Positions 1-64,000 of a stretch of 64,000 nucleotides of DNA are shown here, one piece after another. Under the pieces are notes generated by a model that was not told where the DNA came from, made no database searches, and saw nothing but the letters and a program-made list of their open reading frames with translations. Every line of letters starts with the position of its first letter. The first letter of the stretch is position 1. Origin of the DNA: Westiellopsis prolifica IICB1 (GTDB lineage: Bacteria; Cyanobacteriota; Cyanobacteriia; Cyanobacteriales; Nostocaceae); the NCBI RefSeq assembly GCF_004323185.1, contig NZ_NAPS01000002.1, positions 2,507,636 through 2,571,635 on the forward strand, read 5' to 3'. The position numbers were made by a program, and so were the translations under genes.

Positions 1-35
1 TCCCCAATCCCCGATCCCCTATCCCCTATCCCCAA
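1..35. repeat. Heptamer tandem repeat (TCCCCNA x5)
   Basis: Five consecutive 7-base units follow the pattern TCCCC(A/G/T)A. Such short tandemly repeated heptamers are well known in heterocystous cyanobacteria. The array overlaps the end of lipB on the minus strand: the lipB stop codon (bases 26-28) and its last two codons lie inside the repeat. The array may continue left of the window. Confidence 0.7.
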
Positions 36-694
36 TAACTAAATTCGACATCAAATACTTCAGCAAAAGACTGTGCTATGGTGACGCGCACTTGCTGGCA
101 AGTTATGTCAGGTATCCAATCGGCTAAACTAGCTACAGGCTTATCAGCTATCCCGCAAGGTACAATTTTCTCGAAGCCTGTCATGTCAGGACAAACATTT
201 AATGCAAAGCCATGCATAGTAATCCAACGGCTGACTTTAATACCAATCGCGGCTACTTTGCGTCCTTGAACCCAAACACCAGTGAAACCAGAAATCCGCT
301 CTCCTACTAAACCATATATAGCTAGTGCGCGAATTAATACTTCTTCTAATTGCCGCAAATACCAATGCAAGTCTTTTCGATAACGATGCAAATTTAAAAT
401 TGGATACCCTACCAGTTGACCGGGACAATGATAAGTAACCTCTCCACCTCGCTCAACTCTGTACACCTCATACGTATTATTGTCAAGGTCAAACTTGATG
501 AATTCTGGGGTAGCTCCTTGTCCCAAAGTGTATACAGGCGGATGTTCTAGCAGGATTAACACGTCGTCTAGGTTGGGGTTTTTGATCCGCTCTTGCAAAA
601 GCGATCGCTGCAACTCTAAAGCATCCAGGTATGGCAATAGCCCTTGGTCATATAGTAAACAACGGTATTTGTGTGAAGGGACACTACGGTTCAT
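26..694 (-). CDS. lipB: Lipoyl(octanoyl) transferase LipB
   Basis: Octanoyltransferase moving octanoate from acyl carrier protein to the lipoyl domains of 2-oxoacid dehydrogenases and GcvH, the first step of lipoate synthesis in the cytoplasm. The 222-residue length is usual for the family. The [12 protein letters not shown] signature is at residues 82-93, the catalytic lysine in the GIK segment at 153 and the acyl-accepting cysteine at 180 (VPCG). The chosen ATG at 694 gives a family-like N-terminus. It stands alone on the minus strand, divergent from hpf. The C-terminus ends in a heptamer repeat, so the last residues may be strain-variable. The assignment is firm because all active-site elements are visible. 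Confidence 0.95.
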
Positions 695-1262
695 ACCAAA
701 AAATAACTAATTATCAAGTTTAAATGTATATAAAGTCACAATAGCAGGTGAGAAATCTCAAGCTATGCAAAGGATCATAAAGGAAAGTAAAGGGAAGCGG
801 TTTTGTAAAATACAAAGTGCTAGTTTGAATATATAACCTATATTTAACCTCAATGCTGTTGGGAGGAATTCTCTACAAATTACCATCACGCCAAAAGTAA
901 AGAAAAATAAATGCACTGGCTGGTGGATTTTAACTTAATTGTTTTCCGTTGAAAAAAGGGATAAAACTAACAATAAGACGCATATTGTCTATGAAAAGCG
1001 AATGCAGCCCATGTTGGAGAAGCAAAGCTAACGATGTCTGCGTGAATGTCCATGAGCCTTTTTTACATTTGGAGCTATTGCAGAGATTCCTAAATTGATC
1101 AAGACTAGACATGAGTAAGTACTCACCTAAATTTGGCTTAGGTTAGTCGCATCAGCAGTACTTTAGGAATTTCCCAATTTCGGCGGCAGTATTAGATTTT
1201 AACCGCAATATCTTATTCTCCAAAACAAATACAAATCAAAAGCTTTGAGCGGGAGAGTTTAC
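695..1262. other. Intergenic region between lipB and hpf, long hpf leader
   Basis: This 568-base stretch holds no supportable gene; a 60-codon minus-strand reading frame at 930-1112 has no family-like features. It must contain divergent promoters for lipB and hpf. In cyanobacteria lrtA/hpf is known to have a long untranslated leader that affects transcript stability, so the AT-rich region just upstream of 1263 is a plausible leader. A good ribosome-binding site (GGGAGAG) lies at 1251-1257. I could not place a transcription start. Confidence 0.4.
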
Positions 1263-1922
1263 ATGAAGCTTGTCATCCACGGCAAAAATATTGAAATCAC
1301 CGATGCAATCAGAGAATATGTACATCAAAAAATTGAAAAGGCGGTGAGTCATTTTCAAAACATCACAAATGAAGTGGATGTACACTTGAGCGTAGCTCGC
1401 AATCCCCGAATTAATCCGAAGCAAGCGGCAGAAGTTACAATTTATGCCAACGGAAACGTCATCCGTGCCGAGGAGAGTAGCGAGAACTTGTACGCCAGTA
1501 TAGATTTAGTAGCAGACAAAATTGCTCGTCAATTACGTAAATATAAAGAACGGCGTCATGAGAAGAAAACTCATGCCCAAACGACTATTGAAGGAGTAGT
1601 ACAACAGACAGTAGTCAAAGATTTAATTGGCGATCGCGCTCCCGAATTACCTGAAGAAGTAGTTCGGACAAAGTATTTTGCCATGCCACCAATGACAGTA
1701 GCAGAAGCTTTAGAACAGCTGCAAATGGTAGGACACGATTTTTACATGTTCCACAATAGGGAAACAGGTGAAATTAACGTGATTTATGAACGCAATCACG
1801 GTGGTTATGGTGTAATTCAACCCCGCAATAGTAATGGTCATGTAAATCATACCAATGGGAAAAACGGCAAAACTGCTCATGGCAACACTGGCGTCACGGA
1901 GGCTTCGCACGCACATAAATAA
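1263..1922 (+). CDS. hpf: Long-form ribosome hibernation promoting factor (LrtA/HPF)
   Basis: Ribosome-associated protein that binds the small subunit in darkness or stationary phase and promotes 100S dimers. The N-terminal S30AE domain covers about residues 1-100 (begins [14 protein letters not shown], contains [13 protein letters not shown]). A basic linker follows, then the long-form dimerisation domain at about 145-200 ([32 protein letters not shown]). I start at ATG 1263 because GGGAGAG sits 5 bases upstream; an in-frame TTG at 1245 would add six unfamiliar residues. The tail after about residue 190 is a Gly/Asn/His-rich extension, and its last codons resemble a dispersed cyanobacterial repeat (GGAGGCTTCGC). 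Light-repressed orthologues are called LrtA. Confidence 0.94.
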
Positions 1923-2015
1923 AGCGATTGGTTAGTAGTTCATGGTTAGTGGTTGGTTGTTAAGCAGTTCTCCCTTCCTCACTCCAACCACACTGCAAAT
2001 AATTTTATTTAATTG

Positions 2016-2048
2016 TAGGGTTGGCGTTTTGCCTGCCCTATTTTATTT
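2016..2048 (+). terminator. Possible terminator after hpf
   Basis: An imperfect hairpin (TAGGGTTGGCG ... CCTGCCCTA) with a short loop is followed by TTTTATTT. It lies about 95 bases after the hpf stop and before the toxin-antitoxin pair. The stem contains mismatches, so it could also be part of a dispersed repeat. Confidence 0.4.
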
Positions 2049-2115
2049 AGTGGAAGAGATGAAACACAAATACTTGCTAAAGTAGAAAAATGAAATAAAA
2101 ATTGAAGGGGAAAAT

Positions 2116-2409
2116 ATGCAAGAAATTATTAATTACAATCAAGAGCTTATTAACCGCATCTCACCAATCGTAGAAAAACTATTTCAAAGTAATAGCCTAT
2201 ACCTAGTAAAATTAAATAAACAGGAAATGATCGAAATATTAGTAGACCTGTTTGGTAAGTTTTCGCCAGAAGAATTTATGGCGATTACTGATCATCAGTT
2301 AACAGACAGGATAGATAGTATTTTGGTATTAGAGGCTATTTCAGGTACTTTAAATGATTTGACACCAGAACAAATTAAGATATTTGATGAAGCAGTAGAA
2401 GGCAGATAG
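2116..2409 (+). CDS. Putative antitoxin partner of the adjacent PIN toxin
   Basis: Acidic, mostly helical 97-residue protein directly upstream of a VapC-like toxin gene; the gap is only 5 bases, as expected for a co-translated toxin-antitoxin pair. The ATG at 2116 is preceded by GAAGGGGA. It does not show an obvious AbrB, Phd or ribbon-helix-helix DNA-binding motif; the C-terminal half (SPEEFMAITDHQLTDR ... LTPEQIKIFDEAVEG) may be the toxin-binding part. The function is inferred from position and charge, not from a recognised family. Confidence 0.6.
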   Translation: MQEIINYNQELINRISPIVEKLFQSNSLYLVKLNKQEMIEILVDLFGKFSPEEFMAITDHQLTDRIDSILVLEAISGTLNDLTPEQIKIFDEAVEGR

Positions 2410-2414
2410 AAAGA

Positions 2415-2813
2415 GTGACTTATTTACTGGATACTAATATTGTCACTTATCTTTTAAAAAGAAATGCAACTGTAGATAAGAAATTAAGGGATGTACGCAC
2501 ATCAGGAAAACAAGTTTTTATTAGTTGTATAACTTTTTATGAAATCAAAAGAGGGCTGTTAGCTATCAATGCAACTAAACAACTATCTGAATTTAATCGT
2601 TTTTGCCAAAACTATAAAGTTTTGTTGTTAGATGATATGGAAATTCTTGAGAAAGCATGTGAAATTCATGCGGATTTAAAAAATAAGGGTACTCCTATTC
2701 AAGAAGCAGATATATTGATAGCGGCGACGGCAATTACACGTGGTTTGATACTTGTTTCTAATGATTCTGATATGTTGAGAGTCTCAGAAATTTCTTTGGA
2801 AAACTGGCTGTAG
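2415..2813 (+). CDS. VapC-like PIN-domain toxin
   Basis: PIN-domain ribonuclease of the VapC type, expected to cleave tRNA or other RNA when released from its antitoxin. The 132-residue length is typical. Conserved acidic residues appear in order: Asp in LLDTNIVTYLLK near residue 6, Glu in FYEIKRG near residue 44, Asp in IQEADILIAATA near residue 99, and the terminal SNDSDML motif. The GTG start at 2415 follows the antitoxin stop by 5 bases, which supports coupling. An insertion-element end lies immediately downstream. Confidence 0.88.
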   Translation: MTYLLDTNIVTYLLKRNATVDKKLRDVRTSGKQVFISCITFYEIKRGLLAINATKQLSEFNRFCQNYKVLLLDDMEILEKACEIHADLKNKGTPIQEADILIAATAITRGLILVSNDSDMLRVSEISLENWL

Positions 2814-2818
2814 ACTAG

Positions 2819-2965
2819 TTTTGACACTCCCCTCGCCTTTAGGCGAGGGAATTCTTGATATTCTTCGAGAAGGCTTCGCCTACAACGAGACCACTTAAGC
2901 TAGGTTCCTTGCGTTACCTAATTCAGAGGTGGGACTCTCCTCAAGGTTTTCAACCTATTTTCTGA
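2819..2965 (-). mobile_element. Solo end of an IS200/IS605-type element (possible omega-RNA region)
   Basis: A segment right after vapC contains a perfect 9-bp hairpin (CCCTCGCCT at 2830-2838 with AGGCGAGGG at 2841-2849) next to GACACTCC, then GAATTCTTG and about 100 further bases with a small GGTTTTCAACC hairpin. From memory, this arrangement (read on the minus strand) matches the 3' ends that follow tnpB genes in cyanobacterial IS200/IS605 elements. No tnpA or tnpB reading frame is present here, so it would be a remnant or a non-autonomous copy. The assignment is by recognition only. Confidence 0.5.
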
Positions 2966-2971
2966 TCAAAA

Positions 2972-4624
2972 CTAAGCCACCACGATATAAGGCGAGTCAA
3001 TCACCGCTACACGATCAGCATCAACTAACGCTTGATACACCATCGCTACGACTTCTGCGCGTGTAGCTTCGCGGGTAGGGTTGAGTTGCTTTGTTTTCGG
3101 ATAGTTGACAATAATTTGTTTTTCACTAGCAACGATGACCTCATCTTTAGCATAATCAGGGATTTTTGTTTGATCATCGTAGGGTTTAATAGCTTTATTT
3201 CCACTAGCAGTTAACCCTAGTCCATTTATCAGCGAAACGATCACTTGTACACGCTGGATATTATCGTTGGGACGGAAGGTGTTATCGGGATAACCAGAGA
3301 GAAATTGTCCTTGATAAGCTTGTTGAATGACTTTATTCGCCCAAAAATCCTGTGCGACATCTTTAAATTTTACCGCTTGGCGTTTGGCGCTTGGGTTGAA
3401 AGCTTTGACTATTAACGCAGCATACTGCGCCCTTGTCATTGTCGCATCGGGTTTAAATGTGCGATCAGGAAAACCCTTAATTATTTCTAGTTCGACTAAT
3501 TCCCGAATAAACGCAATTGCCCAATGATTACTAATATCAGTTATGTTGTCAGAAATTGGTGTGGGTGTTGGAGTTGGATTTGGAGTTGGATTTGGAGTTG
3601 GGTTTGGTAGTGGAGTTGGTGTCGGATCAGGGAATGGTTCGGGTTCTGGTTCCGGTGTGGGAGTTGGATTTGGGGTTGGTGGGGGATTGGGTGTTGGACT
3701 TGGTGTGGGACTGGGAGTTGGATTTGGACTTGGTGTAGGATTGGGTGTGGGAACTTGAGTATCAAGAAACTCGATTAAACCTTTGACTTTTGTTCGGTCT
3801 ATTTGATTTCCTATAGATGTTAATTTGTTAGAACTGGCATTTTGGAGATCGAATTGACCATTACTACGAAAGATATTACCTCCTGGATTATTGGTGCTAC
3901 CAATATCTGGAAAAGCGTTTGCAATCACCGTTAAACCATCTTGGGTATTTCTTTCGCAGAGATTATTGCGTAATATTGGACGGGCGCTACCGGAGATGAC
4001 AATACCAGAACGATTTTCCGAAATTTTGTTATCTACTAGTTTAGGAGAAGCTGTATCACTAATGGCAATGCCAAAACCCGTATTAATGCATGTATTACCT
4101 TGAATCTCACCTTTAGCATTTTTGGCGATCGCAATTCCATTAGCAGCATTTTCTATAAACTGATTGTTGCGGATGACTGGATTACCTTCGCCAGTGACAA
4201 ACACACCTTCTCGCTTACATTTTGTAAAAGTGCAATTTGCAACCGTAGGACTAGTAGATTCTACCCACACAGCACTACCACGGGTAGCCAAGTTAGTCAC
4301 AGTGACACCCTTGAGTTCTGCACCATTATCTAGTACAAATGTGACATTCTGCCCAGCAAAAGTACGGCTGAGGTATTGACCACTACCTTCAATCAATATA
4401 CTACTGCCCTTGTTAGCTTCATTACCTACTACTGAGACTCCAGTTGGAATCGACAAAGGAAATACTTCGCCACTAGCAGCATTGTAACTACCATCTGCAA
4501 GTTGAATCTGCGTACCAGAAGTAGCCTTCTTGAGTGCTTGTGTAATAGTTTTTAAAGGTGCTTGTGGTAGACCACTAGCGGTATCATTACCAAGAGCAGA
4601 ATTTACGTAAAGAGTTTGAGGCAT
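2972..4624 (-). CDS. DUF1565 parallel beta-helix protein with C-terminal SLH domains
   Basis: Probable cell-surface protein of 550 residues. About residues 1-285 form a right-handed beta-helix of the DUF1565/PbH1 type (starts [18 protein letters not shown], with repeated NxxxxNxxGI-like turns). A Pro-Thr-rich linker of about 65 residues follows (PNPTPSP-type repeats). Three S-layer homology repeats occupy about 360-540 ([42 protein letters not shown]). SLH domains bind cell-wall polysaccharide or, in cyanobacterial porins, peptidoglycan. An in-frame stop lies a short distance upstream of the start, and no signal peptide is visible, which is odd for an SLH protein. The repetitive linker creates long open frames on the opposite strand that are not genes. 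Confidence 0.88.
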
Positions 4625-4735
4625 ATTTATACTGTTAAAAAAGCCATTGACATCCTACCGCTTACACTTCAACTTTGTAGCAGTGGATTCCTTAAAAGTT
4701 TCTGTTGTGTTGTAGCGATCGCTATCTATCGGTTC

Positions 4736-5368
4736 TTAAACGTGATTTGATGTTTTCTGAATCACAATCTCAATCCGATGGTTATTTTGGCTTACTGCTG
4801 AGTTCTCAGAAGTTGCGATCGGCTGAGTTTCACCGTAGCCTTGTTTCGTCATCAAAGAAATGTCAATACCACCTTTTTCACTCAACCAACGTTGTACTGC
4901 TAACGCTTGTTGCTCTGATAATTTGAGATTCTCACCTTCACTACCAACAGAATCGGTATGTCCTAAGATTTGTAACCAAGTGTTAGGGTAGCGATCGCTT
5001 ATAGCTTGACTAACTTGACTGAGGACTTTCTCTGCTTGTGGACGAATTTGATCTTTGCCAGAGTAGAATAAAATATCCGCAGGCAAGGTAATTATAGCTA
5101 ACTCTTTATTTTCCTGAACACGGATTTTTGAGCATTTAATCTCTGAAAGTTTCACCTCTGGAAACACCTCATCTGGAAAATTCACACTCGGAATCTGGAC
5201 TTCATAAAATAATATTTTTGAGCCTTGCTTTTTCAAATATTGTTTGGCTAACATCTGATGATTTGAGGAATAATCTTTTAACTTGGTAGGAAGACGGAGT
5301 ACAAAATTATCAACAGTACCAAGCAGAAACATAGTTAACAAGTAAGTAGAAAAACTCAGGAAATACAT
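4736..5368 (-). CDS. OmpA-family peptidoglycan-associated protein
   Basis: A 210-residue protein with an N-terminal hydrophobic segment (about residues 3-20, LSFSTYLLTMFLLG), serving as signal peptide or anchor, and a C-terminal OmpA-like domain at about 95-205. Diagnostic motifs are ILFYSGKDQIRPQAE, LGHTDSVGSEGENLKLSEQQALAV and GYGETQPI ... NNHRIEIVI, the Asp and Arg being those that hold diaminopimelate in the family. It likely links an envelope structure to peptidoglycan. It lies between the SLH protein and the ion channel on the same strand with spacers of about 100 bases, so a shared transcript is possible. The middle portion is not recognised. Confidence 0.88.
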   Translation of the reverse strand: MYFLSFSTYLLTMFLLGTVDNFVLRLPTKLKDYSSNHQMLAKQYLKKQGSKILFYEVQIPSVNFPDEVFPEVKLSEIKCSKIRVQENKELAIITLPADILFYSGKDQIRPQAEKVLSQVSQAISDRYPNTWLQILGHTDSVGSEGENLKLSEQQALAVQRWLSEKGGIDISLMTKQGYGETQPIATSENSAVSQNNHRIEIVIQKTSNHV

Positions 5369-5471
5369 TTTATGATTTATTTTTATTTACAAATCCACTA
5401 ACTATTTACGGAAATTACGCTAAATCGACTCAAAACACTTATTTCAAAAGTTAGAAGCAGTGAATAATTGC

Positions 5472-6269
5472 TCACTTTATTTGAAATCCTGATGATTCAT
5501 ATAATTTTGTACCACAATTTTTGCAAAATATCGCATCAGCATCATGAAAAGCTAAACCGCATCCAGGACAAACAGTTTCTATCTGGTTAGCAGTTTTAAC
5601 TAAACGTTTAATTAAATCACCTACTTGCCAAGGAATCAGTGCAATCCCTGTTAGAATCATTAAGACTGTCAGCAAACGCCCGAATTCTGAAGTAGGAGTT
5701 ACATCGCCAAAACCCACAGTCGTCATTGTCACAACCGAAAAATAAAAAGCATCCAAAAAAGTAGTAAATACTTTCGAGTTTACAGGATGCTCAACTTGAT
5801 AAATTAAGCCAGAATACACAAATATAATTGCAAACAGAGTAAATAATATCCTGGCAAAAATCACACCATCTTCGCTGCTAATTCCAAATAAATATTTTTG
5901 ATCGATAAACCTAATTAATCTTAAAATTCTGAACCAGCGTAATAAACGCAGAAAACTAATATCAATTGCACCCAAAAAAGACGGCAGAATAGCTATTAAA
6001 TCAATAATTGCATAAAAACTTAAAACATACTTAAGTTTATCTTCCGCGCTCCATAAACGCAGAAAATATTCCAAAGCAAAAACAACTAAAATAACATTAT
6101 CTAAAATATTTAAATATAGCCTAACAACATCAGGTATCTTATAGGTTTCTGCCACAAAAAAACATGATGACAATAAAACCAGCCCAGCAATAGACAAATT
6201 AATTACTTTACCTACTGGCGTTTCCAAATCTGCTAAATAAAAAGCAGTTTTTTCCTTCGTCAACAGCAT
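5472..6269 (-). CDS. Voltage-gated type potassium channel with C-terminal zinc ribbon
   Basis: Six-transmembrane potassium channel subunit of 265 residues. S4 carries an arginine at every third position (Arg108, 111, 114, 117, 120), the hallmark of a voltage sensor. The pore has the selectivity filter TVGFGD at 184-189, followed by S6. The C-terminus, which ends soon after S6, holds a small zinc ribbon with CPGC at 234-237 and CKNC at 249-252. It is expected in the plasma or thylakoid membrane. The short soluble tail lacks an RCK or cyclic-nucleotide domain, so gating would be by voltage or through the zinc module. Confidence 0.92.
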   Translation of the reverse strand: MLLTKEKTAFYLADLETPVGKVINLSIAGLVLLSSCFFVAETYKIPDVVRLYLNILDNVILVVFALEYFLRLWSAEDKLKYVLSFYAIIDLIAILPSFLGAIDISFLRLLRWFRILRLIRFIDQKYLFGISSEDGVIFARILFTLFAIIFVYSGLIYQVEHPVNSKVFTTFLDAFYFSVVTMTTVGFGDVTPTSEFGRLLTVLMILTGIALIPWQVGDLIKRLVKTANQIETVCPGCGLAFHDADAIFCKNCGTKLYESSGFQIK

Positions 6270-6415
6270 AACAATTCTTCGATTCTCTCACCTAAAAATC
6301 TCTATACTCTTCGTGTCATTTGTGGTTCGTATCAAAAACCCTATTCCCAACTCTAATTATATTGATATATACTGAATATGCATCATTTAAAACCCATAAA
6401 TTATATCTTAATTAT

Positions 6416-6841
6416 ATGACTCCAGAAGATTTTATGCGTTTAGCCATAGCAGAAGCAAAGAAAGCAGATGCACCTTATGGAGCAGTAATTGTCAAAGAAG
6501 GAGAAGTAGTTGCAGTCGGTCATAACACAGTGAAACGAGATCACGATCCATCTGCTCATGCAGAAATAAATGTCATTCGTAGTTTAACAGCAAAACTTCA
6601 AAATCATTCTTTAGAAGGTTATAGCATATACACAACAGGCGAACCATGTCCAATGTGTGCTACAGCTTGTGTTTGGGCTGGCGTATCAGAAATTATTTAT
6701 GGAGCTTCAATTCAAGATTTAATATCAATTAATCAAGCACAAATTGAAATATCTTGCGAAGAGATTATTGCTAAAAGTTTTAGAGAAATTAAAGTAAAAA
6801 AAGGTGTTCTCAGAGAAGAATGTGTAGAGTTATTTAAATAG
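6416..6841 (+). CDS. Nucleoside/guanine deaminase (CMP/dCMP deaminase fold)
   Basis: Zinc-dependent deaminase of about 141 residues. The catalytic HAE motif is at 48-50 (glutamate as proton shuttle) and the second zinc-binding motif PCPMC at 77-81. The sequence resembles bacterial guanine deaminases of this fold, but tRNA-adenosine deaminase TadA is a related alternative. I use ATG 6416 (MTPEDFMRLA); an upstream TTG at 6320 would add 32 residues unlike the family. The gene follows the divergent ion channel and is followed by a composite palindromic repeat. Confidence 0.85.
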   Translation: MTPEDFMRLAIAEAKKADAPYGAVIVKEGEVVAVGHNTVKRDHDPSAHAEINVIRSLTAKLQNHSLEGYSIYTTGEPCPMCATACVWAGVSEIIYGASIQDLISINQAQIEISCEEIIAKSFREIKVKKGVLREECVELFK

Positions 6842-6912
6842 TAGTTGATCGAAAAAAATGTGGTGAAGTCATAGCACGTCAGCGGCTACATCTATGTTCG
6901 ATAACATAACTG

Positions 6913-7090
6913 ATATCTTGCACCAACCCCGTATCCCGCCTCAGAATTAATTCTGAGGCTAATAGCATAAGGCTAATAGCATAAGTCCGTTAAAACGGAC
7001 TCAAACATCGTCCTAGTCAGATTTATCTGACTTTAGCTATTAGCCAATAAATTTATTTATTGGCGGGATGAAAAGCTGATGCAAGATATA
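6913..7090. repeat. Composite palindromic element, copy A
   Basis: A 178-base element bounded by the 10-bp inverted repeat ATATCTTGCA / TGCAAGATAT. Moving inward, ATCCCGCC pairs with GGCGGGAT and GGCTAATAGC (6957 and again 6971) pairs with GCTATTAGCC (7036-7045). Four hairpins are embedded: a perfect 20-bp palindrome at 6939-6958, AGTCCGTT/AACGGACT at 6984-7001, GTCAGAT/ATCTGAC at 7016-7031 and CCAATAAAT/ATTTATTGG at 7044-7063. The result is a cloverleaf-like tree. This copy contains a tandem duplication of the 14-mer GGCTAATAGCATAA. Related copies are at 12877 and 16068. No reading frame is present. Confidence 0.85.
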
Positions 7091-7198
7091 ACATAATTTT
7101 TGCATCAAACACAAAGAATCTTGCTTCTCTGGTTTAAAACTGGAACTAAGCTTTTCAAGATTTTGTCTATTTCATTTAATAAACAAATTGCCAAAATC

Positions 7199-8071
7199 AT
7201 GCTTGTGACTAGATATACTCACAAACAGCGCTTAAATGTCATAGTTTCCCAAATTGCGATCGCTTGCATCTGTCTTTCATCACCTCTAGTTATCATCAAC
7301 GCAACTTCCGCACAATCACCAACCGCGACACAAATTAACTACCATATTCAACGTTTAAAGCATCCTCAACATCGTTCCACCGCTATAGATTATTTAGCAA
7401 AAGTGGGTAAACCTGCTGTTCCCGCCTTAATTACAGCTTTGCAAGATAGTGATCCCCAAGTTCGTACCAGTGCATTAGTCATTATCGGTAAAATCGGTGC
7501 AAATGCTGCTCAAGCAATACCCGCCTTGATGCGTGCAATAGATGACAAAGATGCGACAGTTCGTTCTCATGCAGTCCAAGCGATCGCCAAAATTGACAGA
7601 AAAGCTTATGTTCCTTACATAGTAGTTGGTTTAGACAGCAAGAATCAACAAGAACGTTACGGTGCAGTCCACATTTTACGCGCTATGGGCAAAGATGCGG
7701 CATCTGCTGTACCCGCCCTCATGAAAAAATTAGATGATCAGGATAATTGGATGCGGGTAAATGTGATTTCTGCTTTAGGTAGTATTGGAAAAGCTGCAAC
7801 ACCAGCAGTACCGACTTTAGTTAAACGTTTACAAGACACAGATGAAACTGTTCGCCACAGTGCAGCTTATGCTTTAGGTGATATTACTTCGAGTTGGCAA
7901 GAAAACTTGAATCAATTATCGACAAAAGAACTAGATATAACTGTCTCTAATTTAGAAACAGCTCTAAAAGTTTTGCAGAACTCCTCATTTAAATTTCGCC
8001 CAGAAGCAATTACTGCTGTTAAAAAACCTCTGGTCATTTTGAATCAAGAGAAATTGAGGCGAGCAAAATAA
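7199..8071 (+). CDS. Exported HEAT-repeat protein
   Basis: A 290-residue protein from ATG 7199, with a signal peptide at about residues 10-40 (VIVSQIAIACICLSSPLVI, then SAQS). After it come about four HEAT-like repeats of roughly 35 residues each with the pattern AVPALITALQDSDPQVRTSALVIIG, continuing to about residue 240. This alpha-solenoid fold is a protein-interaction scaffold and also occurs in phycobilin lyases, but no lyase-specific feature is visible, and an exported protein is unlikely to be one. An in-frame TTG at 7100 would give an unnatural 33-residue extension before the signal peptide. Convergent with the response regulator. Confidence 0.8.
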   Translation: MLVTRYTHKQRLNVIVSQIAIACICLSSPLVIINATSAQSPTATQINYHIQRLKHPQHRSTAIDYLAKVGKPAVPALITALQDSDPQVRTSALVIIGKIGANAAQAIPALMRAIDDKDATVRSHAVQAIAKIDRKAYVPYIVVGLDSKNQQERYGAVHILRAMGKDAASAVPALMKKLDDQDNWMRVNVISALGSIGKAATPAVPTLVKRLQDTDETVRHSAAYALGDITSSWQENLNQLSTKELDITVSNLETALKVLQNSSFKFRPEAITAVKKPLVILNQEKLRRAK

Positions 8072-8084
8072 TTATCTCATCATC

Positions 8085-8738
8085 CTAGTTTAAATAAGAT
8101 AAAAATGAGTTGGCGAAGATTGCTGCTTGAGTGCGATCGCGTAAATTTAAGCGATTTAAAATATTAGTGACGTGATTTTTAACTGTCCCTTCAGAAATAT
8201 AAAGTTTTTGGCTAATTTCTTTATTAGTCGCACCAGTAGCAATTAAGCGCAAAACCTCTTTTTCTCTGGGAGTCAATTCAGTTAAACTTGGTGGCGGAGG
8301 TGACGAGTTATGAGGTACAACTGGCGGGAACTGAGTTAAAAGTTTTTTGACTATTCCTGGTCCTAATTGGGTATATCCTTTATAAACAGCACGAATCGCA
8401 ACAGCTAATTCTTCAGAAGGAGTATCTTTGAGTAAGTAACCCATGGCGCCATTTTGTAATGCTGCTGTTACATATTCATCATTATCAAAAGTCGTTAATA
8501 CTAAAATTTGTATGTTGGGAAAACGCTTGTGAATTTCTCGCGTTGCTGCAACTCCATCCATAATTGGCATTCTTATATCCATTAAAATCACATCTGGATA
8601 TAATTGTTCAATCAAATGAATTGCACTCTTACCGTTTTCAGCTTCTCCAACAATTTCTAAATCTGGTTCTAGTTCTAATAAAGCTTTTAATCCTTGACGA
8701 ATTAAATTTTGATCATCTACCAACAAGACTTTGATCAT
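8085..8738 (-). CDS. NarL/LuxR-family response regulator
   Basis: Two-component response regulator of 217 residues. The receiver domain (1-120) has the acidic pair at Asp8-Asp9 and the phosphoacceptor Asp54 in [12 protein letters not shown]. The LuxR/NarL helix-turn-helix at about 150-215 carries [21 protein letters not shown] and [14 protein letters not shown]. It is translated from an ATG that shares one base with the stop of the upstream histidine kinase (TAATG), so the pair is coupled. The divergent Spy-like gene and a cluster of TGAC-containing sites between the two units make envelope stress a likely regulon, but that is inference. Confidence 0.93.
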
Positions 8739-9955
8739 TAGCTGTACCTCGGTAAGGGGATTTCAACTCTAATTTGGCAACCAGAACCAGGAGTACTGTT
8801 AATATTAAATTTTCCACCTAATGCTAAAGTGCGATCGCGCATACTTTGTTGTCCAAATCCTGTAGTGTTTTGTTTTAAATCAAAACCTTTACCATTATCT
8901 TCAATTATTAAGTATAGATCTGTATCTGTTGTTTGTAATTCCAGTTTTACTTCTGTAGCTTCAGCATATTTACAAATATTGGTAAATGATTCTTGAATAA
9001 TTCGATAAATCGGCGTAGTCATCTCCAAAGAAATGGGATGAGATAAATTTATTTTGAGAATTGGCGAGATTCCAGTTGTACGCTGCATACTTTCTGCAAG
9101 ATTAGCGATCGCCTGTTCTAATGATTGTTCTTGTAAGGGATGAGAACGCATCGTAGAAACTGATTGTCGGACATCTTGTAATGCTTTTGAGCCTAATTCT
9201 TTTGCTCTTGCTAAAAATGTTTGAGCTTTTTCTGGATTAGATTGCCATAATTTTAAAGCAGTTTCTAATTGTAAATTCAACGCCGTCAAAGAATGTCCTA
9301 AAGAATCATGAATTTCTCTAGCAATACGATTGCGCTCTTCCAAAGTTGCTTGATTTTCAATTTGCAAAGCATATTGACGTAGTTTTTGATTTGCAATAGC
9401 TAGTTTTTCTCGGCTTTCTCTTTCAGATAAAATTGTATTCATCAACATTAATACAAAAACTAAAGCTAATCCAAATAATAGAGCAACAACAAAATTATAA
9501 AATAACAATCTCTCTTGGAGAGCCGGTGAGATTTGTATTGGCGGGCGAGGGGGTTTTCTTTGTGATAAAGAAAAGATAAATAATATCAATGATAAAGTCG
9601 TAATAAATAAACGACCTTGTATTTGAAAAATAAAACAGCTACGAGTTACTAAAACTAAGTATAAAAAAGGAAAAAATCTTCCAGATGGTTTAATATTGTA
9701 AAAAGAAATGAATATAATTAAAATTATTTCTATGACTGTGTAGATTATCTTAACAATTTTATTTTTAGTAGGCAATCTCAAGCCCATTAAGCCAAAAATC
9801 AGCAAGCTCAAAATTGTTAATTCTTTAGACTGATTAGTTGAACGTTGAAAATGAGAAGGTATGAGGACAGCAGAAGCAGAAATAACTAATAAAATCCACT
9901 CCAAATAAAGTAAAAACCGAAAAGGATGATTGCTAACTTTAATTGGTTGATTCAC
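8738..9955 (-). CDS. NarL/DesK-type sensor histidine kinase
   Basis: Membrane histidine kinase of 405 residues. About five to six hydrophobic segments fill residues 15-175, with little extracytoplasmic sequence, similar to intramembrane-sensing kinases such as DesK. A short coiled coil leads into the HisKA_3 dimerisation box [16 protein letters not shown] with phosphoacceptor His216. The C-terminal HATPase carries an N-box ([12 protein letters not shown]) and a G-box (DNGKGFD ... [11 protein letters not shown]). It is the first gene of the operon with the response regulator. The ligand is unknown; an embedded sensor would fit membrane fluidity, ions or lipid state. Confidence 0.92.
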
Positions 9956-10082
9956 AGAAATATACCTGGATGGAAAATAGGGTTAATAAAAAAGACAAGA
10001 GAGATTTTTTATATATTATTGGTGTTTAGTATAACTACAACTAATTGTAAACAGATTTCTGTGAGTTTACATTATATTATTT

Positions 10083-10140
10083 GTCACGTCACAAACATGA
10101 CTTAAGTCATGGGGTATATGTGACTTTTTACTCATGTGAC
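10083..10140. promoter_or_regulatory. Cluster of TGAC/GTCA half-sites with a perfect 16-bp palindrome
   Basis: The spacer between the divergent kinase operon and the Spy-like gene contains CATGACTTAAGTCATG at 10096-10111, a perfect palindrome. It also has GTCACGTCAC at 10083-10092 and two ATGTGAC boxes 16 bases apart at 10118-10124 and 10134-10140. The shared TGAC/GTCA core suggests a dimeric regulator, most simply the adjacent NarL-type response regulator. Binding is inferred from arrangement only. Confidence 0.5.
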
Positions 10141-10200
10141 TATTAAATATAACTTCTTAAGATAGAGACAAACAAACACAAAAAACGCCAGAGGTTGCAA

Positions 10201-10641
10201 ATGAAACTCCAAAAATTATTACTGATCGTTGGTGCTGTTGCTCTCAGTTTAAATACTGTCCCCTTTGCAGTTCAAGCACAAACAACCTCATCTCCTTTTG
10301 TAGTTGCACAAGTTCCTCAAGGTAAAGGCCCATTCCAAAATTTAGGTCTAACGGAGACACAAAAAGCCCAAATCGCAGAAATTCGCCAGAATACAAAGGC
10401 TAAAATGGATGCAGTTCTTACTCCACAGCAACGGGAACAACTCGCAAATGCAAAGAAAGATCGTCAAGCAAATCGTCAAGACAGACGCAATTTAAAAGCC
10501 TCCCTCAATCTTACTGAAGATCAGAAAGCTCAAATGCGACAAATCATGGAGTCCCAAAAATCTCAAATTGACGCTGTTTTGACTCCTGAACAAAGACAAA
10601 GACTACAAGAAATGCGTGCAAATAAACCCTCACGTCGTTAA
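10201..10641 (+). CDS. Spy/CpxP-like periplasmic LTxxQ protein
   Basis: Small exported protein of 146 residues with a signal peptide at about 1-26 (LLLIVGAVALSLNTVPFAVQAQ). It has two repeats of the Spy/LTXXQ type: LTETQKAQIAEI ... LTPQQREQL and LTEDQKAQMRQI ... LTPEQRQRL. Members of this family are periplasmic chaperones or stress sensors induced by envelope damage. ATG 10201 is preferred over TTG 10195 because AGAGG lies at a proper distance. It is divergent from the two-component system and is probably its target. A conserved ACTTCNTTAAGATAGA-like stretch lies at 10152-10166. The mature protein is rich in Gln, Arg and Lys. Confidence 0.85.
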   Translation: MKLQKLLLIVGAVALSLNTVPFAVQAQTTSSPFVVAQVPQGKGPFQNLGLTETQKAQIAEIRQNTKAKMDAVLTPQQREQLANAKKDRQANRQDRRNLKASLNLTEDQKAQMRQIMESQKSQIDAVLTPEQRQRLQEMRANKPSRR

Positions 10642-10650
10642 TTCATATTT

Positions 10651-10693
10651 TGCATCAACTTTTCATCCCGCCAATAAATTTATTTATTGGCGT
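10651..10693. repeat. Partial composite palindromic element, copy D
   Basis: Only the outer part of the element is present: TTTGCATCAACTTTTCATCCCGCC followed by the CCAATAAAT/ATTTATTGG hairpin, ten bases after the Spy-like stop codon. The terminal palindrome may act as a transcription terminator. No other arm is recognisable. Confidence 0.6.
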
Positions 10694-10814
10694 TCTTGGC
10701 GTCTTGGCGGTTTGATAAATTAAACTTTTCGGCAATTTTTGCATAAGTCCTAAACAAAATAAATTTATTCAGGCTGATCTATTGAAACTGAACTATCAAA
10801 TCAATTATTTTCTC

Positions 10815-10836
10815 TGGGGTAGCAATGTCTACCCCA
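10815..10836. terminator. Hairpin between convergent genes
   Basis: TGGGGTAG at 10815-10822 pairs perfectly with CTACCCCA at 10829-10836 across a 6-base loop, between the convergent Spy-like gene and the hypothetical gene ending at 10877. The downstream T-tract is weak on either strand, so terminator function is uncertain. Confidence 0.4.
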
Positions 10837-10876
10837 AATAATCTTTGTTTTGGATTTTAGCAAGGGTGCAAATAAG

Positions 10877-11884
10877 TTAAAAATCCATCAGTGTAAAAAT
10901 AGTATCTACTTCGCTCACTGGTATATTTGTATCTATATTTTGTTGTGTAGAGTGAATCCACTCGTGTTGAATTTGTTCTGGTTTACCGAAAAAATCATCC
11001 CAAGCTGGTTGTACTTTTTGTAGTAGAATTTGCCATTCATTCTCCACATCTGCTGTACGAATTGTGCGATCAACAAACTCTTCTGCGATCGCAAAAGCAA
11101 CTTGACTAGGCTCACTCAGCAACTGTTTTAAGGCTATTTCACATTTACGAAGACTTTGAGCATGAGCTATCTTGAGATTGAGAAATACTTGTTCAGCAGA
11201 AGGCGAATTCGTCAACTGAGGAGTTTCAACCTCTTTCGGAGTTAATCCATCTATATGAGGACGAATGCGATAAAGTATAAATTCTCGATAGCTCAGTTTA
11301 CACTCAGCCAGAATTTGAAATGCAATTTTGAGCTGACTCGGTATATTTGGAATCAGTTGATCTGGTATTTCTGTTGCTAGTACTTGGATAAATTCAGAAC
11401 TTTTGCTGGCGGTGAATTTTCCTAAATCTGTCTTGTTAATTAGTATCTCTGCTATTTGAGATTTCACTCGCTCAAGCGATCGCCCCAGTTCATGATCTAG
11501 AGATAATAAATTTTGCAAAAAATGAGCGCGCACTTCATTCAAGTACTGTTCATAGACAATTTCATAGCGATTCTCAATCTCAAAACGCCTTTGTATCTCT
11601 GATATAGAAGGAATTCCTGTATCAGTTCGACAAACTTGCAAAGTTATTTCTACTTGTTTTTTTAAATCAGCATCTATATTTTGCCGCTTTTTACTTAATT
11701 CCCAAACCAGTTTCTCAAAACTATCTGTAAGTTCCTGCCACAGTTGTATAAAGTTCTGCTCGAACAACGCTATGCTTTGAGAATCTAAATTTGTCTGTTT
11801 TAGATCTTTTTGGACAGTTTTTTCTACAAGGGGAAGATGCTGATCAATTATGTCAGTGATATTTTCAGTAGTATTTGTGTTCAT
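10877..11884 (-). CDS. Hypothetical helical protein
   Basis: A 335-residue soluble, strongly alpha-helical protein that I do not recognise. It is Gln/Glu/Lys-rich with heptad-like stretches (HELGRSLERVKSQIAEIL; QLWQELTDSFEKLVWELSKK), has no signal peptide or transmembrane segment, and shows no nucleotide-binding or catalytic motif. A low-complexity-poor central region contains LIPNIPSQLKIAFQILAE. It stands alone, convergent with the Spy-like gene and divergent from the rhomboid gene. The start at 11884 is a clean ATG followed by a Thr/Asn-rich leader. Coding potential looks good because the frame is long and uninterrupted. Confidence 0.7.
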   Translation of the reverse strand: MNTNTTENITDIIDQHLPLVEKTVQKDLKQTNLDSQSIALFEQNFIQLWQELTDSFEKLVWELSKKRQNIDADLKKQVEITLQVCRTDTGIPSISEIQRRFEIENRYEIVYEQYLNEVRAHFLQNLLSLDHELGRSLERVKSQIAEILINKTDLGKFTASKSSEFIQVLATEIPDQLIPNIPSQLKIAFQILAECKLSYREFILYRIRPHIDGLTPKEVETPQLTNSPSAEQVFLNLKIAHAQSLRKCEIALKQLLSEPSQVAFAIAEEFVDRTIRTADVENEWQILLQKVQPAWDDFFGKPEQIQHEWIHSTQQNIDTNIPVSEVDTIFTLMDF

Positions 11885-12176
11885 TTGAGAGCTTATTCGA
11901 CCAATGGTTTAACGTTTAGTGAGATTTGAAAGAAAAATAACATCTTATTTCTACATAATTATACTTAAAGTATGGTTATAGAATAAACGTATTATTTTAA
12001 ACTACTAATATTTACTTAGTTCCACAAATAAAAATTGAAAAAAGAAAATATAGTTAAATACTCGGTCAATACAAGCATAACATGTAATTTTTATTACTCA
12101 AATTTTAATCATGATTATTAGTTGAGTAGTTACACAAGCTATATTGCAGTTATATAGATTATTAGGAACAACACCT

Positions 12177-12851
12177 GTGTTTCCTCTTTACGACGAAAAT
12201 CCAACGCGAATTACCCCATACATCACCTATGGGTTGATTGGGATGAACGTTCTAATTTTTCTGCATGAACTTCAACTATCAGATGAACAACTAAATCAGT
12301 TTTTGCAGTTATATGCAGTGATCCCTGAACAATTAACTACCAATTTTGCTGGCGAATGGACAACATTATTTACGTCCCAATTCCTCCATGGTGGTTGGTG
12401 GCATTTAATTTCAAATATGCTATTCCTGTTTGTTTTTGGTAACAATATCGAAGATAAACTGGGGCATTTTAAGTATTTAACTTATTATCTAACTTGTGGT
12501 GCTTTTGCTGCCCTATGTCAGTGGTTTATCAGTATGAATTCTGGGATTCCTTCATTGGGAGCAAGTGGCGCAATTTTTGGAATTTTAGGAGGCTATATTA
12601 TTGCCTTTCCTCACTCAAGAGTTGTCACATTAATATTTTTAGGTATTTTTGTCACAACTGTCAGAATTCCAGCCTTATTTCTGATTGGGCTTTACTTTGT
12701 TCAAAATTTGATTTCTGGTTTTGCAAGTCTACAAACGGCAGCCAATATGGGTGTAGAAACTGGGGGAATTGCTTACTGGGCGCATATTGGCGGTTTTGTT
12801 GCTGGAGTGGTACTTTCTCCCTTCTTAGGACTGCATAGACGAGAGTATTAG
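12177..12851 (+). CDS. Rhomboid-family intramembrane serine protease
   Basis: Polytopic protease with about six transmembrane helices. The catalytic serine lies in GASGAIFG at about residue 130 and the catalytic histidine in WAHIGGF at about 203. The conserved HGGWWHLISNM motif of the second helix is also present. It would cleave transmembrane helices of membrane proteins near their outer face; the substrate is unknown. I favour the GTG at 12177 (giving MFPLYDENPTRITP, a family-like start) with AGGA about 10 bases upstream, over a TTG at 12144 that adds 11 residues. A composite palindromic element follows it. Confidence 0.88.
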   Translation: MFPLYDENPTRITPYITYGLIGMNVLIFLHELQLSDEQLNQFLQLYAVIPEQLTTNFAGEWTTLFTSQFLHGGWWHLISNMLFLFVFGNNIEDKLGHFKYLTYYLTCGAFAALCQWFISMNSGIPSLGASGAIFGILGGYIIAFPHSRVVTLIFLGIFVTTVRIPALFLIGLYFVQNLISGFASLQTAANMGVETGGIAYWAHIGGFVAGVVLSPFLGLHRREY

Positions 12852-12876
12852 GGGATGGTTAAAAGTTAACTCTTAA

Positions 12877-13036
12877 CTTGCATCAGCTTTTCATCCCGCC
12901 AACAAATAAATTTATTGGCTAATAGCTAAAGTCAGATAAACCTGACTAGGACGATGTTTGAGTCCGTTTTAACGGACTTATTTTATTAGGCTCAGAATTA
13001 ATTCTGAGGCGGGATACGGGGTTGGTGCAAGATATC
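12877..13036. repeat. Composite palindromic element, copy B (inverted)
   Basis: Same modules as copy A in reverse order: TTGCATCAGCTTTTCATCCCGCC, a CCAACAAAT/ATTTATTGG hairpin, GGCTAATAGC, GTCAG/CTGAC, AGTCCGTT/AACGGACT, the perfect 20-bp CTCAGAATTAATTCTGAG palindrome, GGCGGGAT and TGCAAGATAT. One arm of the GTCAGAT hairpin carries an A-to-G type change relative to copy A that still allows a G-U pair in RNA. Confidence 0.85.
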
Positions 13037-13121
13037 AGTTAAGGGTTTAAAGGGGTGTAGGGGTGTAGATTAAAAGTAACTTTACTTTTAACCTTTGACC
13101 TTCCTTTTTCCCCTAATTTCT

Positions 13122-13640
13122 CTATGGGCTTTCCCTTATGGCTTCTTCATCAAAAACGTATTGCAGCAGACCTCCACAAGCGTCAAGGAGTAGTTCAATT
13201 ACCTGATTGAAGCCCTCTGAACCACCATAGTAGGGATCTGGAACTTCTTTAAGGGTATGCCGAGAACAAAAGTCACACATTAAATGTACTTTGTGGTGAT
13301 ATTGTCCAGTTGGATCAACAGATAGGATATCGTCATAATTTTCCCGATCCATAGCTAAGATCAAATCAAAGTCTTGAAAGTCTGACTTTTGAAACTGACG
13401 AGCATGACCACGGAGTTTGATTCCTAGTTTTTGAAGCGCCGCAGCACTCATGCGTCGATCCGGTGGGCTACCGATGTGATAGTTAGATGTGCCAGCAGAG
13501 TCACAGATAATGCGATCGCCTAGTGTCTGTGTTGCAGACTCGCTCAATTCATTCTGCTCGATCAAGTAATTCATGATATTTTCTGCCGCAGGCGATCGGC
13601 AGATATTTCCCAAGCAGACAAACAAAAGTTTGTAAGGCAT
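13122..13640 (-). CDS. Low-molecular-weight protein-tyrosine-phosphatase
   Basis: Cytoplasmic phosphotyrosine phosphatase of 172 residues. The P-loop CLGNICRS (Cys9 nucleophile, Arg15) opens the protein and the acid-loop Asp is in DPYYGG. Members often dephosphorylate BY-kinases of capsule systems (Wzb type), so it could act on the Wzc-like kinase at 21.7 kb, although it is not linked to it. It lies 64 bases downstream of ebfC on the same strand. Confidence 0.92.
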   Translation of the reverse strand: MPYKLLFVCLGNICRSPAAENIMNYLIEQNELSESATQTLGDRIICDSAGTSNYHIGSPPDRRMSAAALQKLGIKLRGHARQFQKSDFQDFDLILAMDRENYDDILSVDPTGQYHHKVHLMCDFCSRHTLKEVPDPYYGGSEGFNQVIELLLDACGGLLQYVFDEEAIRESP

Positions 13641-13704
13641 ATAAATTATATAGTCATTTGTCCTTTGTCATTAGAATAAGACAAATGACAAACAACTATT
13701 AACT

Positions 13705-14052
13705 TTAGAACCCAGGAAGTTCTAACCCACTTGTCAAATCTTCCATGCGTTCCCGCATTGTTGCTGTGGATTTGTTATAAGCATCTTTCATAGCAGCAGC
13801 TACTAGATCAGAAAGTACCTCTGCACCTTCATTTAGAGCATCTGGAGAAATTTCTACCCGCTTAGGTTCTTGGTTTCCACTGACTATCACCTTCACTAAA
13901 CCATTGCCAGCTTCGCCTTCAATTTCCATTTGCTCCAGTTCTTCTTGAAGGCGCTTTGCTCCTTCTTGCACCTGTTGAGCTTTCTTAAAAGCTTCAGCTA
14001 GTTCTTTCATTTTGCCTAAGCCAAAGCCAAATCCTTGTCCTTTACCTGTCAT
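13705..14052 (-). CDS. YbaB/EbfC-family nucleoid-associated protein
   Basis: A 115-residue DNA-binding protein of the YbaB/EbfC family, forming a tweezer-like dimer that coats DNA. The N-terminal part is a coiled coil ([22 protein letters not shown]), and the central strand block carries the family segment [21 protein letters not shown] followed by the helix [14 protein letters not shown]. Length and layout match the family. It precedes the phosphatase gene on the minus strand and is divergent from the cyclophilin gene. Confidence 0.92.
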
Positions 14053-14338
14053 ATGAGATTATCCACCTGTATTTTGATTAACAAGTCAATTTCAACAAAT
14101 TCAATTATAGATGGGCTATGTCATTTACCCATTGTTACCCCCAGATATCCTATTCTCCAAATTTTGTCAATATTAGCAAGGGTGAAGGGGAAAATGCTAA
14201 GTATTAATACTTTAATTTTAGTTGATTTCGGTTCATGATTGCAAATCTAGGTAATCTCACAAGTTAGCGATCGCCTGTATCCCTGCATATTACGTATCTC
14301 TTCTTTTAAGTGTTTCCTGTACTGTGGGAAGATTATTG

Positions 14339-15523
14339 ATGGTTAAGTCTACTCAAGTAAGTTCCCATTTCCGAATAGTTTTAGTCAAGAAATTAATGCT
14401 GCGTTTGAACCATCCCATGTTCAAGTTATTAAAATCTCAGTTGAAGAATACTCTCATTACACTTTCGTTGGTAACACTCTTTTTAGGAGTAAGTACAGCT
14501 GGGTGGACTCCCTCCAGCAGTGCTGGACTACCAGCAGGAAACGCAATCACTGACGGGAAAGCGCTTTTGCGCTATGCATTACCAATAGATAATAAGCCTG
14601 TGCGAGAATTGCAAGGCAGTTTGGAGGATATATCAAACCAGCTAAGGGCCAATCGACGTTGGGGTGCTGTTTCCAAAGACCTCAGCAAAGCATCACGGGT
14701 TCTCAATAATCCCGGCAAAATTTTGGCTAGTGTACCACAAGCAAACAAAACCCAAGCTGAAGCTTTGATTTCTGAATTGAAATCAGGTGTGAGCAATCTT
14801 GAAGAACTAAGTAAAACTAAAAACAAGGAACAAGTATTAGCACAACGAGCCGACCTGTTAAACCTCGTTGGTGACCTAGAAGATTTAATGGTGCAGGGAT
14901 TCCCCTTTGAAGTTCCCAAGGAATATAGCAATTTACCACAACTCAAAGGTCGTGCCACTATCGAAATGAAAACTACAAAGGGTAATATTACTTTTGTAGT
15001 GGACGGTTACAATGCTCCTGTAACTGCTGGAAATTTAGTTGATTTAGTACAACGGGGTTTCTATGATGGTTTACCATTTACCCGTGCAGAAGAATCTTAC
15101 GTTGTTCAAACTGGTGATCCACCAGGAAAAGAAGTAGGCTTTATTGACCCCAAAACTAATAAATACCGTGCTATTCCTTTAGAAATTCTTTTTGAAGGTG
15201 ACAAAGAACCAACCTACGGTATTACCTCAGAACAAGCAGGACGTTACACTGATTTACCTGTATTGCCATTTTCGGCCTATGGTGCAGTAGCTATGGCTCG
15301 TCCTGAAACTGACAACAATGGCGGTTCTTCGCAATTTTTCTTCTTTCTCTATGAACCAGAACTTACCCCAGCTGGACGTAATCTTTTAGATGGTCGTTAC
15401 ACCGTTTTTGGTTATGTCGTTGAAGGTAAAGATGTTTTACGTGAAATCAAAGCAGGTGACAAAATTGAATCAGCAAAAGTCGTCAAGGGTGCAGAAAATT
15501 TAGTAGAGCCAAAGGAAGCATAA
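14339..15523 (+). CDS. Cyclophilin-type peptidyl-prolyl isomerase, thylakoid-lumen type
   Basis: Exported protein of about 394 residues. A hydrophobic signal segment lies about 50 residues from the start (LITLSLVTLFLGVSTAGW). A helical domain at about 65-195 resembles the PsbQ-like bundle of the plant lumenal protein TLP38/CYP38. A divergent cyclophilin domain fills the rest (ATIEMKTTKGNITFVVDGYNAPVTAGNLVDLVQRGFYDGL; GSSQFFFFLYEPELTPAGRNLLDGRYTVFGYVVEG). TLP38/CYP38 functions in photosystem II assembly; the role here is by family analogy. The start is uncertain: GTG 14324, ATG 14339, 14396 and 14417 are all in frame, and GGGAAG supports 14339. Confidence 0.85.
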   Translation: MVKSTQVSSHFRIVLVKKLMLRLNHPMFKLLKSQLKNTLITLSLVTLFLGVSTAGWTPSSSAGLPAGNAITDGKALLRYALPIDNKPVRELQGSLEDISNQLRANRRWGAVSKDLSKASRVLNNPGKILASVPQANKTQAEALISELKSGVSNLEELSKTKNKEQVLAQRADLLNLVGDLEDLMVQGFPFEVPKEYSNLPQLKGRATIEMKTTKGNITFVVDGYNAPVTAGNLVDLVQRGFYDGLPFTRAEESYVVQTGDPPGKEVGFIDPKTNKYRAIPLEILFEGDKEPTYGITSEQAGRYTDLPVLPFSAYGAVAMARPETDNNGGSSQFFFFLYEPELTPAGRNLLDGRYTVFGYVVEGKDVLREIKAGDKIESAKVVKGAENLVEPKEA

Positions 15524-15609
15524 TTACAACACTTTTCTGTGCATGTCAGGGTTCTCTAGGGTGGGCATTGCCCACCTTAAATATTAAATATGTGATATTT
15601 GAAAAGCAA

Positions 15610-15951
15610 ATGGCAGTTTACCAAGTTCGACTTATTAATTCTGCAACTGGCTTAGATCGTGCGATCGCAGTACCAGATGATCAATATATCCTCGATATGG
15701 CTCAAGAAGCTGGTATCCGTCTACCATCTGGATGCAAACAAGGCGAATGTTCAGCCTGCGTTGCTAAAATCATTGCTGGGGAAGTAGATCAAAGCGAGCA
15801 AAAGTTTTTGCGATCGCATGAGATAGCAGCTGGTTACACTATTACTTGTGTTGCTTATCCTTTGTCTGATTGCACTTTAGAGACTCATCAAGAACAAGTC
15901 TTGTATCAAAACTCTCTATATCTTAAATTAGATGTTCCTAAACCAGAGTAA
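15610..15951 (+). CDS. Plant-type [2Fe-2S] ferredoxin
   Basis: Small electron carrier of 113 residues. Four cysteines ligate the cluster: Cys42, Cys47, Cys50 (CKQGECSAC) and Cys80 (ITCVAYP), in the plant-type C-x4-C-x2-C-x29-C spacing. The N-terminus MAVYQVRLINSATG is family-like, which supports ATG 15610 rather than an upstream in-frame ATG at 15568. The C-terminal extension after Cys80 is longer than in PetF, as in FdxC-like paralogues. It lies 86 bases after the cyclophilin gene, and the redox partner is unknown. Confidence 0.92.
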   Translation: MAVYQVRLINSATGLDRAIAVPDDQYILDMAQEAGIRLPSGCKQGECSACVAKIIAGEVDQSEQKFLRSHEIAAGYTITCVAYPLSDCTLETHQEQVLYQNSLYLKLDVPKPE

Positions 15952-16359
15952 TATGTTTAGAATCTCGAAAACATTTACTCTACTAAACTCAGAAAAAATA
16001 TTAAATAATTCTTAAGAATTGAATTGGTAATTTTGCTTTAGTCTGGTCTGTCAAAAATTCTTTCCTGATATCTTGCACCAACCCCATATCCCGCCAATAA
16101 ATTAATTCTGAGGCTAATAGTATAAGTCCGTTAAAACGGACTCAAACACTGTCCTAGTCAGATTTATCTGACTTTAGCTATTAGCCAATAAATTTATTTA
16201 TTGGCGGGATGAAAAACTGATGCAAGATATGATTTTCATCTAAAACTAGCCTAATGGTAGAAGCAGAATCTACCTTGTTAGAGAGGTTAAAGAATAATAC
16301 ATCGCAGAAGATGGTATCAGAACATAAAAACCTCTATTTCTGCTTTTTAGGTGAAAACG
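15952..16359. other. Intergenic region with composite repeat copy C
   Basis: This 408-base spacer between the ferredoxin and the small membrane protein contains the full repeat copy at 16068-16230 and about 115 bases of AT-rich sequence on each side. I see no gene. The AGGTGA ribosome-binding site of the next gene is at its right end (16348-16353). Confidence 0.6.
16068..16230. repeat. Composite palindromic element, copy C
   Basis: Third full copy, same orientation as copy A, bounded by ATATCTTGCA and TGCAAGATAT. The first arm is chimeric: CCGCCAATAAATTAATTCTGAGG joins half of the CCAATAAAT hairpin to half of the CTCAGAATT palindrome, so this hairpin is broken. GGCTAATAG occurs once, whereas copy A has the 14-mer twice. 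The GTCAGAT and CCAATAAAT hairpins are intact. Confidence 0.85.
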
Positions 16360-16761
16360 ATGACCGGAAACTTATTAGCTGCCCTAGTTACAGCTTTAAG
16401 CTTATTAATTGTTGATTTAGTTGTTCCTGGTGTTAATATTGCTAACTTCCCAGCGGCTTTAATTGCAGCGCTAGCAATTGGTTTAGTTAATGGTTCTGTT
16501 AAACCAGTTCTATCTTTCTTATCGTTACCACTTAATTTTTTATCATTAGGAGCATTTTCACTCGTTGTTAACGGTATCTGTTTTGCTCTCGCAGCATTTT
16601 TAGTACCTGGTTTTTCTGTACATGGACTAATAGCTTTTATTCTCGGTCCTGTTGTTCTGTCTTTTGGTAGCACCTTGATCAACAGATACTTTGCTGAGAA
16701 AAATTTGGCTTTATCCAGCAGTGATGCAGCGAAATCCAAAGCTGAATTACCTTCTAGCTAA
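16360..16761 (+). CDS. Small phage-holin-family membrane protein (DUF360/YvlD-like)
   Basis: Four-helix integral membrane protein of 133 residues, matching the family commonly labelled phage holin family protein or YvlD. Helices run through LLAALVTALSLLIVDLVV, IAALAIGLVNGSVKPVL, FSLVVNGICFALAAFLV and LIAFILGPVVLSF; the motif VNGSVKPVLSFLSLPLNFLSLG is characteristic. Despite the label there is no evidence of a prophage here. AGGTGA at 16348-16353 sits 6 bases before ATG 16360, which decides the start over an in-frame GTG at 16351. The C-terminus is a short charged tail. Confidence 0.83.
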   Translation: MTGNLLAALVTALSLLIVDLVVPGVNIANFPAALIAALAIGLVNGSVKPVLSFLSLPLNFLSLGAFSLVVNGICFALAAFLVPGFSVHGLIAFILGPVVLSFGSTLINRYFAEKNLALSSSDAAKSKAELPSS

Positions 16762-16922
16762 ATCTTAGTATTAAGTAGAACAAAAAAGAGCGATCCCCGC
16801 ATTTCTCAAAATCGCAAATCCGAATTGAATTAATTCCTGAGAAAGATTTGAAAAATTAAGTCAATTTCGGAAAATTGTAAACACAAACAAAAAAACTTAC
16901 AACTAACAGCAGTAAAAACACC

Positions 16923-17105
16923 ATGAAATTACTTCGTTATCTCCTCGGATTTTTCCTACCTCCTGTTGGTATTTTCCTGACATATGGAGTGAGTACAACT
17001 TTAGTGATCAACATTCTTCTCACTCTTCTTGGTTGGCTTCCTGGTGCTATTCACGGTGTCTGGGCTATTGCCAAATACGAAGAAAGATTAAACACCGTAT
17101 CCTAA
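16923..17105 (+). CDS. YqaE/Pmp3-family small membrane proteolipid
   Basis: A 60-residue hydrophobic protein with two transmembrane helices. The family motif is seen as LLGFFLPPVGIFLTYG followed by a second helix (INILLTLLGWLPGAIHGVWAI) and the charged end KYEERL. Relatives (Pmp3, RCI2) influence membrane potential and salt or cold tolerance. It follows another small membrane protein by 161 bases and is followed by a hairpin terminator. Confidence 0.9.
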   Translation: MKLLRYLLGFFLPPVGIFLTYGVSTTLVINILLTLLGWLPGAIHGVWAIAKYEERLNTVS

Positions 17106-17148
17106 TTATTGAGAAGATATTTAGTTACTAAGCCATACTAGAAACAAG

Positions 17149-17179
17149 ATTCCCGATTTCTCAGAGAAGTCGGGAATCT
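17149..17179 (+). terminator. Hairpin terminator after the YqaE-like gene
   Basis: GATTCCCGA (17149-17157) pairs perfectly with TCGGGAATC (17171-17179) across TTTCTCAGAGAAG. A short T-rich stretch follows further on. A related imperfect hairpin occurs at 35441-35475, so the hairpin may be a dispersed element used as a terminator. Confidence 0.55.
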
Positions 17180-17297
17180 GAGCTTAATTTTATAATTAAT
17201 TCTATAAATTATATAAGTAGGGTCTGCTGAAAAACTCGAGAAAAAGCCTATTAAGGATTAGTAAGTTATTCAGGCAAGGGTCGTGGATAAGTTTGTA

Positions 17298-17816
17298 TTA
17301 TGTGGCGTCAGACCAAATATAATTTTCACTAATAACAGACTGTAAAAAAGGCGCAGTTTTTAAAAATGGACATAAAAAAGCATAAAAAAGCCGTGACAGA
17401 TGAGTAGACAAATTCATTACTAAAAAAGTAATAGCAATTGCAGTTTCAGAAGTATAAGAAAGCTTTGTCATCACTCTACCCAGGCTAAATCTTCGTTTAG
17501 CTTGTCCAAACTTACCCTCAATAGAATTACGAATCCTTTCGGATTCCAAAGCTTGTTTCTTTTTTTCTTCACTAAGATCAATTGGAGGTCTACCTAAAGG
17601 GGGAGCACTGATTTTAATACCTCTTTCTTTACACCAAGCTCGGTTTTCTCTTGTGCGATAAATTTTATCAACATGAACGGATTCTGGATAATAACCGGTA
17701 TAGTTTTTATATGCTTCTACTTGCGTTTTTAAATCTCCTGACTCATTTGCATTGTCCCCTTCAAAAATAGGGAGGCTTGATACCCCTTGATTAATCTGTG
17801 GGCCGACGAAATATTG
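17298..17816 (-). pseudogene. C-terminal remnant of an IS5/IS4-superfamily transposase
   Basis: The minus-strand frame from about 17760 to 17298 encodes a transposase C-terminus: GDLKTQVEAYKNYTGYYPES, KIYRTRENRAWCKERGIKIS, PPLGRPP, then ERIRNSIEGKFGQAKRRF and ITFLVMNLS. The glutamate of the DDE set would be in the RNSIEGKFG helix. The frame stays open to about 17816 but that part no longer resembles transposase. The N-terminal half is absent on the far side of the adjacent IS630 element, so this is a broken copy rather than a simple interruption. A start codon exists only at 17549. Confidence 0.75.
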
Positions 17817-17817
17817 A

Positions 17818-18946
17818 TACCAATTCTTTATGAAGCTGCGCTAAATAAAGCTTCAAGAATAAAGTCGTATGAGGTGAGAGAAACAATCACTTCTGGTGTA
17901 ATAGTTTCTAGTATCTCAGTTAATTTCTGACGTAGTTGGGCAAGGGTTTTACAATTCTCCCATTGGAGTCTGCTCTTAAGGAACTCCCAAAACCTCTCAA
18001 TAGGGTTCAATTCTGGAGAGTGGGGTGGTTGGAAAATTGGTATAATATTTTCTGGACTTTTCCCGGGTTTTAACTGTGTGAAAAGAGCCTTGGTCAAACT
18101 GGACAACTGCAACGTCTTCGCCCAGTTCTGCCGACAGCAACTCTAAAAATTTCTGAAAACAATCCCCGTCAAGATGGGAAAACTCGTAGAAAAAACTATA
18201 TCCGCTTAAAGGTTCAATTACACCATACAAGTAAAAATTATCACGTTGCCACTGACTCAAACCTATCGGCTTTACACCAGCAGCGGTAATTAAACGTCCG
18301 GCAATAGTCTTTAATCCCAGGCGGGTTTCGTCCTGGCACATGTATCTCAGTCGCTGACCTTCTCCAAATTCTTCTTGCAAGAATTTGAGTGCTAAAGGGA
18401 GTTTTTTTTAAAGTGAGACTGACTTTGTGGATGTTGTTTGCGGCTTTTGGGACGAGGAACTTTTAGTTTGGCACCCAAACAATAGCGAACAAGCTGATAA
18501 ACCGTTTTGTAGGCTAGCTTTAATCCCAGATCGCTCTCAAGCCATTGTTGAATCTGACTATAGCTGTGAAATCCTTGTGGCTCCTCCAATCGCTGTTTCA
18601 AACGTGACAAATTTTCTCCACTCACTATAGGCTCTTTACCAGGCGCATGTTTCACACATAGCAATCCACTTCGTCCCCCGTCTTTATACTTTCTTAACCA
18701 ACGTGTTATGGTTGCAACATCGCGTCCTAAACGTTTTGCGATCGCACTGCGACTTGTGAGTTGACCACTTTTTAGCCAGTAGAGCATTTGTAATCGCTCT
18801 TTGCTGCTTGCCTCCCTCGCACCTTTTACTGCTTTTTCCAATTCTTCTTGGCTTTCTTTAATCTCGACTTCCAATCTCAGACCCATAAGGTTTAAACCAA
18901 ACCCACACTTGTTTTTAATTTAGCGCAGCTTCATACAGAAATGGTA
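17818..18946 (-). mobile_element. IS630-family insertion sequence
   Basis: About 1.13 kb. Near-identical ends face each other: ATACCAATTCTTTATGAAGC at 17817 and, read on the opposite strand, ATACCATTTCTGTATGAAGC ending at 18947; both continue with TGCGCTAAAT. The terminal TA at each edge is consistent with the TA target duplication typical of the IS630/Tc1 superfamily. Inside is one transposase gene split into three frames. It abuts the IS5-type remnant on the left and a small inverted-repeat element on the right. Confidence 0.85.
17828..18886 (-). pseudogene. IS630 transposase split by two frame changes
   Basis: Three consecutive minus-strand frames make up the transposase. Residues from 18886 to 18392 hold the helix-turn-helix part (SAIAKRLGRDVATITRWLRKY). 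18380-17997 carries the first two catalytic aspartates (MCQDETRLGL; VVQFDQGSFH). 18112-17828 carries the glutamate region (PPHSPELNPIERFWEFLK). The first frame change falls at a run of eight A (plus-strand T run, 18403-18410), where a -1 slip would join the frames, as known for programmed frameshifting in this family. The second, between GSFHT and PENIIP, has no slippery run and looks like a real mutation, so the element is probably inactive. Confidence 0.82.
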
Positions 18947-18965
18947 TTAGGAATGCGATATCTAT

Positions 18966-19097
18966 TAGACCTCTTGCAAAAGTGCAAAAGTCGAATTATC
19001 CCCCCTCAATCCCCCCGTGAACGAGGGGAAGATTTAGTTCCCTAAGCGTTTACGCTTAGGGTTAGGGTGGGGTAAAAATATTTTTGCAAGAGGTCTA
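18966..19097. repeat. Small inverted-repeat element (MITE type), full copy
   Basis: A 132-base element with perfect 16-bp terminal inverted repeats TAGACCTCTTGCAAAA (18966-18981 and 19082-19097). Inside is a near-palindrome CCCTAAGCGT/ACGCTTAGGG. The right end stops exactly before the stop codon of the coiled-coil gene (19098-19100). A truncated copy is at 44846-44923. No coding capacity. Confidence 0.8.
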
Positions 19098-19886
19098 TTA
19101 TTTACCAACCTTATCAACCGGTTCTTTTTCTTTTAACCAATCAGCACCAGAGAGCAATAAATCTCTAAGTATTTGTCTAATTTGACGCTCTTTTTTAGCT
19201 ATTGAACTACCTGCTTCCCCAATCTTTTCTTCCAACTGAGCATGTTTTTGTTGCACTTGAGCAACTGCTTCTTCTGCCTGTGGACGAGCTTGCTGGAACC
19301 AGTTTTTTGCATCATCAAGATAACTTTTTACTTCTTCCGAACGTCCACCATAGCGTGCAGCTAAATTAGCTTTGACAATCGCTAACTGTGCTTGGAGTTG
19401 AGCATATCTTCTTCTCAATAAAGCTAATTCATCACTATTCTTGATCGCATCTATAGCAGAATCAATCGCTGTCTTGCTTTCCGGCGAATCGACATTATTA
19501 GTATCTTTGATCTCTGCTAAAATCCCATCAACTTCTTGCTGGATTTTATTTTCTTCCTCATCTAATTGAGCTTCTAGCTGTTTAACCTGTGCTTGAGTTC
19601 TAGCAATAGACTCATGTCTTTTCGTATTTACAGCCTCTAGCGCTCCTTCAATTGAAGCTGTCACATTTTCTTTGTACTCACTGCTTTTAGTTTGTAAATT
19701 TTCAACAACAGTCGAAACAGCATCTTTTACAATGGAACGAATTTCGGTAGAGCCTTCTTGGAATTCAGAAACTACTTGTGAAACCGCCGCTTTCACAATT
19801 TCCCGAATTCGCTCTGCTCTCAACTGTCCGGTTTCTTTTGCTTGTTGAAGATCAGTTCTAATTTGTTCTTTGATATTGTTAGGCAT
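19098..19886 (-). CDS. Coiled-coil protein of unknown function
   Basis: A 262-residue protein without signal peptide or membrane segment, highly charged and almost entirely helical. The N-terminal third (MPNNIKEQIRTDLQQAKETG; RAERIREIVKAAVSQVVSE) recurs in cyanobacterial proteins of unknown function, possibly the DUF6781 group, although I cannot verify that. The middle is a long amphipathic coiled coil with 11-residue-like periodicity, recalling apolipoprotein or LEA-type helices. The stop codon adjoins a MITE end. No catalytic motif is visible. Confidence 0.75.
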   Translation of the reverse strand: MPNNIKEQIRTDLQQAKETGQLRAERIREIVKAAVSQVVSEFQEGSTEIRSIVKDAVSTVVENLQTKSSEYKENVTASIEGALEAVNTKRHESIARTQAQVKQLEAQLDEEENKIQQEVDGILAEIKDTNNVDSPESKTAIDSAIDAIKNSDELALLRRRYAQLQAQLAIVKANLAARYGGRSEEVKSYLDDAKNWFQQARPQAEEAVAQVQQKHAQLEEKIGEAGSSIAKKERQIRQILRDLLLSGADWLKEKEPVDKVGK

Positions 19887-20021
19887 TTTTTAGATACTTT
19901 AAGAATTAACTAATTTGGATAGATTTTCATAGGATCACTATGTCACACTACGATTGTGGCGTAAGATATTTTAAAGCAGTACTTCCTTAAGATAGAAAAT
20001 TACTAACTAAAGTTGTATTAT

Positions 20022-20363
20022 ATGTGTGTTAAAACTACTCTAAAATTTATACTGTTGCTCTTCACAGTGTTGATAATTAGCTTCAGCCAACCAGCATTAG
20101 CCGCAGATACAACCAATGGCGCAAAAATCTTTGATGTTCATTGCGCTGGTTGCCATATCAACGGTAGTAATATCATCAGGCGAGGTAAAAACTTAAAGCT
20201 TAAAGCACTAAAAAAATATGGTATGGATTCAATAGAAGCTATTTCTTCCCTTGTTGCTAACGGTAAAAATAATATGTCAGCCTATAAAGACCGTCTTAGT
20301 GAGCAAGAAATACAAGATGTCGCCGTCTATGTTTTACAACAAGCCGAAAAAGGCTGGCGTTAA
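20022..20363 (+). CDS. Cytochrome c6-like electron carrier
   Basis: Exported c-type cytochrome of 113 residues. A signal peptide spans 1-27 (LKFILLLFTVLIISFSQPALA|AD). The haem-attachment motif CAGCH is at 41-45 and the axial Met85 in GKNNMSAYKD. The size and C-terminal LSEQEIQDVAVYVLQQAEKGW match cytochrome c6, but the divergent segment INGSNIIRRGKNLKL suggests a c6-like paralogue rather than the main PetJ. Such proteins carry electrons between cytochrome b6f and photosystem I or oxidases in the lumen. ATG 20022 is preferred over TTG 20013. A TTAAGATAGA stretch is about 35 bases upstream. Confidence 0.9.
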   Translation: MCVKTTLKFILLLFTVLIISFSQPALAADTTNGAKIFDVHCAGCHINGSNIIRRGKNLKLKALKKYGMDSIEAISSLVANGKNNMSAYKDRLSEQEIQDVAVYVLQQAEKGWR

Positions 20364-20413
20364 AAAAAGTTAGGAATAACAATAATTCCTCGCAAGATTC
20401 TATAAGTCCAAGC

Positions 20414-20447
20414 AATCCAAAATCTAAAATCCAAAATCCAAAATCGC
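20414..20447. repeat. Heptamer tandem repeat (AATCCAA)
   Basis: Four AATC(C/T)AA units at 20414-20441, then AATCGC, run directly into the ATG of the aldo/keto reductase at 20448. Because the array occupies the ribosome-binding-site position, copy number could influence translation of that gene. The same heptamer appears at about 34015-34040 (inverted) and 34174-34190. Confidence 0.65.
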
Positions 20448-21467
20448 ATGACTCTACCCGCATCAAGTCGTCTGCAATTTACTCCTGACTTAAATATCTG
20501 TCGGATATTAAACGGAATGTGGCAGGTATCTGGCGCACATGGACGTATTAACCCGACTGCTGCAATCCAAAGTATGTTTAAGTATATGGATGCAGGCTTC
20601 ACCACTTGGGATCTTGCTGATCATTACGGGCCAGCAGAAGATTTTATTGGCGAATTTCGACGTCAGCTAATTGCAACTCGCACTCAAGAAGCTTTGTCTA
20701 ATATCCAAGCTTTTACTAAATGGGTTCCTCGTCCTGGGAAAATGACCAGAAAAATTGTCGAGGAAAACATTAATATCTCTCTCAGAAGAATGGATGTTAG
20801 TTCCTTAGATTTGATGCAATTTCATTGGTGGGAATATCGAGATCCCAATTACCTAGACGCCCTCAAGTATATGGCTGAATTACAAGCTGAGGGCAAAATC
20901 AAACATTTGGCTTTAACTAATTTTGATACGGAACACTTACAAATTATTATTGATGCAGGGATCAAAATTGTTTCTAATCAAGTGCAATTTTCTTTAGTTG
21001 ACCGCCGACCAGAAATTCACATGATGCGCTTTTGTCAAGAACATGATATAAAACTTTTTACTTACGGTACTGTGTGCGGTGGTTTACTATCAGAAAAATA
21101 TTTGGGACAAGCAGAACCAGGACTTTTTCAACTTTCCACTGCCAGTCTGAGAAAATACAAAAACATGATAGATACTTGGGGCGGTTGGAAGTTATTTCAA
21201 GAATTACTTTTAACTCTCAAGCAAATTGCTGATAAGCATCAAGTGAGTATTTCCAATGTTGCAGTACGTTATATATTAGATCAGCCGACTGTGGGCGGTG
21301 TAATTGTCGGTGCCAAACTTGGGGTATCGGAACATATTGAAGATAACGTCAAGGTATTTAGGTTTTGCCTTGATGCTGAAGATATACATAGTATAGATGT
21401 TATATCTGGCAAGTCACGAGATTTGTATCAACTCATCGGTGACTGCGGTGATGAATATCGAAAATAG
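20448..21467 (+). CDS. Aldo/keto reductase
   Basis: NADPH-dependent oxidoreductase with a TIM-barrel fold, 339 residues. The catalytic tetrad is visible: Asp and Tyr in WDLADHYGPAED, Lys in FTKWVPR, His in LMQFHWW. The cofactor segment is near VRYILDQPTVGGVIVGAK. The substrate cannot be told from sequence. No Shine-Dalgarno motif is present: the heptamer repeat directly precedes the start. Confidence 0.9.
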   Translation: MTLPASSRLQFTPDLNICRILNGMWQVSGAHGRINPTAAIQSMFKYMDAGFTTWDLADHYGPAEDFIGEFRRQLIATRTQEALSNIQAFTKWVPRPGKMTRKIVEENINISLRRMDVSSLDLMQFHWWEYRDPNYLDALKYMAELQAEGKIKHLALTNFDTEHLQIIIDAGIKIVSNQVQFSLVDRRPEIHMMRFCQEHDIKLFTYGTVCGGLLSEKYLGQAEPGLFQLSTASLRKYKNMIDTWGGWKLFQELLLTLKQIADKHQVSISNVAVRYILDQPTVGGVIVGAKLGVSEHIEDNVKVFRFCLDAEDIHSIDVISGKSRDLYQLIGDCGDEYRK

Positions 21468-21504
21468 AAAATTCAGAAATTAGAACCTAAAAAAGACTAG
21501 AGTT

Positions 21505-21615
21505 GGCGTTGCTGACTTCATGTATGAAAATGATTTTAGGTAATTCCAAAACCCTTGTACCAGACGCGATATATCGCGTCTCTACACTAGATTCATACCA
21601 CGATTCAGCAACGCC
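21505..21615. repeat. Small inverted-repeat element with a 20-bp palindrome
   Basis: Terminal inverted repeats GGCGTTGCTGA (21505-21515) and TCAGCAACGCC (21605-21615) bound 111 bases. Subterminal TTCATGTATGAA and ATTCAT sequences lie inside. A perfect 20-bp palindrome AGACGCGATATATCGCGTCT occupies 21562-21581. Such elements are common in Nostoc-type genomes. It lies between convergent genes and may also terminate transcription. Confidence 0.75.
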
Positions 21616-21675
21616 CTGGAGTTTAATTGTAAATCCAGTCTTTCGGATGCTCTCACCTATTTCCGCAAGGATAGT

Positions 21676-23841
21676 TTAATAGGCTGAATTTTGTTTATGA
21701 TCGTTGCTAACGACACCTAAAACATTCATCCGAGACGTTTTCAAACTCTCTAAAGCCCGCTTCAATACGGAAGAGTCTGTTTTTTCCATCCTTACTATTA
21801 GTAAAATGCCATCTGTATGGGGTGCTATTAAACTAGCATCAGCTAGCCCAAGCAAGGGAGGAGCATCATAAATTACTAAATCGTACGTATTTTGAAAGTC
21901 TTCCATCAATCGCTTCATCTTTTCTGATGAGAGCAACTTTGTTGGATCAGGTGGTATGGGGCCAGAAGTCAGTATAGAAAGTTGCTTCATAAAAGGTGCT
22001 GGACGGATTGCTTCTGTGATCGGCAAGTTTGTAGTAATTAAATTACTTAAACCCCAAAAGTTGCTGAGATTTGCTAGCTCATGAATTACAGGTTGGCGCA
22101 AATTAGCGTCTACAAGTAAAACTCGTTGTTCCATTGCACAGGCTATCTCAGCTAAGTGGAATGCAACTGTAGATTTGCCATCTCCTGACATAGCTGAACT
22201 AATAACTATAGATCTGATTGGGCGATCGCTACTGAGTAGTTGAATATTTGTATTCAGTACACGCAAAGCCTCTAAGAAACCTGTACTGTAGCTAGTAGAA
22301 TCTCGCACAGCGATCGCGCCAGGTTCTGAAATGTCCTTTGGTAGGGAATTTGGTGTTGTCCTTGCCAAAATTTTTGGTAGAGAAGTATGCTGTTGGCTAC
22401 CTTGTAAACGCCTCTCAAAAGGTATTGATCCCAATAAAGGCTCTTTAATTTTTTGCTTGAGAACATGAGCACTATGATAAGTGCTATCTAGTTTCTCCAG
22501 TAACAAAGCCAAAGCTATTCCCAAAGCTAAACCACCCAAAAATCCTGATATTAAACTACGTTTGATATCTACTAATGCAGGATTTTCTGGCAAAGTTGGT
22601 GCTTGAATTAATTCCCAAGGTAATTCTGTTTGTGCTACCTGAATTTCTAAGGTTTCGCGAGTATTGAGAAAACGATTTAAACTGTCAGTTGCAACTTGTA
22701 ATTTCCGTTGTAATTCAGTATATTGTCTTGTTAAGACGGGCAACTGCTTACGCTTTTCTTCAAGTTGCTGCTCTGCTTTGGCAAGTTCTTGGCTCTGCAC
22801 CTCTAAAGCTTGAACTTGTGTTATCGCTTCAGCAAGCCTTGTATTCATAAACCGTTGTGCTTCTTGACTTAGCAACGGTAACAGGCTTTCCCGTTTTTCT
22901 TGCAAATTTTGGATTGTAGGGTTTTCTTCCTGGAAACGAGTTGTCTGGGCAGCTATTTGAACCTCTAATGCACGCAACTGAACAAGTAATTGTTGGTACA
23001 ATTGTGCATTATTTAGTGTAGCCAGTTCTCCTTCTTCCCCCTGTAAGCTCACTAAACTGTTACGAGCTATTGCTAACTGCTGATTGATAGTTTGCCTTTG
23101 TTGAGCTAAGTTATTAGCTTGAGTAGCTATTTGTTGTGCTTGTGTTTGTGGATCAACAAAATCGTACTTTTGTCGGAAGATCTGCTGTTCTTTTTGTAGC
23201 TGATCTACTCGTCTCTGCATGACTACCAGTTGCTCTTTTACGAACTTGAGACCTTGTCGCAGACTAGTTTGGCGCTGTTCTAAGCTATATTTTAAGTACG
23301 CTTTTGCAATTTCATCCAGTACAGCTTTGACTTTAACAGGATCATCACCCTGATAACTAACTTCTATAATCCTTGTTTCATCAAGGCGAGTAATAACCAA
23401 AGATTTTACTAAATAATCATAATTAAAGTCTGGATAATCTTTTTGCAATTTCATCACAATATTTTTCATTAGTCCTGGGCTTTTGAGAACCTGTATTTGA
23501 CTTTCATAATCCAGACTAGGGTTTGATGAACTAGAATTTTGCTGAGAATCTAGTTCTGCCAACTTGTTCTCATTATTAAGAGGCTCGACTAATAGCCTAA
23601 AACTGTTTTCATACACAGGCTTTTGATTTAGGGATGAGTACACTGTAGCTGTCATCACAACAGCTACTACTCCGGCTATTACTAGTACTCGTCGCCTTAC
23701 AACACTTAAAAAATCTCGTAAATTCCAATCATCTCCTTGGGTTTCGGATAAAGCAAAAGGTGGAAATTGGTTACTCAGTTGTTGCGGTAAAAAGTTCTGA
23801 TTTCTGTCAGAACTTGATGGTTGATATGACCGATTATCCAT
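21676..23841 (-). CDS. Wzc-like polysaccharide co-polymerase/BY-kinase
   Basis: A 721-residue fusion of a Wzz/GumC chain-length domain and a bacterial tyrosine kinase. The N-terminal Wzz domain starts at about residue 35 with the first transmembrane helix at about 52-72. A long coiled coil (GNVR-type) follows at about 190-410 and the second helix is at about 430-450. The kinase carries Walker A SGDGKST near 555, Walker A' VLLVDANLRQP near 580 and Walker B VIYDAPP. It assembles with an outer-membrane Wza-type exporter and controls chain length. The C-terminus ends NSAY with a single tyrosine and no Tyr cluster. It heads the polysaccharide locus, divergent across the 2.2-kb gap. Confidence 0.93.
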   Translation of the reverse strand: MDNRSYQPSSSDRNQNFLPQQLSNQFPPFALSETQGDDWNLRDFLSVVRRRVLVIAGVVAVVMTATVYSSLNQKPVYENSFRLLVEPLNNENKLAELDSQQNSSSSNPSLDYESQIQVLKSPGLMKNIVMKLQKDYPDFNYDYLVKSLVITRLDETRIIEVSYQGDDPVKVKAVLDEIAKAYLKYSLEQRQTSLRQGLKFVKEQLVVMQRRVDQLQKEQQIFRQKYDFVDPQTQAQQIATQANNLAQQRQTINQQLAIARNSLVSLQGEEGELATLNNAQLYQQLLVQLRALEVQIAAQTTRFQEENPTIQNLQEKRESLLPLLSQEAQRFMNTRLAEAITQVQALEVQSQELAKAEQQLEEKRKQLPVLTRQYTELQRKLQVATDSLNRFLNTRETLEIQVAQTELPWELIQAPTLPENPALVDIKRSLISGFLGGLALGIALALLLEKLDSTYHSAHVLKQKIKEPLLGSIPFERRLQGSQQHTSLPKILARTTPNSLPKDISEPGAIAVRDSTSYSTGFLEALRVLNTNIQLLSSDRPIRSIVISSAMSGDGKSTVAFHLAEIACAMEQRVLLVDANLRQPVIHELANLSNFWGLSNLITTNLPITEAIRPAPFMKQLSILTSGPIPPDPTKLLSSEKMKRLMEDFQNTYDLVIYDAPPLLGLADASLIAPHTDGILLIVRMEKTDSSVLKRALESLKTSRMNVLGVVSNDHKQNSAY

Positions 23842-26006
23842 AATTTATAAAGATTTGGTAAATATGTAGGTGCTATTTACTACATAAAGTTTGAATTAAG
23901 TGCAATTCCACAGAAAATAGCTATAGTAATATTTTTGTATAATTTTTAATTATTACAGTATATATACTTGTCTTTAATCAAATAGCGATCATTACATAAT
24001 TGTGACTAAAGTATATCATCGGTTTATAAATTCATGTGCTGCCTTACTCAAGCTTTATGCATCGTGCTTAATGATGTACTATGTGCAGCTTGATAATACA
24101 GCTTGGTAAGAAAAGAATAAACAAAGATTTGTTTTACTAATACTATGCCGTCTGTATACCAAATTTTTCAGGCTAATTTTTAGCCAGACAATCCTGTTTT
24201 ATGAGTTTGGTAAATACTCAATCTGCATTTGGAATCGCTGTGATTTTGAGTAGCATTTTATGGTGTTGCCCAAGAATGGAATGATTCAGGCTGACTCTCA
24301 GACACGGAGACACGGTAATTCTTGTTGATGAAAATTCCAAAATAATTGCGTAATTATGCAACGCCCACTTTATTTTCAAACCGATAGAAATAGAAAACTC
24401 AACGACAGATTATATTTCATGCCCAGAAAGCATGATGACAGTAAGTTTTATACAACTAAAGTGATAAAAGAGGACTAAATTATATTTTTTTCCTTGTCAA
24501 GCAAATAACTATTTAATAGAGTGCTAATTTTAAAGAAATATTAACGTCTTACCTGATATAAAAGTAAATTTAATCACGTTTACTTTAATTATTTGATGGA
24601 AAATAGTCATTATTTATACAACAATATTTCGTTGATTTTTTTGCATTAAATTTAAGTTCTTTTGACAGAGCAATTTAGAGACTGCTTTGCAAACAGGATA
24701 CTTGACATAAAAACAAACACTGTATTTTTTATTACATGTATTCTTTTTAATATAAGACTAACATATTGTCTTCAAAGTCTCAACACAAGAATAAATTTGA
24801 AACATGCTAATATACTCATGCAGATTGATGTTATGACAAAAAACCACCAAAATAATGATTTTTAATTATGTAAAATATAAAGCAGTGTGTGTGTTCTCCA
24901 AAATTTACAGTTAAGATCCCTCGCCCATCAGAAGACCAGGAATTTGGTCATAGGTAATAGGTAATAGATAATTGGTTTTCCATTACCGATTGCCGCAACG
25001 GAGCGAATTTCCTCTACACCCCTCATGGGTTTGGCATCCCAGTAGCTTTGGGTAAAATAAGTAAAAGATGCAGCTTCCTTAAAAAGCTATATTGCCATGG
25101 CTTATAAGTAATGTTGTATAAATGCATCAACTAAACAAATAACAACATCATATTAAAAAGTTGATACTTGAGTAGTTTTGTTTTTACATGTTGTGTTTTT
25201 CTATACGATTAATACTGTGCAGGCCAATTCATGTAATCAAATTACCTTTGTTTTGGGATGCAGTATAAAATTAAACAATTGATAATCTATAGTTTCAAAA
25301 AACCTCCACTGATAAATAACTTTCAACTAGCTTAGTATCAAAACATACAACTAGTTGTCCAAAATACCCTATTACTGACTGAAAGAAGTTCAGCGCCATT
25401 TTTTAGATACATCCTTTGATACTGCATAAAACCGATGACGCTAATTTGTATTTTGTTAGAGTTACAGTTTGTGTATTAAACATGTATTTAAACACGGAGA
25501 GATATTTCTATGTTTAAAAATTTAGATAATGCTGAGTGAGTGAGGGTTTATCAGTGATCTTATGATTTGACGTTGTAGATTTTGTGTCTGTTTAACAAAC
25601 ACCTACCATTGAAATATTTTTGTATGGCGATGTTCGTTGACACACAATATTATTCGTCTCAGTTTTGTTCGTCTATTCACCGAAAATTATGCAATTAATT
25701 TACTTTTTAAAGATTCCTTGAAACTTATATGAAAATACTTGTATTTTATGCGAAATATATTACTTTGACGTCGAAACAACTATATAATCAAATCCACGGA
25801 GAAATGCTTGTATATTTTCTCAGAAATAAATTACTGCGTTTAACTTAGAACTAAGTGTTTTTCAGACATCTAACAAAAAGTGTTTACTTTAATTTGTGTT
25901 GTATTCAATACTGAGATATTCAAGATGTTTTTTAAGTAATGTGTATTTTACTGACTTTTTTTATTAAAAACAGCGTCTAGAAAAGTATTTGTACAGGATA
26001 TAGCCG
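23842..26006. other. 2.2-kb gene-free AT-rich region
   Basis: The largest noncoding stretch in the window separates the divergent BY-kinase from the first glycosyltransferase. The 67-codon frame at 24662-24865 starts with TTG, has no motif and has skewed AT-rich content, so I do not call it. Visible items are GACACGGAGACACGG near 24300, a near-palindrome TTGCGTAATTATGCAA near 24346, GGTAATAGGTAATAG near 24955, and a 9-codon frame at 25511-25540 preceded by GGAGAG. The next gene's AGGA box is near 25993. It probably contains the promoter(s) and a long leader, or decayed sequence. Confidence 0.6.
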
Positions 26007-27329
26007 ATGACACTCAGTAAATGGATTAATCAGAAATTGTCTCTATCTAGCTCTACTGATTCAGATAATTCAGAAGCTAAAAGAGAGCAGTTGCTAAAAA
26101 CTGGAAAAAAGATCCAATTGTCGGTCATGACTCAGTTTTTTCCGCCAGATTACGCTGCTACAGGGCAATTGTTAGAAGAACTCACCAGACAATTGGGATA
26201 TCTTGGGGTAGACATAGAAGTTTTTACAAGTCAACCAGGATATGCTTTTAAATCTTCTCATGCACCATCAGTCCAGCACCTAGGTAAAGTGCTAGTACAG
26301 CGATCGCGCACTGCTCAACTATGGCCAGGACGAATTCGAGGTAAAGCAGTCAATGGAGTTCTATTTACTCTGCGTGCTGCACTCCATTTACTAAAAAACG
26401 GTCGTCGTTTCAACTTATTATTATTGACCACAGCACCACCATTTTTGCCAATTCTAGGATATCTTGCTCATACCTGGTTTAAACTTCCCTATGTGTGCAT
26501 ACTCTATGACCTTTATCCAGATATCGCGATCGCTCTGAATGTCATCTCAAAAGATCATTGGGTAGCAAAGCTGTGGCGAAAACTAAATAAGTTAGTTTGG
26601 CAACAAGCCAAAGCAATCATAGTTCTCAGCCCTGCAATGAAAATGCGAGTGACTGCTATTTGTCCACAGGTAGAAGATAAGGTTTTTGTAATTCACAGTT
26701 GGGGAGATCCTGATTTAATTGTACCCATAGCCAAACAAGAAAACTGGTTTGCATGGAAGCATAACTTAGTAAATAAGTTTACTGTCCTCTACTCCGGTAA
26801 CATGGGTCGTTGTCACGATATGGATACTATCTTGGAGGCTGCAAAACTACTGCAAGATGAACCGATTCAGTTTGTGTTTATTGGTAGTGGAGCAAAACAA
26901 GAAGAAGTTATTAAAGAAGTGAATCGCTTAGGACTGCAAAAAAATTTTGTATTTTTACCTTATCAAGACAAAGAAATATTGCCCTACTCTCTCACAGCTG
27001 GTGACTTATCTCTTGTCAGCGTTAATGGGGGTATGGAAAGTTTGGTCGCTCCTAGTAAACTTTATCCAGCCTTGGCGACTGGCCGACCAGTTGCAGTTAT
27101 TTGTTCCGAGTATTCATACCTGAGACAAATGATTACACAAGCCAATTGTGGTGACACCTTTGAAAATGGAGATAGTCGTGGTTTGGCTGAGTTTATTCGC
27201 CTGCTGAGTCAAGATCGGGAATTAGCAAAGCGTATGGGTAAGGCTGGTCGTCAGTATATGCGATCGCACTACACGCCAGAGATTATATCTCGACAATATT
27301 TAGATGTATTGCTGCGGAGTATTAGTTAG
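26007..27329 (+). CDS. Glycosyltransferase family 4 (WbuB-like)
   Basis: GT-B fold glycosyltransferase of 440 residues. After an unusual 35-residue charged N-terminal extension, the N-terminal domain begins IQLSVMTQFFPPDYAATGQLLEEL. The C-terminal donor-binding half has FTVLYSGNMGRCHDMDTILEAAKLL and GGMESLVAPSKLYPALATGRPVAVI, the E/GMES segment standing in for the usual EX7E. Similar to WbuB-type transferases of O-antigen clusters. It is the first plus-strand gene after the long gap, preceded by AGGA about 10 bases upstream, and is the likely first gene of the transcript. Confidence 0.9.
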   Translation: MTLSKWINQKLSLSSSTDSDNSEAKREQLLKTGKKIQLSVMTQFFPPDYAATGQLLEELTRQLGYLGVDIEVFTSQPGYAFKSSHAPSVQHLGKVLVQRSRTAQLWPGRIRGKAVNGVLFTLRAALHLLKNGRRFNLLLLTTAPPFLPILGYLAHTWFKLPYVCILYDLYPDIAIALNVISKDHWVAKLWRKLNKLVWQQAKAIIVLSPAMKMRVTAICPQVEDKVFVIHSWGDPDLIVPIAKQENWFAWKHNLVNKFTVLYSGNMGRCHDMDTILEAAKLLQDEPIQFVFIGSGAKQEEVIKEVNRLGLQKNFVFLPYQDKEILPYSLTAGDLSLVSVNGGMESLVAPSKLYPALATGRPVAVICSEYSYLRQMITQANCGDTFENGDSRGLAEFIRLLSQDRELAKRMGKAGRQYMRSHYTPEIISRQYLDVLLRSIS

Positions 27330-27884
27330 GAGCAATGAAACTAGAAATCAAGCGTTAATTAGTAGCAGTTTTTTAATAAGTACATACTTTGTTCAAATGC
27401 AAATTAGACAACCAAAAAAATTTATGGATATATTTAATATCTTGTATTTGAACTTTGTATTTTTCTCATAATATTGAATGAAAAAAATCATATATTAACC
27501 TTGATAATGTATGATTTTTAAAAGATTTATTTTACGGTAATTGACTATGTTTGATGACAAAGAATAAAAAATAATACGTATAAAAACACAGCTTCCTATT
27601 TTGTAGTTAAATACCTTTTTTGTCTCATCATTAGGAAAACTAAATTTATTTAAAAATACATAGGTTGCTATTTATTTAGGAGTTGGGCTTCGATGGTCTT
27701 TTGATCTCAGTCCCTCCAACGTAACCTTCTAACTACTATTTGGAGGCCGAATTGTAGAGAAGGTGCGATCGTTCATAATCGAAAACATTCAAAACTAAAG
27801 ACCTATATACTGTCCAAAATATAGCTGCTTTATCAAGAGCGTCAGTCAAAAGTATCAGTTGTATTAACAACACAAAAAGTAATT
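27330..27884. other. AT-rich intergenic region before the ABC exporter
   Basis: 555 bases without a plausible gene. Composition is AT-rich with runs of A and T; one GCGATCG near 27765. It probably holds the promoter of the Wzm/Wzt unit. I see no strong hairpin or repeat. Confidence 0.5.
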
Positions 27885-28727
27885 ATGAGTAGTCAAGAAA
27901 TCGCCTCTAATCAAGAATTAGTGATTGAGGCTGGACGCACAGAACGTCAATATTGGAAAGACATTTGGCGCTACCGGGAGCTATTATATTTTCTTGCTTG
28001 GCGAGATATTTTGGTGCGTTACAAACAAACTGCGATCGGCATAGCCTGGGCATTGATCCGACCATTTTTAACGATGGTTGTTTTTACCGTAGTATTCGGA
28101 AATTTAGCTAAATTGCCTTCAGAGGGAGCGCCCTATCCAATTTTAGTATTTTCTGCGATGCTCCCCTGGCAATTTTTTGCCAATGCCTTGAGTGAGAGTA
28201 GTAATAGTTTAATTAACAATGCCAACTTAGTTTCTAAAGTATATTTTCCCCGTTTGATAGTACCAATTAGTGCAGTAGTTGTCAGCTTTGTAGATTTCAT
28301 GATCTCCGGCATGATACTGTTAGGATTAATGGCATGGTATAACTTTGTTCCAAATTGGCGAATATTAACTCTACCAGTATTTATCTTGATTGCCTTTGCA
28401 GCATCAATTGGAGTGGGTTTGTGGTTAGCAGCATTGAATGTTGAATATCGCGATTTTCGCTACATAGTACCGTTTATTGTGCAGTTTGGCTTGTATATCT
28501 CGCCTGTGGGCTTTAGCAGTAGTGTTGTACCGTCGCAGTGGCGATTACTTTACTCATTAAATCCAATGGTGGGTGTAATAGATGGCTTTCGCTGGGCAAT
28601 TTTAGGCGGAAATTCACAAATTTACTTACCTGGATTTACACTGTCTGTCGGATTAGTTGCCTTGTTACTAGTAACTGGCATTTGGTACTTCCGCAAAATG
28701 GAACGGACGTTTGCTGACGTAATTTAA
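27885..28727 (+). CDS. ABC-2 type polysaccharide export permease (Wzm-like)
   Basis: Membrane subunit of a polysaccharide ABC exporter, 280 residues with about six transmembrane helices. Family signatures are the start LLYFLAWRDILVRYKQTAIGIAW, the ISPVGFSSS motif near 205 and the conserved LNPMVGVIDGFRWAI near 230. It would move undecaprenyl-linked glycan or O-antigen across the inner membrane with the adjacent ATPase. It is directly followed (15 bases) by the ATPase gene with a strong AAGGAG box. Confidence 0.95.
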   Translation: MSSQEIASNQELVIEAGRTERQYWKDIWRYRELLYFLAWRDILVRYKQTAIGIAWALIRPFLTMVVFTVVFGNLAKLPSEGAPYPILVFSAMLPWQFFANALSESSNSLINNANLVSKVYFPRLIVPISAVVVSFVDFMISGMILLGLMAWYNFVPNWRILTLPVFILIAFAASIGVGLWLAALNVEYRDFRYIVPFIVQFGLYISPVGFSSSVVPSQWRLLYSLNPMVGVIDGFRWAILGGNSQIYLPGFTLSVGLVALLLVTGIWYFRKMERTFADVI

Positions 28728-28742
28728 GAAGGAGTAGAGCAG

Positions 28743-30029
28743 ATGTCTGATACTATGATTCGCGTAGAAAATCTGGGTAAAAAATTTATTATTGCACACC
28801 AGCAAGACAACTCTAATCGTTACCGTTACAAGGCTCTACGAGATGTAATTGCTGATGGAGCTAAATCTCTGACAAAGAGCTTGATTAAGCCAAATCCCAA
28901 AAAAATATCTAACCCTACCCGTGAAGAATTTTGGGCATTAAAAGACGTTTCTTTTGAAATTAAGCAGGGTGAAGCTATTGGTGTGATTGGACGCAACGGA
29001 GCCGGAAAATCAACACTCTTAAAAGTTCTCAGCCGTATTACCGAACCAACAGAGGGACGTATTACTATCAAAGGTAGGGTAGCAAGCCTCCTAGAAGTAG
29101 GAACGGGATTTCATCCTGAACTTACAGGACGAGAGAACATCTTCCTCAACGGTTCTGTTTTGGGGATGAGTAGAGTTGAGATTAAGAAAAAGTTTGATGA
29201 AATAGTTGCTTTTGCGGAAGTAGAAAAGTTTTTAGATACACCAGTCAAGCGCTATTCTTCTGGAATGTATGTGCGCCTTGCTTTTTCCGTTGCTGCTCAC
29301 TTAGAGCCAGAAATTTTAATTGTAGATGAAGTTTTAGCAGTCGGCGATTCTGCATTTCAAAAGAAATGCTTAGGGAAAATGGGAGATGTCGCCACCAAAG
29401 AAGGTCGTACAGTTTTGTTTGTGAGCCACAGTATGCAAGCTATTGCCCAACTCACTAAACGTTGCATATTGCTTTCTAAAGGCAACATCCAGTTTGATGG
29501 TAATACTAGCAAAGCGGTGCAGTTATATCTTACAGGGCAAAAAGAAGATTCCGAACAACCTGGCTATTACCAAGCTCCTACAAACAAAACAGGCAATTAT
29601 GTAGCTTGGGCGCGGGTACATGCTTCCGAAGGAGAAGGAATTCATGCTTGGGGAGAAGCGATTACGTTTGAGTTTGCTCTAAACATCACCAAACCCCATG
29701 AAAGTCTGTGGTTCTCTTTTCAGATACTAAGCGCCTTACAACAACCTATTTGTATTTTCTGGTTTTGTGATCCCGAAGCTCCCTTTCGTCGAGAAACTGG
29801 GACTTTTATTCTACGATGTGAAATACCAAAATTGAGACTCTACATGGGTTCGTACACCTTAACAACATGGTTTTCCGAACGCCGTAGCGAGACTCTGCTA
29901 GAAAATTTGAGGGAAATTTGCCCCTTTGAAATCACCATGCATAAGTACGAACGTCCAGAATATCAATGGCAAGCTGATGAATGTACTTACTTAGAAGATG
30001 CGGTTTGGAAAACTGGAGAAAAATATTAA
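28743..30029 (+). CDS. Polysaccharide export ATPase with C-terminal recognition domain (Wzt-like)
   Basis: ABC ATPase of 428 residues. Walker A GRNGAGKST is at 83-91, the signature YSSGM at 171-175 and Walker B ILIVDE at 191-196, with a conserved HPELTGRENIFLNG segment. An extra C-terminal domain from about 270 to 428 resembles the Wzt carbohydrate-binding beta-sandwich, which recognises the modified terminal sugar of the finished chain. Thus the exporter is likely to accept only a capped polymer. The AAGGAG box lies 10 bases upstream. Partner of the permease just before it. Confidence 0.94.
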   Translation: MSDTMIRVENLGKKFIIAHQQDNSNRYRYKALRDVIADGAKSLTKSLIKPNPKKISNPTREEFWALKDVSFEIKQGEAIGVIGRNGAGKSTLLKVLSRITEPTEGRITIKGRVASLLEVGTGFHPELTGRENIFLNGSVLGMSRVEIKKKFDEIVAFAEVEKFLDTPVKRYSSGMYVRLAFSVAAHLEPEILIVDEVLAVGDSAFQKKCLGKMGDVATKEGRTVLFVSHSMQAIAQLTKRCILLSKGNIQFDGNTSKAVQLYLTGQKEDSEQPGYYQAPTNKTGNYVAWARVHASEGEGIHAWGEAITFEFALNITKPHESLWFSFQILSALQQPICIFWFCDPEAPFRRETGTFILRCEIPKLRLYMGSYTLTTWFSERRSETLLENLREICPFEITMHKYERPEYQWQADECTYLEDAVWKTGEKY

Positions 30030-30053
30030 TCAATTAATTAGAGGGGATAAATA

Positions 30054-30566
30054 ATGCCAATAAATAATGATGTCAAGTTGGGTAATAATGTGAAAATTTT
30101 TCATCCCCAACTTGTCAACTTGTACAACTGCATCATTGGGGATGACACTAAAATAGGCACCTTTGTCGAAATCCAGAAAAATGTCACCGTAGGCAATCGG
30201 TGTAAAATTTCGTCCCATAGTTTTCTTTGTGAAGGTGTCATCCTGGAAGATGAGGTATTTATTGGTCATGGTGTGATGTTTACTAATGACCTTTATCCCC
30301 GTGCCACAAATGAAGATGGTAGTTTACAAATAGATGATGACTGGGATGTTGTAGAGACAAGAGTCAAACGCTGTGCATCTATTGGTAGCAATGCCACCAT
30401 TCTCGCAGGTGTAACCGTCGGAGAAAAAGCCATCGTTGGTGCGGGAGCAGTAGTGACTCGTGATGTCCCTAATTATGCAATTGTTGCAGGAGTACCTGCT
30501 CGTGTCATAGGTGATGTACGCGATCGCAACCAAAATACACAAATCACAGCCACTATTTCTAGCTAA
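30054..30566 (+). CDS. Left-handed beta-helix N-acetyltransferase (WlbB/WbpD-like)
   Basis: Acyltransferase of 170 residues with hexapeptide repeats ([49 protein letters not shown]). The family segment [24 protein letters not shown] matches WlbB/WbpD, which acetylate the 3-amino group of UDP-2-acetamido-3-amino-2,3-dideoxy-glucuronate. The related dTDP-3-amino-sugar acetyltransferases (FdtC type) are possible, but the following dehydrogenase and aminotransferase favour WlbB. A GAGGGGA box lies 7 bases before the ATG. Confidence 0.86.
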
Positions 30567-30698
30567 TCAATCAGCAGTAATACCAAAATTAGAAAACCCA
30601 TGAAATATCAACGCACCTGTACCCCCTAATTCAAAAATTAGAGGTATTGCATTTATATATAGTCCAAAAGTTCATTAACAAAAACCTATAAGACAAAA

Positions 30699-31742
30699 AT
30701 GGGTAACAACATTAATATCGGTGTAATCGGTTACGGATACTGGGGTCCGAATCTGGTCAGAAACTTTGCGGAAATTCCAGGAACACAAGTAAAAACAGTC
30801 AGCGATTTTAAACCAGAACTGCTGGCAAGGGTACAAGCAAGATACCCCAAAATTGACATTACAACAGACTGCCGCGATATATTTAACGACCCCAAAATAG
30901 ATGCTGTCGCGATCGCCACGCCTGTCTCTACCCACTTCGACTTAGCTTTGGCTGCATTACAGGCTGGCAAGCACGTATTGGTAGAGAAACCAATGACTGT
31001 CTCTTCAGAACAAGCCCTGCGGTTAATTGAAGAAGCAGAAAAACGTAACCTAGTCTTAATGGTGGATCACACCTTTGTTTATACAGGTGCGGTACGTAAA
31101 ATGCGGGATCTGGTAGTTACTAATAGTATTGGTGACATTTATTACTATGATTCTGTGCGCGTCAACTTGGGACTCTTCCAACATGATGTCAATGTTATTT
31201 GGGATTTGGCAGTTCACGACCTTTCAATTATGAACTATGTATTGCCATCTCAACCTTATGCCGTTTCGGCCACGGGCATGAGTCATGTTCCTGGAGAACC
31301 GGAAAATATTGCCTATTTGACCTTGTTCTTTGAAAGTAACTTAATAGCTCACATTCATGTCAACTGGTTAGCACCAGTGAAAGTACGCCGCACACTGATT
31401 GGTGGTAGCCAACGCATGATTGTTTATGATGACTTAGAACCGAGCGAAAAAGTCAAAATCTACGACAAAGGAATAACAGTCAATGGCAATAACTCTGCGG
31501 AAAATGTCTATCAAATGTTGATTGGTTATCGCACAGGAGATATGTGGTCTCCTCATTTAGATATGACAGAAGCACTACGGACAGAAGGATTGCACTTTAT
31601 TAATTGTATTGAAAAAGGCGATCGCCCCATTACCGATGGTCAAGCCGGACTGCAAGTAGTAAGTATTTTGGAAGCTGCTACCCAGTCTATGAAGCAGCAT
31701 GGTCAATTAGTCGAACTGAATTCAGCACAGGTAGCAGTATGA
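30699..31742 (+). CDS. Gfo/Idh/MocA oxidoreductase (WlbA/WbpB-like)
   Basis: NAD-dependent sugar dehydrogenase of 347 residues. The N-terminal Rossmann motif is GVIGYGYWG at 8-16, the catalytic-region EKP (VLVEKPMT) is near 97, and [12 protein letters not shown] then [12 protein letters not shown] is seen further on. WlbA/WbpB oxidises C3 of UDP-N-acetylglucosaminuronate, recycling NAD with 2-oxoglutarate. Its stop overlaps the aminotransferase start by 4 bases (ATGA at 31739-31742). Located between the acetyltransferase and aminotransferase of the same pathway, which strengthens the call. Confidence 0.87.
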
Positions 31743-32848
31743 TTCCATTTGTAGATTTAAAAGCCCAGTACCTAAGTATTAAAGAAGAGATTAATACTGC
31801 TGTCCTTAAGGTATTGGAAAGTACCCAATTTATTTTGGGTAGTGAAGTCACAGCTTTTGAGCAAGAATTTGCTGACTATTGTAATGCCGATTACGGTATA
31901 GCCTTAAATACAGGAACCAGCGCCTTGCACTTAGCATTACTGGCAGCTGGCGTTGGTCCTGGTGACGAAGTCATTACTACACCTTTCACTTTTGTGGCGA
32001 CGGTTGCGGCAATTGTGTACACAGGAGCAACACCAGTATTTGTAGACATTGACCCCGTTTCCTACACCATCGATGTCACCAAAATTGAACAAGCCATCAC
32101 ACCCAAGACTAAAGCCATTCTGCCAGTTCATTTGTATGGACAACCAGCAGACATGAACCCAATTATGGAAATTGCTCGGCGTCATGGTTTGACTGTGATT
32201 GAAGATGCTGCCCAAGCTCACCGCGCTGAATACAAAGGACAACGAGTAGGTAGTATTGGGGATATAGGTTGTTTTAGCTTTTACCCTGGAAAAAATTTAG
32301 GTGCATATGGTGAAGGTGGCGCAGTCGTCACTAATAATCCCGAATATGCAAAAACAATGCGTATGTTGCGTGATTGGGGACAGGAAAGCAAATATCATCA
32401 TGTTCTCAAGGGTTATAACTACCGCATGGATGGGGTACAAGGTGCGATTTTACGGGTCAAATTACGCTACTTAGATCAGTGGACAGAAGCACGCAGGACA
32501 CACGCAGCAGCGTATGATCATCTGCTGACAGATTCTGGTATTACTACTCCTACTGTGATGCCCTACAGTTACCATGTATACCACGTTTATGCAGTACGTA
32601 GCTCTCAACGAGAAAAACTGCAACAACAACTCAACGCCCAGGGTATTCAAACAGGCATTCATTACCCTATTCCTGTACACCTACAAGCAGCTTACGCAGA
32701 TTTAGGCTATAAACCTGGAGATTTTCCTCATTCAGAACTAGCAGCTAGGGAAGAACTTTCACTACCCATGTATGCTGAACTGACCACAGCCCAGGTTCAT
32801 ACCATTGTTGCAACTCTCCAGAGTATTCTTCAGGGAGTTACAGTTTAA
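31739..32848 (+). CDS. DegT/DnrJ/EryC1 aminotransferase (WlbC/WbpE-like)
   Basis: PLP-dependent sugar aminotransferase of 369 residues. The internal aldimine lysine is Lys185 in [15 protein letters not shown]; the cofactor-binding Asp is in VIEDAAQAH near 156. The N-terminus [11 protein letters not shown] is typical. It would transaminate the 3-keto intermediate produced by the preceding dehydrogenase, giving the 3-amino sugar acetylated by the WlbB-like enzyme. Overlaps both neighbours (ATGA with the dehydrogenase; one base with the next gene), so these genes are translationally coupled. Confidence 0.9.
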
Positions 32849-33858
32849 TGAACGACATCCGTCCTGGTTTGAACTCCCAACGCCTCGTCACCCTGATGGA
32901 ACAGTCAATAAAGCGTTGCAACCTGCAACTTGAGAACCTTAAGGTACTGACAGAAGCTGCGACTGGAGCCTACGTAGTTACACCTGTATTGGCAGCTATG
33001 GCAGGGGCAGAAAAAGTGTTTGCAATTACCCGTAGTAGTCGTTATGGCAGTGTAGATGCTGTCATAAAAAATACAAACTATCTAGCGGAAATTGCAGGGG
33101 TGAGCGATCGCATCGAATTTTTCAGCGAGAAAACAAAAGATGTTGTCGCCCAAGCAGACATTATTACCAACAGCGGACATGTGCGCCCTATCGATGCCCA
33201 AATGATTGGGTGGATAAAACCCACCGCAGTCATTGGCTTAATGTACGAGGCGTGGGAATTTCGACCAGAGGATGTGGATCTTAATATCTGTCGTCAACGC
33301 GGTATCCAGGTTGTAGGTGTCAATGAACGACATCCAGCAGTAGATGTTTTCTCCTTTCTAGGTATTATGGCAGTTAAACTGTTACTAGATGCTGGTATTG
33401 CTGTTTACGCAACTAACATCTTATTGTTGTGTGACAACCCTTTCAGTTCGTTTATAGAAAGTGGGTTGATAAACGCTGGTGCGACTGTAGACACAGTTGA
33501 TAGTCTCACAGCAGCCCCTAGAGACAAAATCTACGATGCTGTCTTGGTGGCTCTGCAACCACAACAAGAGCCAGTACTATCTGGAAAAGATGCAGCTATG
33601 ATTGCCAAGTATTGGCCAGGGGTGGTGGTAGCTCAATACTGGGGAGATATTGAGCGTCCTGCTTTTTCATCCTATAACGTACCTGTATGGCCAGAAATTG
33701 AGCCAAAACCAGGACACATGGCTATCTTGCCATCAGGAGTGGGAGCAGAACCAATCATTCGCCTGCAAACTGGAGGATTAAAAGCTGCTGAAGTTATTTG
33801 GCGACAACAATTTTCAGAGTTAAATCAGGAACCTCTTGAATTTGTACAACTTGTGTAA
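32848..33858 (+). CDS. Unrecognised Rossmann-like protein fused to the Wlb-type operon
   Basis: A 336-residue soluble protein that I do not recognise. The segment GAYVVTPVLAAMAGAEKVFAI looks like a dinucleotide-binding turn followed by a strand. Later segments, DIITNSGHVRPIDAQMIGWIKPTAVIGLMYEAWEF and VYATNILLLCDNPFSSFIESGL, suggest two alpha/beta domains as in 2-hydroxyacid dehydrogenases, and ERHPAVDVFSFLGIMAVKLLL could be the cross-over helix. There is no clear catalytic triad. Its ATG shares one base with the aminotransferase stop (TAATG), implying a product joined to the same sugar pathway. Confidence 0.75.
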   Translation: MNDIRPGLNSQRLVTLMEQSIKRCNLQLENLKVLTEAATGAYVVTPVLAAMAGAEKVFAITRSSRYGSVDAVIKNTNYLAEIAGVSDRIEFFSEKTKDVVAQADIITNSGHVRPIDAQMIGWIKPTAVIGLMYEAWEFRPEDVDLNICRQRGIQVVGVNERHPAVDVFSFLGIMAVKLLLDAGIAVYATNILLLCDNPFSSFIESGLINAGATVDTVDSLTAAPRDKIYDAVLVALQPQQEPVLSGKDAAMIAKYWPGVVVAQYWGDIERPAFSSYNVPVWPEIEPKPGHMAILPSGVGAEPIIRLQTGGLKAAEVIWRQQFSELNQEPLEFVQLV

Positions 33859-34369
33859 ATTTTAATTACTGATCTTGCATCAGTACTTAAATTTAGTGAA
33901 TAATAAGCAATTATCAGGTTTTCACAACCATATAAGTACTCAAGCATAATTAATTACACATTCTCTTCCTGTTCCCTATTGTCCGTTCCCTATTCCCTAA
34001 CCGAGACAATGCGTGGATTTTAGATTTTGGATTTTGGATTAAATCTAAATCTAGAATCAAAAAAAAACGGTTACCTACACGCCCGCCGCTCCGCGTCTAC
34101 AAGCCTCTCCGTTTAAGGAGAAGAGAACAAAAAAATTCAAGCCTCTAAGCTTCTGCTTTACAAGCAGAGGTAAATCCAAAATCTAAAATCGGGTGACCTC
34201 TACCAATAAATTTAATTTTGCCTAACTACTTATAAAGCTGCATAGTTTAAGTTCGTTACGGACTAAATTACTACTAAACAGTCGGTTTTAACCGAGTTTT
34301 GCCATTAGCCTCAGAATTGATTCTGAGGCGGGCAGGATGAGAATAAAATAGCCCTGGACAAATAGGTAA
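33859..34369. other. Repeat-rich intergenic region
   Basis: 511 bases without a gene. It holds TTCCCTA-type heptamers (about 33971-34000), TTGGATT-type heptamers (34015-34040), a GC-rich patch near 34080 (CGCCCGCCGCTCCGCGTC), a hairpin CTCTGCTTGTAAAGCAGA-like at about 34150-34170, more heptamers at 34172-34190, and a decayed composite palindromic element at 34229-34342. Confidence 0.6.
34229..34342. repeat. Decayed composite palindromic element, copy E
   Basis: Recognisable pieces are AGTTCGTTACGGACT, GTCGGTTTTAACCGAG, GCCATTAGCCTCAGAATTGATTCTGAGG and GGCGGGCAGGATGA. They occur in the order expected for one half of the full element, but with many substitutions and without the outer TTGCA ends. 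It lies just upstream of the formyltransferase gene. Confidence 0.5.
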
Positions 34370-35353
34370 ATGACTAATGTATTCTTAATCGGTTTGGGAC
34401 CGACAACTTTCACGGCTTTGGAATCTTTAATTCCCAGTTGCAAGGTGCAAGGGATAGTCAGAAATATAGATCCTAAATCTGAAACAGATGACCCAGTTGT
34501 TAACTTAGGGCAACAGTTCAATATTCCTATATTTATAGATACTTCACTGTCAGACATTAAATCTTTAATTTTAAAATTGCAGCCAGATTGTGTAGTAGTT
34601 TCTTCATATAACAAAATTCTACCACCAGAATTAATTAAATTGTCTACTTTTATCAATGTTCATTATTCGCCTTTGCCTCAATATCGGGGTCGTGCCAATG
34701 TTAATTGGGCAATTATCAATGATGAACCTTGTGCAGCAATCACTATTCATAAAATTTCGCCGGAATTAGATGAGGGGAATATTTTATTTCAACAAACAAT
34801 TCCGATTCACTTAGATAATACCGTAGCTGATATATATAACAGCCTCAATGAAATTCAACGCCAGTATCTAGGAGAAACAGTTGTCAAAGCCTTACATGGC
34901 TATGAAGGTGTACCACAAAACAACTCTGAAGCTACTTATTGTTGTACTCGTTTGCCAGAAGACGGTGAAATTAATTGGTCAAAATCTACTAGACAAATAG
35001 ACTGTTTTATTCGAGCATTAGTCTCTCCTTTTCCTGGTGCTTATACTTACTTTCAAGGGAAAAAATTATTAATTTGGCAAGCCGCTCCAGTAGATAATCC
35101 CTCTACATATGTCGGACGTATTCCTGGTCGAATTATTGGTAAATCAAAATCAGAAGGTTATGTCGATGTTCTGACTGGTGATGGTGTTCTCAGAATTTTG
35201 GAAGTGCAATGGGAAGGCGAAGAAAGAACATCAGCTGCAAATGTTATTAAGTCTGTCAAAAGCACTTTAGGTTTAAGTAAGTCTGAATTACTAAATCGTA
35301 TTCAAATTTTGGAACAAGAAATTACAAAATTAAAAGGAGCCTATGTAAAATAA
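34370..35353 (+). CDS. Sugar formyltransferase-like protein (Fmt/ArnA N-domain family)
   Basis: N10-formyltetrahydrofolate-dependent formyltransferase family, 327 residues. The catalytic triad of the fold is intact: Asn96 and His98 in INVHYSPLPQYRG and Asp134 in ELDEGNILF. It lacks the length and tRNA-acceptor region of methionyl-tRNA formyltransferase, and its location next to amino-sugar genes points to N-formylation of an amino sugar, as in QdtF, FdtF or ArnA. A short coiled tail (ELLNRIQILEQEITKLKG) is at the C-terminus. The target sugar is unknown. Confidence 0.88.
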   Translation: MTNVFLIGLGPTTFTALESLIPSCKVQGIVRNIDPKSETDDPVVNLGQQFNIPIFIDTSLSDIKSLILKLQPDCVVVSSYNKILPPELIKLSTFINVHYSPLPQYRGRANVNWAIINDEPCAAITIHKISPELDEGNILFQQTIPIHLDNTVADIYNSLNEIQRQYLGETVVKALHGYEGVPQNNSEATYCCTRLPEDGEINWSKSTRQIDCFIRALVSPFPGAYTYFQGKKLLIWQAAPVDNPSTYVGRIPGRIIGKSKSEGYVDVLTGDGVLRILEVQWEGEERTSAANVIKSVKSTLGLSKSELLNRIQILEQEITKLKGAYVK

Positions 35354-35440
35354 TTGCGTATTCAAGCTAGATCGAAAATCAGTGTTCAATATTCTTAACT
35401 AGTGGTTCATCACATTAATGTTGATGAATCGCGGGTGTTT

Positions 35441-35475
35441 AGATGCCTGATTTTTATTTAAGAAGTCGGGGATCT
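35441..35475 (+). terminator. Imperfect hairpin similar to the 17149 terminator
   Basis: AGATGCCTGATTTTT pairs imperfectly with AGAAGTCGGGGATCT, a relative of the hairpin after the YqaE-like gene. It lies about 90 bases after the formyltransferase stop and could end that transcript. Confidence 0.4.
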
Positions 35476-35546
35476 ATAACCCTCATATATTAATAGGACA
35501 AACCACTAGGTAAGTTACTTCTAATCCTAGAAATTTCATAATAGCT

Positions 35547-38500
35547 ATGACTACCCTCTTTACCAATCAATCCCCAAGCGTTGCTAATTTCACCGATAAT
35601 GTTCCCTACGAACTAGGCATGAAATTTCGCAGCGCCGCAGGGGGACAAATTACCACCCTTCGGTTTTGGAAAGCTGCTAGCGAGACAGGAACTCATACTG
35701 GTAGGCTGTGGACAGCGACGGGAACTCTCCTAGCAAGCGTGACTTTTTCTAATGAGACTGCTTCTGGCTGGCAGGAACAAGCTCTCAGTACGCCAGTTAA
35801 CATTCAAGCTAACACAACCTATGTAGTCAGTGTCAACGTCAACACTCATTATGTCTTCACCAATGATCAACTGGCTAACTCCATAACCAATGGGGATTTA
35901 AGTTCAGTGGCAGATGGTAACAATGGGGTGTTTAATGGAACTTCAGGAGCCTTCCCAAGCAATTCTTACCGGAATACGAATTATTTTCGTGACATCAACT
36001 TTGTAGTTGTCTCCCTACCGACGATTACAAAGACCGGTGGTGACAATCAGAGTGGTGCGACAGGTGCAACTTTGCCTAACCCCTTAGTTGTTCAGGTCAA
36101 AGACAGTGCTGGTAATCCTCAATCTGGAGTGACGGTGAATTTTGCCGTTACCGCTGGCGGGGGGTCAGTTTCGCCAGCAAGTGCAGTAACTAATGCTAGC
36201 GGTCAGGCTAGTACCACTTTAACGCTGGGAACTGCTACTGGGGCAAGCAGTCCTGTAACTAATACTGTCAGTGCTACAGCAACCGGCGTTGGTAGCGTAA
36301 CCTTTACTGCTACTGCCAACCCTTCAGTGAGCAGCCAAAAGATTTTCACGACTCAAACCCCAAGTAATGCGAATTTGACTGATAACGTCCCCTACGAGTT
36401 GGGCATGAAGTTCCGCAGTGCCAGAGGGGGACAAATCTATGGCGTTCGCTTCTGGAAAGCCTCTAGCGAAACGGGAAGTCATGTTGGCAAAATCTGGACG
36501 GCGACGGGAACTCTCCTGGCAAGCGTAACTTTTGTTAATGAGACTGCTTCTGGCTGGCAAGAGCAGTTGCTAGAAACGCCAGTGAGCATTCAAGCTAACA
36601 CGACCTACGTAGTTTCCGTGAACGCTAACGCTTATTATGCCATAACTTATAATGGATTGGGAAGTTCCATTGTCAATGGTGATCTTAGCTCAGTCGCTGA
36701 CGGCAACAATGGAGTGTACAACGTCAACCCGAATTCTTTCCCAACTAATTCTTACCAAAATAGTAACTATTATCGCGATATCACCTTTGTCGTCGGTAGT
36801 AATTTAATTAAAGTCAGTGGAGACAATCAAAGTGGTGCGACAGGAGCGACTTTACCCAATCCCCTAGTTGTACGAGTCGTAAATGCTCAAAACAATCCCC
36901 AATCAGGCGTCACGGTGAACTTTGCCGTTACCAGTGGCGGGGGGTCAGTCTCGCCCACCAGTGCAGTCACAAATGCTAGCGGTCAAGCAAGTACGACTTT
37001 GACATTAGGGCCAGTACCCACCGCCCCTGGAGGGGTAGTAGTAACCGCGACGGCAGTGGGCATCGGCAGTACCACCTTCTCCGCTTCAGCAACTCCGGCG
37101 AACCCCAATCCCATCTATTTGGAAAATCTGAATACTGGCACAACTAACTGGAAGCTTGTCAACCGAGCCAGTGGTGAAATCGCAGGTTATGCCTCAGCAA
37201 CCAGTGTCAACAAAGGTGGGTCGCTGGACATTAAAGTTTCTCTTGGACAAGCTGGACAGTTTACCATCGACGTCTACCGTCTGGGCTACTATGGTGGCAC
37301 AGGAGGAAGGTTGATGGCCAGCAGCGGTTCGCTCAATGGCACAGTCCAACCAGAATGTACCCTAGACTCTAATACCCGTTTGGTTGAGTGTAACTGGACA
37401 ACTTCCTACGTCTTGCAAGTAGGCAATAACTGGACTAGCGGTATTTATGTTGCCAAGCTGACCGACCAAGCAAGTAGCAAAGTGGCGCATGTGTGGTTTG
37501 TCGTCCGAGATGATAGCAGCACTGCCGATGTCTTGTTCCAGAGTGCCGTTTCTTGTGTCCTAGCGTATAGCACGACTGGAGGCTATAGCTTGTACAACTT
37601 TAACAGTATTGGCGGTCAGCGGGCTTTCAAAGTTTCCTATGACCGACCCTTTTCCCAGGCAAGCAAGCAAGAGTCCTACGAGTTCGATACACCCCTGCGA
37701 TGGGAATACAATATGGTGCGCTGGCTAGAATCTCAAGCTTATAATGTCACCTACACCGACAACATGCAGATTCACGCCAATGGTCAAACATTGCTTAATC
37801 CCAACAAACACAAAGTATTCCTGTCTGTAGGCCACGATGAGTACTGGTCTAAAGAAATGCGTGATGCCGTCGAGGCTGGCCGCACTGCTGGGGTTAACTT
37901 GGGATTTTTCTCTGCCAATACTTGCTACTGGCGAGTGAGGTTTGAAAATTCTACTTCTGCTGCTGGACAAGTGCAACCAAACCGGGTGATGGCGTGCTAC
38001 AAACAAGATTGGGCATCAGATCCAGTTGTCCAGCAGCAAGGAGCATCAGCAGCCACTAATAAATTCCGCAGTGTCCAGAACCAACGACCGGAAAACGCCT
38101 TGCTAGGAATCATGTACGGTAGCGACACCTCAAACCTCTATGGAGGTTATAACTACATCGTCACCAACAGCAACGATCCTTACTATGCAAACACGGGACT
38201 CCAGAATGGAGATCAGCTAGAGCTTTTAGTGGGCTATGAATGGGATTTTAAGGTTAGCAACGGGTCTGCTCCTGCGGGTCTAGTCACCTTGTCTCAGTCA
38301 ACAGTTGTACCTGCTGCCTTATTGCCAACCTTCGACGAACCACCAAACGAACAAACTCTTCCTGCTAACCAGGACTTTACCAAGGCTCACTCAGTTCGCT
38401 ACACAGCCAGTAGTGGAGCTAAAGTTTTTGCTTCTGGCACTAATCAGTGGGCATGGGGGCTAGACAGTGATGATGTTAGTCCAGCTAGGGAAGATATTCG

Positions 38501-38582
38501 AGTCAAGCAAATAACTGTCAATATTTTGGCAGACATGGGAGCTAGACCTCAAACGCCAAATGCAAACCTCATTGTTCCTTAA
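35547..38582 (+). CDS. DUF4082/Ig-like mosaic protein with dimethylformamidase-like C-terminus
   Basis: Large predicted surface protein of 1011 residues built of modules. DUF4082 domain 1 (about 1-155) is followed by an Ig-like domain (about 160-255). A second DUF4082 (about 264-420, KIFTTQTPSNANLTDNVPYELGMKFRS) and second Ig-like domain (about 425-520) follow. Residues 525-1011 resemble the large-subunit domain of N,N-dimethylformamidase (RLGYYGGTGGRLM; VGHDEYWSKEMRDAVEAG; NLGFFSANTCYWRVRF). The two DUF4082-Ig units are also close at DNA level. No signal peptide is visible and an in-frame TAA lies just upstream. G+C looks higher than neighbouring genes, a hint of transfer. The role is unknown; substrate could be glycan or amide. 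Confidence 0.87.
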   Translation: MTTLFTNQSPSVANFTDNVPYELGMKFRSAAGGQITTLRFWKAASETGTHTGRLWTATGTLLASVTFSNETASGWQEQALSTPVNIQANTTYVVSVNVNTHYVFTNDQLANSITNGDLSSVADGNNGVFNGTSGAFPSNSYRNTNYFRDINFVVVSLPTITKTGGDNQSGATGATLPNPLVVQVKDSAGNPQSGVTVNFAVTAGGGSVSPASAVTNASGQASTTLTLGTATGASSPVTNTVSATATGVGSVTFTATANPSVSSQKIFTTQTPSNANLTDNVPYELGMKFRSARGGQIYGVRFWKASSETGSHVGKIWTATGTLLASVTFVNETASGWQEQLLETPVSIQANTTYVVSVNANAYYAITYNGLGSSIVNGDLSSVADGNNGVYNVNPNSFPTNSYQNSNYYRDITFVVGSNLIKVSGDNQSGATGATLPNPLVVRVVNAQNNPQSGVTVNFAVTSGGGSVSPTSAVTNASGQASTTLTLGPVPTAPGGVVVTATAVGIGSTTFSASATPANPNPIYLENLNTGTTNWKLVNRASGEIAGYASATSVNKGGSLDIKVSLGQAGQFTIDVYRLGYYGGTGGRLMASSGSLNGTVQPECTLDSNTRLVECNWTTSYVLQVGNNWTSGIYVAKLTDQASSKVAHVWFVVRDDSSTADVLFQSAVSCVLAYSTTGGYSLYNFNSIGGQRAFKVSYDRPFSQASKQESYEFDTPLRWEYNMVRWLESQAYNVTYTDNMQIHANGQTLLNPNKHKVFLSVGHDEYWSKEMRDAVEAGRTAGVNLGFFSANTCYWRVRFENSTSAAGQVQPNRVMACYKQDWASDPVVQQQGASAATNKFRSVQNQRPENALLGIMYGSDTSNLYGGYNYIVTNSNDPYYANTGLQNGDQLELLVGYEWDFKVSNGSAPAGLVTLSQSTVVPAALLPTFDEPPNEQTLPANQDFTKAHSVRYTASSGAKVFASGTNQWAWGLDSDDVSPAREDIRVKQITVNILADMGARPQTPNANLIVP

Positions 38583-38620
38583 AAGCGCCCGACGGGCAGT
38601 CCACTAACCGCAATGAATGG

Positions 38621-38676
38621 AAGAAACACGAGCTATTTTGCTGAATATTTTATAAGCTTTATAGCTCGTATTTCTT
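38621..38676. terminator. Long-stem bidirectional terminator-like hairpin
   Basis: AAGAAACACGAGCTAT (38621-38636) pairs with ATAGCTCGTATTTCTT (38661-38676), 15 of 16 positions matching, with a 24-base loop. It lies 38 bases after the mosaic protein and 28 bases before the next gene, suggesting a boundary between the two. Confidence 0.6.
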
Positions 38677-38703
38677 AAAAGTATCCCACAAGGAGTATGT
38701 ATC

Positions 38704-39666
38704 GTGACACCATTAAAACGCCGACAATTTACCCAACTGGCCGCTGCCGGTTTGACTTCCACTATTGTTGCCGATATCTCTAGTAAGGCGGTTGCTCAAA
38801 ATAATGGAAAGAGTGAAGAGGTTCTTTATGGAGTAAACCTTCCTAATACAGCCAAGGCTCTCAACCGGGAAGACCAAACTCCGCCAGTGGAATTAGGTAC
38901 TAGCGAAATGGAGACGGGAAGGGTTGTTTCTAGAAGCAATGTACCAGTTCAGTCTGTGGACAATCCATCGTCTGTACGAAAAAAATCTCGTGCCTTCTTT
39001 ACTGGTGACTCTGATCGTGTTACCAAATTAACAGCACCTGGAGATGGAAATTTAGTAATTTCTACAGTTTCTAGTACTAGGAATGGTTATTTTAACCATC
39101 TTATTTATACTGTTGGAGGTGCTAGAAATCCTCAATTCAGAGCGAAAAAAGTTCTGGATTTAGAGGCAGCCAATCAGACTATTGAAAGCTTGTTAAGTCT
39201 TCCCAAAGATCAACTTTTGTGCCTAGTTGGAACTGAGGGTATCCCACCTTTTACTTTTAGAACAATAGATTCCAGAAGTGGTAAAATTCTTTCTGGTGAT
39301 GATCTGGCTCTACCCCCATTGCCGCCTAACTATCGATTTGCTAACCTATGCCAAGATCCGAAGGGAAATATTTTCGCAACCGAGACTGGTCCAGATGGTA
39401 TCCCCGTTTTAATCTTGATGAACTTGCAGGAAAAAGCCACAGTTACTGGCAAGGTTAAAATTCAGAGACTGACTCCACTGAACTTTGAAGGAAGCCCTAT
39501 AATCAACGATCTTAAAGACTTGAATTTCTCTTCCTCTGGTCAATTGTATGCGCTGACTACTGATAAGGGTGGAAAAAATAATGCCCTATTTACGGTAGAC
39601 ACCAGAAGCGGCAAGATGGGACTAGTAAGAGAGTTTCCATTCGAGAAATTTGCGTTCTCTGTCTAG
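38704..39666 (+). CDS. Tat-signal hypothetical protein
   Basis: A 320-residue exported protein starting at GTG 38704. The N-terminus MTPLKRRQFTQLAAAG has a twin-arginine motif, a hydrophobic segment and a likely cleavage near AVAQ at about 32. The mature part alternates short strands and turns (FFTGDSDRVTKLTAPGDGNLVI; RTIDSRSGKIL), consistent with a beta-propeller of a few blades. There is no recognisable catalytic motif. It follows the mosaic protein on the same strand, and an AAGGAG box lies upstream. Because folded proteins use Tat, a cofactor or a folded binding domain is likely. Confidence 0.78.
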   Translation: MTPLKRRQFTQLAAAGLTSTIVADISSKAVAQNNGKSEEVLYGVNLPNTAKALNREDQTPPVELGTSEMETGRVVSRSNVPVQSVDNPSSVRKKSRAFFTGDSDRVTKLTAPGDGNLVISTVSSTRNGYFNHLIYTVGGARNPQFRAKKVLDLEAANQTIESLLSLPKDQLLCLVGTEGIPPFTFRTIDSRSGKILSGDDLALPPLPPNYRFANLCQDPKGNIFATETGPDGIPVLILMNLQEKATVTGKVKIQRLTPLNFEGSPIINDLKDLNFSSSGQLYALTTDKGGKNNALFTVDTRSGKMGLVREFPFEKFAFSV

Positions 39667-39796
39667 TACAAATTGATCAAAATTTAGTCTAAAAATAGAT
39701 TGTTTGAGTACGGTTGTAAGTCTCTTTTTCCTAGCATTTATACATACGTTCGCATAATTCAAATTCTGGAACGAGAAATAATTAAACTAAAAGAAA

Positions 39797-40771
39797 ATGC
39801 AAAATAGTCGCGTATTAATTACAGGTGGTGCAGGCTTAGTTGGCTCCCATATTGCTGATTTGCTAGTTAACGAGGGAGTTGCGGAAATTGTTGTTTTGGA
39901 TAATTTTACGCGCGGACGACTGGCGAACCTAGCTTGGACAAAAGAACATGGACCTCTGGTGATTGTTGAAGGCGATATTCGAGATCAAAAACTTTTAGCA
40001 GAAGTCATGCAGGGTGTTGATTATGTCTTTCACCAAGCAGCAATCCGTATTACCCAATGTGCAGAAGAACCCCGTTTGGCGTTGGAAGTCCTAGCTGATG
40101 GCACATTTAATGTTTTGGAAGCCGCAGTCAACGCTAAAGTCAAAAAAGTAGTCGCCGCTTCTTCTGCTTCGATTTACGGGATGGCAGAAGATTTCCCCAC
40201 TACTGAATCTCACCATCCCTATAATAACCGTACGCTTTACGGTGCTGCTAAGGTCTTTAATGAGGGATTATTACGTAGTTTCTACGATATGTACGGTTTA
40301 GACTATGTAGCATTACGTTATTTTAACGTCTACGGACCGCGTATGGATATTTATGGTGTTTACACCGAAGTACTGATCCGGTGGATGGATAGAATAGCCG
40401 CAGGTCAACCACCACTAATTTTTGGCGATGGTAAGCAGACTATGGACTTTGTGTATATTGAAGATATCGCCAGAGCAAATATTTTAGCTGCTAAAGCCGA
40501 TGTGACAGACGAGGTATTTAATATTGCTAGTGGTGTTGAAAGCAGTTTGAATGACCTCGCTTATAGCTTGGCTAAGGTAATGGAATCGGACTTGCAGCCA
40601 GAATATGGTCCAGAACGCAAAGTTAACCCCGTACAACGCCGACTTGCAGATGTCAGCAAAGCTGAGAAATTATTGGCTTTTAAAGCAGAGGTCTCTTTAG
40701 AAGAGGGGTTACGTCGGTTGGTGAATTGGTGGCGTTCTGAAAAGCAGACGAAGGAAACAAGTAATGTCTGA
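39797..40771 (+). CDS. NAD-dependent nucleotide-sugar epimerase/dehydratase
   Basis: Extended SDR enzyme of 324 residues. The cofactor motif is GGAGLVGSH at 10-18; the catalytic YGAAK pair lies near 152-156 with SSASIYG before it. The sequence resembles UDP-glucose 4-epimerases and related WbpP/WbiB enzymes, but the substrate cannot be settled. The gene overlaps the following aminotransferase by 8 bases, so the two probably make one amino sugar: an epimerase/dehydratase step then transamination. Confidence 0.92.
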   Translation: MQNSRVLITGGAGLVGSHIADLLVNEGVAEIVVLDNFTRGRLANLAWTKEHGPLVIVEGDIRDQKLLAEVMQGVDYVFHQAAIRITQCAEEPRLALEVLADGTFNVLEAAVNAKVKKVVAASSASIYGMAEDFPTTESHHPYNNRTLYGAAKVFNEGLLRSFYDMYGLDYVALRYFNVYGPRMDIYGVYTEVLIRWMDRIAAGQPPLIFGDGKQTMDFVYIEDIARANILAAKADVTDEVFNIASGVESSLNDLAYSLAKVMESDLQPEYGPERKVNPVQRRLADVSKAEKLLAFKAEVSLEEGLRRLVNWWRSEKQTKETSNV

Positions 40772-41975
40772 AAAAATACAAACTATACCGATTGCCAAAC
40801 CCTGGCTGGGTGAAGCCGAAGCAGAAGCATCTAGGCGTGCAATTATGTCTGGGTGGGTGACACAGGGGCCGGAAGTCTCCGCCTTTGAGCAGGAGTTTGC
40901 TGCTTATGTAGGGGGAAAATATGCTTGCGCTGTTTCCAATTGTACAACAGCTTTACACCTAGCACTGTTAGCTGTGGGAGTGCAGCCTGGGGATGAAGTG
41001 ATTACTGTCAGTCATTCCTATATTGCCACCGCCAACAGTATCCGTTATTGTGGGGCAATCCCTGTGTTTGTGGATATTGAACCACAGACATATAACATTA
41101 ACCCGATGTTGATTGGAGATGCGATTAGCGATCGCACTCGCGCTATTCTCATTGTCCACCAAATGGGGATGCCTTGCGACCTCAAACCCATCTTGGACAT
41201 TGCCCGTAATCACAGTTTACCAGTCATTGAAGATGCAGCCTGTGCGATCGCCAGTGAAATTCTCTGGGACGGGAAGTGGGAGAAAATCGGTAAACCACAC
41301 GGTGATATTGCCTGCTTTTCCTTTCATCCCCGCAAAGTGATCACCACTGGTGACGGGGGAATGCTAACCACCAATAACCCAGAATGGGACAAGCAGTTTC
41401 GCCTCTGGCGTCAACACGGAATGAGCGTTCCTGATACCGTGCGTCACGGAGCAAAACAGGTGATATTTGAGTCTTACCCCATGCTGGGTTATAACTATCG
41501 GATGACTGATATCCAAGCAGCAGTTGGACGGGAACAACTCAAACGCCTCCCAGCAATTGTCGAGCGTCGGCGTTATTTGGCACAACGGTATCAGGACATG
41601 TTGGCGGATGTACCCGGTTTGAAATTACCGACAGAACCAGCTTGGGCAAAAACTAACTGGCAGAGTTTCTGTGTGAGGTTGCCAGAAAAATGTGACCAAG
41701 TGCAAGTGATGCAGGTAATGCTAGATGCTGGAGTATCGACACGTCGGGGAATTATGTGCGCCCATCGGGAACCAGCTTATAGTATAGAAGCTTGGTCTTG
41801 TGGAATTGATGGTGATGCTTGTGATTGCAAACAAGGAAACTGTCAGCGCCTCACTGAAAGTGAACAAGCTCAGGATCATACAATTATTTTGCCACTGTTT
41901 CACCAGATGACCGAGCAGGAACAAAATCGGGTGGTTGAGGTTATGAAAACAGCTTGTGAACCGATTTTGGATTAA
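40764..41975 (+). CDS. DegT/DnrJ/EryC1 aminotransferase with C-terminal cysteine motif
   Basis: PLP-dependent sugar aminotransferase of 403 residues, similar to perosamine-synthase-type enzymes. The Schiff-base lysine is in CFSFHPRKVITTGDGG at about residue 192; PLP Asp is in VIEDAACAI. Unusually, the segment CGIDGDACDCKQGNC near 352-366 packs four cysteines into 15 residues, suggesting a metal or disulfide element absent from the WlbC-like paralogue at 31.7 kb. It overlaps the epimerase by 8 bases. A terminator-like hairpin at 42141 ends the segment. Confidence 0.92.
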   Translation: MSEKIQTIPIAKPWLGEAEAEASRRAIMSGWVTQGPEVSAFEQEFAAYVGGKYACAVSNCTTALHLALLAVGVQPGDEVITVSHSYIATANSIRYCGAIPVFVDIEPQTYNINPMLIGDAISDRTRAILIVHQMGMPCDLKPILDIARNHSLPVIEDAACAIASEILWDGKWEKIGKPHGDIACFSFHPRKVITTGDGGMLTTNNPEWDKQFRLWRQHGMSVPDTVRHGAKQVIFESYPMLGYNYRMTDIQAAVGREQLKRLPAIVERRRYLAQRYQDMLADVPGLKLPTEPAWAKTNWQSFCVRLPEKCDQVQVMQVMLDAGVSTRRGIMCAHREPAYSIEAWSCGIDGDACDCKQGNCQRLTESEQAQDHTIILPLFHQMTEQEQNRVVEVMKTACEPILD

Positions 41976-42140
41976 CCCAACAGATAAATCTGCTGGCTCC
42001 ATACATCCAAGGAATTATTGCGTGAACAACAGCGGTGACGAGCGATCGCAACCCCCGTCGCTGAATAATAGAAGACTAAAAATATGATATGGTGCTGAGA
42101 AATCAGAGGACAAATGTCTAATTTTGTATTTGTAATTGAC

Positions 42141-42177
42141 ACGATCGCTTTTCTTTAGAGAGAGTGATCGTTTTTTG
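42141..42177 (+). terminator. Rho-independent terminator
   Basis: ACGATCGCT (42141-42149) pairs with AGTGATCGT (42163-42171), one G-T pair, followed by six T. It lies 165 bases after the aminotransferase and only 28 bases before the next glycosyltransferase start. Confidence 0.75.
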
Positions 42178-42204
42178 TTCTAAAAAGAAGATGAAAAAAA
42201 CTGT

Positions 42205-43866
42205 ATGAAGCAATTAGCAAACGATACACTCAGCCTTTGGCGTGAAGAAGGTAAACAGCAGATTCAACAAAATTATCAGGAATTTCGCAATTTAGTTGTT
42301 CAAGCCAAAGATCATCTCGCTCGTGGTAACTATAATGTTGCAGCAGTATATGCACAAATGGCAGCTCTATATGGCTTTTGGCGACATAGTGGTTTATTTG
42401 TCAGTCCAGAACTAGAGCAAATTCTGATTACCATTGGATTAAAAACCATACCAAATTTTCCCAAGCAAAATATATTACTACCTGGTAAACAAAGGAGAGT
42501 CTTACATGTAGCCAGTGCAGTACAAAGCATTGGTGGACTTGGTAGAATGATTTGGCGCTGGATAGAACAAGATACAGAAAGTACTCATTCCCTTGTTTTA
42601 ACTCAACAAGCTTCTGCCTATGTACCCAAGATTATTAAAGATGCTGTTTCCAAAAGCGGCGGCAAAATATACTCTTTAAATGAAACTACGATTGGCGGTA
42701 TGTTGTCTTGGGCAAGAAAATTACGCAAAATAGCTGCATTTGCAGATGTAGTAATTTTGCATATCTGGCCAGATGATGCAATTCCCCTCATCGCCTTTGC
42801 TAATAAAGAACAATCTCCACCCGTTCTTTTTTTAGATCACGCTGATCACGGCTTTTGGCTAGGAGCTAGTATCAGTGATGTTGTAATTAATCTGCGTACT
42901 TCTGGAATGCTTCTAGCACAAGAACGTAGAGGTATTGCAGCTGAACGGGTTGCCCTTTTACCAATCATTTTACCTGCTATCCACAGAACTATTTCCCGCA
43001 CCGAAGCCAAACAAAAATTGGGCTTAGACTCAAACAGTATTCTTTTGCTATCCATCGCCAGAGCGCCAAAATACAAGACAATTAATGGTACAAACTTTGC
43101 TGATGCCCATGTTCCACTTTTAGAAAAATACGACAATGCAGTTTTAGTAGTAATTGGCCCAGGTGACAGCGAAGATTGGTCAGCAGCAGTTGAGCGGACA
43201 GGAGGAAGAATTAAAATATTTGCAGAGCGGGAAGATACGGCAGTATTTTACCAAGCTGCTGATATCTACGTAGACTCATTTCCGATTATTTCCATCACAT
43301 CATTACTAGAAGCTGGCAGCTATGGTGTACCTTTAGTAACTCGTTATCCCTACTCCGATGCTTGCGGTATTATTGGTTCTGATGCCCCAGGTTTAGACGA
43401 AAATCTCCTACGTGCAGGTAATCTTGAGGAATATACAGAAATTCTATCTCGCTTGGTTGAAGATGAACAATTTAGATTATCCCTCTCAGAAGCAACCAAG
43501 AAATCTATTAGTGATCAACACATGGGAAGTAACTGGCAAGATTCCCTAGAGAAAATTTATGCTCAGGCTAATAACTTACCTCGCGTAGACTTCAATTGTA
43601 ATTTACAAGATGAAGTGTATTTTGGTGAACCAGATATATTATTGCCGCAAATATTTTTCCACGCTTGCGGACAAGAAAAAATCGATCCAGAAAGCCTGAA
43701 GAAATGGCAGATGATGCCGTTTAATCAAAGATTCTTGTTCTGGATGAATCAACTCAAAACAAAAGGTTTTGGTCGCAATGGGAAGATAGACTTGCTTCTA
43801 CCTCAATGGCTTTATTTGAATTTAAGAAAATATGTCATCGATGTTGTTAAAAAAAGCATAGCTTGA
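42205..43866 (+). CDS. Glycosyltransferase, GT-B like, with N-terminal helical extension (paralogue 1)
   Basis: Protein of 553 residues. About 1-90 form a helical region with the motif YNVAAVYAQMAALYGFWRHSG. Residues from 100 resemble a GT-B transferase: RVLHVASAVQSIGGLGRMIWRW, then the donor half with LLSIARAPKYKTINGTNF, RIKIFAEREDTAVFYQAADIYVDSFP and SITSLLEAGSYGVPLVTRYPYSD. The paralogue at 44968-46665 is closely similar (the core segments match at most positions). The pair flanks a GT2 gene. The C-terminal 80 residues are unique and hydrophobic. The acceptor is unknown. Confidence 0.87.
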   Translation: MKQLANDTLSLWREEGKQQIQQNYQEFRNLVVQAKDHLARGNYNVAAVYAQMAALYGFWRHSGLFVSPELEQILITIGLKTIPNFPKQNILLPGKQRRVLHVASAVQSIGGLGRMIWRWIEQDTESTHSLVLTQQASAYVPKIIKDAVSKSGGKIYSLNETTIGGMLSWARKLRKIAAFADVVILHIWPDDAIPLIAFANKEQSPPVLFLDHADHGFWLGASISDVVINLRTSGMLLAQERRGIAAERVALLPIILPAIHRTISRTEAKQKLGLDSNSILLLSIARAPKYKTINGTNFADAHVPLLEKYDNAVLVVIGPGDSEDWSAAVERTGGRIKIFAEREDTAVFYQAADIYVDSFPIISITSLLEAGSYGVPLVTRYPYSDACGIIGSDAPGLDENLLRAGNLEEYTEILSRLVEDEQFRLSLSEATKKSISDQHMGSNWQDSLEKIYAQANNLPRVDFNCNLQDEVYFGEPDILLPQIFFHACGQEKIDPESLKKWQMMPFNQRFLFWMNQLKTKGFGRNGKIDLLLPQWLYLNLRKYVIDVVKKSIA

Positions 43867-43868
43867 AT

Positions 43869-44765
43869 ATGAACTTAATTGAAAAACTAGAATATAAAAT
43901 ATTTAAACTTATCAACCCCCTTTGGTTTTCATCGTTTTTTATTAAGTACATTGATTCCCAGCCAAATTTCCAAACATCGAGAAAAATCTCTGTGGCTATT
44001 CCTCATTATCAAAGAGGTAAAAAAATACATGTTACTTTAAAAAATATTTTGAAAGACGATAGAATTGATGAGATAGTTATTTTAGATGATGGGTCTAGTC
44101 AAGAAGAATTTAATTTTCTGCTCAAAAATTTATCTAGATTTTCTGAAAAAATTAAGTTATTTCACAGAAAAGAAAATTTAGGCATCTTACGGAATAAAAT
44201 TCAGGTTGTTAATCTTTGTAGTAATGATTGGGTAATTTTATTAGATAGTGATAATAGTCTTTTTAAAAAATACCTAGATGCTATTTTTAATTTAAATAAA
44301 TGGGAAGAAGACACCATTTATTGTCCTGATTTTGCTTATCCTAACTTTGATTTTCGCGTTCTGAGTGGAGAAATAATCGATTTTCATAAATGTTCGGACT
44401 TCGATTTTAGCAAGTTGGGAGCTTTTATGAATGATGGTAATTATTTTTTAAATAAGCGAAACTTTGTTAGTACACTGTTTGCATATAAAGATTTTCATGC
44501 TTTATCAGATGTAATCTTTGCAAATTATATTTGGCTTTCGGCTGGTAATAAATTAGAAGTCTTACGTAATGCTCCTTATTTTCATAGGGTTCATTCTGGA
44601 AGTATATGGGTGAATACTATGAATAAAAATGTTCAACATGCTGAGATAATTTCAGATTTATTAAGCAAGAGAATTAAAGCTGAACCAGATTATTTGAGTA
44701 AATATTTTGAAGTTTTGTCTGATAATTGGTTAGAGCCAACACCTGTTTTTTTGTCAGATATATAA
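43869..44765 (+). CDS. Glycosyltransferase family 2
   Basis: GT-A fold transferase of about 299 residues. The motifs are SVAIPHYQRGKKIHVTL, IVILDDGSS and the metal-binding DXD in VILLDSDNS. I use ATG 43869, two bases after the preceding stop, rather than TTG 43863. It lies between two closely similar glycosyltransferases, so all three may build one repeat-unit branch. AT-rich codon use. Confidence 0.87.
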   Translation: MNLIEKLEYKIFKLINPLWFSSFFIKYIDSQPNFQTSRKISVAIPHYQRGKKIHVTLKNILKDDRIDEIVILDDGSSQEEFNFLLKNLSRFSEKIKLFHRKENLGILRNKIQVVNLCSNDWVILLDSDNSLFKKYLDAIFNLNKWEEDTIYCPDFAYPNFDFRVLSGEIIDFHKCSDFDFSKLGAFMNDGNYFLNKRNFVSTLFAYKDFHALSDVIFANYIWLSAGNKLEVLRNAPYFHRVHSGSIWVNTMNKNVQHAEIISDLLSKRIKAEPDYLSKYFEVLSDNWLEPTPVFLSDI

Positions 44766-44845
44766 GAGGATGTTTGAAAAGTTTTGTTGTTGGTAGCAAA
44801 GTTGTAGATCCCCCTAAATACTCCTTAATACCAACTTCGGATAAT

Positions 44846-44923
44846 TAGATCTCTTGCACAAATATTTTTTACCCCACCCTAACCCTAAGCGTAAACGCTT
44901 AGGGAACTAAATCTTCCCCTCGT
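44846..44923. repeat. Truncated copy of the TAGACCTCTTGCA element
   Basis: Begins TAGATCTCTTGCACAAA and continues ATATTTTTTACCCCACCCTA, then CCCTAAGCGTAAACGCTTAGGG, ending near CCCCTCGTT. It matches the right half of the 18966-19097 element in the opposite orientation, and the other end is missing. Confidence 0.7.
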
Positions 44924-44967
44924 TAATACCAGAAAATATAAAATATTGTAGTTAGTATGATCAAATA

Positions 44968-46665
44968 ATGGAAACAATTAATAATCAACTTCAGATATGG
45001 CAAGAAGAAGCAAGCCAAAACATTGAAAAACATTTCAACATTTTTCAAGAATTAGTAACTCAAGCACGGGAATTTGCTGAAGGTGGTAAGTATGATGCAG
45101 CAACAGTATATGCAGATGTGGCAGCTTCCTATGCATTCAGGCGTCATTGCGGTCTTTTTGTCAGCCAAGAACTTGAGCAAATTCTCAGAGAAATTGGTCA
45201 AAAAGGTATAAAAGCAAATTCCTTTTCTTCTAGTCAAAAACTCAACCAAAAATCTCATCAACCCAGAAGAGTTTTACATGTTGCTACTGGGGTTAAGGGT
45301 ATTGGCGGACTTACTAGAATGATTTGGCGATGGATTGGACAAGATAGTGAGAGTTGTCACTCTCTTGTATTAACACGCCAACCACTGAACCATGTACCAA
45401 CCATTCTCAAAGATGCAGTCCTCAATAGTCATGGTGATTTGTATACGTTGAGTGAAATCTTCGGATTTGTCTCAGCAGCAAAACGACTACGCCAAATTGC
45501 TGAATCAGCAGATATGGTAGTGTTACATATATCCCCAGATGATACGATTCCCATTATTGCTTTTGCCAATAAAGAACAATCTCCGCCTATTCTATTTTTA
45601 GATCACGCCGATCACGCTTTTTGGTTGGGAGCGAGCATCAGTGATGTTGTGATTAATCTCCGCTCTGCTGGAATGCGCCTGTCGCAAGAACGTAGAGGTA
45701 TTGAGGCTGAACGCATCGCCCTACTACCGATTATTTTACCTCCCACTCAAAGAAATCTTTCTCGTACACAAGCAAAGCGAAAGCTTGGTTTTGAGGACAA
45801 TAACCTACTACTACTCTCTATTGCTAGAGCGCCTAAGTATAGGACTATTGATGGAGTTAACTTTGCAGATGCACACGTTCCATTATTGGAAAAATACGAA
45901 AATGCTGTTTTAGTAGTCATTGGTCCAGGTAATAGTGAGGATTGGTCAACAGCAGTTGAGAGAACACAGGGAAGGATCAAAATTTTTCCAGAGCGTGAAG
46001 ATACTGCTGTTTTTTACCAAGCTGCTGATATTTATGTTGACTCGTTTCCTTACGTTTCTATTACTTCGTTATTGGAAGCTGGAAGTTATGGTGTACCTTT
46101 GGTAAGTCGCTATCCCTACTCTGATTTATCTGCTGTCTATGGTGCGGATGCACCTGGTCTTGATGATAATTTAATTCGCCCACGTAATCTTGAGGAGTAC
46201 ACAGCGATTTTATCCCGCTTGGTCGAAGATGAAGAATTTCGATTCAGCCTCGGTGAAGCAACTCAAAAGCGCATCAAACAAGTGCATACGGAAAGTTATT
46301 GGCAACGTGCAGTAGAAGATATATACGTCCGTGCTGCTCGTATGTCTCAAGTCACTAACAAATTGACTACGATAGATCGAACATCTATTAGTGAACTGGA
46401 TGTTTTATTGATGCATCTGTTTTTCCTAACCTTTAGCCAACAAGAGGTTCAGGTTGAGGAAATGATTAAAGACCGTGCTACTACTATACCTTATGCTCAA
46501 AAATTGTATATTTGGATGAAGTTGCTGAAAAAGCATAACTTGCATTGGGTTGATCAGATCAATTTTTTGCTGCCGATTTCGCTGTCTAAAGCCTTACGAA
46601 AAAGCATTTTATTGTGCCTGAAACTAACAAAAACTCTTGAAATTAAGAAAATGATCAAATCATAG
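44968..46665 (+). CDS. Glycosyltransferase, GT-B like, with N-terminal helical extension (paralogue 2)
   Basis: A 565-residue homologue of the transferase at 42205. Shared features are the N-terminal YDAATVYADVAASYAFRRHCG, IGGLTRMIWRWIGQDSES, FLDHADHAFWLGASISDVVI, FADAHVPLLEKYENAVLVVIGPGNSEDW and SITSLLEAGSYGVPLVSRYPYSD. Divergence is concentrated in the N-terminal linker and last 110 residues, which probably set acceptor choice. A truncated MITE lies upstream. Confidence 0.87.
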   Translation: METINNQLQIWQEEASQNIEKHFNIFQELVTQAREFAEGGKYDAATVYADVAASYAFRRHCGLFVSQELEQILREIGQKGIKANSFSSSQKLNQKSHQPRRVLHVATGVKGIGGLTRMIWRWIGQDSESCHSLVLTRQPLNHVPTILKDAVLNSHGDLYTLSEIFGFVSAAKRLRQIAESADMVVLHISPDDTIPIIAFANKEQSPPILFLDHADHAFWLGASISDVVINLRSAGMRLSQERRGIEAERIALLPIILPPTQRNLSRTQAKRKLGFEDNNLLLLSIARAPKYRTIDGVNFADAHVPLLEKYENAVLVVIGPGNSEDWSTAVERTQGRIKIFPEREDTAVFYQAADIYVDSFPYVSITSLLEAGSYGVPLVSRYPYSDLSAVYGADAPGLDDNLIRPRNLEEYTAILSRLVEDEEFRFSLGEATQKRIKQVHTESYWQRAVEDIYVRAARMSQVTNKLTTIDRTSISELDVLLMHLFFLTFSQQEVQVEEMIKDRATTIPYAQKLYIWMKLLKKHNLHWVDQINFLLPISLSKALRKSILLCLKLTKTLEIKKMIKS

Positions 46666-46694
46666 ATTGGTAGCAATATTATTAGATTTTTATT

Positions 46695-47915
46695 ATGTAT
46701 GTACTACACTTTAATCAATCAGATATTGTCGGTGGAGCTGCAATTGCAGGCTACCGCTTACACCAAGGTTTATTAGCTGAGGGTATTGATTCGCAATTAC
46801 TAGTAGGAACAGCAACAATTAACAGCGATCGCGTAGCTGCTACACCTAATACACACCGTGTTGCAAAACAATTTAATCGCTTTAGTTGGCGTCTTGGTTT
46901 AAACTACGTTAACATCCTTAGCACCTTTGATATTCCTAAACATAAATTTTACAAAGAAGCAGATATTCTCAACTTTCACAATATTCATAATGGTTACTTT
47001 AACTATCTGGCAATTCCATTATTAACTGAAGAAAAACCTGCTGTTTTTACGCTCCACGATATGTGGAGTTTCACAGGACACTGTATCTACAGTTATGAAT
47101 GCGATCGCTGGAAAATTGGTTGTGGGAAATGTCCATATCCAGATACTTATCCAGCCATTAGTATAGATAATACCCATCTAGAATGGAAACTGAAAAACTG
47201 GGTTTATAGCCGCTCAAATCTGACCATTGTTACTCCTAGTAAATGGTTGACTGAGCAAGTGAAGCAGAGTATGTTGAATCGCTTTCCGATTTACCATATT
47301 CCTCATGGGATTGATACCACAACTTATGTACCTCTAGATCCTGAACAATGTAAATCTCTTTTAGGAATACCTAGTGTTAAAAAGGTTCTAATTTTCGGGG
47401 CTGAATATATTAATGATTATCGCAAAGGAGGTGATTTACTACTTAAAGCTTTGCAAAGCTTACCGGAATCTCTCAAAGCCGAAATTGTACTACTGACTTT
47501 TGGTAAACATAGTGAAACCTTAACAAAAGCTGTAGGACTACCAAGTATAAATCTAGGTTACGTCAGTAGCGATCGCCTCAAATCAATAGCTTATTCTGCT
47601 GCTGATTTGTTTCTTTTCCCGACTCGTGCTGATATATTTGGCTTAGTAGCTCAGGAAGCAGCAGCTTGTGGTACACCGACAGTTTCTTTCAAAGTTGGTG
47701 CGGTATCGGAACTAGTACGCCCTGGATTAACAGGTTATTTGGCTCAAGAAGAAGATGCTCAAGATTTTTGTAATGGCATTGTACAGCTATTAGAAGACGA
47801 AAATTTACGTCAGAGCATGAGTAAAAACTGTCGTGCTATTGCTCTGGAGGAATATCCACTAGAGTTACAAGCGCAGCGATATATAGAGCTATATCATCAG
47901 GTGTTGCAAAACTAG
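46695..47915 (+). CDS. Glycosyltransferase family 4
   Basis: GT-B transferase of 406 residues. The N-terminus MYVLHFNQSDIVGGAAIAGYRLHQGL resembles transferases of colanic-acid type clusters. Diagnostic features include FTLHDMWSFTGHCIYSYECDRWKIGCGKCPYP, a cysteine-containing loop seen in this subfamily, and the donor-binding FPTRADIFGLVAQEAAACGTPTVSF with the EX7E-like pattern. It follows paralogue 2 by 29 bases and lies before an epimerase gene. Confidence 0.9.
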   Translation: MYVLHFNQSDIVGGAAIAGYRLHQGLLAEGIDSQLLVGTATINSDRVAATPNTHRVAKQFNRFSWRLGLNYVNILSTFDIPKHKFYKEADILNFHNIHNGYFNYLAIPLLTEEKPAVFTLHDMWSFTGHCIYSYECDRWKIGCGKCPYPDTYPAISIDNTHLEWKLKNWVYSRSNLTIVTPSKWLTEQVKQSMLNRFPIYHIPHGIDTTTYVPLDPEQCKSLLGIPSVKKVLIFGAEYINDYRKGGDLLLKALQSLPESLKAEIVLLTFGKHSETLTKAVGLPSINLGYVSSDRLKSIAYSAADLFLFPTRADIFGLVAQEAAACGTPTVSFKVGAVSELVRPGLTGYLAQEEDAQDFCNGIVQLLEDENLRQSMSKNCRAIALEEYPLELQAQRYIELYHQVLQN

Positions 47916-47940
47916 AAAATTAAAATCTTAGTCACTCGGT

Positions 47941-48000
47941 TAAAAAGCGACTTTAGCATTCAGCCCAAATTTTAATTTCGAGCCAGGTGCAAGATATAAA
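47941..48000. repeat. Decayed fragment of the composite palindromic element
   Basis: CGACTTTAGCATTCAGCC and GGTGCAAGATATAA correspond to the inner ACTTTAGCTATTAGCC and the outer TGCAAGATAT of the full copies. The arms between them are too eroded to pair. Weak evidence. Confidence 0.35.
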
Positions 48001-48036
48001 TTTACAAACTATTCAGAAAAGATTAGATAAAAAACA

Positions 48037-49110
48037 ATGAATAAATTACTTGTAACAGGTTCTTCTGGTCTCATTGGTTCAGAAGTTGTAGAATACTTCT
48101 GTAAACAAGGATGGGAAGTTTACGGCATAGACAACAATCAGCGAGCCGATTTTTTTGGTACTTCTGGGGATACTAGGTGGAACCAAAAACGCCTTTTAGA
48201 AATACATAAAAACTTTCAACATATTGAATTAGATATTCGCGATCGCCAAGGGGTTCTCAAATGTATTGAGTCTCTCAAGCCTGATATGCTAGTACATACT
48301 GCTGCTCAACCGAGTCATGACTTAGCAGCATCTCGACCTTTTGATGATTTTGATGTTAATGCTGTTGGTACACTCAATTTATTAGAATCAGTTCGTCGCT
48401 ATACTCCAGAAACAGTATTTGTTCACATGAGTACTAATAAAGTTTATGGCGATCGACCCAATACTATTGCGTTAAAAGAGTTAGAATCTCGATGGGATTA
48501 TGATGATCCGACATATTACAATGGCATCGCAGAAGACTTTTCTATTGACCAAAGTAAACATAGTCTTTTTGGAGCTTCTAAGGTAGCAGCAGACATTGCA
48601 GTTCAAGAATATGGACGTTATTTTGGTATTAGAAGCTGTTGTTTACGTGGTGGTTGTCTAACAGGACCAAATCATAGCGGTGTAGAATTACATGGATTTT
48701 TAAGCTATTTGATTAAATGTAATTTAGAAGGTAAACTCTACCGCATTTATGGTTATAAAGGTAAGCAAGTTAGAGATAATATTCATTCTTTAGACGTTGC
48801 TAGATTTATCCATGCTTTTTGGAATAATCCCCGTTGTGCAGAAGTGTACAACTTAGGAGGTGGTAGGCAAAATAGTTGTTCCATCCTAGAGGCTTTTGAT
48901 CGAATTGCTTCTTTTAGTGGTAAAAAAATGCAGTATGAATATGTGGATAAAAATCGTGAGGGAGACCACATTTGTTATATCAGTGATTTGAGCAAAATGC
49001 AGGATCATTATCCTGAATGGAATCTGAGTAAAAGTCTAGATAATATATTTGAAGAAATCTATCATAGTTGGTCTCAAAGACTGGATTTAAAACAGCTTCA
49101 TCTTGCCTAG
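48037..49110 (+). CDS. CDP-paratose 2-epimerase-like SDR enzyme
   Basis: Extended SDR of 357 residues with cofactor motif [10 protein letters not shown] at 7-16. The segments [23 protein letters not shown] and [15 protein letters not shown] are those of the CDP-paratose 2-epimerase (Tyv/RfbE) group. The Tyr-Lys pair may lie in [11 protein letters not shown], where Phe replaces the usual Tyr, which is worth checking. The enzyme would epimerise C2 of a nucleotide-linked deoxyhexose. No CDP-glucose cytidylyltransferase or dehydratase is in the window, so the exact substrate is open. Confidence 0.88.
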
Positions 49111-49185
49111 ATACCTCGTTTCAAGCTCGAAAATAGATGTAGAGGCGTGAATATCGTCTCTATAATTTTTTGCATTAAAGTTCAG

Positions 49186-50202
49186 ATGAAACAATTAAAA
49201 CATATCGTATTGACAGACCCAACTCTAAGCGGTTTTGCCTATGGAATGCTTAGAGATTTTGAAGAAGAAATAGTTCGTATTACCAATGGACAAAAAGTTA
49301 TAGCGCCAGGACGAGAATTACCAAGTTTTATTAAAAATCGTCTTACTCATGGTACTAGATACGCTAGTTTACGACAATTTATTCCCAAATTACAGTATGA
49401 CTTAGAAGCTGATGTGCTTTGGGTTATGCTAATGGGACCAGAAGATTTCACTCTCGATATCTTCAAGAATTGGGATAAAAAAGTAGGAATAAAAATTCTT
49501 TATTTTTTTGATACATTTGAACAACAAATTAATCCGATACGTCGGGTATTAGCATCTACAAATTGGGATTTAACTATTACATCTTTTCATGGAGCAGTAC
49601 CTTTTTTAGAAGAACAAACTCAAAGAAAATGGTACGCTGTAGCGCAAGGAGTCAACCTGAATAGATTTAAGCCGGTTAGCAAAGAAGAAAAACTAATAAG
49701 TTTTTCGGCTTACGGTCGTCGCTTAAACAATGTTCATAAAAGTATTCAAGAATTTTGTTTAAAAACAGATAATTATTATGAATATACTACTACGACTGGA
49801 CTTCAACCCCAGCTAGATCCTAGAGAAAATTATCGACAATATGCTTGGCATCTTGCACATAGTATTTTTAACTTTTGCTGGCCTGTAGAATTAACAAATC
49901 CTAACAGAGTTAAGACATTTAGTCCGATTACTTGTAGATGGTTTGAAGTTGCAGCTAGTGGTACAGTTATTATTGGTCAGCCTCCTAAAGACCCTGAATT
50001 TGATCAGATATTTGGTTCTGATTTGGTAATTCCTATTGACTATACGAAGACTCCAGAAAATTTGCAATTTATTTGGGAAGAACTGTGGGAGAATCGGTAC
50101 TTTTACCTCCAATCAGCTTTAACAAGAAGAGAAAAATTTGCTGAACAATGGAGTTGGGAAAGTAGAGTCAAGGAAATTTTACAGTTGTTAAATATATGTT
50201 GA
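49186..50202 (+). CDS. Glycosyltransferase family 1-like (PF13524 type)
   Basis: About 338 residues from ATG 49186 (an upstream in-frame GTG at 49147 adds 13 unlikely residues). The C-terminal part FSPITCRWFEVAASGTVIIGQPPKDPEFDQIFG with the preceding CWPVELTNPNRVKTFSP resembles the glycosyl-transferase group 1_2 domain also found in CgeB-like proteins. The N-terminal half is not distinctive. Another protein of the same general type is at 52388. Confidence 0.78.
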   Translation: MKQLKHIVLTDPTLSGFAYGMLRDFEEEIVRITNGQKVIAPGRELPSFIKNRLTHGTRYASLRQFIPKLQYDLEADVLWVMLMGPEDFTLDIFKNWDKKVGIKILYFFDTFEQQINPIRRVLASTNWDLTITSFHGAVPFLEEQTQRKWYAVAQGVNLNRFKPVSKEEKLISFSAYGRRLNNVHKSIQEFCLKTDNYYEYTTTTGLQPQLDPRENYRQYAWHLAHSIFNFCWPVELTNPNRVKTFSPITCRWFEVAASGTVIIGQPPKDPEFDQIFGSDLVIPIDYTKTPENLQFIWEELWENRYFYLQSALTRREKFAEQWSWESRVKEILQLLNIC

Positions 50203-50275
50203 TACTTAGAGATTAAATTTAAAGTTGTTTGTAAAAAAATACAATAATATTAGCTTTTCAGGAATACAAAAATAA

Positions 50276-50995
50276 ATGATTTTAATTATTTTAACTTTTC
50301 ATGGCTACGAAAAATACTGCAATGCCTTTCTTGAATATCTCAAATATACCTGGCCGAATCATCCAGAAATTTGGTTTTTAACAGATGGTAAAACTATCAA
50401 TTATCCTAATGTGATTTCTATTGATTCAGACCAATGGTTGATTGTTTTGCATGAGGGTTTGAAACAAATAAAAAATATCTATCCTCAACTAGATTATGCA
50501 TATCTAGTTTTAGAAGATTTGATACCTCTAGTCAAAGTGTCTGATTCTCATCTTGCCAAAGTTGAAAGTATTGTCACAAAACATCAACTTGATTGTGTAA
50601 GCTTTGTTGTTTACGATCACAAGTATTTAGGCAATGATTTAGTGGAAATTGATGGAATTAATTTTTATCGACTTCCCTCTGATTTCCCATTTTATAGTCA
50701 ACTACAACCAGCTATTTGGAATGTTGAATATTTACAAAAAATTTGTCAACATGCCTATGATCAGAAAACTTTAGATCCTTGGTCTTTTGAAAAAATAGTC
50801 CTTGGGAAACAGCACTACGTTTCTGAATATCCATGGCCTAGTGTCATGCATGGATTCTTACATGCTAAACATCCTGTCTGGGAAGCTATTTGGAAAATTC
50901 AAACCCCTGAAGGGACAAAATTTAGAAATAATTTAATTAGAGAATATATATCCTGGGGTCTGAATCGGACATTGGAAAAAATTTCGGGAAAGTAA
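50276..50995 (+). CDS. Hypothetical protein, possible glycosyltransferase
   Basis: A 239-residue soluble protein of unknown family in the middle of the transferase run. It starts MILIILTFHGYEKYCNAFLEYL with an alternating strand-helix pattern suggestive of a GT-A-like Rossmann core. AYLVLEDLIPLVKV contains an acidic ED pair at the position where a DXD might lie, but this is not a clear signature. The C-terminal half has conserved-looking aromatic patches (YPWPSVMHGFLHAKHPVWEA). Function is inferred from location only. Confidence 0.65.
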   Translation: MILIILTFHGYEKYCNAFLEYLKYTWPNHPEIWFLTDGKTINYPNVISIDSDQWLIVLHEGLKQIKNIYPQLDYAYLVLEDLIPLVKVSDSHLAKVESIVTKHQLDCVSFVVYDHKYLGNDLVEIDGINFYRLPSDFPFYSQLQPAIWNVEYLQKICQHAYDQKTLDPWSFEKIVLGKQHYVSEYPWPSVMHGFLHAKHPVWEAIWKIQTPEGTKFRNNLIREYISWGLNRTLEKISGK

Positions 50996-51044
50996 AATAT
51001 GCAAATCTTTGACAAAAGAATATCTTGGTAAGTCAATTGTATGT

Positions 51045-51135
51045 AGGACTTACGCAAAAAACCTCTCAAACTCTCATTCCTCTGTGTACTCTGCGTCTCT
51101 GTGGTTTGTTTTTCTGTGACCCGTGCGTAAGTCCT
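51045..51135. repeat. Small inverted-repeat element (AGGACTTACGCA ends)
   Basis: AGGACTTACGCA (51045-51056) and its perfect inverse TGCGTAAGTCCT (51124-51135) bound 91 bases with CTCTGTGTACTCTGCGTCTC inside. Elements of this appearance are frequent in filamentous cyanobacteria. It occupies most of the spacer between two genes. Confidence 0.75.
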
Positions 51136-51200
51136 GGTATGTTTGATAATTCAAATTATTGATATTTGATTACATAAAAACTACTTAAAATTTAGAAAAA

Positions 51201-52391
51201 ATGACACGTGTCGCTTATTTTGTCTCTCACCCTATTCAATATCAAGCTCCTTTATTACGATTAATTGCTGCCACTCAAGATATTGAATTAAAAGTTTTTT
51301 TTTACAGTGATTTTTCCCTCAAAGAATATGAAGACAAAGGATTTAGGCGCTTAATTAAATGGGATATACCTTTAACAGATGGCTATGATTACCATTTTTT
51401 AGATTGCTGGGGTAGTAAAGAACAAAAAAATTTATTCCAACAACCGATCGCACAAAATATTTATAGACATTTAAAAACAGGGAATTTTGATGCAGTTTGG
51501 GTACATGGCTGGTCTTGGTTTTGCAGTTTGCAAGCAATTGTTGCAGCTAATAAATTAGGTATTCCAGTATTGCTGCGGGGAGAGTCTAACGGGATTAGTG
51601 AACCTCAAAATTTTTGGAAAAAAACAGCAAAAACAATATTTTTAAATTGGCTATTTGCAAAGATTACTGGATTTCTTTACATTGGCACTTTGAATCATCA
51701 GTTTTATAGGAAACATGGAGTTGAAGAAAAGCGTCTGTTTTGCGTACCATATGCCGTTGATAATGATTACTTCCAAAAGCAAGCAATGCTAGCTCATCCA
51801 CATCGCGAGGAATTGCGGCGATCGCTAAATTTAGATCCAGGTAGACCGATAATTCTTTATGCTGCCAAACTTATTGATGTGAAGCGTCCTTTTGATTTGA
51901 TCGCAGCCTACAAATTACTCTCACCTGATGGTGTGCAAGAACCAGAACCTTACTTATTATTTGTAGGAGATGGAGTATTGCGTTCGACTTTGGAAGCTCA
52001 AGCTCAGGAAACAGGCTGGGGATCGATTCGCTTTTTGGGTTTTCGGAACCAATCAGAAATACCTGCTATGTATGATTTGTGTGATGTGTTTGTCTTACCC
52101 TCTGGTTTTGAGCCTTGGGGATTAGCAATTAATGAAGTCATGAATGTTGCTAAAGCAGTAGTTGTCAGCGAACAGGTCGGATGTGCGGCTGATTTGGTGA
52201 AAAATGGCCAAAATGGACAAATTTATCATGTAGGAGATATCAAGGCTTTAGCAGAAGGAATTCGTTGGGCGATCGCCAACAATGCTTCAGCAGGAGAGAT
52301 TAGCCTTAAACAGATTCAAAAGTGGAGCTATCACGAAGATTTGCAGGGACTTAAACAAGCCTTGAATTACTTAAAGGTTAAGGTAACATGA
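51201..52391 (+). CDS. Glycosyltransferase family 4
   Basis: GT-B transferase of 396 residues. Start MTRVAYFVSHPIQYQAPLLR is typical of the family. The donor half has PIILYAAKLIDVKRPFDLIAAY, YLLFVGDGVLRSTLEAQAQ, VFVLPSGFEPWGLAINEVMN (catalytic E) and AADLVKNGQNGQIYHVGD. It overlaps the following gene by 4 bases (ATGA at 52388-52391). A MITE separates it from the gene before. Confidence 0.92.
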   Translation: MTRVAYFVSHPIQYQAPLLRLIAATQDIELKVFFYSDFSLKEYEDKGFRRLIKWDIPLTDGYDYHFLDCWGSKEQKNLFQQPIAQNIYRHLKTGNFDAVWVHGWSWFCSLQAIVAANKLGIPVLLRGESNGISEPQNFWKKTAKTIFLNWLFAKITGFLYIGTLNHQFYRKHGVEEKRLFCVPYAVDNDYFQKQAMLAHPHREELRRSLNLDPGRPIILYAAKLIDVKRPFDLIAAYKLLSPDGVQEPEPYLLFVGDGVLRSTLEAQAQETGWGSIRFLGFRNQSEIPAMYDLCDVFVLPSGFEPWGLAINEVMNVAKAVVVSEQVGCAADLVKNGQNGQIYHVGDIKALAEGIRWAIANNASAGEISLKQIQKWSYHEDLQGLKQALNYLKVKVT

Positions 52392-53401
52392 AAAAAGTTT
52401 TGATTGTTGGACAAACCCTAGAACTAGGGCGTACCGAAGAAGTTTACAGCCGAGGTTTTTCTGCTTTTGGCTGTGAAGTACAACATTTCAGTTGGCAAGA
52501 AACTGCACCCAGTTTACTCTCTCGTTCATTGCAGGATAGAATTGCTTGGCGACTGGCGTGGAAACTACTAGCAAAGTCAGCAAACCAGAAATTAGTGGAG
52601 ATAGCAAATCAGTTTCAGCCTGATTTGACTTTAGTGATTTCACCTCTGTTGTTTCATCCTGATAGTATTTTGGCTTTGAAACAACACGGTTTAGTCTTTG
52701 TTTTTTTTACTGATAATCCATTAGATGGCCATCATACTCATACTAATTCCTGGGTACAAGGTGGATTTCCCTTATGGGATGCAGCTTTTATTTGGAGTCA
52801 AGAACTTGTTGAGCGTCTCAAGGAAAATAGTGTTAAAAAAGCTTTTTTTCATCCCTTTTGTAGCGACGTTGAATATCATTTTCCCAAACGACAAACTCAT
52901 CCAATATATGATGTAGCGTTTATTGGTAACTGGGACGCTAGCCGCAAGCGAGAACAATATTTAAAGGCGATCGCAGATTATCGTCTAGGACTGTGGGGAT
53001 CTAATTACTGGAATACTCATTGTAAAGAGCCTGCATTAAAAGATTTGTGTCAAGGAATGTGCAGTTATCAAGAAATTCCTCAAATTTTAGGCTCGGCTAA
53101 AATGGGATTAAATATTTTGCGTCCGCAGAATGAAGAAGGTCATAATATTAGAACTTATGAAATTCCTGCCACAAGAACCCTAATGCTTAGTGAGCGGAGT
53201 AAAGAATTACTAAATCTCTTTATTGAAGATAAAGAAGCTGTCTATTTTTCAAGTCCTGATGAGTTGAGAAAAAAAGTAGAGTATCTTTTACAAAATCCCG
53301 CTTTAATTGAATCCATTGCGGAAGCAGGTTATCAAAAAAGTTTAGAAAACACAATTAATCATAGAATCAAAGAGATTTTAACAATTGAGGAAAAGATCTA
53401 A
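52388..53401 (+). CDS. CgeB-like glycosyltransferase (PF13524 type)
   Basis: A 337-residue transferase of the group 1_2/CgeB type. The N-terminal KKVLIVGQTLELGRTEEVYSRGF leads into FVFFTDNPLDGHHTHTNSW, and the C-terminus has NILRPQNEEGHNIRTYEIPATRTLMLSERS followed by FIEDKEAVYFSSPDELRKKVEYLL, the characteristic end. Coupled to the upstream GT4 by ATGA overlap. The acceptor is unknown. Confidence 0.82.
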   Translation: MKKVLIVGQTLELGRTEEVYSRGFSAFGCEVQHFSWQETAPSLLSRSLQDRIAWRLAWKLLAKSANQKLVEIANQFQPDLTLVISPLLFHPDSILALKQHGLVFVFFTDNPLDGHHTHTNSWVQGGFPLWDAAFIWSQELVERLKENSVKKAFFHPFCSDVEYHFPKRQTHPIYDVAFIGNWDASRKREQYLKAIADYRLGLWGSNYWNTHCKEPALKDLCQGMCSYQEIPQILGSAKMGLNILRPQNEEGHNIRTYEIPATRTLMLSERSKELLNLFIEDKEAVYFSSPDELRKKVEYLLQNPALIESIAEAGYQKSLENTINHRIKEILTIEEKI

Positions 53402-53445
53402 ATAGCTGTCATGAGCTTCTGCTTTTATAAGTCTAATAATTAATA

Positions 53446-54594
53446 ATGAAAGTAACAATTTCGGTATGTGGTCGATTTCATGCCTTTAACTTAGCTCAAC
53501 AATTACAAAAAAGAAAGCATTTACATAAGTTAATTTCTACTTATCCAAGTTTTGCAATTACTAAGTATGGTATTGAAAGTAATTTAATTCATTCTATATG
53601 GTATTTGGAAGTATTATCTCGTAGTTGGTATCGACTACCAACTTGGCTTAGGGGCGATCGCAACTTACAACTATGGTTTTTAGAGCAATTTGATCGTTCT
53701 GTCACAAATTATCTATTACCTGGTTTTGATCTGTTTGTGGGTTGGTCAGGCTCTAATTTTTCATCTCTCTATCGGGCTAAAGAACTGGGAGCTAAAACAG
53801 TAATTGAGCGCGGTAGTAGCCATATGCATTACCAAACCAAAATTCTTAAAGAAGAGTATGAAACATGGGGATTAAAGTTTACTGAAACACATTCTGGAGT
53901 ATACGAAAGAGAAATAAATTCTTATGTTGATGCTGATCGAATTGCTATTCCGAGCTTGTTTGTTAAACGAACTTTTTTAGAACAGGGAATACCAGAAAGT
54001 AAGCTGATTCATGTTCCCTATGGGACTTCATTAACAGAATTTTATCCAGTTCCTAAAGAAGATAATATCTTTCGAGTTATTCACTGCGGAGCGCTTTCAT
54101 TACGTAAAGGTGTGCAATATTTATTGCAAGCATTTTATGAGTTAAATCTACCTGAAGCTGAACTGTGGCTTGTAGGTTCAATCAGTCCAGAAATCGAGCC
54201 TTTTTTAAAAAAATACCAGAGCGATCGCATAATTATTAAAGGTACATATCCGCAAAATAAACTGCGTTTTTTATATTCTCAAAGTTCTGTATTTTCCCTT
54301 GTTTCAATCGAAGATGGTTTTGGTATGGTGATTCCCCAAGCAATGGCGTGCGGTCTACCTGTTATTCACACAACTAACACAGGTGGTGAGGATATTGTGC
54401 GAGATGGAATTGATGGTTTTTGTGTTCCCATCCGAGATGTAGAAGCTTTGAAAGAAAAAATTCTTTTCTGTTACAAAAATCCAGAAAAGCGAGATGAAAT
54501 GGGGCTAAATGCTTTAGCGCAAGCACGTCACTCCCTCACATGGGATGACTATGGTGAAAAAATAGTCAATGCTTATTTACAGATGTTTATTTGA
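53446..54594 (+). CDS. Glycosyltransferase family 4
   Basis: GT-B transferase of 382 residues. Visible elements are FDLFVGWSGSNFSSLYRAKELGAKTVIERGSSH in the N-terminal half, then FRVIHCGALSLRKGVQYLLQAF, AELWLVGSI and SLVSIEDGFGMVIPQAMACGLPVIHTTNTGG with the EX7E-type donor site. It lies between a CgeB-like and another GT4 gene with spacers of about 45 bases. Confidence 0.92.
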   Translation: MKVTISVCGRFHAFNLAQQLQKRKHLHKLISTYPSFAITKYGIESNLIHSIWYLEVLSRSWYRLPTWLRGDRNLQLWFLEQFDRSVTNYLLPGFDLFVGWSGSNFSSLYRAKELGAKTVIERGSSHMHYQTKILKEEYETWGLKFTETHSGVYEREINSYVDADRIAIPSLFVKRTFLEQGIPESKLIHVPYGTSLTEFYPVPKEDNIFRVIHCGALSLRKGVQYLLQAFYELNLPEAELWLVGSISPEIEPFLKKYQSDRIIIKGTYPQNKLRFLYSQSSVFSLVSIEDGFGMVIPQAMACGLPVIHTTNTGGEDIVRDGIDGFCVPIRDVEALKEKILFCYKNPEKRDEMGLNALAQARHSLTWDDYGEKIVNAYLQMFI

Positions 54595-54644
54595 GTACAG
54601 ATTTTAGAATTTTAAGATAATTATTTATTGAAAATATATTAATT

Positions 54645-55814
54645 ATGGGTAAAAAAAAGATTGGAATAGTCATTTACGCCAATCCCGACCACTATCCTCC
54701 TACAATCAATGCCGTTCATTTATTATCAGAATATTTTGATGTGATTTTGATTGGTCGTAATCAAGATGAGCCTCATTGGAAATATCCTGCCAATGTTAAA
54801 GTACATCGTTTAGGAAAATACACATCAGTCAAAGAAAGAGAACAAGCATCAGCTACTACTAAATTTTGGGAATATCTTAACTTTATAGCCCAAGCAAGTT
54901 GCCTTCTTAAAAATGTATCTCTAATTTATGCTTATGATGCTTTTGGCTATACGGCTTCCTATCTTTGTCGGCTGTTGCAAGGTAAAACTACTCCACTGAT
55001 ATACCATAACCATGACCTCAACAGTCAATTATTTCCCCTATCTTCTTTGTCAGGATGGGTTCAAACAGGAGAAAGGAAGTGGGTAAATCAAGCTAATATT
55101 GTTGTTTTTCCTTCTCAAGAACGCGCTTTGTTGTTCAAAAAGCTTACAAATTTCAATGGGCAATTAATAATAGTACCTAATTTCCCTAGAAAATCATATT
55201 TTCAAGAAAATCCAGACTTCAAAAATATCATCTCAAAACGTTTTCAAAAACCTCAAATATTGCTGCAAGGTACTATCGCTATCAAAAATTCATTGCTGGA
55301 ATTACTTGATGCACTAAGTTTTTTGGATGATTCTATAGAACTGAAGCTACTAGGACCTATTCAGGAAGAAGAAAAACATTTAATGGATGATTTTGCTGCT
55401 CGCAAGAAAGTTACTGACCGTGTTAAGTATTTTATGCCAGTACCCTATAATGATCTTCCTTCACATACTTGGGTTGCTGCTGTAGGTGTGTGTTTATATA
55501 AAAAAACTGATATCAATCATCAAACAATGGGAACAGCATCAAATAAAATTTATGAATATGCAGCTTGCGGTTTACCTGTAATTGTTAGTGATCAGCCAAA
55601 TTATCGAGAACATCTTGCAAATGAAATATGGGTTCGTTTTGCTGATCCTGATAACCCTCAATCCATTACCTCTGCTGTTAATGATATTCTTAAAGACTTT
55701 GACAAATACGAACAAATGTGTGTAGCGGCTCGACAAGCTTTTGAAGAAAAATATAATTACGAGTCTGCTTTTTATCCTTTGCTGTGTCAAATTAAAGACT
55801 TAGTTAATAGTTAA
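54645..55814 (+). CDS. Glycosyltransferase family 4-like
   Basis: A GT-B fold protein of 389 residues. The N-terminal half (GIVIYANPDHYPPTINAVHLL; NVSLIYAYDAFGYTASYL; IYHNHDLNSQLFP) and the C-terminal donor half (PQILLQGTIAIKNSLLELLDAL; MGTASNKIYEYAACGLPVIVS) fit the family, with the acidic residue in KIYEYAACG. It ends 20 bases before the FkbM-type methyltransferase. Confidence 0.88.
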   Translation: MGKKKIGIVIYANPDHYPPTINAVHLLSEYFDVILIGRNQDEPHWKYPANVKVHRLGKYTSVKEREQASATTKFWEYLNFIAQASCLLKNVSLIYAYDAFGYTASYLCRLLQGKTTPLIYHNHDLNSQLFPLSSLSGWVQTGERKWVNQANIVVFPSQERALLFKKLTNFNGQLIIVPNFPRKSYFQENPDFKNIISKRFQKPQILLQGTIAIKNSLLELLDALSFLDDSIELKLLGPIQEEEKHLMDDFAARKKVTDRVKYFMPVPYNDLPSHTWVAAVGVCLYKKTDINHQTMGTASNKIYEYAACGLPVIVSDQPNYREHLANEIWVRFADPDNPQSITSAVNDILKDFDKYEQMCVAARQAFEEKYNYESAFYPLLCQIKDLVNS

Positions 55815-55834
55815 ATAATAAAAAGTAATTATCA

Positions 55835-56695
55835 ATGAATATTTCGCAATTTAAATTACAACTGATTACGCAAATTCTCCGCCTTATACCGATGGAGTTA
55901 CCAGGCAAATCTCGTCTGGCACGGTTCCTAATAAATTCTTCTTTAGATACTAAAGATATTTATTTAAATGGCCGGGACAACTCCAGATATCTCGTTCCTT
56001 CGCTTCGAGAACCAGTGGCATTTTATTTACTAATTGATGGTATTTATGAGCCAAAAAGTATTGGCTTAATAGCGAATAATTTATCCCCAAAAACAGTTTT
56101 CTTAGATATAGGAGCTAATATTGGTTTATTCTCAATAACAATTGCAAAACTTCTGAGTCAGGAAAGCCAAGTAATAGCACTTGAAGCATCTCCTAAAATT
56201 TTTAGATATTTGCAAGAAAACATAAAGAAGAATAATTTACAAAATGTAAAAATATTTGAACTTGCTATTACAGATACAGATAATTCTACAACTACTTTTT
56301 ATGAACCACCCGCTGAACATTTTGGTATGGGTTCTATAGCTCCTCAATTTCATAATCATCCAATTTTAGTTCAAACAAAAACTATAGATACTCTTCTGGA
56401 AGAATTACAAATTGAGTCTGTAAATATCATAAAAGTTGATGTTGAAGGTTATGAATCTATGGTTTTTAAAGGTGGACAACGATTATTGAACTCTGCTAAT
56501 CCTCCTTTAATATTGTTTGAATTTTGTGATTGGGCAGAATCAAGGGTTCCAGGAGCCAATGTAGGTGATGCTCAAAGAGTTTTATATGATTACGGTTATA
56601 AAATTTGGCGGCTTGAAGACTTTATTTCCAAAAAACAGCCTTTAAACTCTGTTGTTACCCAAGGTTTTGACATGCTAGTGGCAGTAAAAAAATAA
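55835..56695 (+). CDS. FkbM-family SAM-dependent methyltransferase
   Basis: A 286-residue methyltransferase with the SAM-binding motif FLDIGANIGLFSITIAK near 90 and the acidic strand end VIALEASPK. The family signature NIIKVDVEGYESMVFKGG lies near 200. FkbM enzymes methylate sugar or antibiotic hydroxyl groups; here an O-methyl sugar in the polysaccharide is the natural target. It is placed after two glycosyltransferases and before the polymerase. Confidence 0.92.
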   Translation: MNISQFKLQLITQILRLIPMELPGKSRLARFLINSSLDTKDIYLNGRDNSRYLVPSLREPVAFYLLIDGIYEPKSIGLIANNLSPKTVFLDIGANIGLFSITIAKLLSQESQVIALEASPKIFRYLQENIKKNNLQNVKIFELAITDTDNSTTTFYEPPAEHFGMGSIAPQFHNHPILVQTKTIDTLLEELQIESVNIIKVDVEGYESMVFKGGQRLLNSANPPLILFEFCDWAESRVPGANVGDAQRVLYDYGYKIWRLEDFISKKQPLNSVVTQGFDMLVAVKK

Positions 56696-56781
56696 CTTAA
56701 TAACTTAATAAAGTTAGGCAGATGTAAGTGTAACTTTGTTATAATTCATGCCAGCCGACTCAAGTCAAAATTTGAGTAAAT

Positions 56782-58167
56782 ATGCTGGAGCTAATGGAAG
56801 ATCAGCAAAGACAGTGGTTAATTTTTTCATTATTCATTTGGGTAGTAGTCATCATTTTAGTCACTCGCAGTCAGTGGAATAAAAAATTTCCCTCTGTGGG
56901 CTTACCATTGATGTATTTGTTTAGCCTATCTATGATCCACTGGTTTGGAGCATTAATCTATGCCTTCCCATGGTACGACCCCAAAAAGAATGCATATCTA
57001 ATTAGCCAAGGTTCTTCACTAACTTCTACAGCTTTAGGTTTTCAGGAAAGTACTTATGGTGTTATAGGATTTGGACTAGGTTGTCTGATTCTAGCTCCCT
57101 ATTTGCTTAAAATATTTCATCCTCCGTGGCTATACGAGTTTTATAGCCAGCCCAATTTAAAACTTATCAAAACTTATATGATTATAGGCCAAGTATTTAG
57201 CTTGGTATTAAACCCTATTTTGTCTAGAATTCCTAGCGTAGGAGCGTTAACAGTTTCAGGCTCATCATTCTTTATTGTCGCTATATGTTTAGTTTGCTGG
57301 AGATCGTGGCAATCAGGCAACAAAAAAGCGTTTTTCATCTGGATCACCATTTCCTGTCTTCTACCTTTATATACGCTGTTGACAACGGGATTTATGAGTT
57401 TTGGAACTGCTGCTGCTACCGTTGTATTGTTGTTCGTATTTAATTTTTACCGTCCAAAATGGAAATTGATATTAATCGCATTACTAGCTATCTATTTTGG
57501 GCTATCTGTTTTTGTTACTTATTTTCGTGACCGAACAGCCATCAGATCAACACCAGGTGGTGGTGACTCCCGAATTGAACAAATGCAAAAAACAGCAACT
57601 ACATTTGAGTTTTTTAATATTTTCAAACAGGAACATTTAGAACATATTGATACCAGATTGAACCAGAATATTTTTGTAGGTAGAGGAGTCAAGCGTCTTT
57701 CAAGTGGTCTAGTTGATTATGCTAATGGTGAAACCATAGAACTATCACTAATATCAGCAGTTCCTCGCATCTTTTGGCCAGATAAGCCGACGGCTTCAGG
57801 TAGTGGGAATCTTGTAAGCCAATATACGGGTTTAAAACTTGCTGAAGGAAGTAGTTTTGGAATAGGACAAGTCTTGGAGTTCTACATTAACTTTGGTTCA
57901 TGGGGAGTATTTTTAGGATTTGTAGTCTTTGGTACTGTGCTTCGAGTTATGGATATCACCGCTGGGTATAAGTTAATGTCTGGCAATTTGGTTGGTTTCA
58001 CCTCATGGCTCTTACCTGCACTGGCACTGCTTCAACCTATTGGTTCGTTAGTAGACATTGTACAAACTGCATCAAGTTCGCTGGTTTGCGTCTATCTGAT
58101 CAATGGAGTTTACTTGAAGAGAGCAAATCGGAGAAAGCCTTTAATTAGTGATGTGAACATCCATTAA
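56782..58167 (+). CDS. Wzy-like oligosaccharide polymerase
   Basis: Integral membrane protein of 461 residues with about ten hydrophobic segments (for example IFSLFIWVVVIILVT, FSLVLNPILS, LILIALLAIYFGLSVFV). A long periplasmic-type loop (about 255-345) carries FWPDKPTASGSGN and a QYTGLKLAEGSSFGIGQ motif. This architecture is that of O-antigen/EPS polymerases that link repeat units on the periplasmic side. Polymerases have low sequence conservation, so the name rests on topology, length and context (BY-kinase and many transferases). Confidence 0.8.
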   Translation: MLELMEDQQRQWLIFSLFIWVVVIILVTRSQWNKKFPSVGLPLMYLFSLSMIHWFGALIYAFPWYDPKKNAYLISQGSSLTSTALGFQESTYGVIGFGLGCLILAPYLLKIFHPPWLYEFYSQPNLKLIKTYMIIGQVFSLVLNPILSRIPSVGALTVSGSSFFIVAICLVCWRSWQSGNKKAFFIWITISCLLPLYTLLTTGFMSFGTAAATVVLLFVFNFYRPKWKLILIALLAIYFGLSVFVTYFRDRTAIRSTPGGGDSRIEQMQKTATTFEFFNIFKQEHLEHIDTRLNQNIFVGRGVKRLSSGLVDYANGETIELSLISAVPRIFWPDKPTASGSGNLVSQYTGLKLAEGSSFGIGQVLEFYINFGSWGVFLGFVVFGTVLRVMDITAGYKLMSGNLVGFTSWLLPALALLQPIGSLVDIVQTASSSLVCVYLINGVYLKRANRRKPLISDVNIH

Positions 58168-58271
58168 TAATTTTTACAATCACAAAAATTATCGGCGCGT
58201 CTCCCTCGAAAGTTTTTATTTGACATTGATCAAACCTAAAAAAATCGTATACAAAGGGAGATATTAATTGT

Positions 58272-59243
58272 ATGTTTAATTATAGTTTTAAAAATATAAA
58301 TACTGAACAAATTGTTAATGCTATAAAAAACAACGGATATTTTATTTGTGAAGAAGCATTGAAAGAAGAATACATTGATGAATTACTCAAAGAAGTAGAT
58401 TTCAATAATATTTTAGTTAATAATAATGATGTTGGTACAGTTATTTCTCAAAACTGCAAATTTTTAACACACTGTTTAGCTAGCTCAAGAAAAACATACG
58501 ATATTATTACAGCGAGAAAAATTTTAGATATTTGCAAAGAATACTTTGATGATAACTATAAGTTAACAAACCATAGAATTTATCAAGTTTACAAAAGTGG
58601 TCATATGCCCTGGCATACAGATAATAATTTACAAACTGGCAAGCAATTAGTGGCCAAGCATAATATGCCAGGTTTATTGTTTTTATTTTATTTATCTGAT
58701 GTTACAAAAAATGCTTTTCAATACCTAAAGAATTCTCATAACTGGTCTCATAAGTACGATAATGAAATCTATTTAAGTGATAGTTTTATCGACAAAAATT
58801 ATAAAAATGATATATTGTCATTTCCCATGAAAAAGGGAGCGCTCATAATCTGTGATATTCATGGAATTCACAGAGCAGATCCTTTTCAGGATGATAACTA
58901 CAGCAGAACTAGTTTACTTTTTCAAGTGGATCAAGTTGGGAATAAATATATAGGGCATGGGGAAAAAAACTTAGTCAATACCGAGTATCTTGATAATTTA
59001 ACTCCAGAAGTGATGGACTATCTTGGATTTGGTTTTCCAAGAACTTATCCAGCTTTTCCTAACAGTTCAGTTGCTACCATGACACCTCAAGATATCTTAG
59101 CTCTACAAAAACACTTATTGCCCCAAACAATCCAAGCGTTAATCAAAAGCCTAGCCAAATATTTATTACCTGCTGAGACATTTATTAATATAAAAAGAAC
59201 CCTATGGAGCCTCAAATTAAAACATAAAAACAAGCAAGATTAA
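58272..59243 (+). CDS. Phytanoyl-CoA dioxygenase-like (PhyH) non-haem iron enzyme
   Basis: A 323-residue 2-oxoglutarate/Fe(II) dioxygenase-like protein. The iron facial triad is His115 and Asp117 (MPWHTDNN) with a distal His at 197 or 200 in ICDIHGIHRADP, followed by the 2-oxoglutarate-binding Arg212 (YSRTSLLF). GGGAG lies before the ATG. In glycan clusters such enzymes may hydroxylate or desaturate a sugar, aglycone or lipid; which one is unknown. Confidence 0.86.
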   Translation: MFNYSFKNINTEQIVNAIKNNGYFICEEALKEEYIDELLKEVDFNNILVNNNDVGTVISQNCKFLTHCLASSRKTYDIITARKILDICKEYFDDNYKLTNHRIYQVYKSGHMPWHTDNNLQTGKQLVAKHNMPGLLFLFYLSDVTKNAFQYLKNSHNWSHKYDNEIYLSDSFIDKNYKNDILSFPMKKGALIICDIHGIHRADPFQDDNYSRTSLLFQVDQVGNKYIGHGEKNLVNTEYLDNLTPEVMDYLGFGFPRTYPAFPNSSVATMTPQDILALQKHLLPQTIQALIKSLAKYLLPAETFINIKRTLWSLKLKHKNKQD

Positions 59244-59252
59244 TAGTAGTTA

Positions 59253-60398
59253 ATGAAAATTTTATTGATAGGTAATTATCAGCCAGATGCCATAGAAAGT
59301 ATGGATAGATTCGCTTTTATGCTGGAAGTTTATCTAACGAAATTTGGTCATCAAGTGCGTGTAATTCGCCCAATTCCTCATTTTGGCAGGCTTAATTTAC
59401 CTTTCCAGTTATTCAAAAAATGGTTAGGTTATATTGATAAATTAATTTTTTTCCCATCACAATTACATCAAGCTTTACCTTGGGCTGATGTAGTTCATAT
59501 ATGTGATCACGGTAATGCTGTTTACACAAAATATTTGAGAAACATACCTCATGTAATTACTTGCCATGATTTACTAGCAATTCGTTCTGCTTTGGGAGAA
59601 TTTACTGAATTTAAAACTAAATGGACAGGCAAAAAAATACAGCAAATTACTTTAAATGGACTTAATCAATCCCAAAAAATCGTTTGTATTTCCGAACAAA
59701 CAAGAAGTGATTTATTGCGCCTGAGTTCTCTTAGTGAAAGTGCTGTATCTTTGATTTCTATGGGGTTAAACTATCCCTATACTCCGATGTCAACCGCAGA
59801 GAGCAAGCAATATTTAAAAGTTTTAAAAATTCCTCACGATAGCCAATTTATTCTTCATGTTGGTGGAAATTTCTGGTATAAAAATCGGCTGGGAGTTTTA
59901 GCAATTTTTCAGCAATTAATGTTGAAACTTCAACAACCTAATTTTTATTTAGTCATGGTGGGCAAACCCATGACTGCGGAAATGCGCCAGTTTATCAACA
60001 TACACAAAATGACTGAAAAAGTCATAGAGTTAGTTAATGTTGATAACGAAAGTTTACGATCGCTTTATTCTTCTGCAACTGCTTTACTATTCCCATCCCT
60101 TTATGAAGGTTTTGGTTGGCCTATTATAGAAGCTCAAGCTTGTGGTTGTCCTGTATTTACATCAAACCGTCCTCCGATGAATGAGGTGGGAGGACAAGCA
60201 GCGATATACATAGAACCAGATAACCCTGAAAAAGCTGCGGAAAAAATCATTAGCTATCTTCCTAAATTAGAAGAATTTAAGCTAAAAGGATTTGTTAATT
60301 GTCAAAAATTCACAGCAGAGGGAATGATTGAAAAATACATTGAAGTTTATCGTCAAGCTATTGACTATAAATCTACTCATCTAGTTAAATTTATATAA
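59253..60398 (+). CDS. Glycosyltransferase family 4
   Basis: GT-B transferase of 381 residues. Visible are KILLIGNYQPDAIESMDRF at the start, HICDHGNAVYTKYLRNIPHVITCHD, FILHVGGNFWYKNRLGVLAIF and LFPSLYEGFGWPIIEAQACGCPVFTS, the last with the catalytic EX7E glutamates. It is 9 bases after the dioxygenase gene and close to the next GT, consistent with one transcript. Confidence 0.93.
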   Translation: MKILLIGNYQPDAIESMDRFAFMLEVYLTKFGHQVRVIRPIPHFGRLNLPFQLFKKWLGYIDKLIFFPSQLHQALPWADVVHICDHGNAVYTKYLRNIPHVITCHDLLAIRSALGEFTEFKTKWTGKKIQQITLNGLNQSQKIVCISEQTRSDLLRLSSLSESAVSLISMGLNYPYTPMSTAESKQYLKVLKIPHDSQFILHVGGNFWYKNRLGVLAIFQQLMLKLQQPNFYLVMVGKPMTAEMRQFINIHKMTEKVIELVNVDNESLRSLYSSATALLFPSLYEGFGWPIIEAQACGCPVFTSNRPPMNEVGGQAAIYIEPDNPEKAAEKIISYLPKLEEFKLKGFVNCQKFTAEGMIEKYIEVYRQAIDYKSTHLVKFI

Positions 60399-60417
60399 AT
60401 AATTATTTGATATAACA

Positions 60418-61629
60418 ATGACAAATATTAAGGCAAATAGTTTATTGAAGCAAGACGGATTAATTATAAAAAATCACCAGCAATTTCATCAATATAAGCA
60501 TTTACATATATGGTTTCCGAATATTTTTGAATTTAAAGGAGGAATTCAGGTATATTCAGGTTTTCTATTAGAAGCATTACAAAGTTTATATCCCAATATC
60601 GAATATGATGTTTTTCTGAAACACGATACTCGCTGCTTATCAAATGTTTCTTTTATCAAGAAAACCCAATTTCACTTCACAGGTAAGTGGCCTAAAAAGT
60701 TAAGAACACTTGCTTTTGCTACTCAACTTTTAGGACATGGACTATGGCAACGCCCTAGACTGATTATCTCCTCTCATCTCAATTTCACTGTAATTGCCTA
60801 TTTGTTAAAACGTTTAACTGGCATACATTACTGGACTGTTGCCCACGGTATAGAAGCCTGGGATATTGAGCGTCCCACTCTAAAGGTTGCTCTCCAAAAT
60901 GCCGATCGCATCTTAGCAGTAAGCAGTTACACACGCGATCGCCTCTTACAGCAAGGTCTTGATCCGGGCAAAGTTTTAGTTTTACCCAATACATTTGATG
61001 CCAATACTTTGAAGATAAAGACCAAGTCTTCTGTCCTTCTGAAAAGATATGGCTTGAACGCTGAACAACCGATTATCCTCACTGTCGCTAGACTTTCTAA
61101 ATCAGAACAGTACAAGGGCTACGACAAAATTCTGACTGCTTTACCCCAAATTCGTCAAACTATCCCTAATGTCCATTATCTTTTAGTAGGTAAAGGAGAT
61201 GACCGAGCGCGAATTGAAGAGCTAATTTCCAAACTTCAACTCCAAGACTGTGTCACCTTAGCTGGCTACATCCCCGACGAAGAATTGACTGATCACTATA
61301 ATCTGTGTGATGTCTTTGCAATGCCAAGTAAAGGTGAAGGATTTGGTATCGTGTATTTAGAGGCACTTGCCTGTGGAAAGCCCACGCTTGGAGGTAATCG
61401 AGATGGAACACTAGATGCGCTCTGTAATGGAGAACTAGGGGCGCTTGTCGATCCAGATAATACAGAAGCGATCGCCCAAACTCTGATTCAAATATTACAG
61501 GGTCAGTATCCGAATCCCATACTATATCAACCAGAGTTACTGCGACAGAAAGTGATTGAGAGATTTGGCTTTGAAAGCTTTCAACAAACTCTTGGCATTT
61601 ACCTAGAACACTACTTTCAATATATCTAA
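60418..61629 (+). CDS. Glycosyltransferase family 4
   Basis: GT-B transferase of 403 residues. The N-terminal FPNIFEFKGGIQVYSGFLLEAL is typical; AHGIEAWDIERPTLKVAL is the acceptor-side loop; the donor half has PIILTVARLSKSEQYKGYDKIL, HYLLVGKGDDRARIEEL and FAMPSKGEGFGIVYLEALACGKPTLGG with EX7E glutamates. Its stop directly abuts the ATG of asnB (TAAATG). Confidence 0.93.
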   Translation: MTNIKANSLLKQDGLIIKNHQQFHQYKHLHIWFPNIFEFKGGIQVYSGFLLEALQSLYPNIEYDVFLKHDTRCLSNVSFIKKTQFHFTGKWPKKLRTLAFATQLLGHGLWQRPRLIISSHLNFTVIAYLLKRLTGIHYWTVAHGIEAWDIERPTLKVALQNADRILAVSSYTRDRLLQQGLDPGKVLVLPNTFDANTLKIKTKSSVLLKRYGLNAEQPIILTVARLSKSEQYKGYDKILTALPQIRQTIPNVHYLLVGKGDDRARIEELISKLQLQDCVTLAGYIPDEELTDHYNLCDVFAMPSKGEGFGIVYLEALACGKPTLGGNRDGTLDALCNGELGALVDPDNTEAIAQTLIQILQGQYPNPILYQPELLRQKVIERFGFESFQQTLGIYLEHYFQYI

Positions 61630-63426
61630 ATGTGCGGTATTGCAGGCATTCTTACAACTGAATCCTACCAGAACAATCTGGAACACCTGATTGGGTCGAT
61701 GCAAAAAGCATTACAGCATCGAGGTCCAGACGACCAAGGAGTGTACATTGCAAAAGATCGTCAAGCTGCCTTTGCTCATACTCGTTTGTCAATCTTGGAT
61801 CTAAGTCCTGCGGGACACCAACCCATGTCCACACCAAATGGACGCTACTGGATTACATTTAATGGAGAAATATACAACTTTCATCAGTTACGATCTCAGC
61901 TAAAAGCCCAAGGAGAACAATTTTACTCTCAAACTGATACCGAAGTCATCCTCAAGCTTTATCAGCGCATTGGCACAGACTGTGTTAAACAGCTGCGAGG
62001 AATGTTTGCCTTTGCTATTTGGGATGACCTAGAAAAAACCTGCTTCATAGCACGCGATCCTTTGGGTATTAAACCTCTCTATTACTGGCACTCAGGTTCA
62101 ACACTAATATTTGCCTCTGAATTAAGATCACTTTTAGCCTCTGGTCTTCCTCAAATTTGCTTAAGTCAAGAAGGATTGTATGGCTATTTGACTACTGGCT
62201 CGGTTCCTGAACCTCTAACATTGATTGAAAATATTTGCATGTTGGAAGCAGGAAACTGGTTGTTTTGGCAAGCAGGAAAAGTTCAAAAGTCACAGTATTG
62301 GCAAATTGCCTTTGCAGCCGAATCGATAGCTGCCCCAGAGGCAATTGCAATGGTTCGCAAAGCACTCCTCGATTCTATTGGGCATCACTTTGTTAGTGAT
62401 GTTCCGGTAGGAGTTTTCCTAAGTGGCGGCATTGATTCCACCGCCGTTGTTGCCCTTTCCCGTCAAATTCAATCTGGTTCATTAAATACATACTCTATAG
62501 CTTTTGAAGAATCAGAATGGAATGAAGGGGATCTGGCTCAAAAAGTAGCAAATAAATTTAATACCGAACATACCGAGTACAAAATCACGGCTTCTATGGG
62601 GCGATCGCTACTGCCCCAATATTTAGCTGCGATCGATCAGCCCAGTATTGATGGCTTTAATACATTTTGTGTGTCTCAGATTGCTCATAAATCCGGAATG
62701 AAAGTTGTGTTATCCGGGTTAGGTGGCGATGAGCTGTTTGGTGGCTATAGATCGTTTCAAAAAGTGCCGCGAATGGTTCACTTTGGTCAGCAGTTGCAGC
62801 CACTTAAACCCCTAGTTGCTGCTATTGGCATGGGCTTAGAACGCTGGGGAAGATCAGCACAGGTTCGACGGCTAGGAGATTTTTTACAGCAATTTCCCAG
62901 TTCTGTTGTTGCCTATCGCAGTTTCCGAGGCATTTTCTCCCATTGGGAAGCTTGTCAGATCATGAAGTCTTACCTTCCGGATCGGGAACTACCCTCTGGT
63001 AACAGCCATTACATAGATAGTAACAGTCTGCCTTCTTTGGAAGATGAAATTAGCTACATGGAAATTAGCCACTATATGCGAAATCAGTTACTGAGAGATA
63101 GTGACGTGATGAGCATGGTTTGGGGGCTAGAATTGCGGGTTCCTCTTGTAGATCACACGCTGCTGGAAACAATTGCCTGTATTCCTAGCAACCTGCGTCT
63201 AGCTTCTGGCAAACAACTCCTGATTAAAGCTGTTCCTGAAATACCTGAGTGGATTGTTAATCGTCCCAAACAAGGATTCTTTTTCCCTTATGAGCGGTGG
63301 ATGCAAGCAGAATGGCAGGACTATTTCCGGGAGATTAACTGCCCTGCTAATATTCCTTTAAAACCCTGGTATCGTCGGTGGAGCATAGCGATTCTTCAGC
63401 ATTGGTGGAGGACTATTTCACGATGA
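61630..63426 (+). CDS. asnB: Asparagine synthetase (glutamine-hydrolysing), AsnB type
   Basis: Class-II glutamine amidotransferase fused to an asparagine synthetase domain, 598 residues. The N-terminal Cys2 nucleophile (MCGIAGIL) follows the start; GEIYN and LRGMFAFAIWD lie in the glutaminase. The synthetase has the ATP pyrophosphate loop SGGIDST at 265-271 and GLGGDELFGGY near 366. Within glycan clusters such proteins may form an amide on an uronic acid or transfer nitrogen to a sugar. It overlaps the next gene by ATGA at 63423-63426. Confidence 0.93.
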   Translation: MCGIAGILTTESYQNNLEHLIGSMQKALQHRGPDDQGVYIAKDRQAAFAHTRLSILDLSPAGHQPMSTPNGRYWITFNGEIYNFHQLRSQLKAQGEQFYSQTDTEVILKLYQRIGTDCVKQLRGMFAFAIWDDLEKTCFIARDPLGIKPLYYWHSGSTLIFASELRSLLASGLPQICLSQEGLYGYLTTGSVPEPLTLIENICMLEAGNWLFWQAGKVQKSQYWQIAFAAESIAAPEAIAMVRKALLDSIGHHFVSDVPVGVFLSGGIDSTAVVALSRQIQSGSLNTYSIAFEESEWNEGDLAQKVANKFNTEHTEYKITASMGRSLLPQYLAAIDQPSIDGFNTFCVSQIAHKSGMKVVLSGLGGDELFGGYRSFQKVPRMVHFGQQLQPLKPLVAAIGMGLERWGRSAQVRRLGDFLQQFPSSVVAYRSFRGIFSHWEACQIMKSYLPDRELPSGNSHYIDSNSLPSLEDEISYMEISHYMRNQLLRDSDVMSMVWGLELRVPLVDHTLLETIACIPSNLRLASGKQLLIKAVPEIPEWIVNRPKQGFFFPYERWMQAEWQDYFREINCPANIPLKPWYRRWSIAILQHWWRTISR

Positions 63427-64000
63427 AAATTCTGCATGTCATTCCCTCAATTGGTCCTAAGCGAGGTGGTCCAAGTGAAGCAGTTTTAAAAATGGTTAAG
63501 GCATTACGAGAGTGTGGGATCGATACTGAAATTGCTACAACCAATGACAACGGTTCAGACCTGCTAGATGTTCCTTTGAACCAACGAATTGAGTATGAAG
63601 GAGTATCGGTTTGGTTTTTCCCTAAATTTTCTCCACAAATTAAAAATTTCACCTTTTCTGTAGGTGCGGATAAAGGATTTATCTTTTCTAAAGATTTGAC
63701 TCAATGGCTTTGGCAACACCTGCAAGATTATGATCTCGTAGAAACTCACTATATTTTTTCCTATGCTTCTACCTGCGCTGGAATGATCGCTAGATGGCAA
63801 AAAGTTCCCTACTTAGTTCGGACAATAGGTCAGCTGGCTCCTTGGGCTTTGTCTCAAAGTCGCCTCAAAAAACAAGTATATACTTTCCTAATTGAAAGAC
63901 GTAATCTAAATCAAGCCGCTGCTATTCATTGCACCTCGGCTAGTGAAGCTGAAGATGTCCATAACTTTGGCATTACAAGTCCCACTATTACTTTACCTTT
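63423..64000 (+). CDS. Glycosyltransferase family 4, partial at window edge
   Basis: N-terminal 192 codons of a GT-B protein truncated by the window. Starts MKILHVIPSIGPKRGGPSEA, the common start of GT4 enzymes, followed by VKALRECGIDTEIATTN and YDLVETHYIFSYASTCAGM. The donor half is outside the window. The ATG overlaps the asnB stop (ATGA), so it belongs to the same operon. Confidence 0.88.
   Translation, partial: MKILHVIPSIGPKRGGPSEAVLKMVKALRECGIDTEIATTNDNGSDLLDVPLNQRIEYEGVSVWFFPKFSPQIKNFTFSVGADKGFIFSKDLTQWLWQHLQDYDLVETHYIFSYASTCAGMIARWQKVPYLVRTIGQLAPWALSQSRLKKQVYTFLIERRNLNQAAAIHCTSASEAEDVHNFGITSPTITLP

Follow-up and report, generated by a model that had tools for sequence, protein, structure and literature searches.

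The large subunit of Paracoccus N,N-dimethylformamidase (DMFase), DmfA2 (PDB 6lvb), has an Ig-like domain I, a pentraxin-like domain II inserted into domain I, and a ThuA-like alpha/beta domain III. As stated in PMC7686228, the enzyme requires a small subunit of about 15 kDa for activity and does not cleave acetamide, the Y440A and E521A variants are inactive and lose the iron, and the H519A variant is inactive; dimethylformamide itself is synthetic and came into use as a solvent in 1893. The second relative of known structure, N-acetyl-(R)-beta-phenylalanine acylase (8huy, 8i59, 8i5a), is an N-acyl amide hydrolase by name, and a search of the open-access literature returned no paper on it. 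PgaB, IcaB, and PelA are polysaccharide N-deacetylases with folds other than the DMFase type. Here, we analyzed a 64,000-nucleotide stretch of the Westiellopsis prolifica IICB1 genome (the window), in which a DMFase-like domain is fused to repeated DUF4082 and Ig modules. The gene and its parts are as follows.

35547..38582, + strand, gene for the DUF4082-Big_1-DUF4082-Big_1-DMFA2_C protein (1011 aa, single intact ORF, no visible signal peptide)
35553..36011, + strand, DUF4082 unit 1 (aa 3-155)
36018..36320, + strand, Big_1 Ig domain 1 (about aa 158-258, borders approximate)
36339..36797, + strand, DUF4082 unit 2 (aa 265-417)
36798..37097, + strand, Big_1 Ig domain 2 (about aa 418-517, borders approximate)
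37170..38543, + strand, dimethylformamidase-like region (aa 542-999), Ig-like domain I plus alpha/beta catalytic domain III, lacking the pentraxin-like insertion
38538..38579, + strand, conserved C-terminal tail, with IVP or a near variant at the end in most of the leaderless group

Pfam identified two copies of DUF4082 (PF13313; E 7.3e-87, singly 156.9 and 155.8 bits against a cut-off of 28.4), two of Big_1 (PF02369; E 4e-15, 56.1 bits against 34.9), and DMFA2_C (PF20254) at aa 573-973 (E 1.4e-105, 354 bits against 27, profile positions 1-369 of 374). The last match bears out the original prediction that the C-terminal domain is related to the DMFase large subunit. The DUF4082-Ig units lie 780-786 nt apart and share blocks of 300, 110, 62, and 56 nt at 76, 85, 82, and 79% DNA identity. 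This far exceeds chance, and at the protein level the two DUF4082 copies share 72.5% identity. The tandem duplication that had been described therefore stands, but the DNA is not nearly identical except over short stretches. In the alignment, the C-terminal tail is missing from paralogues with a hydrophobic N-terminus.

The gene sits in a glycan locus, as first proposed, with Pfam matches at 1e-5 in 16 of the 20 neighboring genes tested. Those named in this work are listed below.

27885..28727, + strand, Wzm-like ABC-2 permease
28743..30029, + strand, Wzt-like glycan export ATPase
30054..30566, + strand, hexapeptide sugar N-acetyltransferase-like (HexAT)
30699..31742, + strand, Gfo/Idh/MocA nucleotide-sugar dehydrogenase-like
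31739..32848, + strand, DegT aminotransferase 1
34370..35353, + strand, formyltransferase (present in 4 of 34 loci)
38704..39666, + strand, beta-propeller partner gene with a twin-arginine-like N-terminus (in 30 of 34 loci a homologue comes next)
39797..40771, + strand, NAD-dependent epimerase/dehydratase
40764..41975, + strand, DegT aminotransferase 2 (nearest solved structure, perosamine synthetase)

We tentatively favor the prediction that this protein is an exported metallo-amidase that de-N-acylates the amino-sugar glycan of its own locus. The DUF4082 and Ig modules would anchor it on that glycan, at the surface or in the matrix. The C-terminal domain would coordinate a metal ion, probably Fe3+, with two tyrosine ligands and one glutamate ligand, and would hydrolyze the amide of amino sugars that carry an N-acyl group (acetyl or formyl) to give a free amine. 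The proposed removal of acyl groups from exported amino-sugar polymers is the point of likeness to PgaB, IcaB, and PelA; the ten Pfam families that this protein matches at E values up to 1 do not include a NodB-type polysaccharide deacetylase.

We then compared 34 cyanobacterial loci, comprising 33 named orthologues and the window. Wzt was present in 31, HexAT in 29, MocA in 29, DegT in 30, and the epimerase in 28 (21 of the window kind, 7 of another). In most of the 34 loci, then, the gene is accompanied by an amino-sugar cassette and a Wzm/Wzt exporter. A second acyl step is represented by another hexapeptide acyltransferase in 24 loci and by the formyltransferase in 4; neither occurs in 6, and no locus has both. 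This swap looks as if the N-acyl group were retained while its kind changes. The formyltransferase also occurs at L105 and L193, outside the 34-locus set, and L193 has no DMFA2_C enzyme. The association has exceptions. Five other cyanobacterial genomes have the epimerase orthologue and most of the cassette without the DUF4082-DMFA2_C gene, and five of the 33 named orthologues have neither the full cassette nor MocA plus DegT2; these include L069 and L083, where the propeller partner alone is retained. Among five further cyanobacterial fusion regions, one has the full cassette; in L097, which is among the other four, the contig ends on the side that matters.

In actinobacteria, we searched at the level of the order for the DUF4082 family and took 25 fusion regions. 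The fusions are rearranged, and a related cassette adjoins in 11 of the 25; 14 lack it at the cut-off used, and at L152 it was not found in 20 kb more on each side. None of 34 actinobacterial DMFA2_C loci without DUF4082 has the cassette (Fisher 1.6e-5 against 11/25), and it is present at one of nine such cyanobacterial loci (L099). DUF4082-DMFA2_C fusions are linked to an amino-sugar/N-acylation/export cassette in two phyla. Since the protein travels with genes for amino-sugar chain synthesis and export, its role may be to trim the sugar coat of the cell that makes it.

These distributions also bear on a reading that we consider unlikely, namely that the protein is a real metallo-amidase with the glycan as anchor only, obtaining N or C from small amides, N-acyl amino acids, or peptides. 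Such a substrate would be in keeping with the small amides hydrolyzed by both relatives of known structure (for the acylase, judging by its PDB name) and with the missing cassette at L069, L083, and the 14 actinobacterial fusions. However, linkage of the fusion to an amino-sugar cassette in two phyla would be odd for a scavenging enzyme, and the rarity of that cassette near DMFA2_C genes without DUF4082 also argues against it.

We compared an AlphaFold2 model of the full-length protein (pLDDT 88.6) with PDB entries. In this model, residues 542-999 match the acylase 8huy with a Z score of 33.5 (414 residues aligned, 2.8 Å, 21% identity) and DMFase 6lvb with a Z score of 32.1 (417 aligned, 2.9 Å, 21% identity), and the next PDB entry is far lower, at 14.3. 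The acylase is the best structural match, tied with DMFase within about one Z unit, and the best PDB sequence match, but its N-terminal half differs. The relatives of the DMFA2_C region that a profile search of the PDB returned bear just two enzyme names, those of DMFase and of one acylase. The window protein has domains I and III in common with DmfA2 but carries DUF4082-Ig modules instead of the pentraxin-like domain; the 458-residue region aligns at 411-417 positions over chain residues 1-756, which leaves no room for DMFase residues 74-337. It further differs from DmfA2 in its setting in a glycan locus and in sequence, at about 21% identity. The DUF4082 region of the same model matches phage baseplate proteins and the PHR domain at Z scores of 10-12, too loosely to name a function. 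The predicted counterparts of the active-site residues are given below.

37566..37568, + strand, Y674, paired with Fe ligand Y399 of DMFase in a weakly scoring segment
37593..37595, + strand, Y683, probably equivalent to Fe ligand Y440, placed by its distance from the aligned segment that follows, with an offset of one residue
37833..37841, + strand, H763-D-E765, match catalytic H519 and Fe ligand E521 of DMFase, in a significant alignment
37917..37919, + strand, N791, matches active-site N547 of DMFase, in a significant alignment

The segments that pair Y674 with Y399 score low (-2.8 bits with 6lvd and 6.4 bits with the acylase). Y683 was placed by spacing because the significant segment begins after it. 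By alignment, then, the 2-Tyr-1-carboxylate metal site and the catalytic histidine of DmfA2 appear to be matched, the two tyrosines less firmly than the rest. Y674, Y683, H763, E765, and N791 are invariant in all 52 aligned sequences, the window protein among them, and actinobacterial relatives keep all five in 31 of the 34 rows with the five columns filled (54 rows in total). Structure prediction and active-site mapping thus recover the DMFase/acylase fold with the catalytic residues present, and this conservation makes it unlikely that the domain is a structural filler.

The original prediction had allowed an enzymatic or an adhesive role. The predicted fold and conserved metal-site residues support an enzymatic role for the C-terminal domain; the results speak neither for nor against an adhesive one, which is compatible with DUF4082 and Ig modules that may be able to bind glycan. 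A stronger version, that the protein lacks catalytic activity and serves as an adhesin or matrix protein whose DMFA2_C fold has turned into a glycan-binding module, seems to us unlikely. The number of DUF4082 units, from one to three per cyanobacterial fusion, is adhesin-like, and the catalytic-domain region also matches chain 8aa2_G of a levan utilization machinery (Z score 14.3, 211 aligned, 4.0 Å), which we take to be a surface glycan-binding protein. However, some loss among the five active-site residues would be expected of a binding module, and all are invariant.

The metallo-amidase that we favor would have to leave the cell. A signal peptide was not visible by eye in the window protein or the 33 named orthologues, and the open frame (1022 aa) runs just 11 codons upstream of the start, leaving little room for one, in agreement with what had been reported from the sequence. 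A leaderless protein could act in the cytoplasm without export, on a lipid- or nucleotide-linked sugar ahead of Wzm/Wzt export, and its pairwise distances do follow those of Wzt best of the six families compared (Spearman 0.77; MocA 0.33 and HexAT 0.32, both weak). We regard this as improbable: DUF4082 and Big_1 are building blocks of exported proteins, PMC4257694 lists a signal peptide for a DUF4082 protein of Methylococcus, actinobacterial fusions such as L244 have plausible N-terminal signal peptides (by eye), and the downstream partner has its twin-arginine-like N-terminus. We infer instead export by a route that would need no N-terminal signal, with type I secretion as the leading candidate. 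HesF of Anabaena, which we compare for export route only, is described in PMC4390845 as an abundant exoprotein without a signal peptide that depends on HgdD/TolC. This genome has five HlyD-type places above the family cut-off, which 1 of 14 control genomes reaches. RTX calcium-binding repeats were not among the Pfam matches with E values of 1 or less, and type I export is therefore offered only as an analogy; substrates without RTX remain compatible. A specific deformylase link to the adjoining formyltransferase was rejected, as that gene is present in just 4 of 34 loci, and it survives only inside a reading that admits any N-acyl group.

The gene is richer in G+C than its neighbors, as noted earlier, with the highest values of 18 genes compared (G+C 0.486, GC3 0.458); the aminotransferase gene at 40764 is nearly as high (0.482 and 0.438). 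The foreign origin that this had hinted at does not hold up. In each of the 33 named orthologues the gene is richer in G+C than its flanks, and in 32 of them its GC3 lies above the median for flanking ORFs. The nearest named relatives of this gene and of most of its neighbors come from one and the same locus in the same genomes (L052, L053). High G+C thus runs through the family, and neither composition nor the placement of these relatives supports a recent transfer; descent was compared by pairwise-distance correlations. High expression as the source of high GC3 was unsupported, as codon similarity to nine phycobilisome genes (0.39-0.52 by domain) is below the median of 0.565 for 46 window ORFs.

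The open-access literature, searched by the names DUF4082 and dimethylformamidase rather than by family accessions, held nothing contrary to the view that the role of this protein is undescribed, and nothing specific on N-deacetylation of Wzt-type cyanobacterial glycans. One paper that mentions dimethylformamidase (PMC11801797) reportedly concerns sialic acid transport. It is possible, though doubtful, that these proteins form a new class of glycan N-deacylase (deacetylase/deformylase), with a two-tyrosine, one-glutamate iron site and DUF4082 glycan-binding modules, that tailors the cell's own amino-sugar surface polymers in cyanobacteria and actinobacteria; the cyanobacterial form would be exported without a leader, with the C-terminal tail as candidate signal. 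The relatives carry two enzyme names only, and dimethylformamide is man-made. For the natural job of this unusual two-tyrosine metal fold, the link to amino-sugar glycan loci in two phyla offers a testable answer, acyl removal from the cell's own polysaccharide, and it gives DUF4082, rarely mentioned in the open-access literature searched, a setting and a likely function.

The open reading frame at 35547-38582 is intact and encodes a protein of 1,011 amino acids. Its Pfam domains are DUF4082 (two copies), Big_1 Ig (two copies), and DMFA2_C (one copy, almost full-length). The two DUF4082-Ig units of the original prediction are borne out by Pfam and by a spacing of 780-786 nt, while their near-identity in parts at the DNA level comes down to blocks that are 76-85% identical. 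Across 28 proteins with two units, DUF4082 copies belonging to the same protein are on average 73% identical (range 64-92%), and between genomes first copies share 76%, second copies 76%, and crosswise pairs 71%. Judging by these identities, the duplication looks old, and some exchange between copies is possible. The number of units differs among relatives (L numbers denote their loci or proteins), with three in L060, L065, and L070 and one in L084, L025, L026, L012, and L013. L012 (genome G149) and L013 (G048) have different N-terminal regions, and by eye L013 begins with a stretch resembling the DUF4347 domain of large leaderless secreted proteins.

A scan of named genomes found 41 loci. Thirty-three cyanobacterial relatives (L052-L084) match nearly the whole protein, their best segments being 57-96% identical to it; the actinobacterial L086 is only distantly related (33%). 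DMFA2_C occurs in 14 of 292 genomes drawn evenly from the cyanobacterial phylum, and some part of the protein is matched in 21 of 386 in an even draw. The genome itself has a single paralogue, L002, whose N-terminus is hydrophobic. The high G+C of the gene had been taken as a hint of foreign origin. However, the gene exceeds its flanks in all 33 orthologues, and its GC3 is above the flanking-ORF median in 32; because the trait is conserved, it is no marker of recent transfer into this genome. Codon use showed no resemblance to that of phycobilisome genes.

We modeled the protein with AlphaFold2 from a 52-sequence alignment (mean pLDDT 88.6, pTM 0.60). Residues 542-999 best match N-acetyl-(R)-beta-phenylalanine acylase (8huy; Z score 33.5, 414 aligned residues, 2.8 Å, 21% identity) and Paracoccus dimethylformamidase (6lvb; Z score 32.1, 417 residues, 2.9 Å, 21%), and the following entry reaches a Z score of only 14.3. 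Unlike the Paracoccus enzyme, the protein has no pentraxin-like domain II. An amidase with a small substrate is a doubtful alternative reading.

In Paracoccus dimethylformamidase, Y399, Y440, and E521 are described as iron ligands and H519 as essential, and Y440A and E521A each lose both iron and activity (PMC7686228). Where the profile alignment with 6lvb is significant, it equates E765 with E521, H763 with H519, and N791 with N547. Y674 lies opposite Y399, but this segment scores -2.8 bits (6lvd); the acylase aligns in a similar way at 6.4 bits. Y683 is probably the counterpart of Y440, because the two lie at near-equal spacing (six and five residues) upstream of the start of the aligned segment. 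None of the five residues (Y674, Y683, H763, E765, and N791) varies in any of the 52 aligned sequences, this protein included. The actinobacterial profile has 54 rows, 20 of them gapped fragments; the five residues are kept in 31 of the 34 rows with all five columns filled, the exceptions being L157, L167, and L173. Alongside this conservation, a binding protein is an unlikely alternative.

The gene lies among the following features:

27885-28727, Wzm-like ABC-2 permease (Wzm)
28743-30029, Wzt-like glycan export ATPase (Wzt)
30054-30566, hexapeptide N-acetyltransferase-like protein (HexAT)
30699-31742, MocA-type dehydrogenase (MocA)
31739-32848, DegT aminotransferase (DegT1)
32848-33858, 336-aa protein
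34370-35353, formyltransferase
35547-38582, + strand, DUF4082-Ig-DMFA2_C protein (enzyme gene)
38704-39666, propeller partner
39797-40771, epimerase/dehydratase
40764-41975, DegT aminotransferase (DegT2)
42205-43866, glycosyltransferase (553 aa)
44968-46665, glycosyltransferase (565 aa)

The closest solved relative of the hexapeptide protein is a lipopolysaccharide acetyltransferase (3mqg), with QdtC among the matches listed, and that of DegT2 is perosamine synthetase. The top NCBIfam match of MocA is UDP-GlcNAc 3-dehydrogenase at 175 bits, well below the cut-off of 450 and not an assignment of the sugar. The two listed glycosyltransferase genes are related, flank a GT2 gene, and are apparently a local duplication.

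Across 34 cyanobacterial loci (the 33 named and our own, related by descent and thus not independent counts), we found Wzt in 31, Wzm in 26, MocA in 29, HexAT in 29, DegT of two pooled kinds in 30, and the epimerase in 21, with another kind in 7. By a stricter count of the 33 named loci, 20 have the full cassette (MocA, the same type of epimerase, and DegT2), 8 have MocA and DegT2, and 5 have neither. A second hexapeptide acyltransferase (HexAT2) occurs in 24 of the 34 loci and a formyltransferase in 4, never together; in L075 and L105 the formyltransferase sits between DegT1 and the epimerase, the slot of the second acyltransferase elsewhere. The 336-aa protein, present in five loci, four of them with the formyltransferase, had no Pfam match at 1e-5 and no NCBIfam match at 1e-10; by eye, it is possibly a Rossmann-type oxidoreductase.

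In the 292-genome draw, epimerase orthologues (E up to 1e-100) occur in 10 genomes and proteins of the enzyme group, by reading of matches, in 8 (G070 without DUF4082); they co-occur in 5 (Fisher 7.9e-7, kinship ignored). Five genomes have the epimerase without the enzyme gene, and their six loci keep most of the cassette. The enzyme is therefore accessory and outside sugar synthesis. Four of these six loci carry a longer, different ABC protein, 27-30% identical to Wzt. In a further 16 cyanobacterial regions, the full cassette accompanies one of five fusions (DMFA2_C and DUF4082 in one protein) and one of nine DMFA2_C loci without DUF4082. Distance correlations with the enzyme are 0.77 for Wzt, 0.64 for the propeller, and 0.59 for Wzm, above HexAT2 (0.36), MocA (0.33), and HexAT (0.32), which suggests a closer association of the enzyme with export than with any particular sugar.

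Actinobacterial fusions have a different order, DMFA2_C followed by DUF4082 units, and some, such as L244, start by eye with a plausible signal peptide. A phylum-wide draw of 296 genomes had 52 matching DMFA2_C, and 40 regions from 33 genomes gave 4 fusions, 34 DMFA2_C regions without DUF4082, and 2 without DMFA2_C by profile. Two of the four fusions have MocA, epimerase, and DegT2 at at least 55% identity; none of the 34 has the cassette, several being shortened by contig ends. For the L152 fusion no cassette was found even in 20 kb more per side, and L184, a longer copy of L166 and likewise a fusion without the cassette, begins at a contig end. An order-level draw of 150 genomes had 41 with DUF4082; all 20 strong regions picked non-randomly from 18 genomes are fusions, 8 of them with MocA, epimerase, and DegT2 64-78% identical to the proteins of our locus or L086. 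Including L086, the cassette accompanies 11 of 25 fusions versus 0 of 34 non-fusions (Fisher 1.6e-5, only a guide, as the two draws are unequal in breadth and the regions related).

The propeller partner is present in 26 of the 34 loci, with a divergent kind in 5 more, and a propeller gene lies immediately downstream of the enzyme gene in 30. L069 and L083 have both genes and no glycan cassette; enzyme and propeller are a conserved gene pair. At E up to 1, the partner matched none of the Pfam families. Its model (pLDDT 82.6) is beta-propeller-like, and the top match, calcium-activated nucleotidase (2h2u; Z score 15.8, 236 residues, 3.9 Å), is too general for naming a function from a predicted fold. 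Its N-terminus is twin-arginine-like.

The lack of a signal peptide, as first proposed, extends to the named orthologues, which begin at DUF4082 or slightly before with no such peptide visible by eye. L064 and L073 are longer only when TTG is taken as the start. L074, L075, and L084 have N-terminal extensions of ~17 residues ending AQAQ-like. Together with L026, these short extensions have AQAQ/AQSQ-like ends and no obvious hydrophobic core, and may represent an export signal that is either vestigial or unusual. Most leaderless members have in common a C-terminal tail that finishes with IVP or a close variant; paralogues whose N-terminus is hydrophobic lack it. Part of the tail's role may be structural, because in L086 a similar stretch runs on into the following domain. 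A leaderless protein might also be a cytoplasmic enzyme, which we consider very unlikely. HesF is a precedent for export without a leader (PMC4390845). The genome has five HlyD-type places above the family cut-off; among 14 control genomes, 13 match at a lax threshold and 1 above the cut-off.

Among open-access dimethylformamidase literature, judged by titles and abstract openings, we found no description of a protein of this kind within a glycan locus. In the open-access literature DUF4082 is named in one paper, in a table listing Methylococcus proteins predicted to be secreted (PMC4257694). The protein is a member of the DMFA2_C family with a new architecture and setting. The analysis establishes its domains, predicted fold, residue conservation, and locus, and we tentatively infer its metal, activity, substrate, and location: in the most favored reading, it is possibly an exported amidase that would act on N-acyl amino sugars in the exported polymer.
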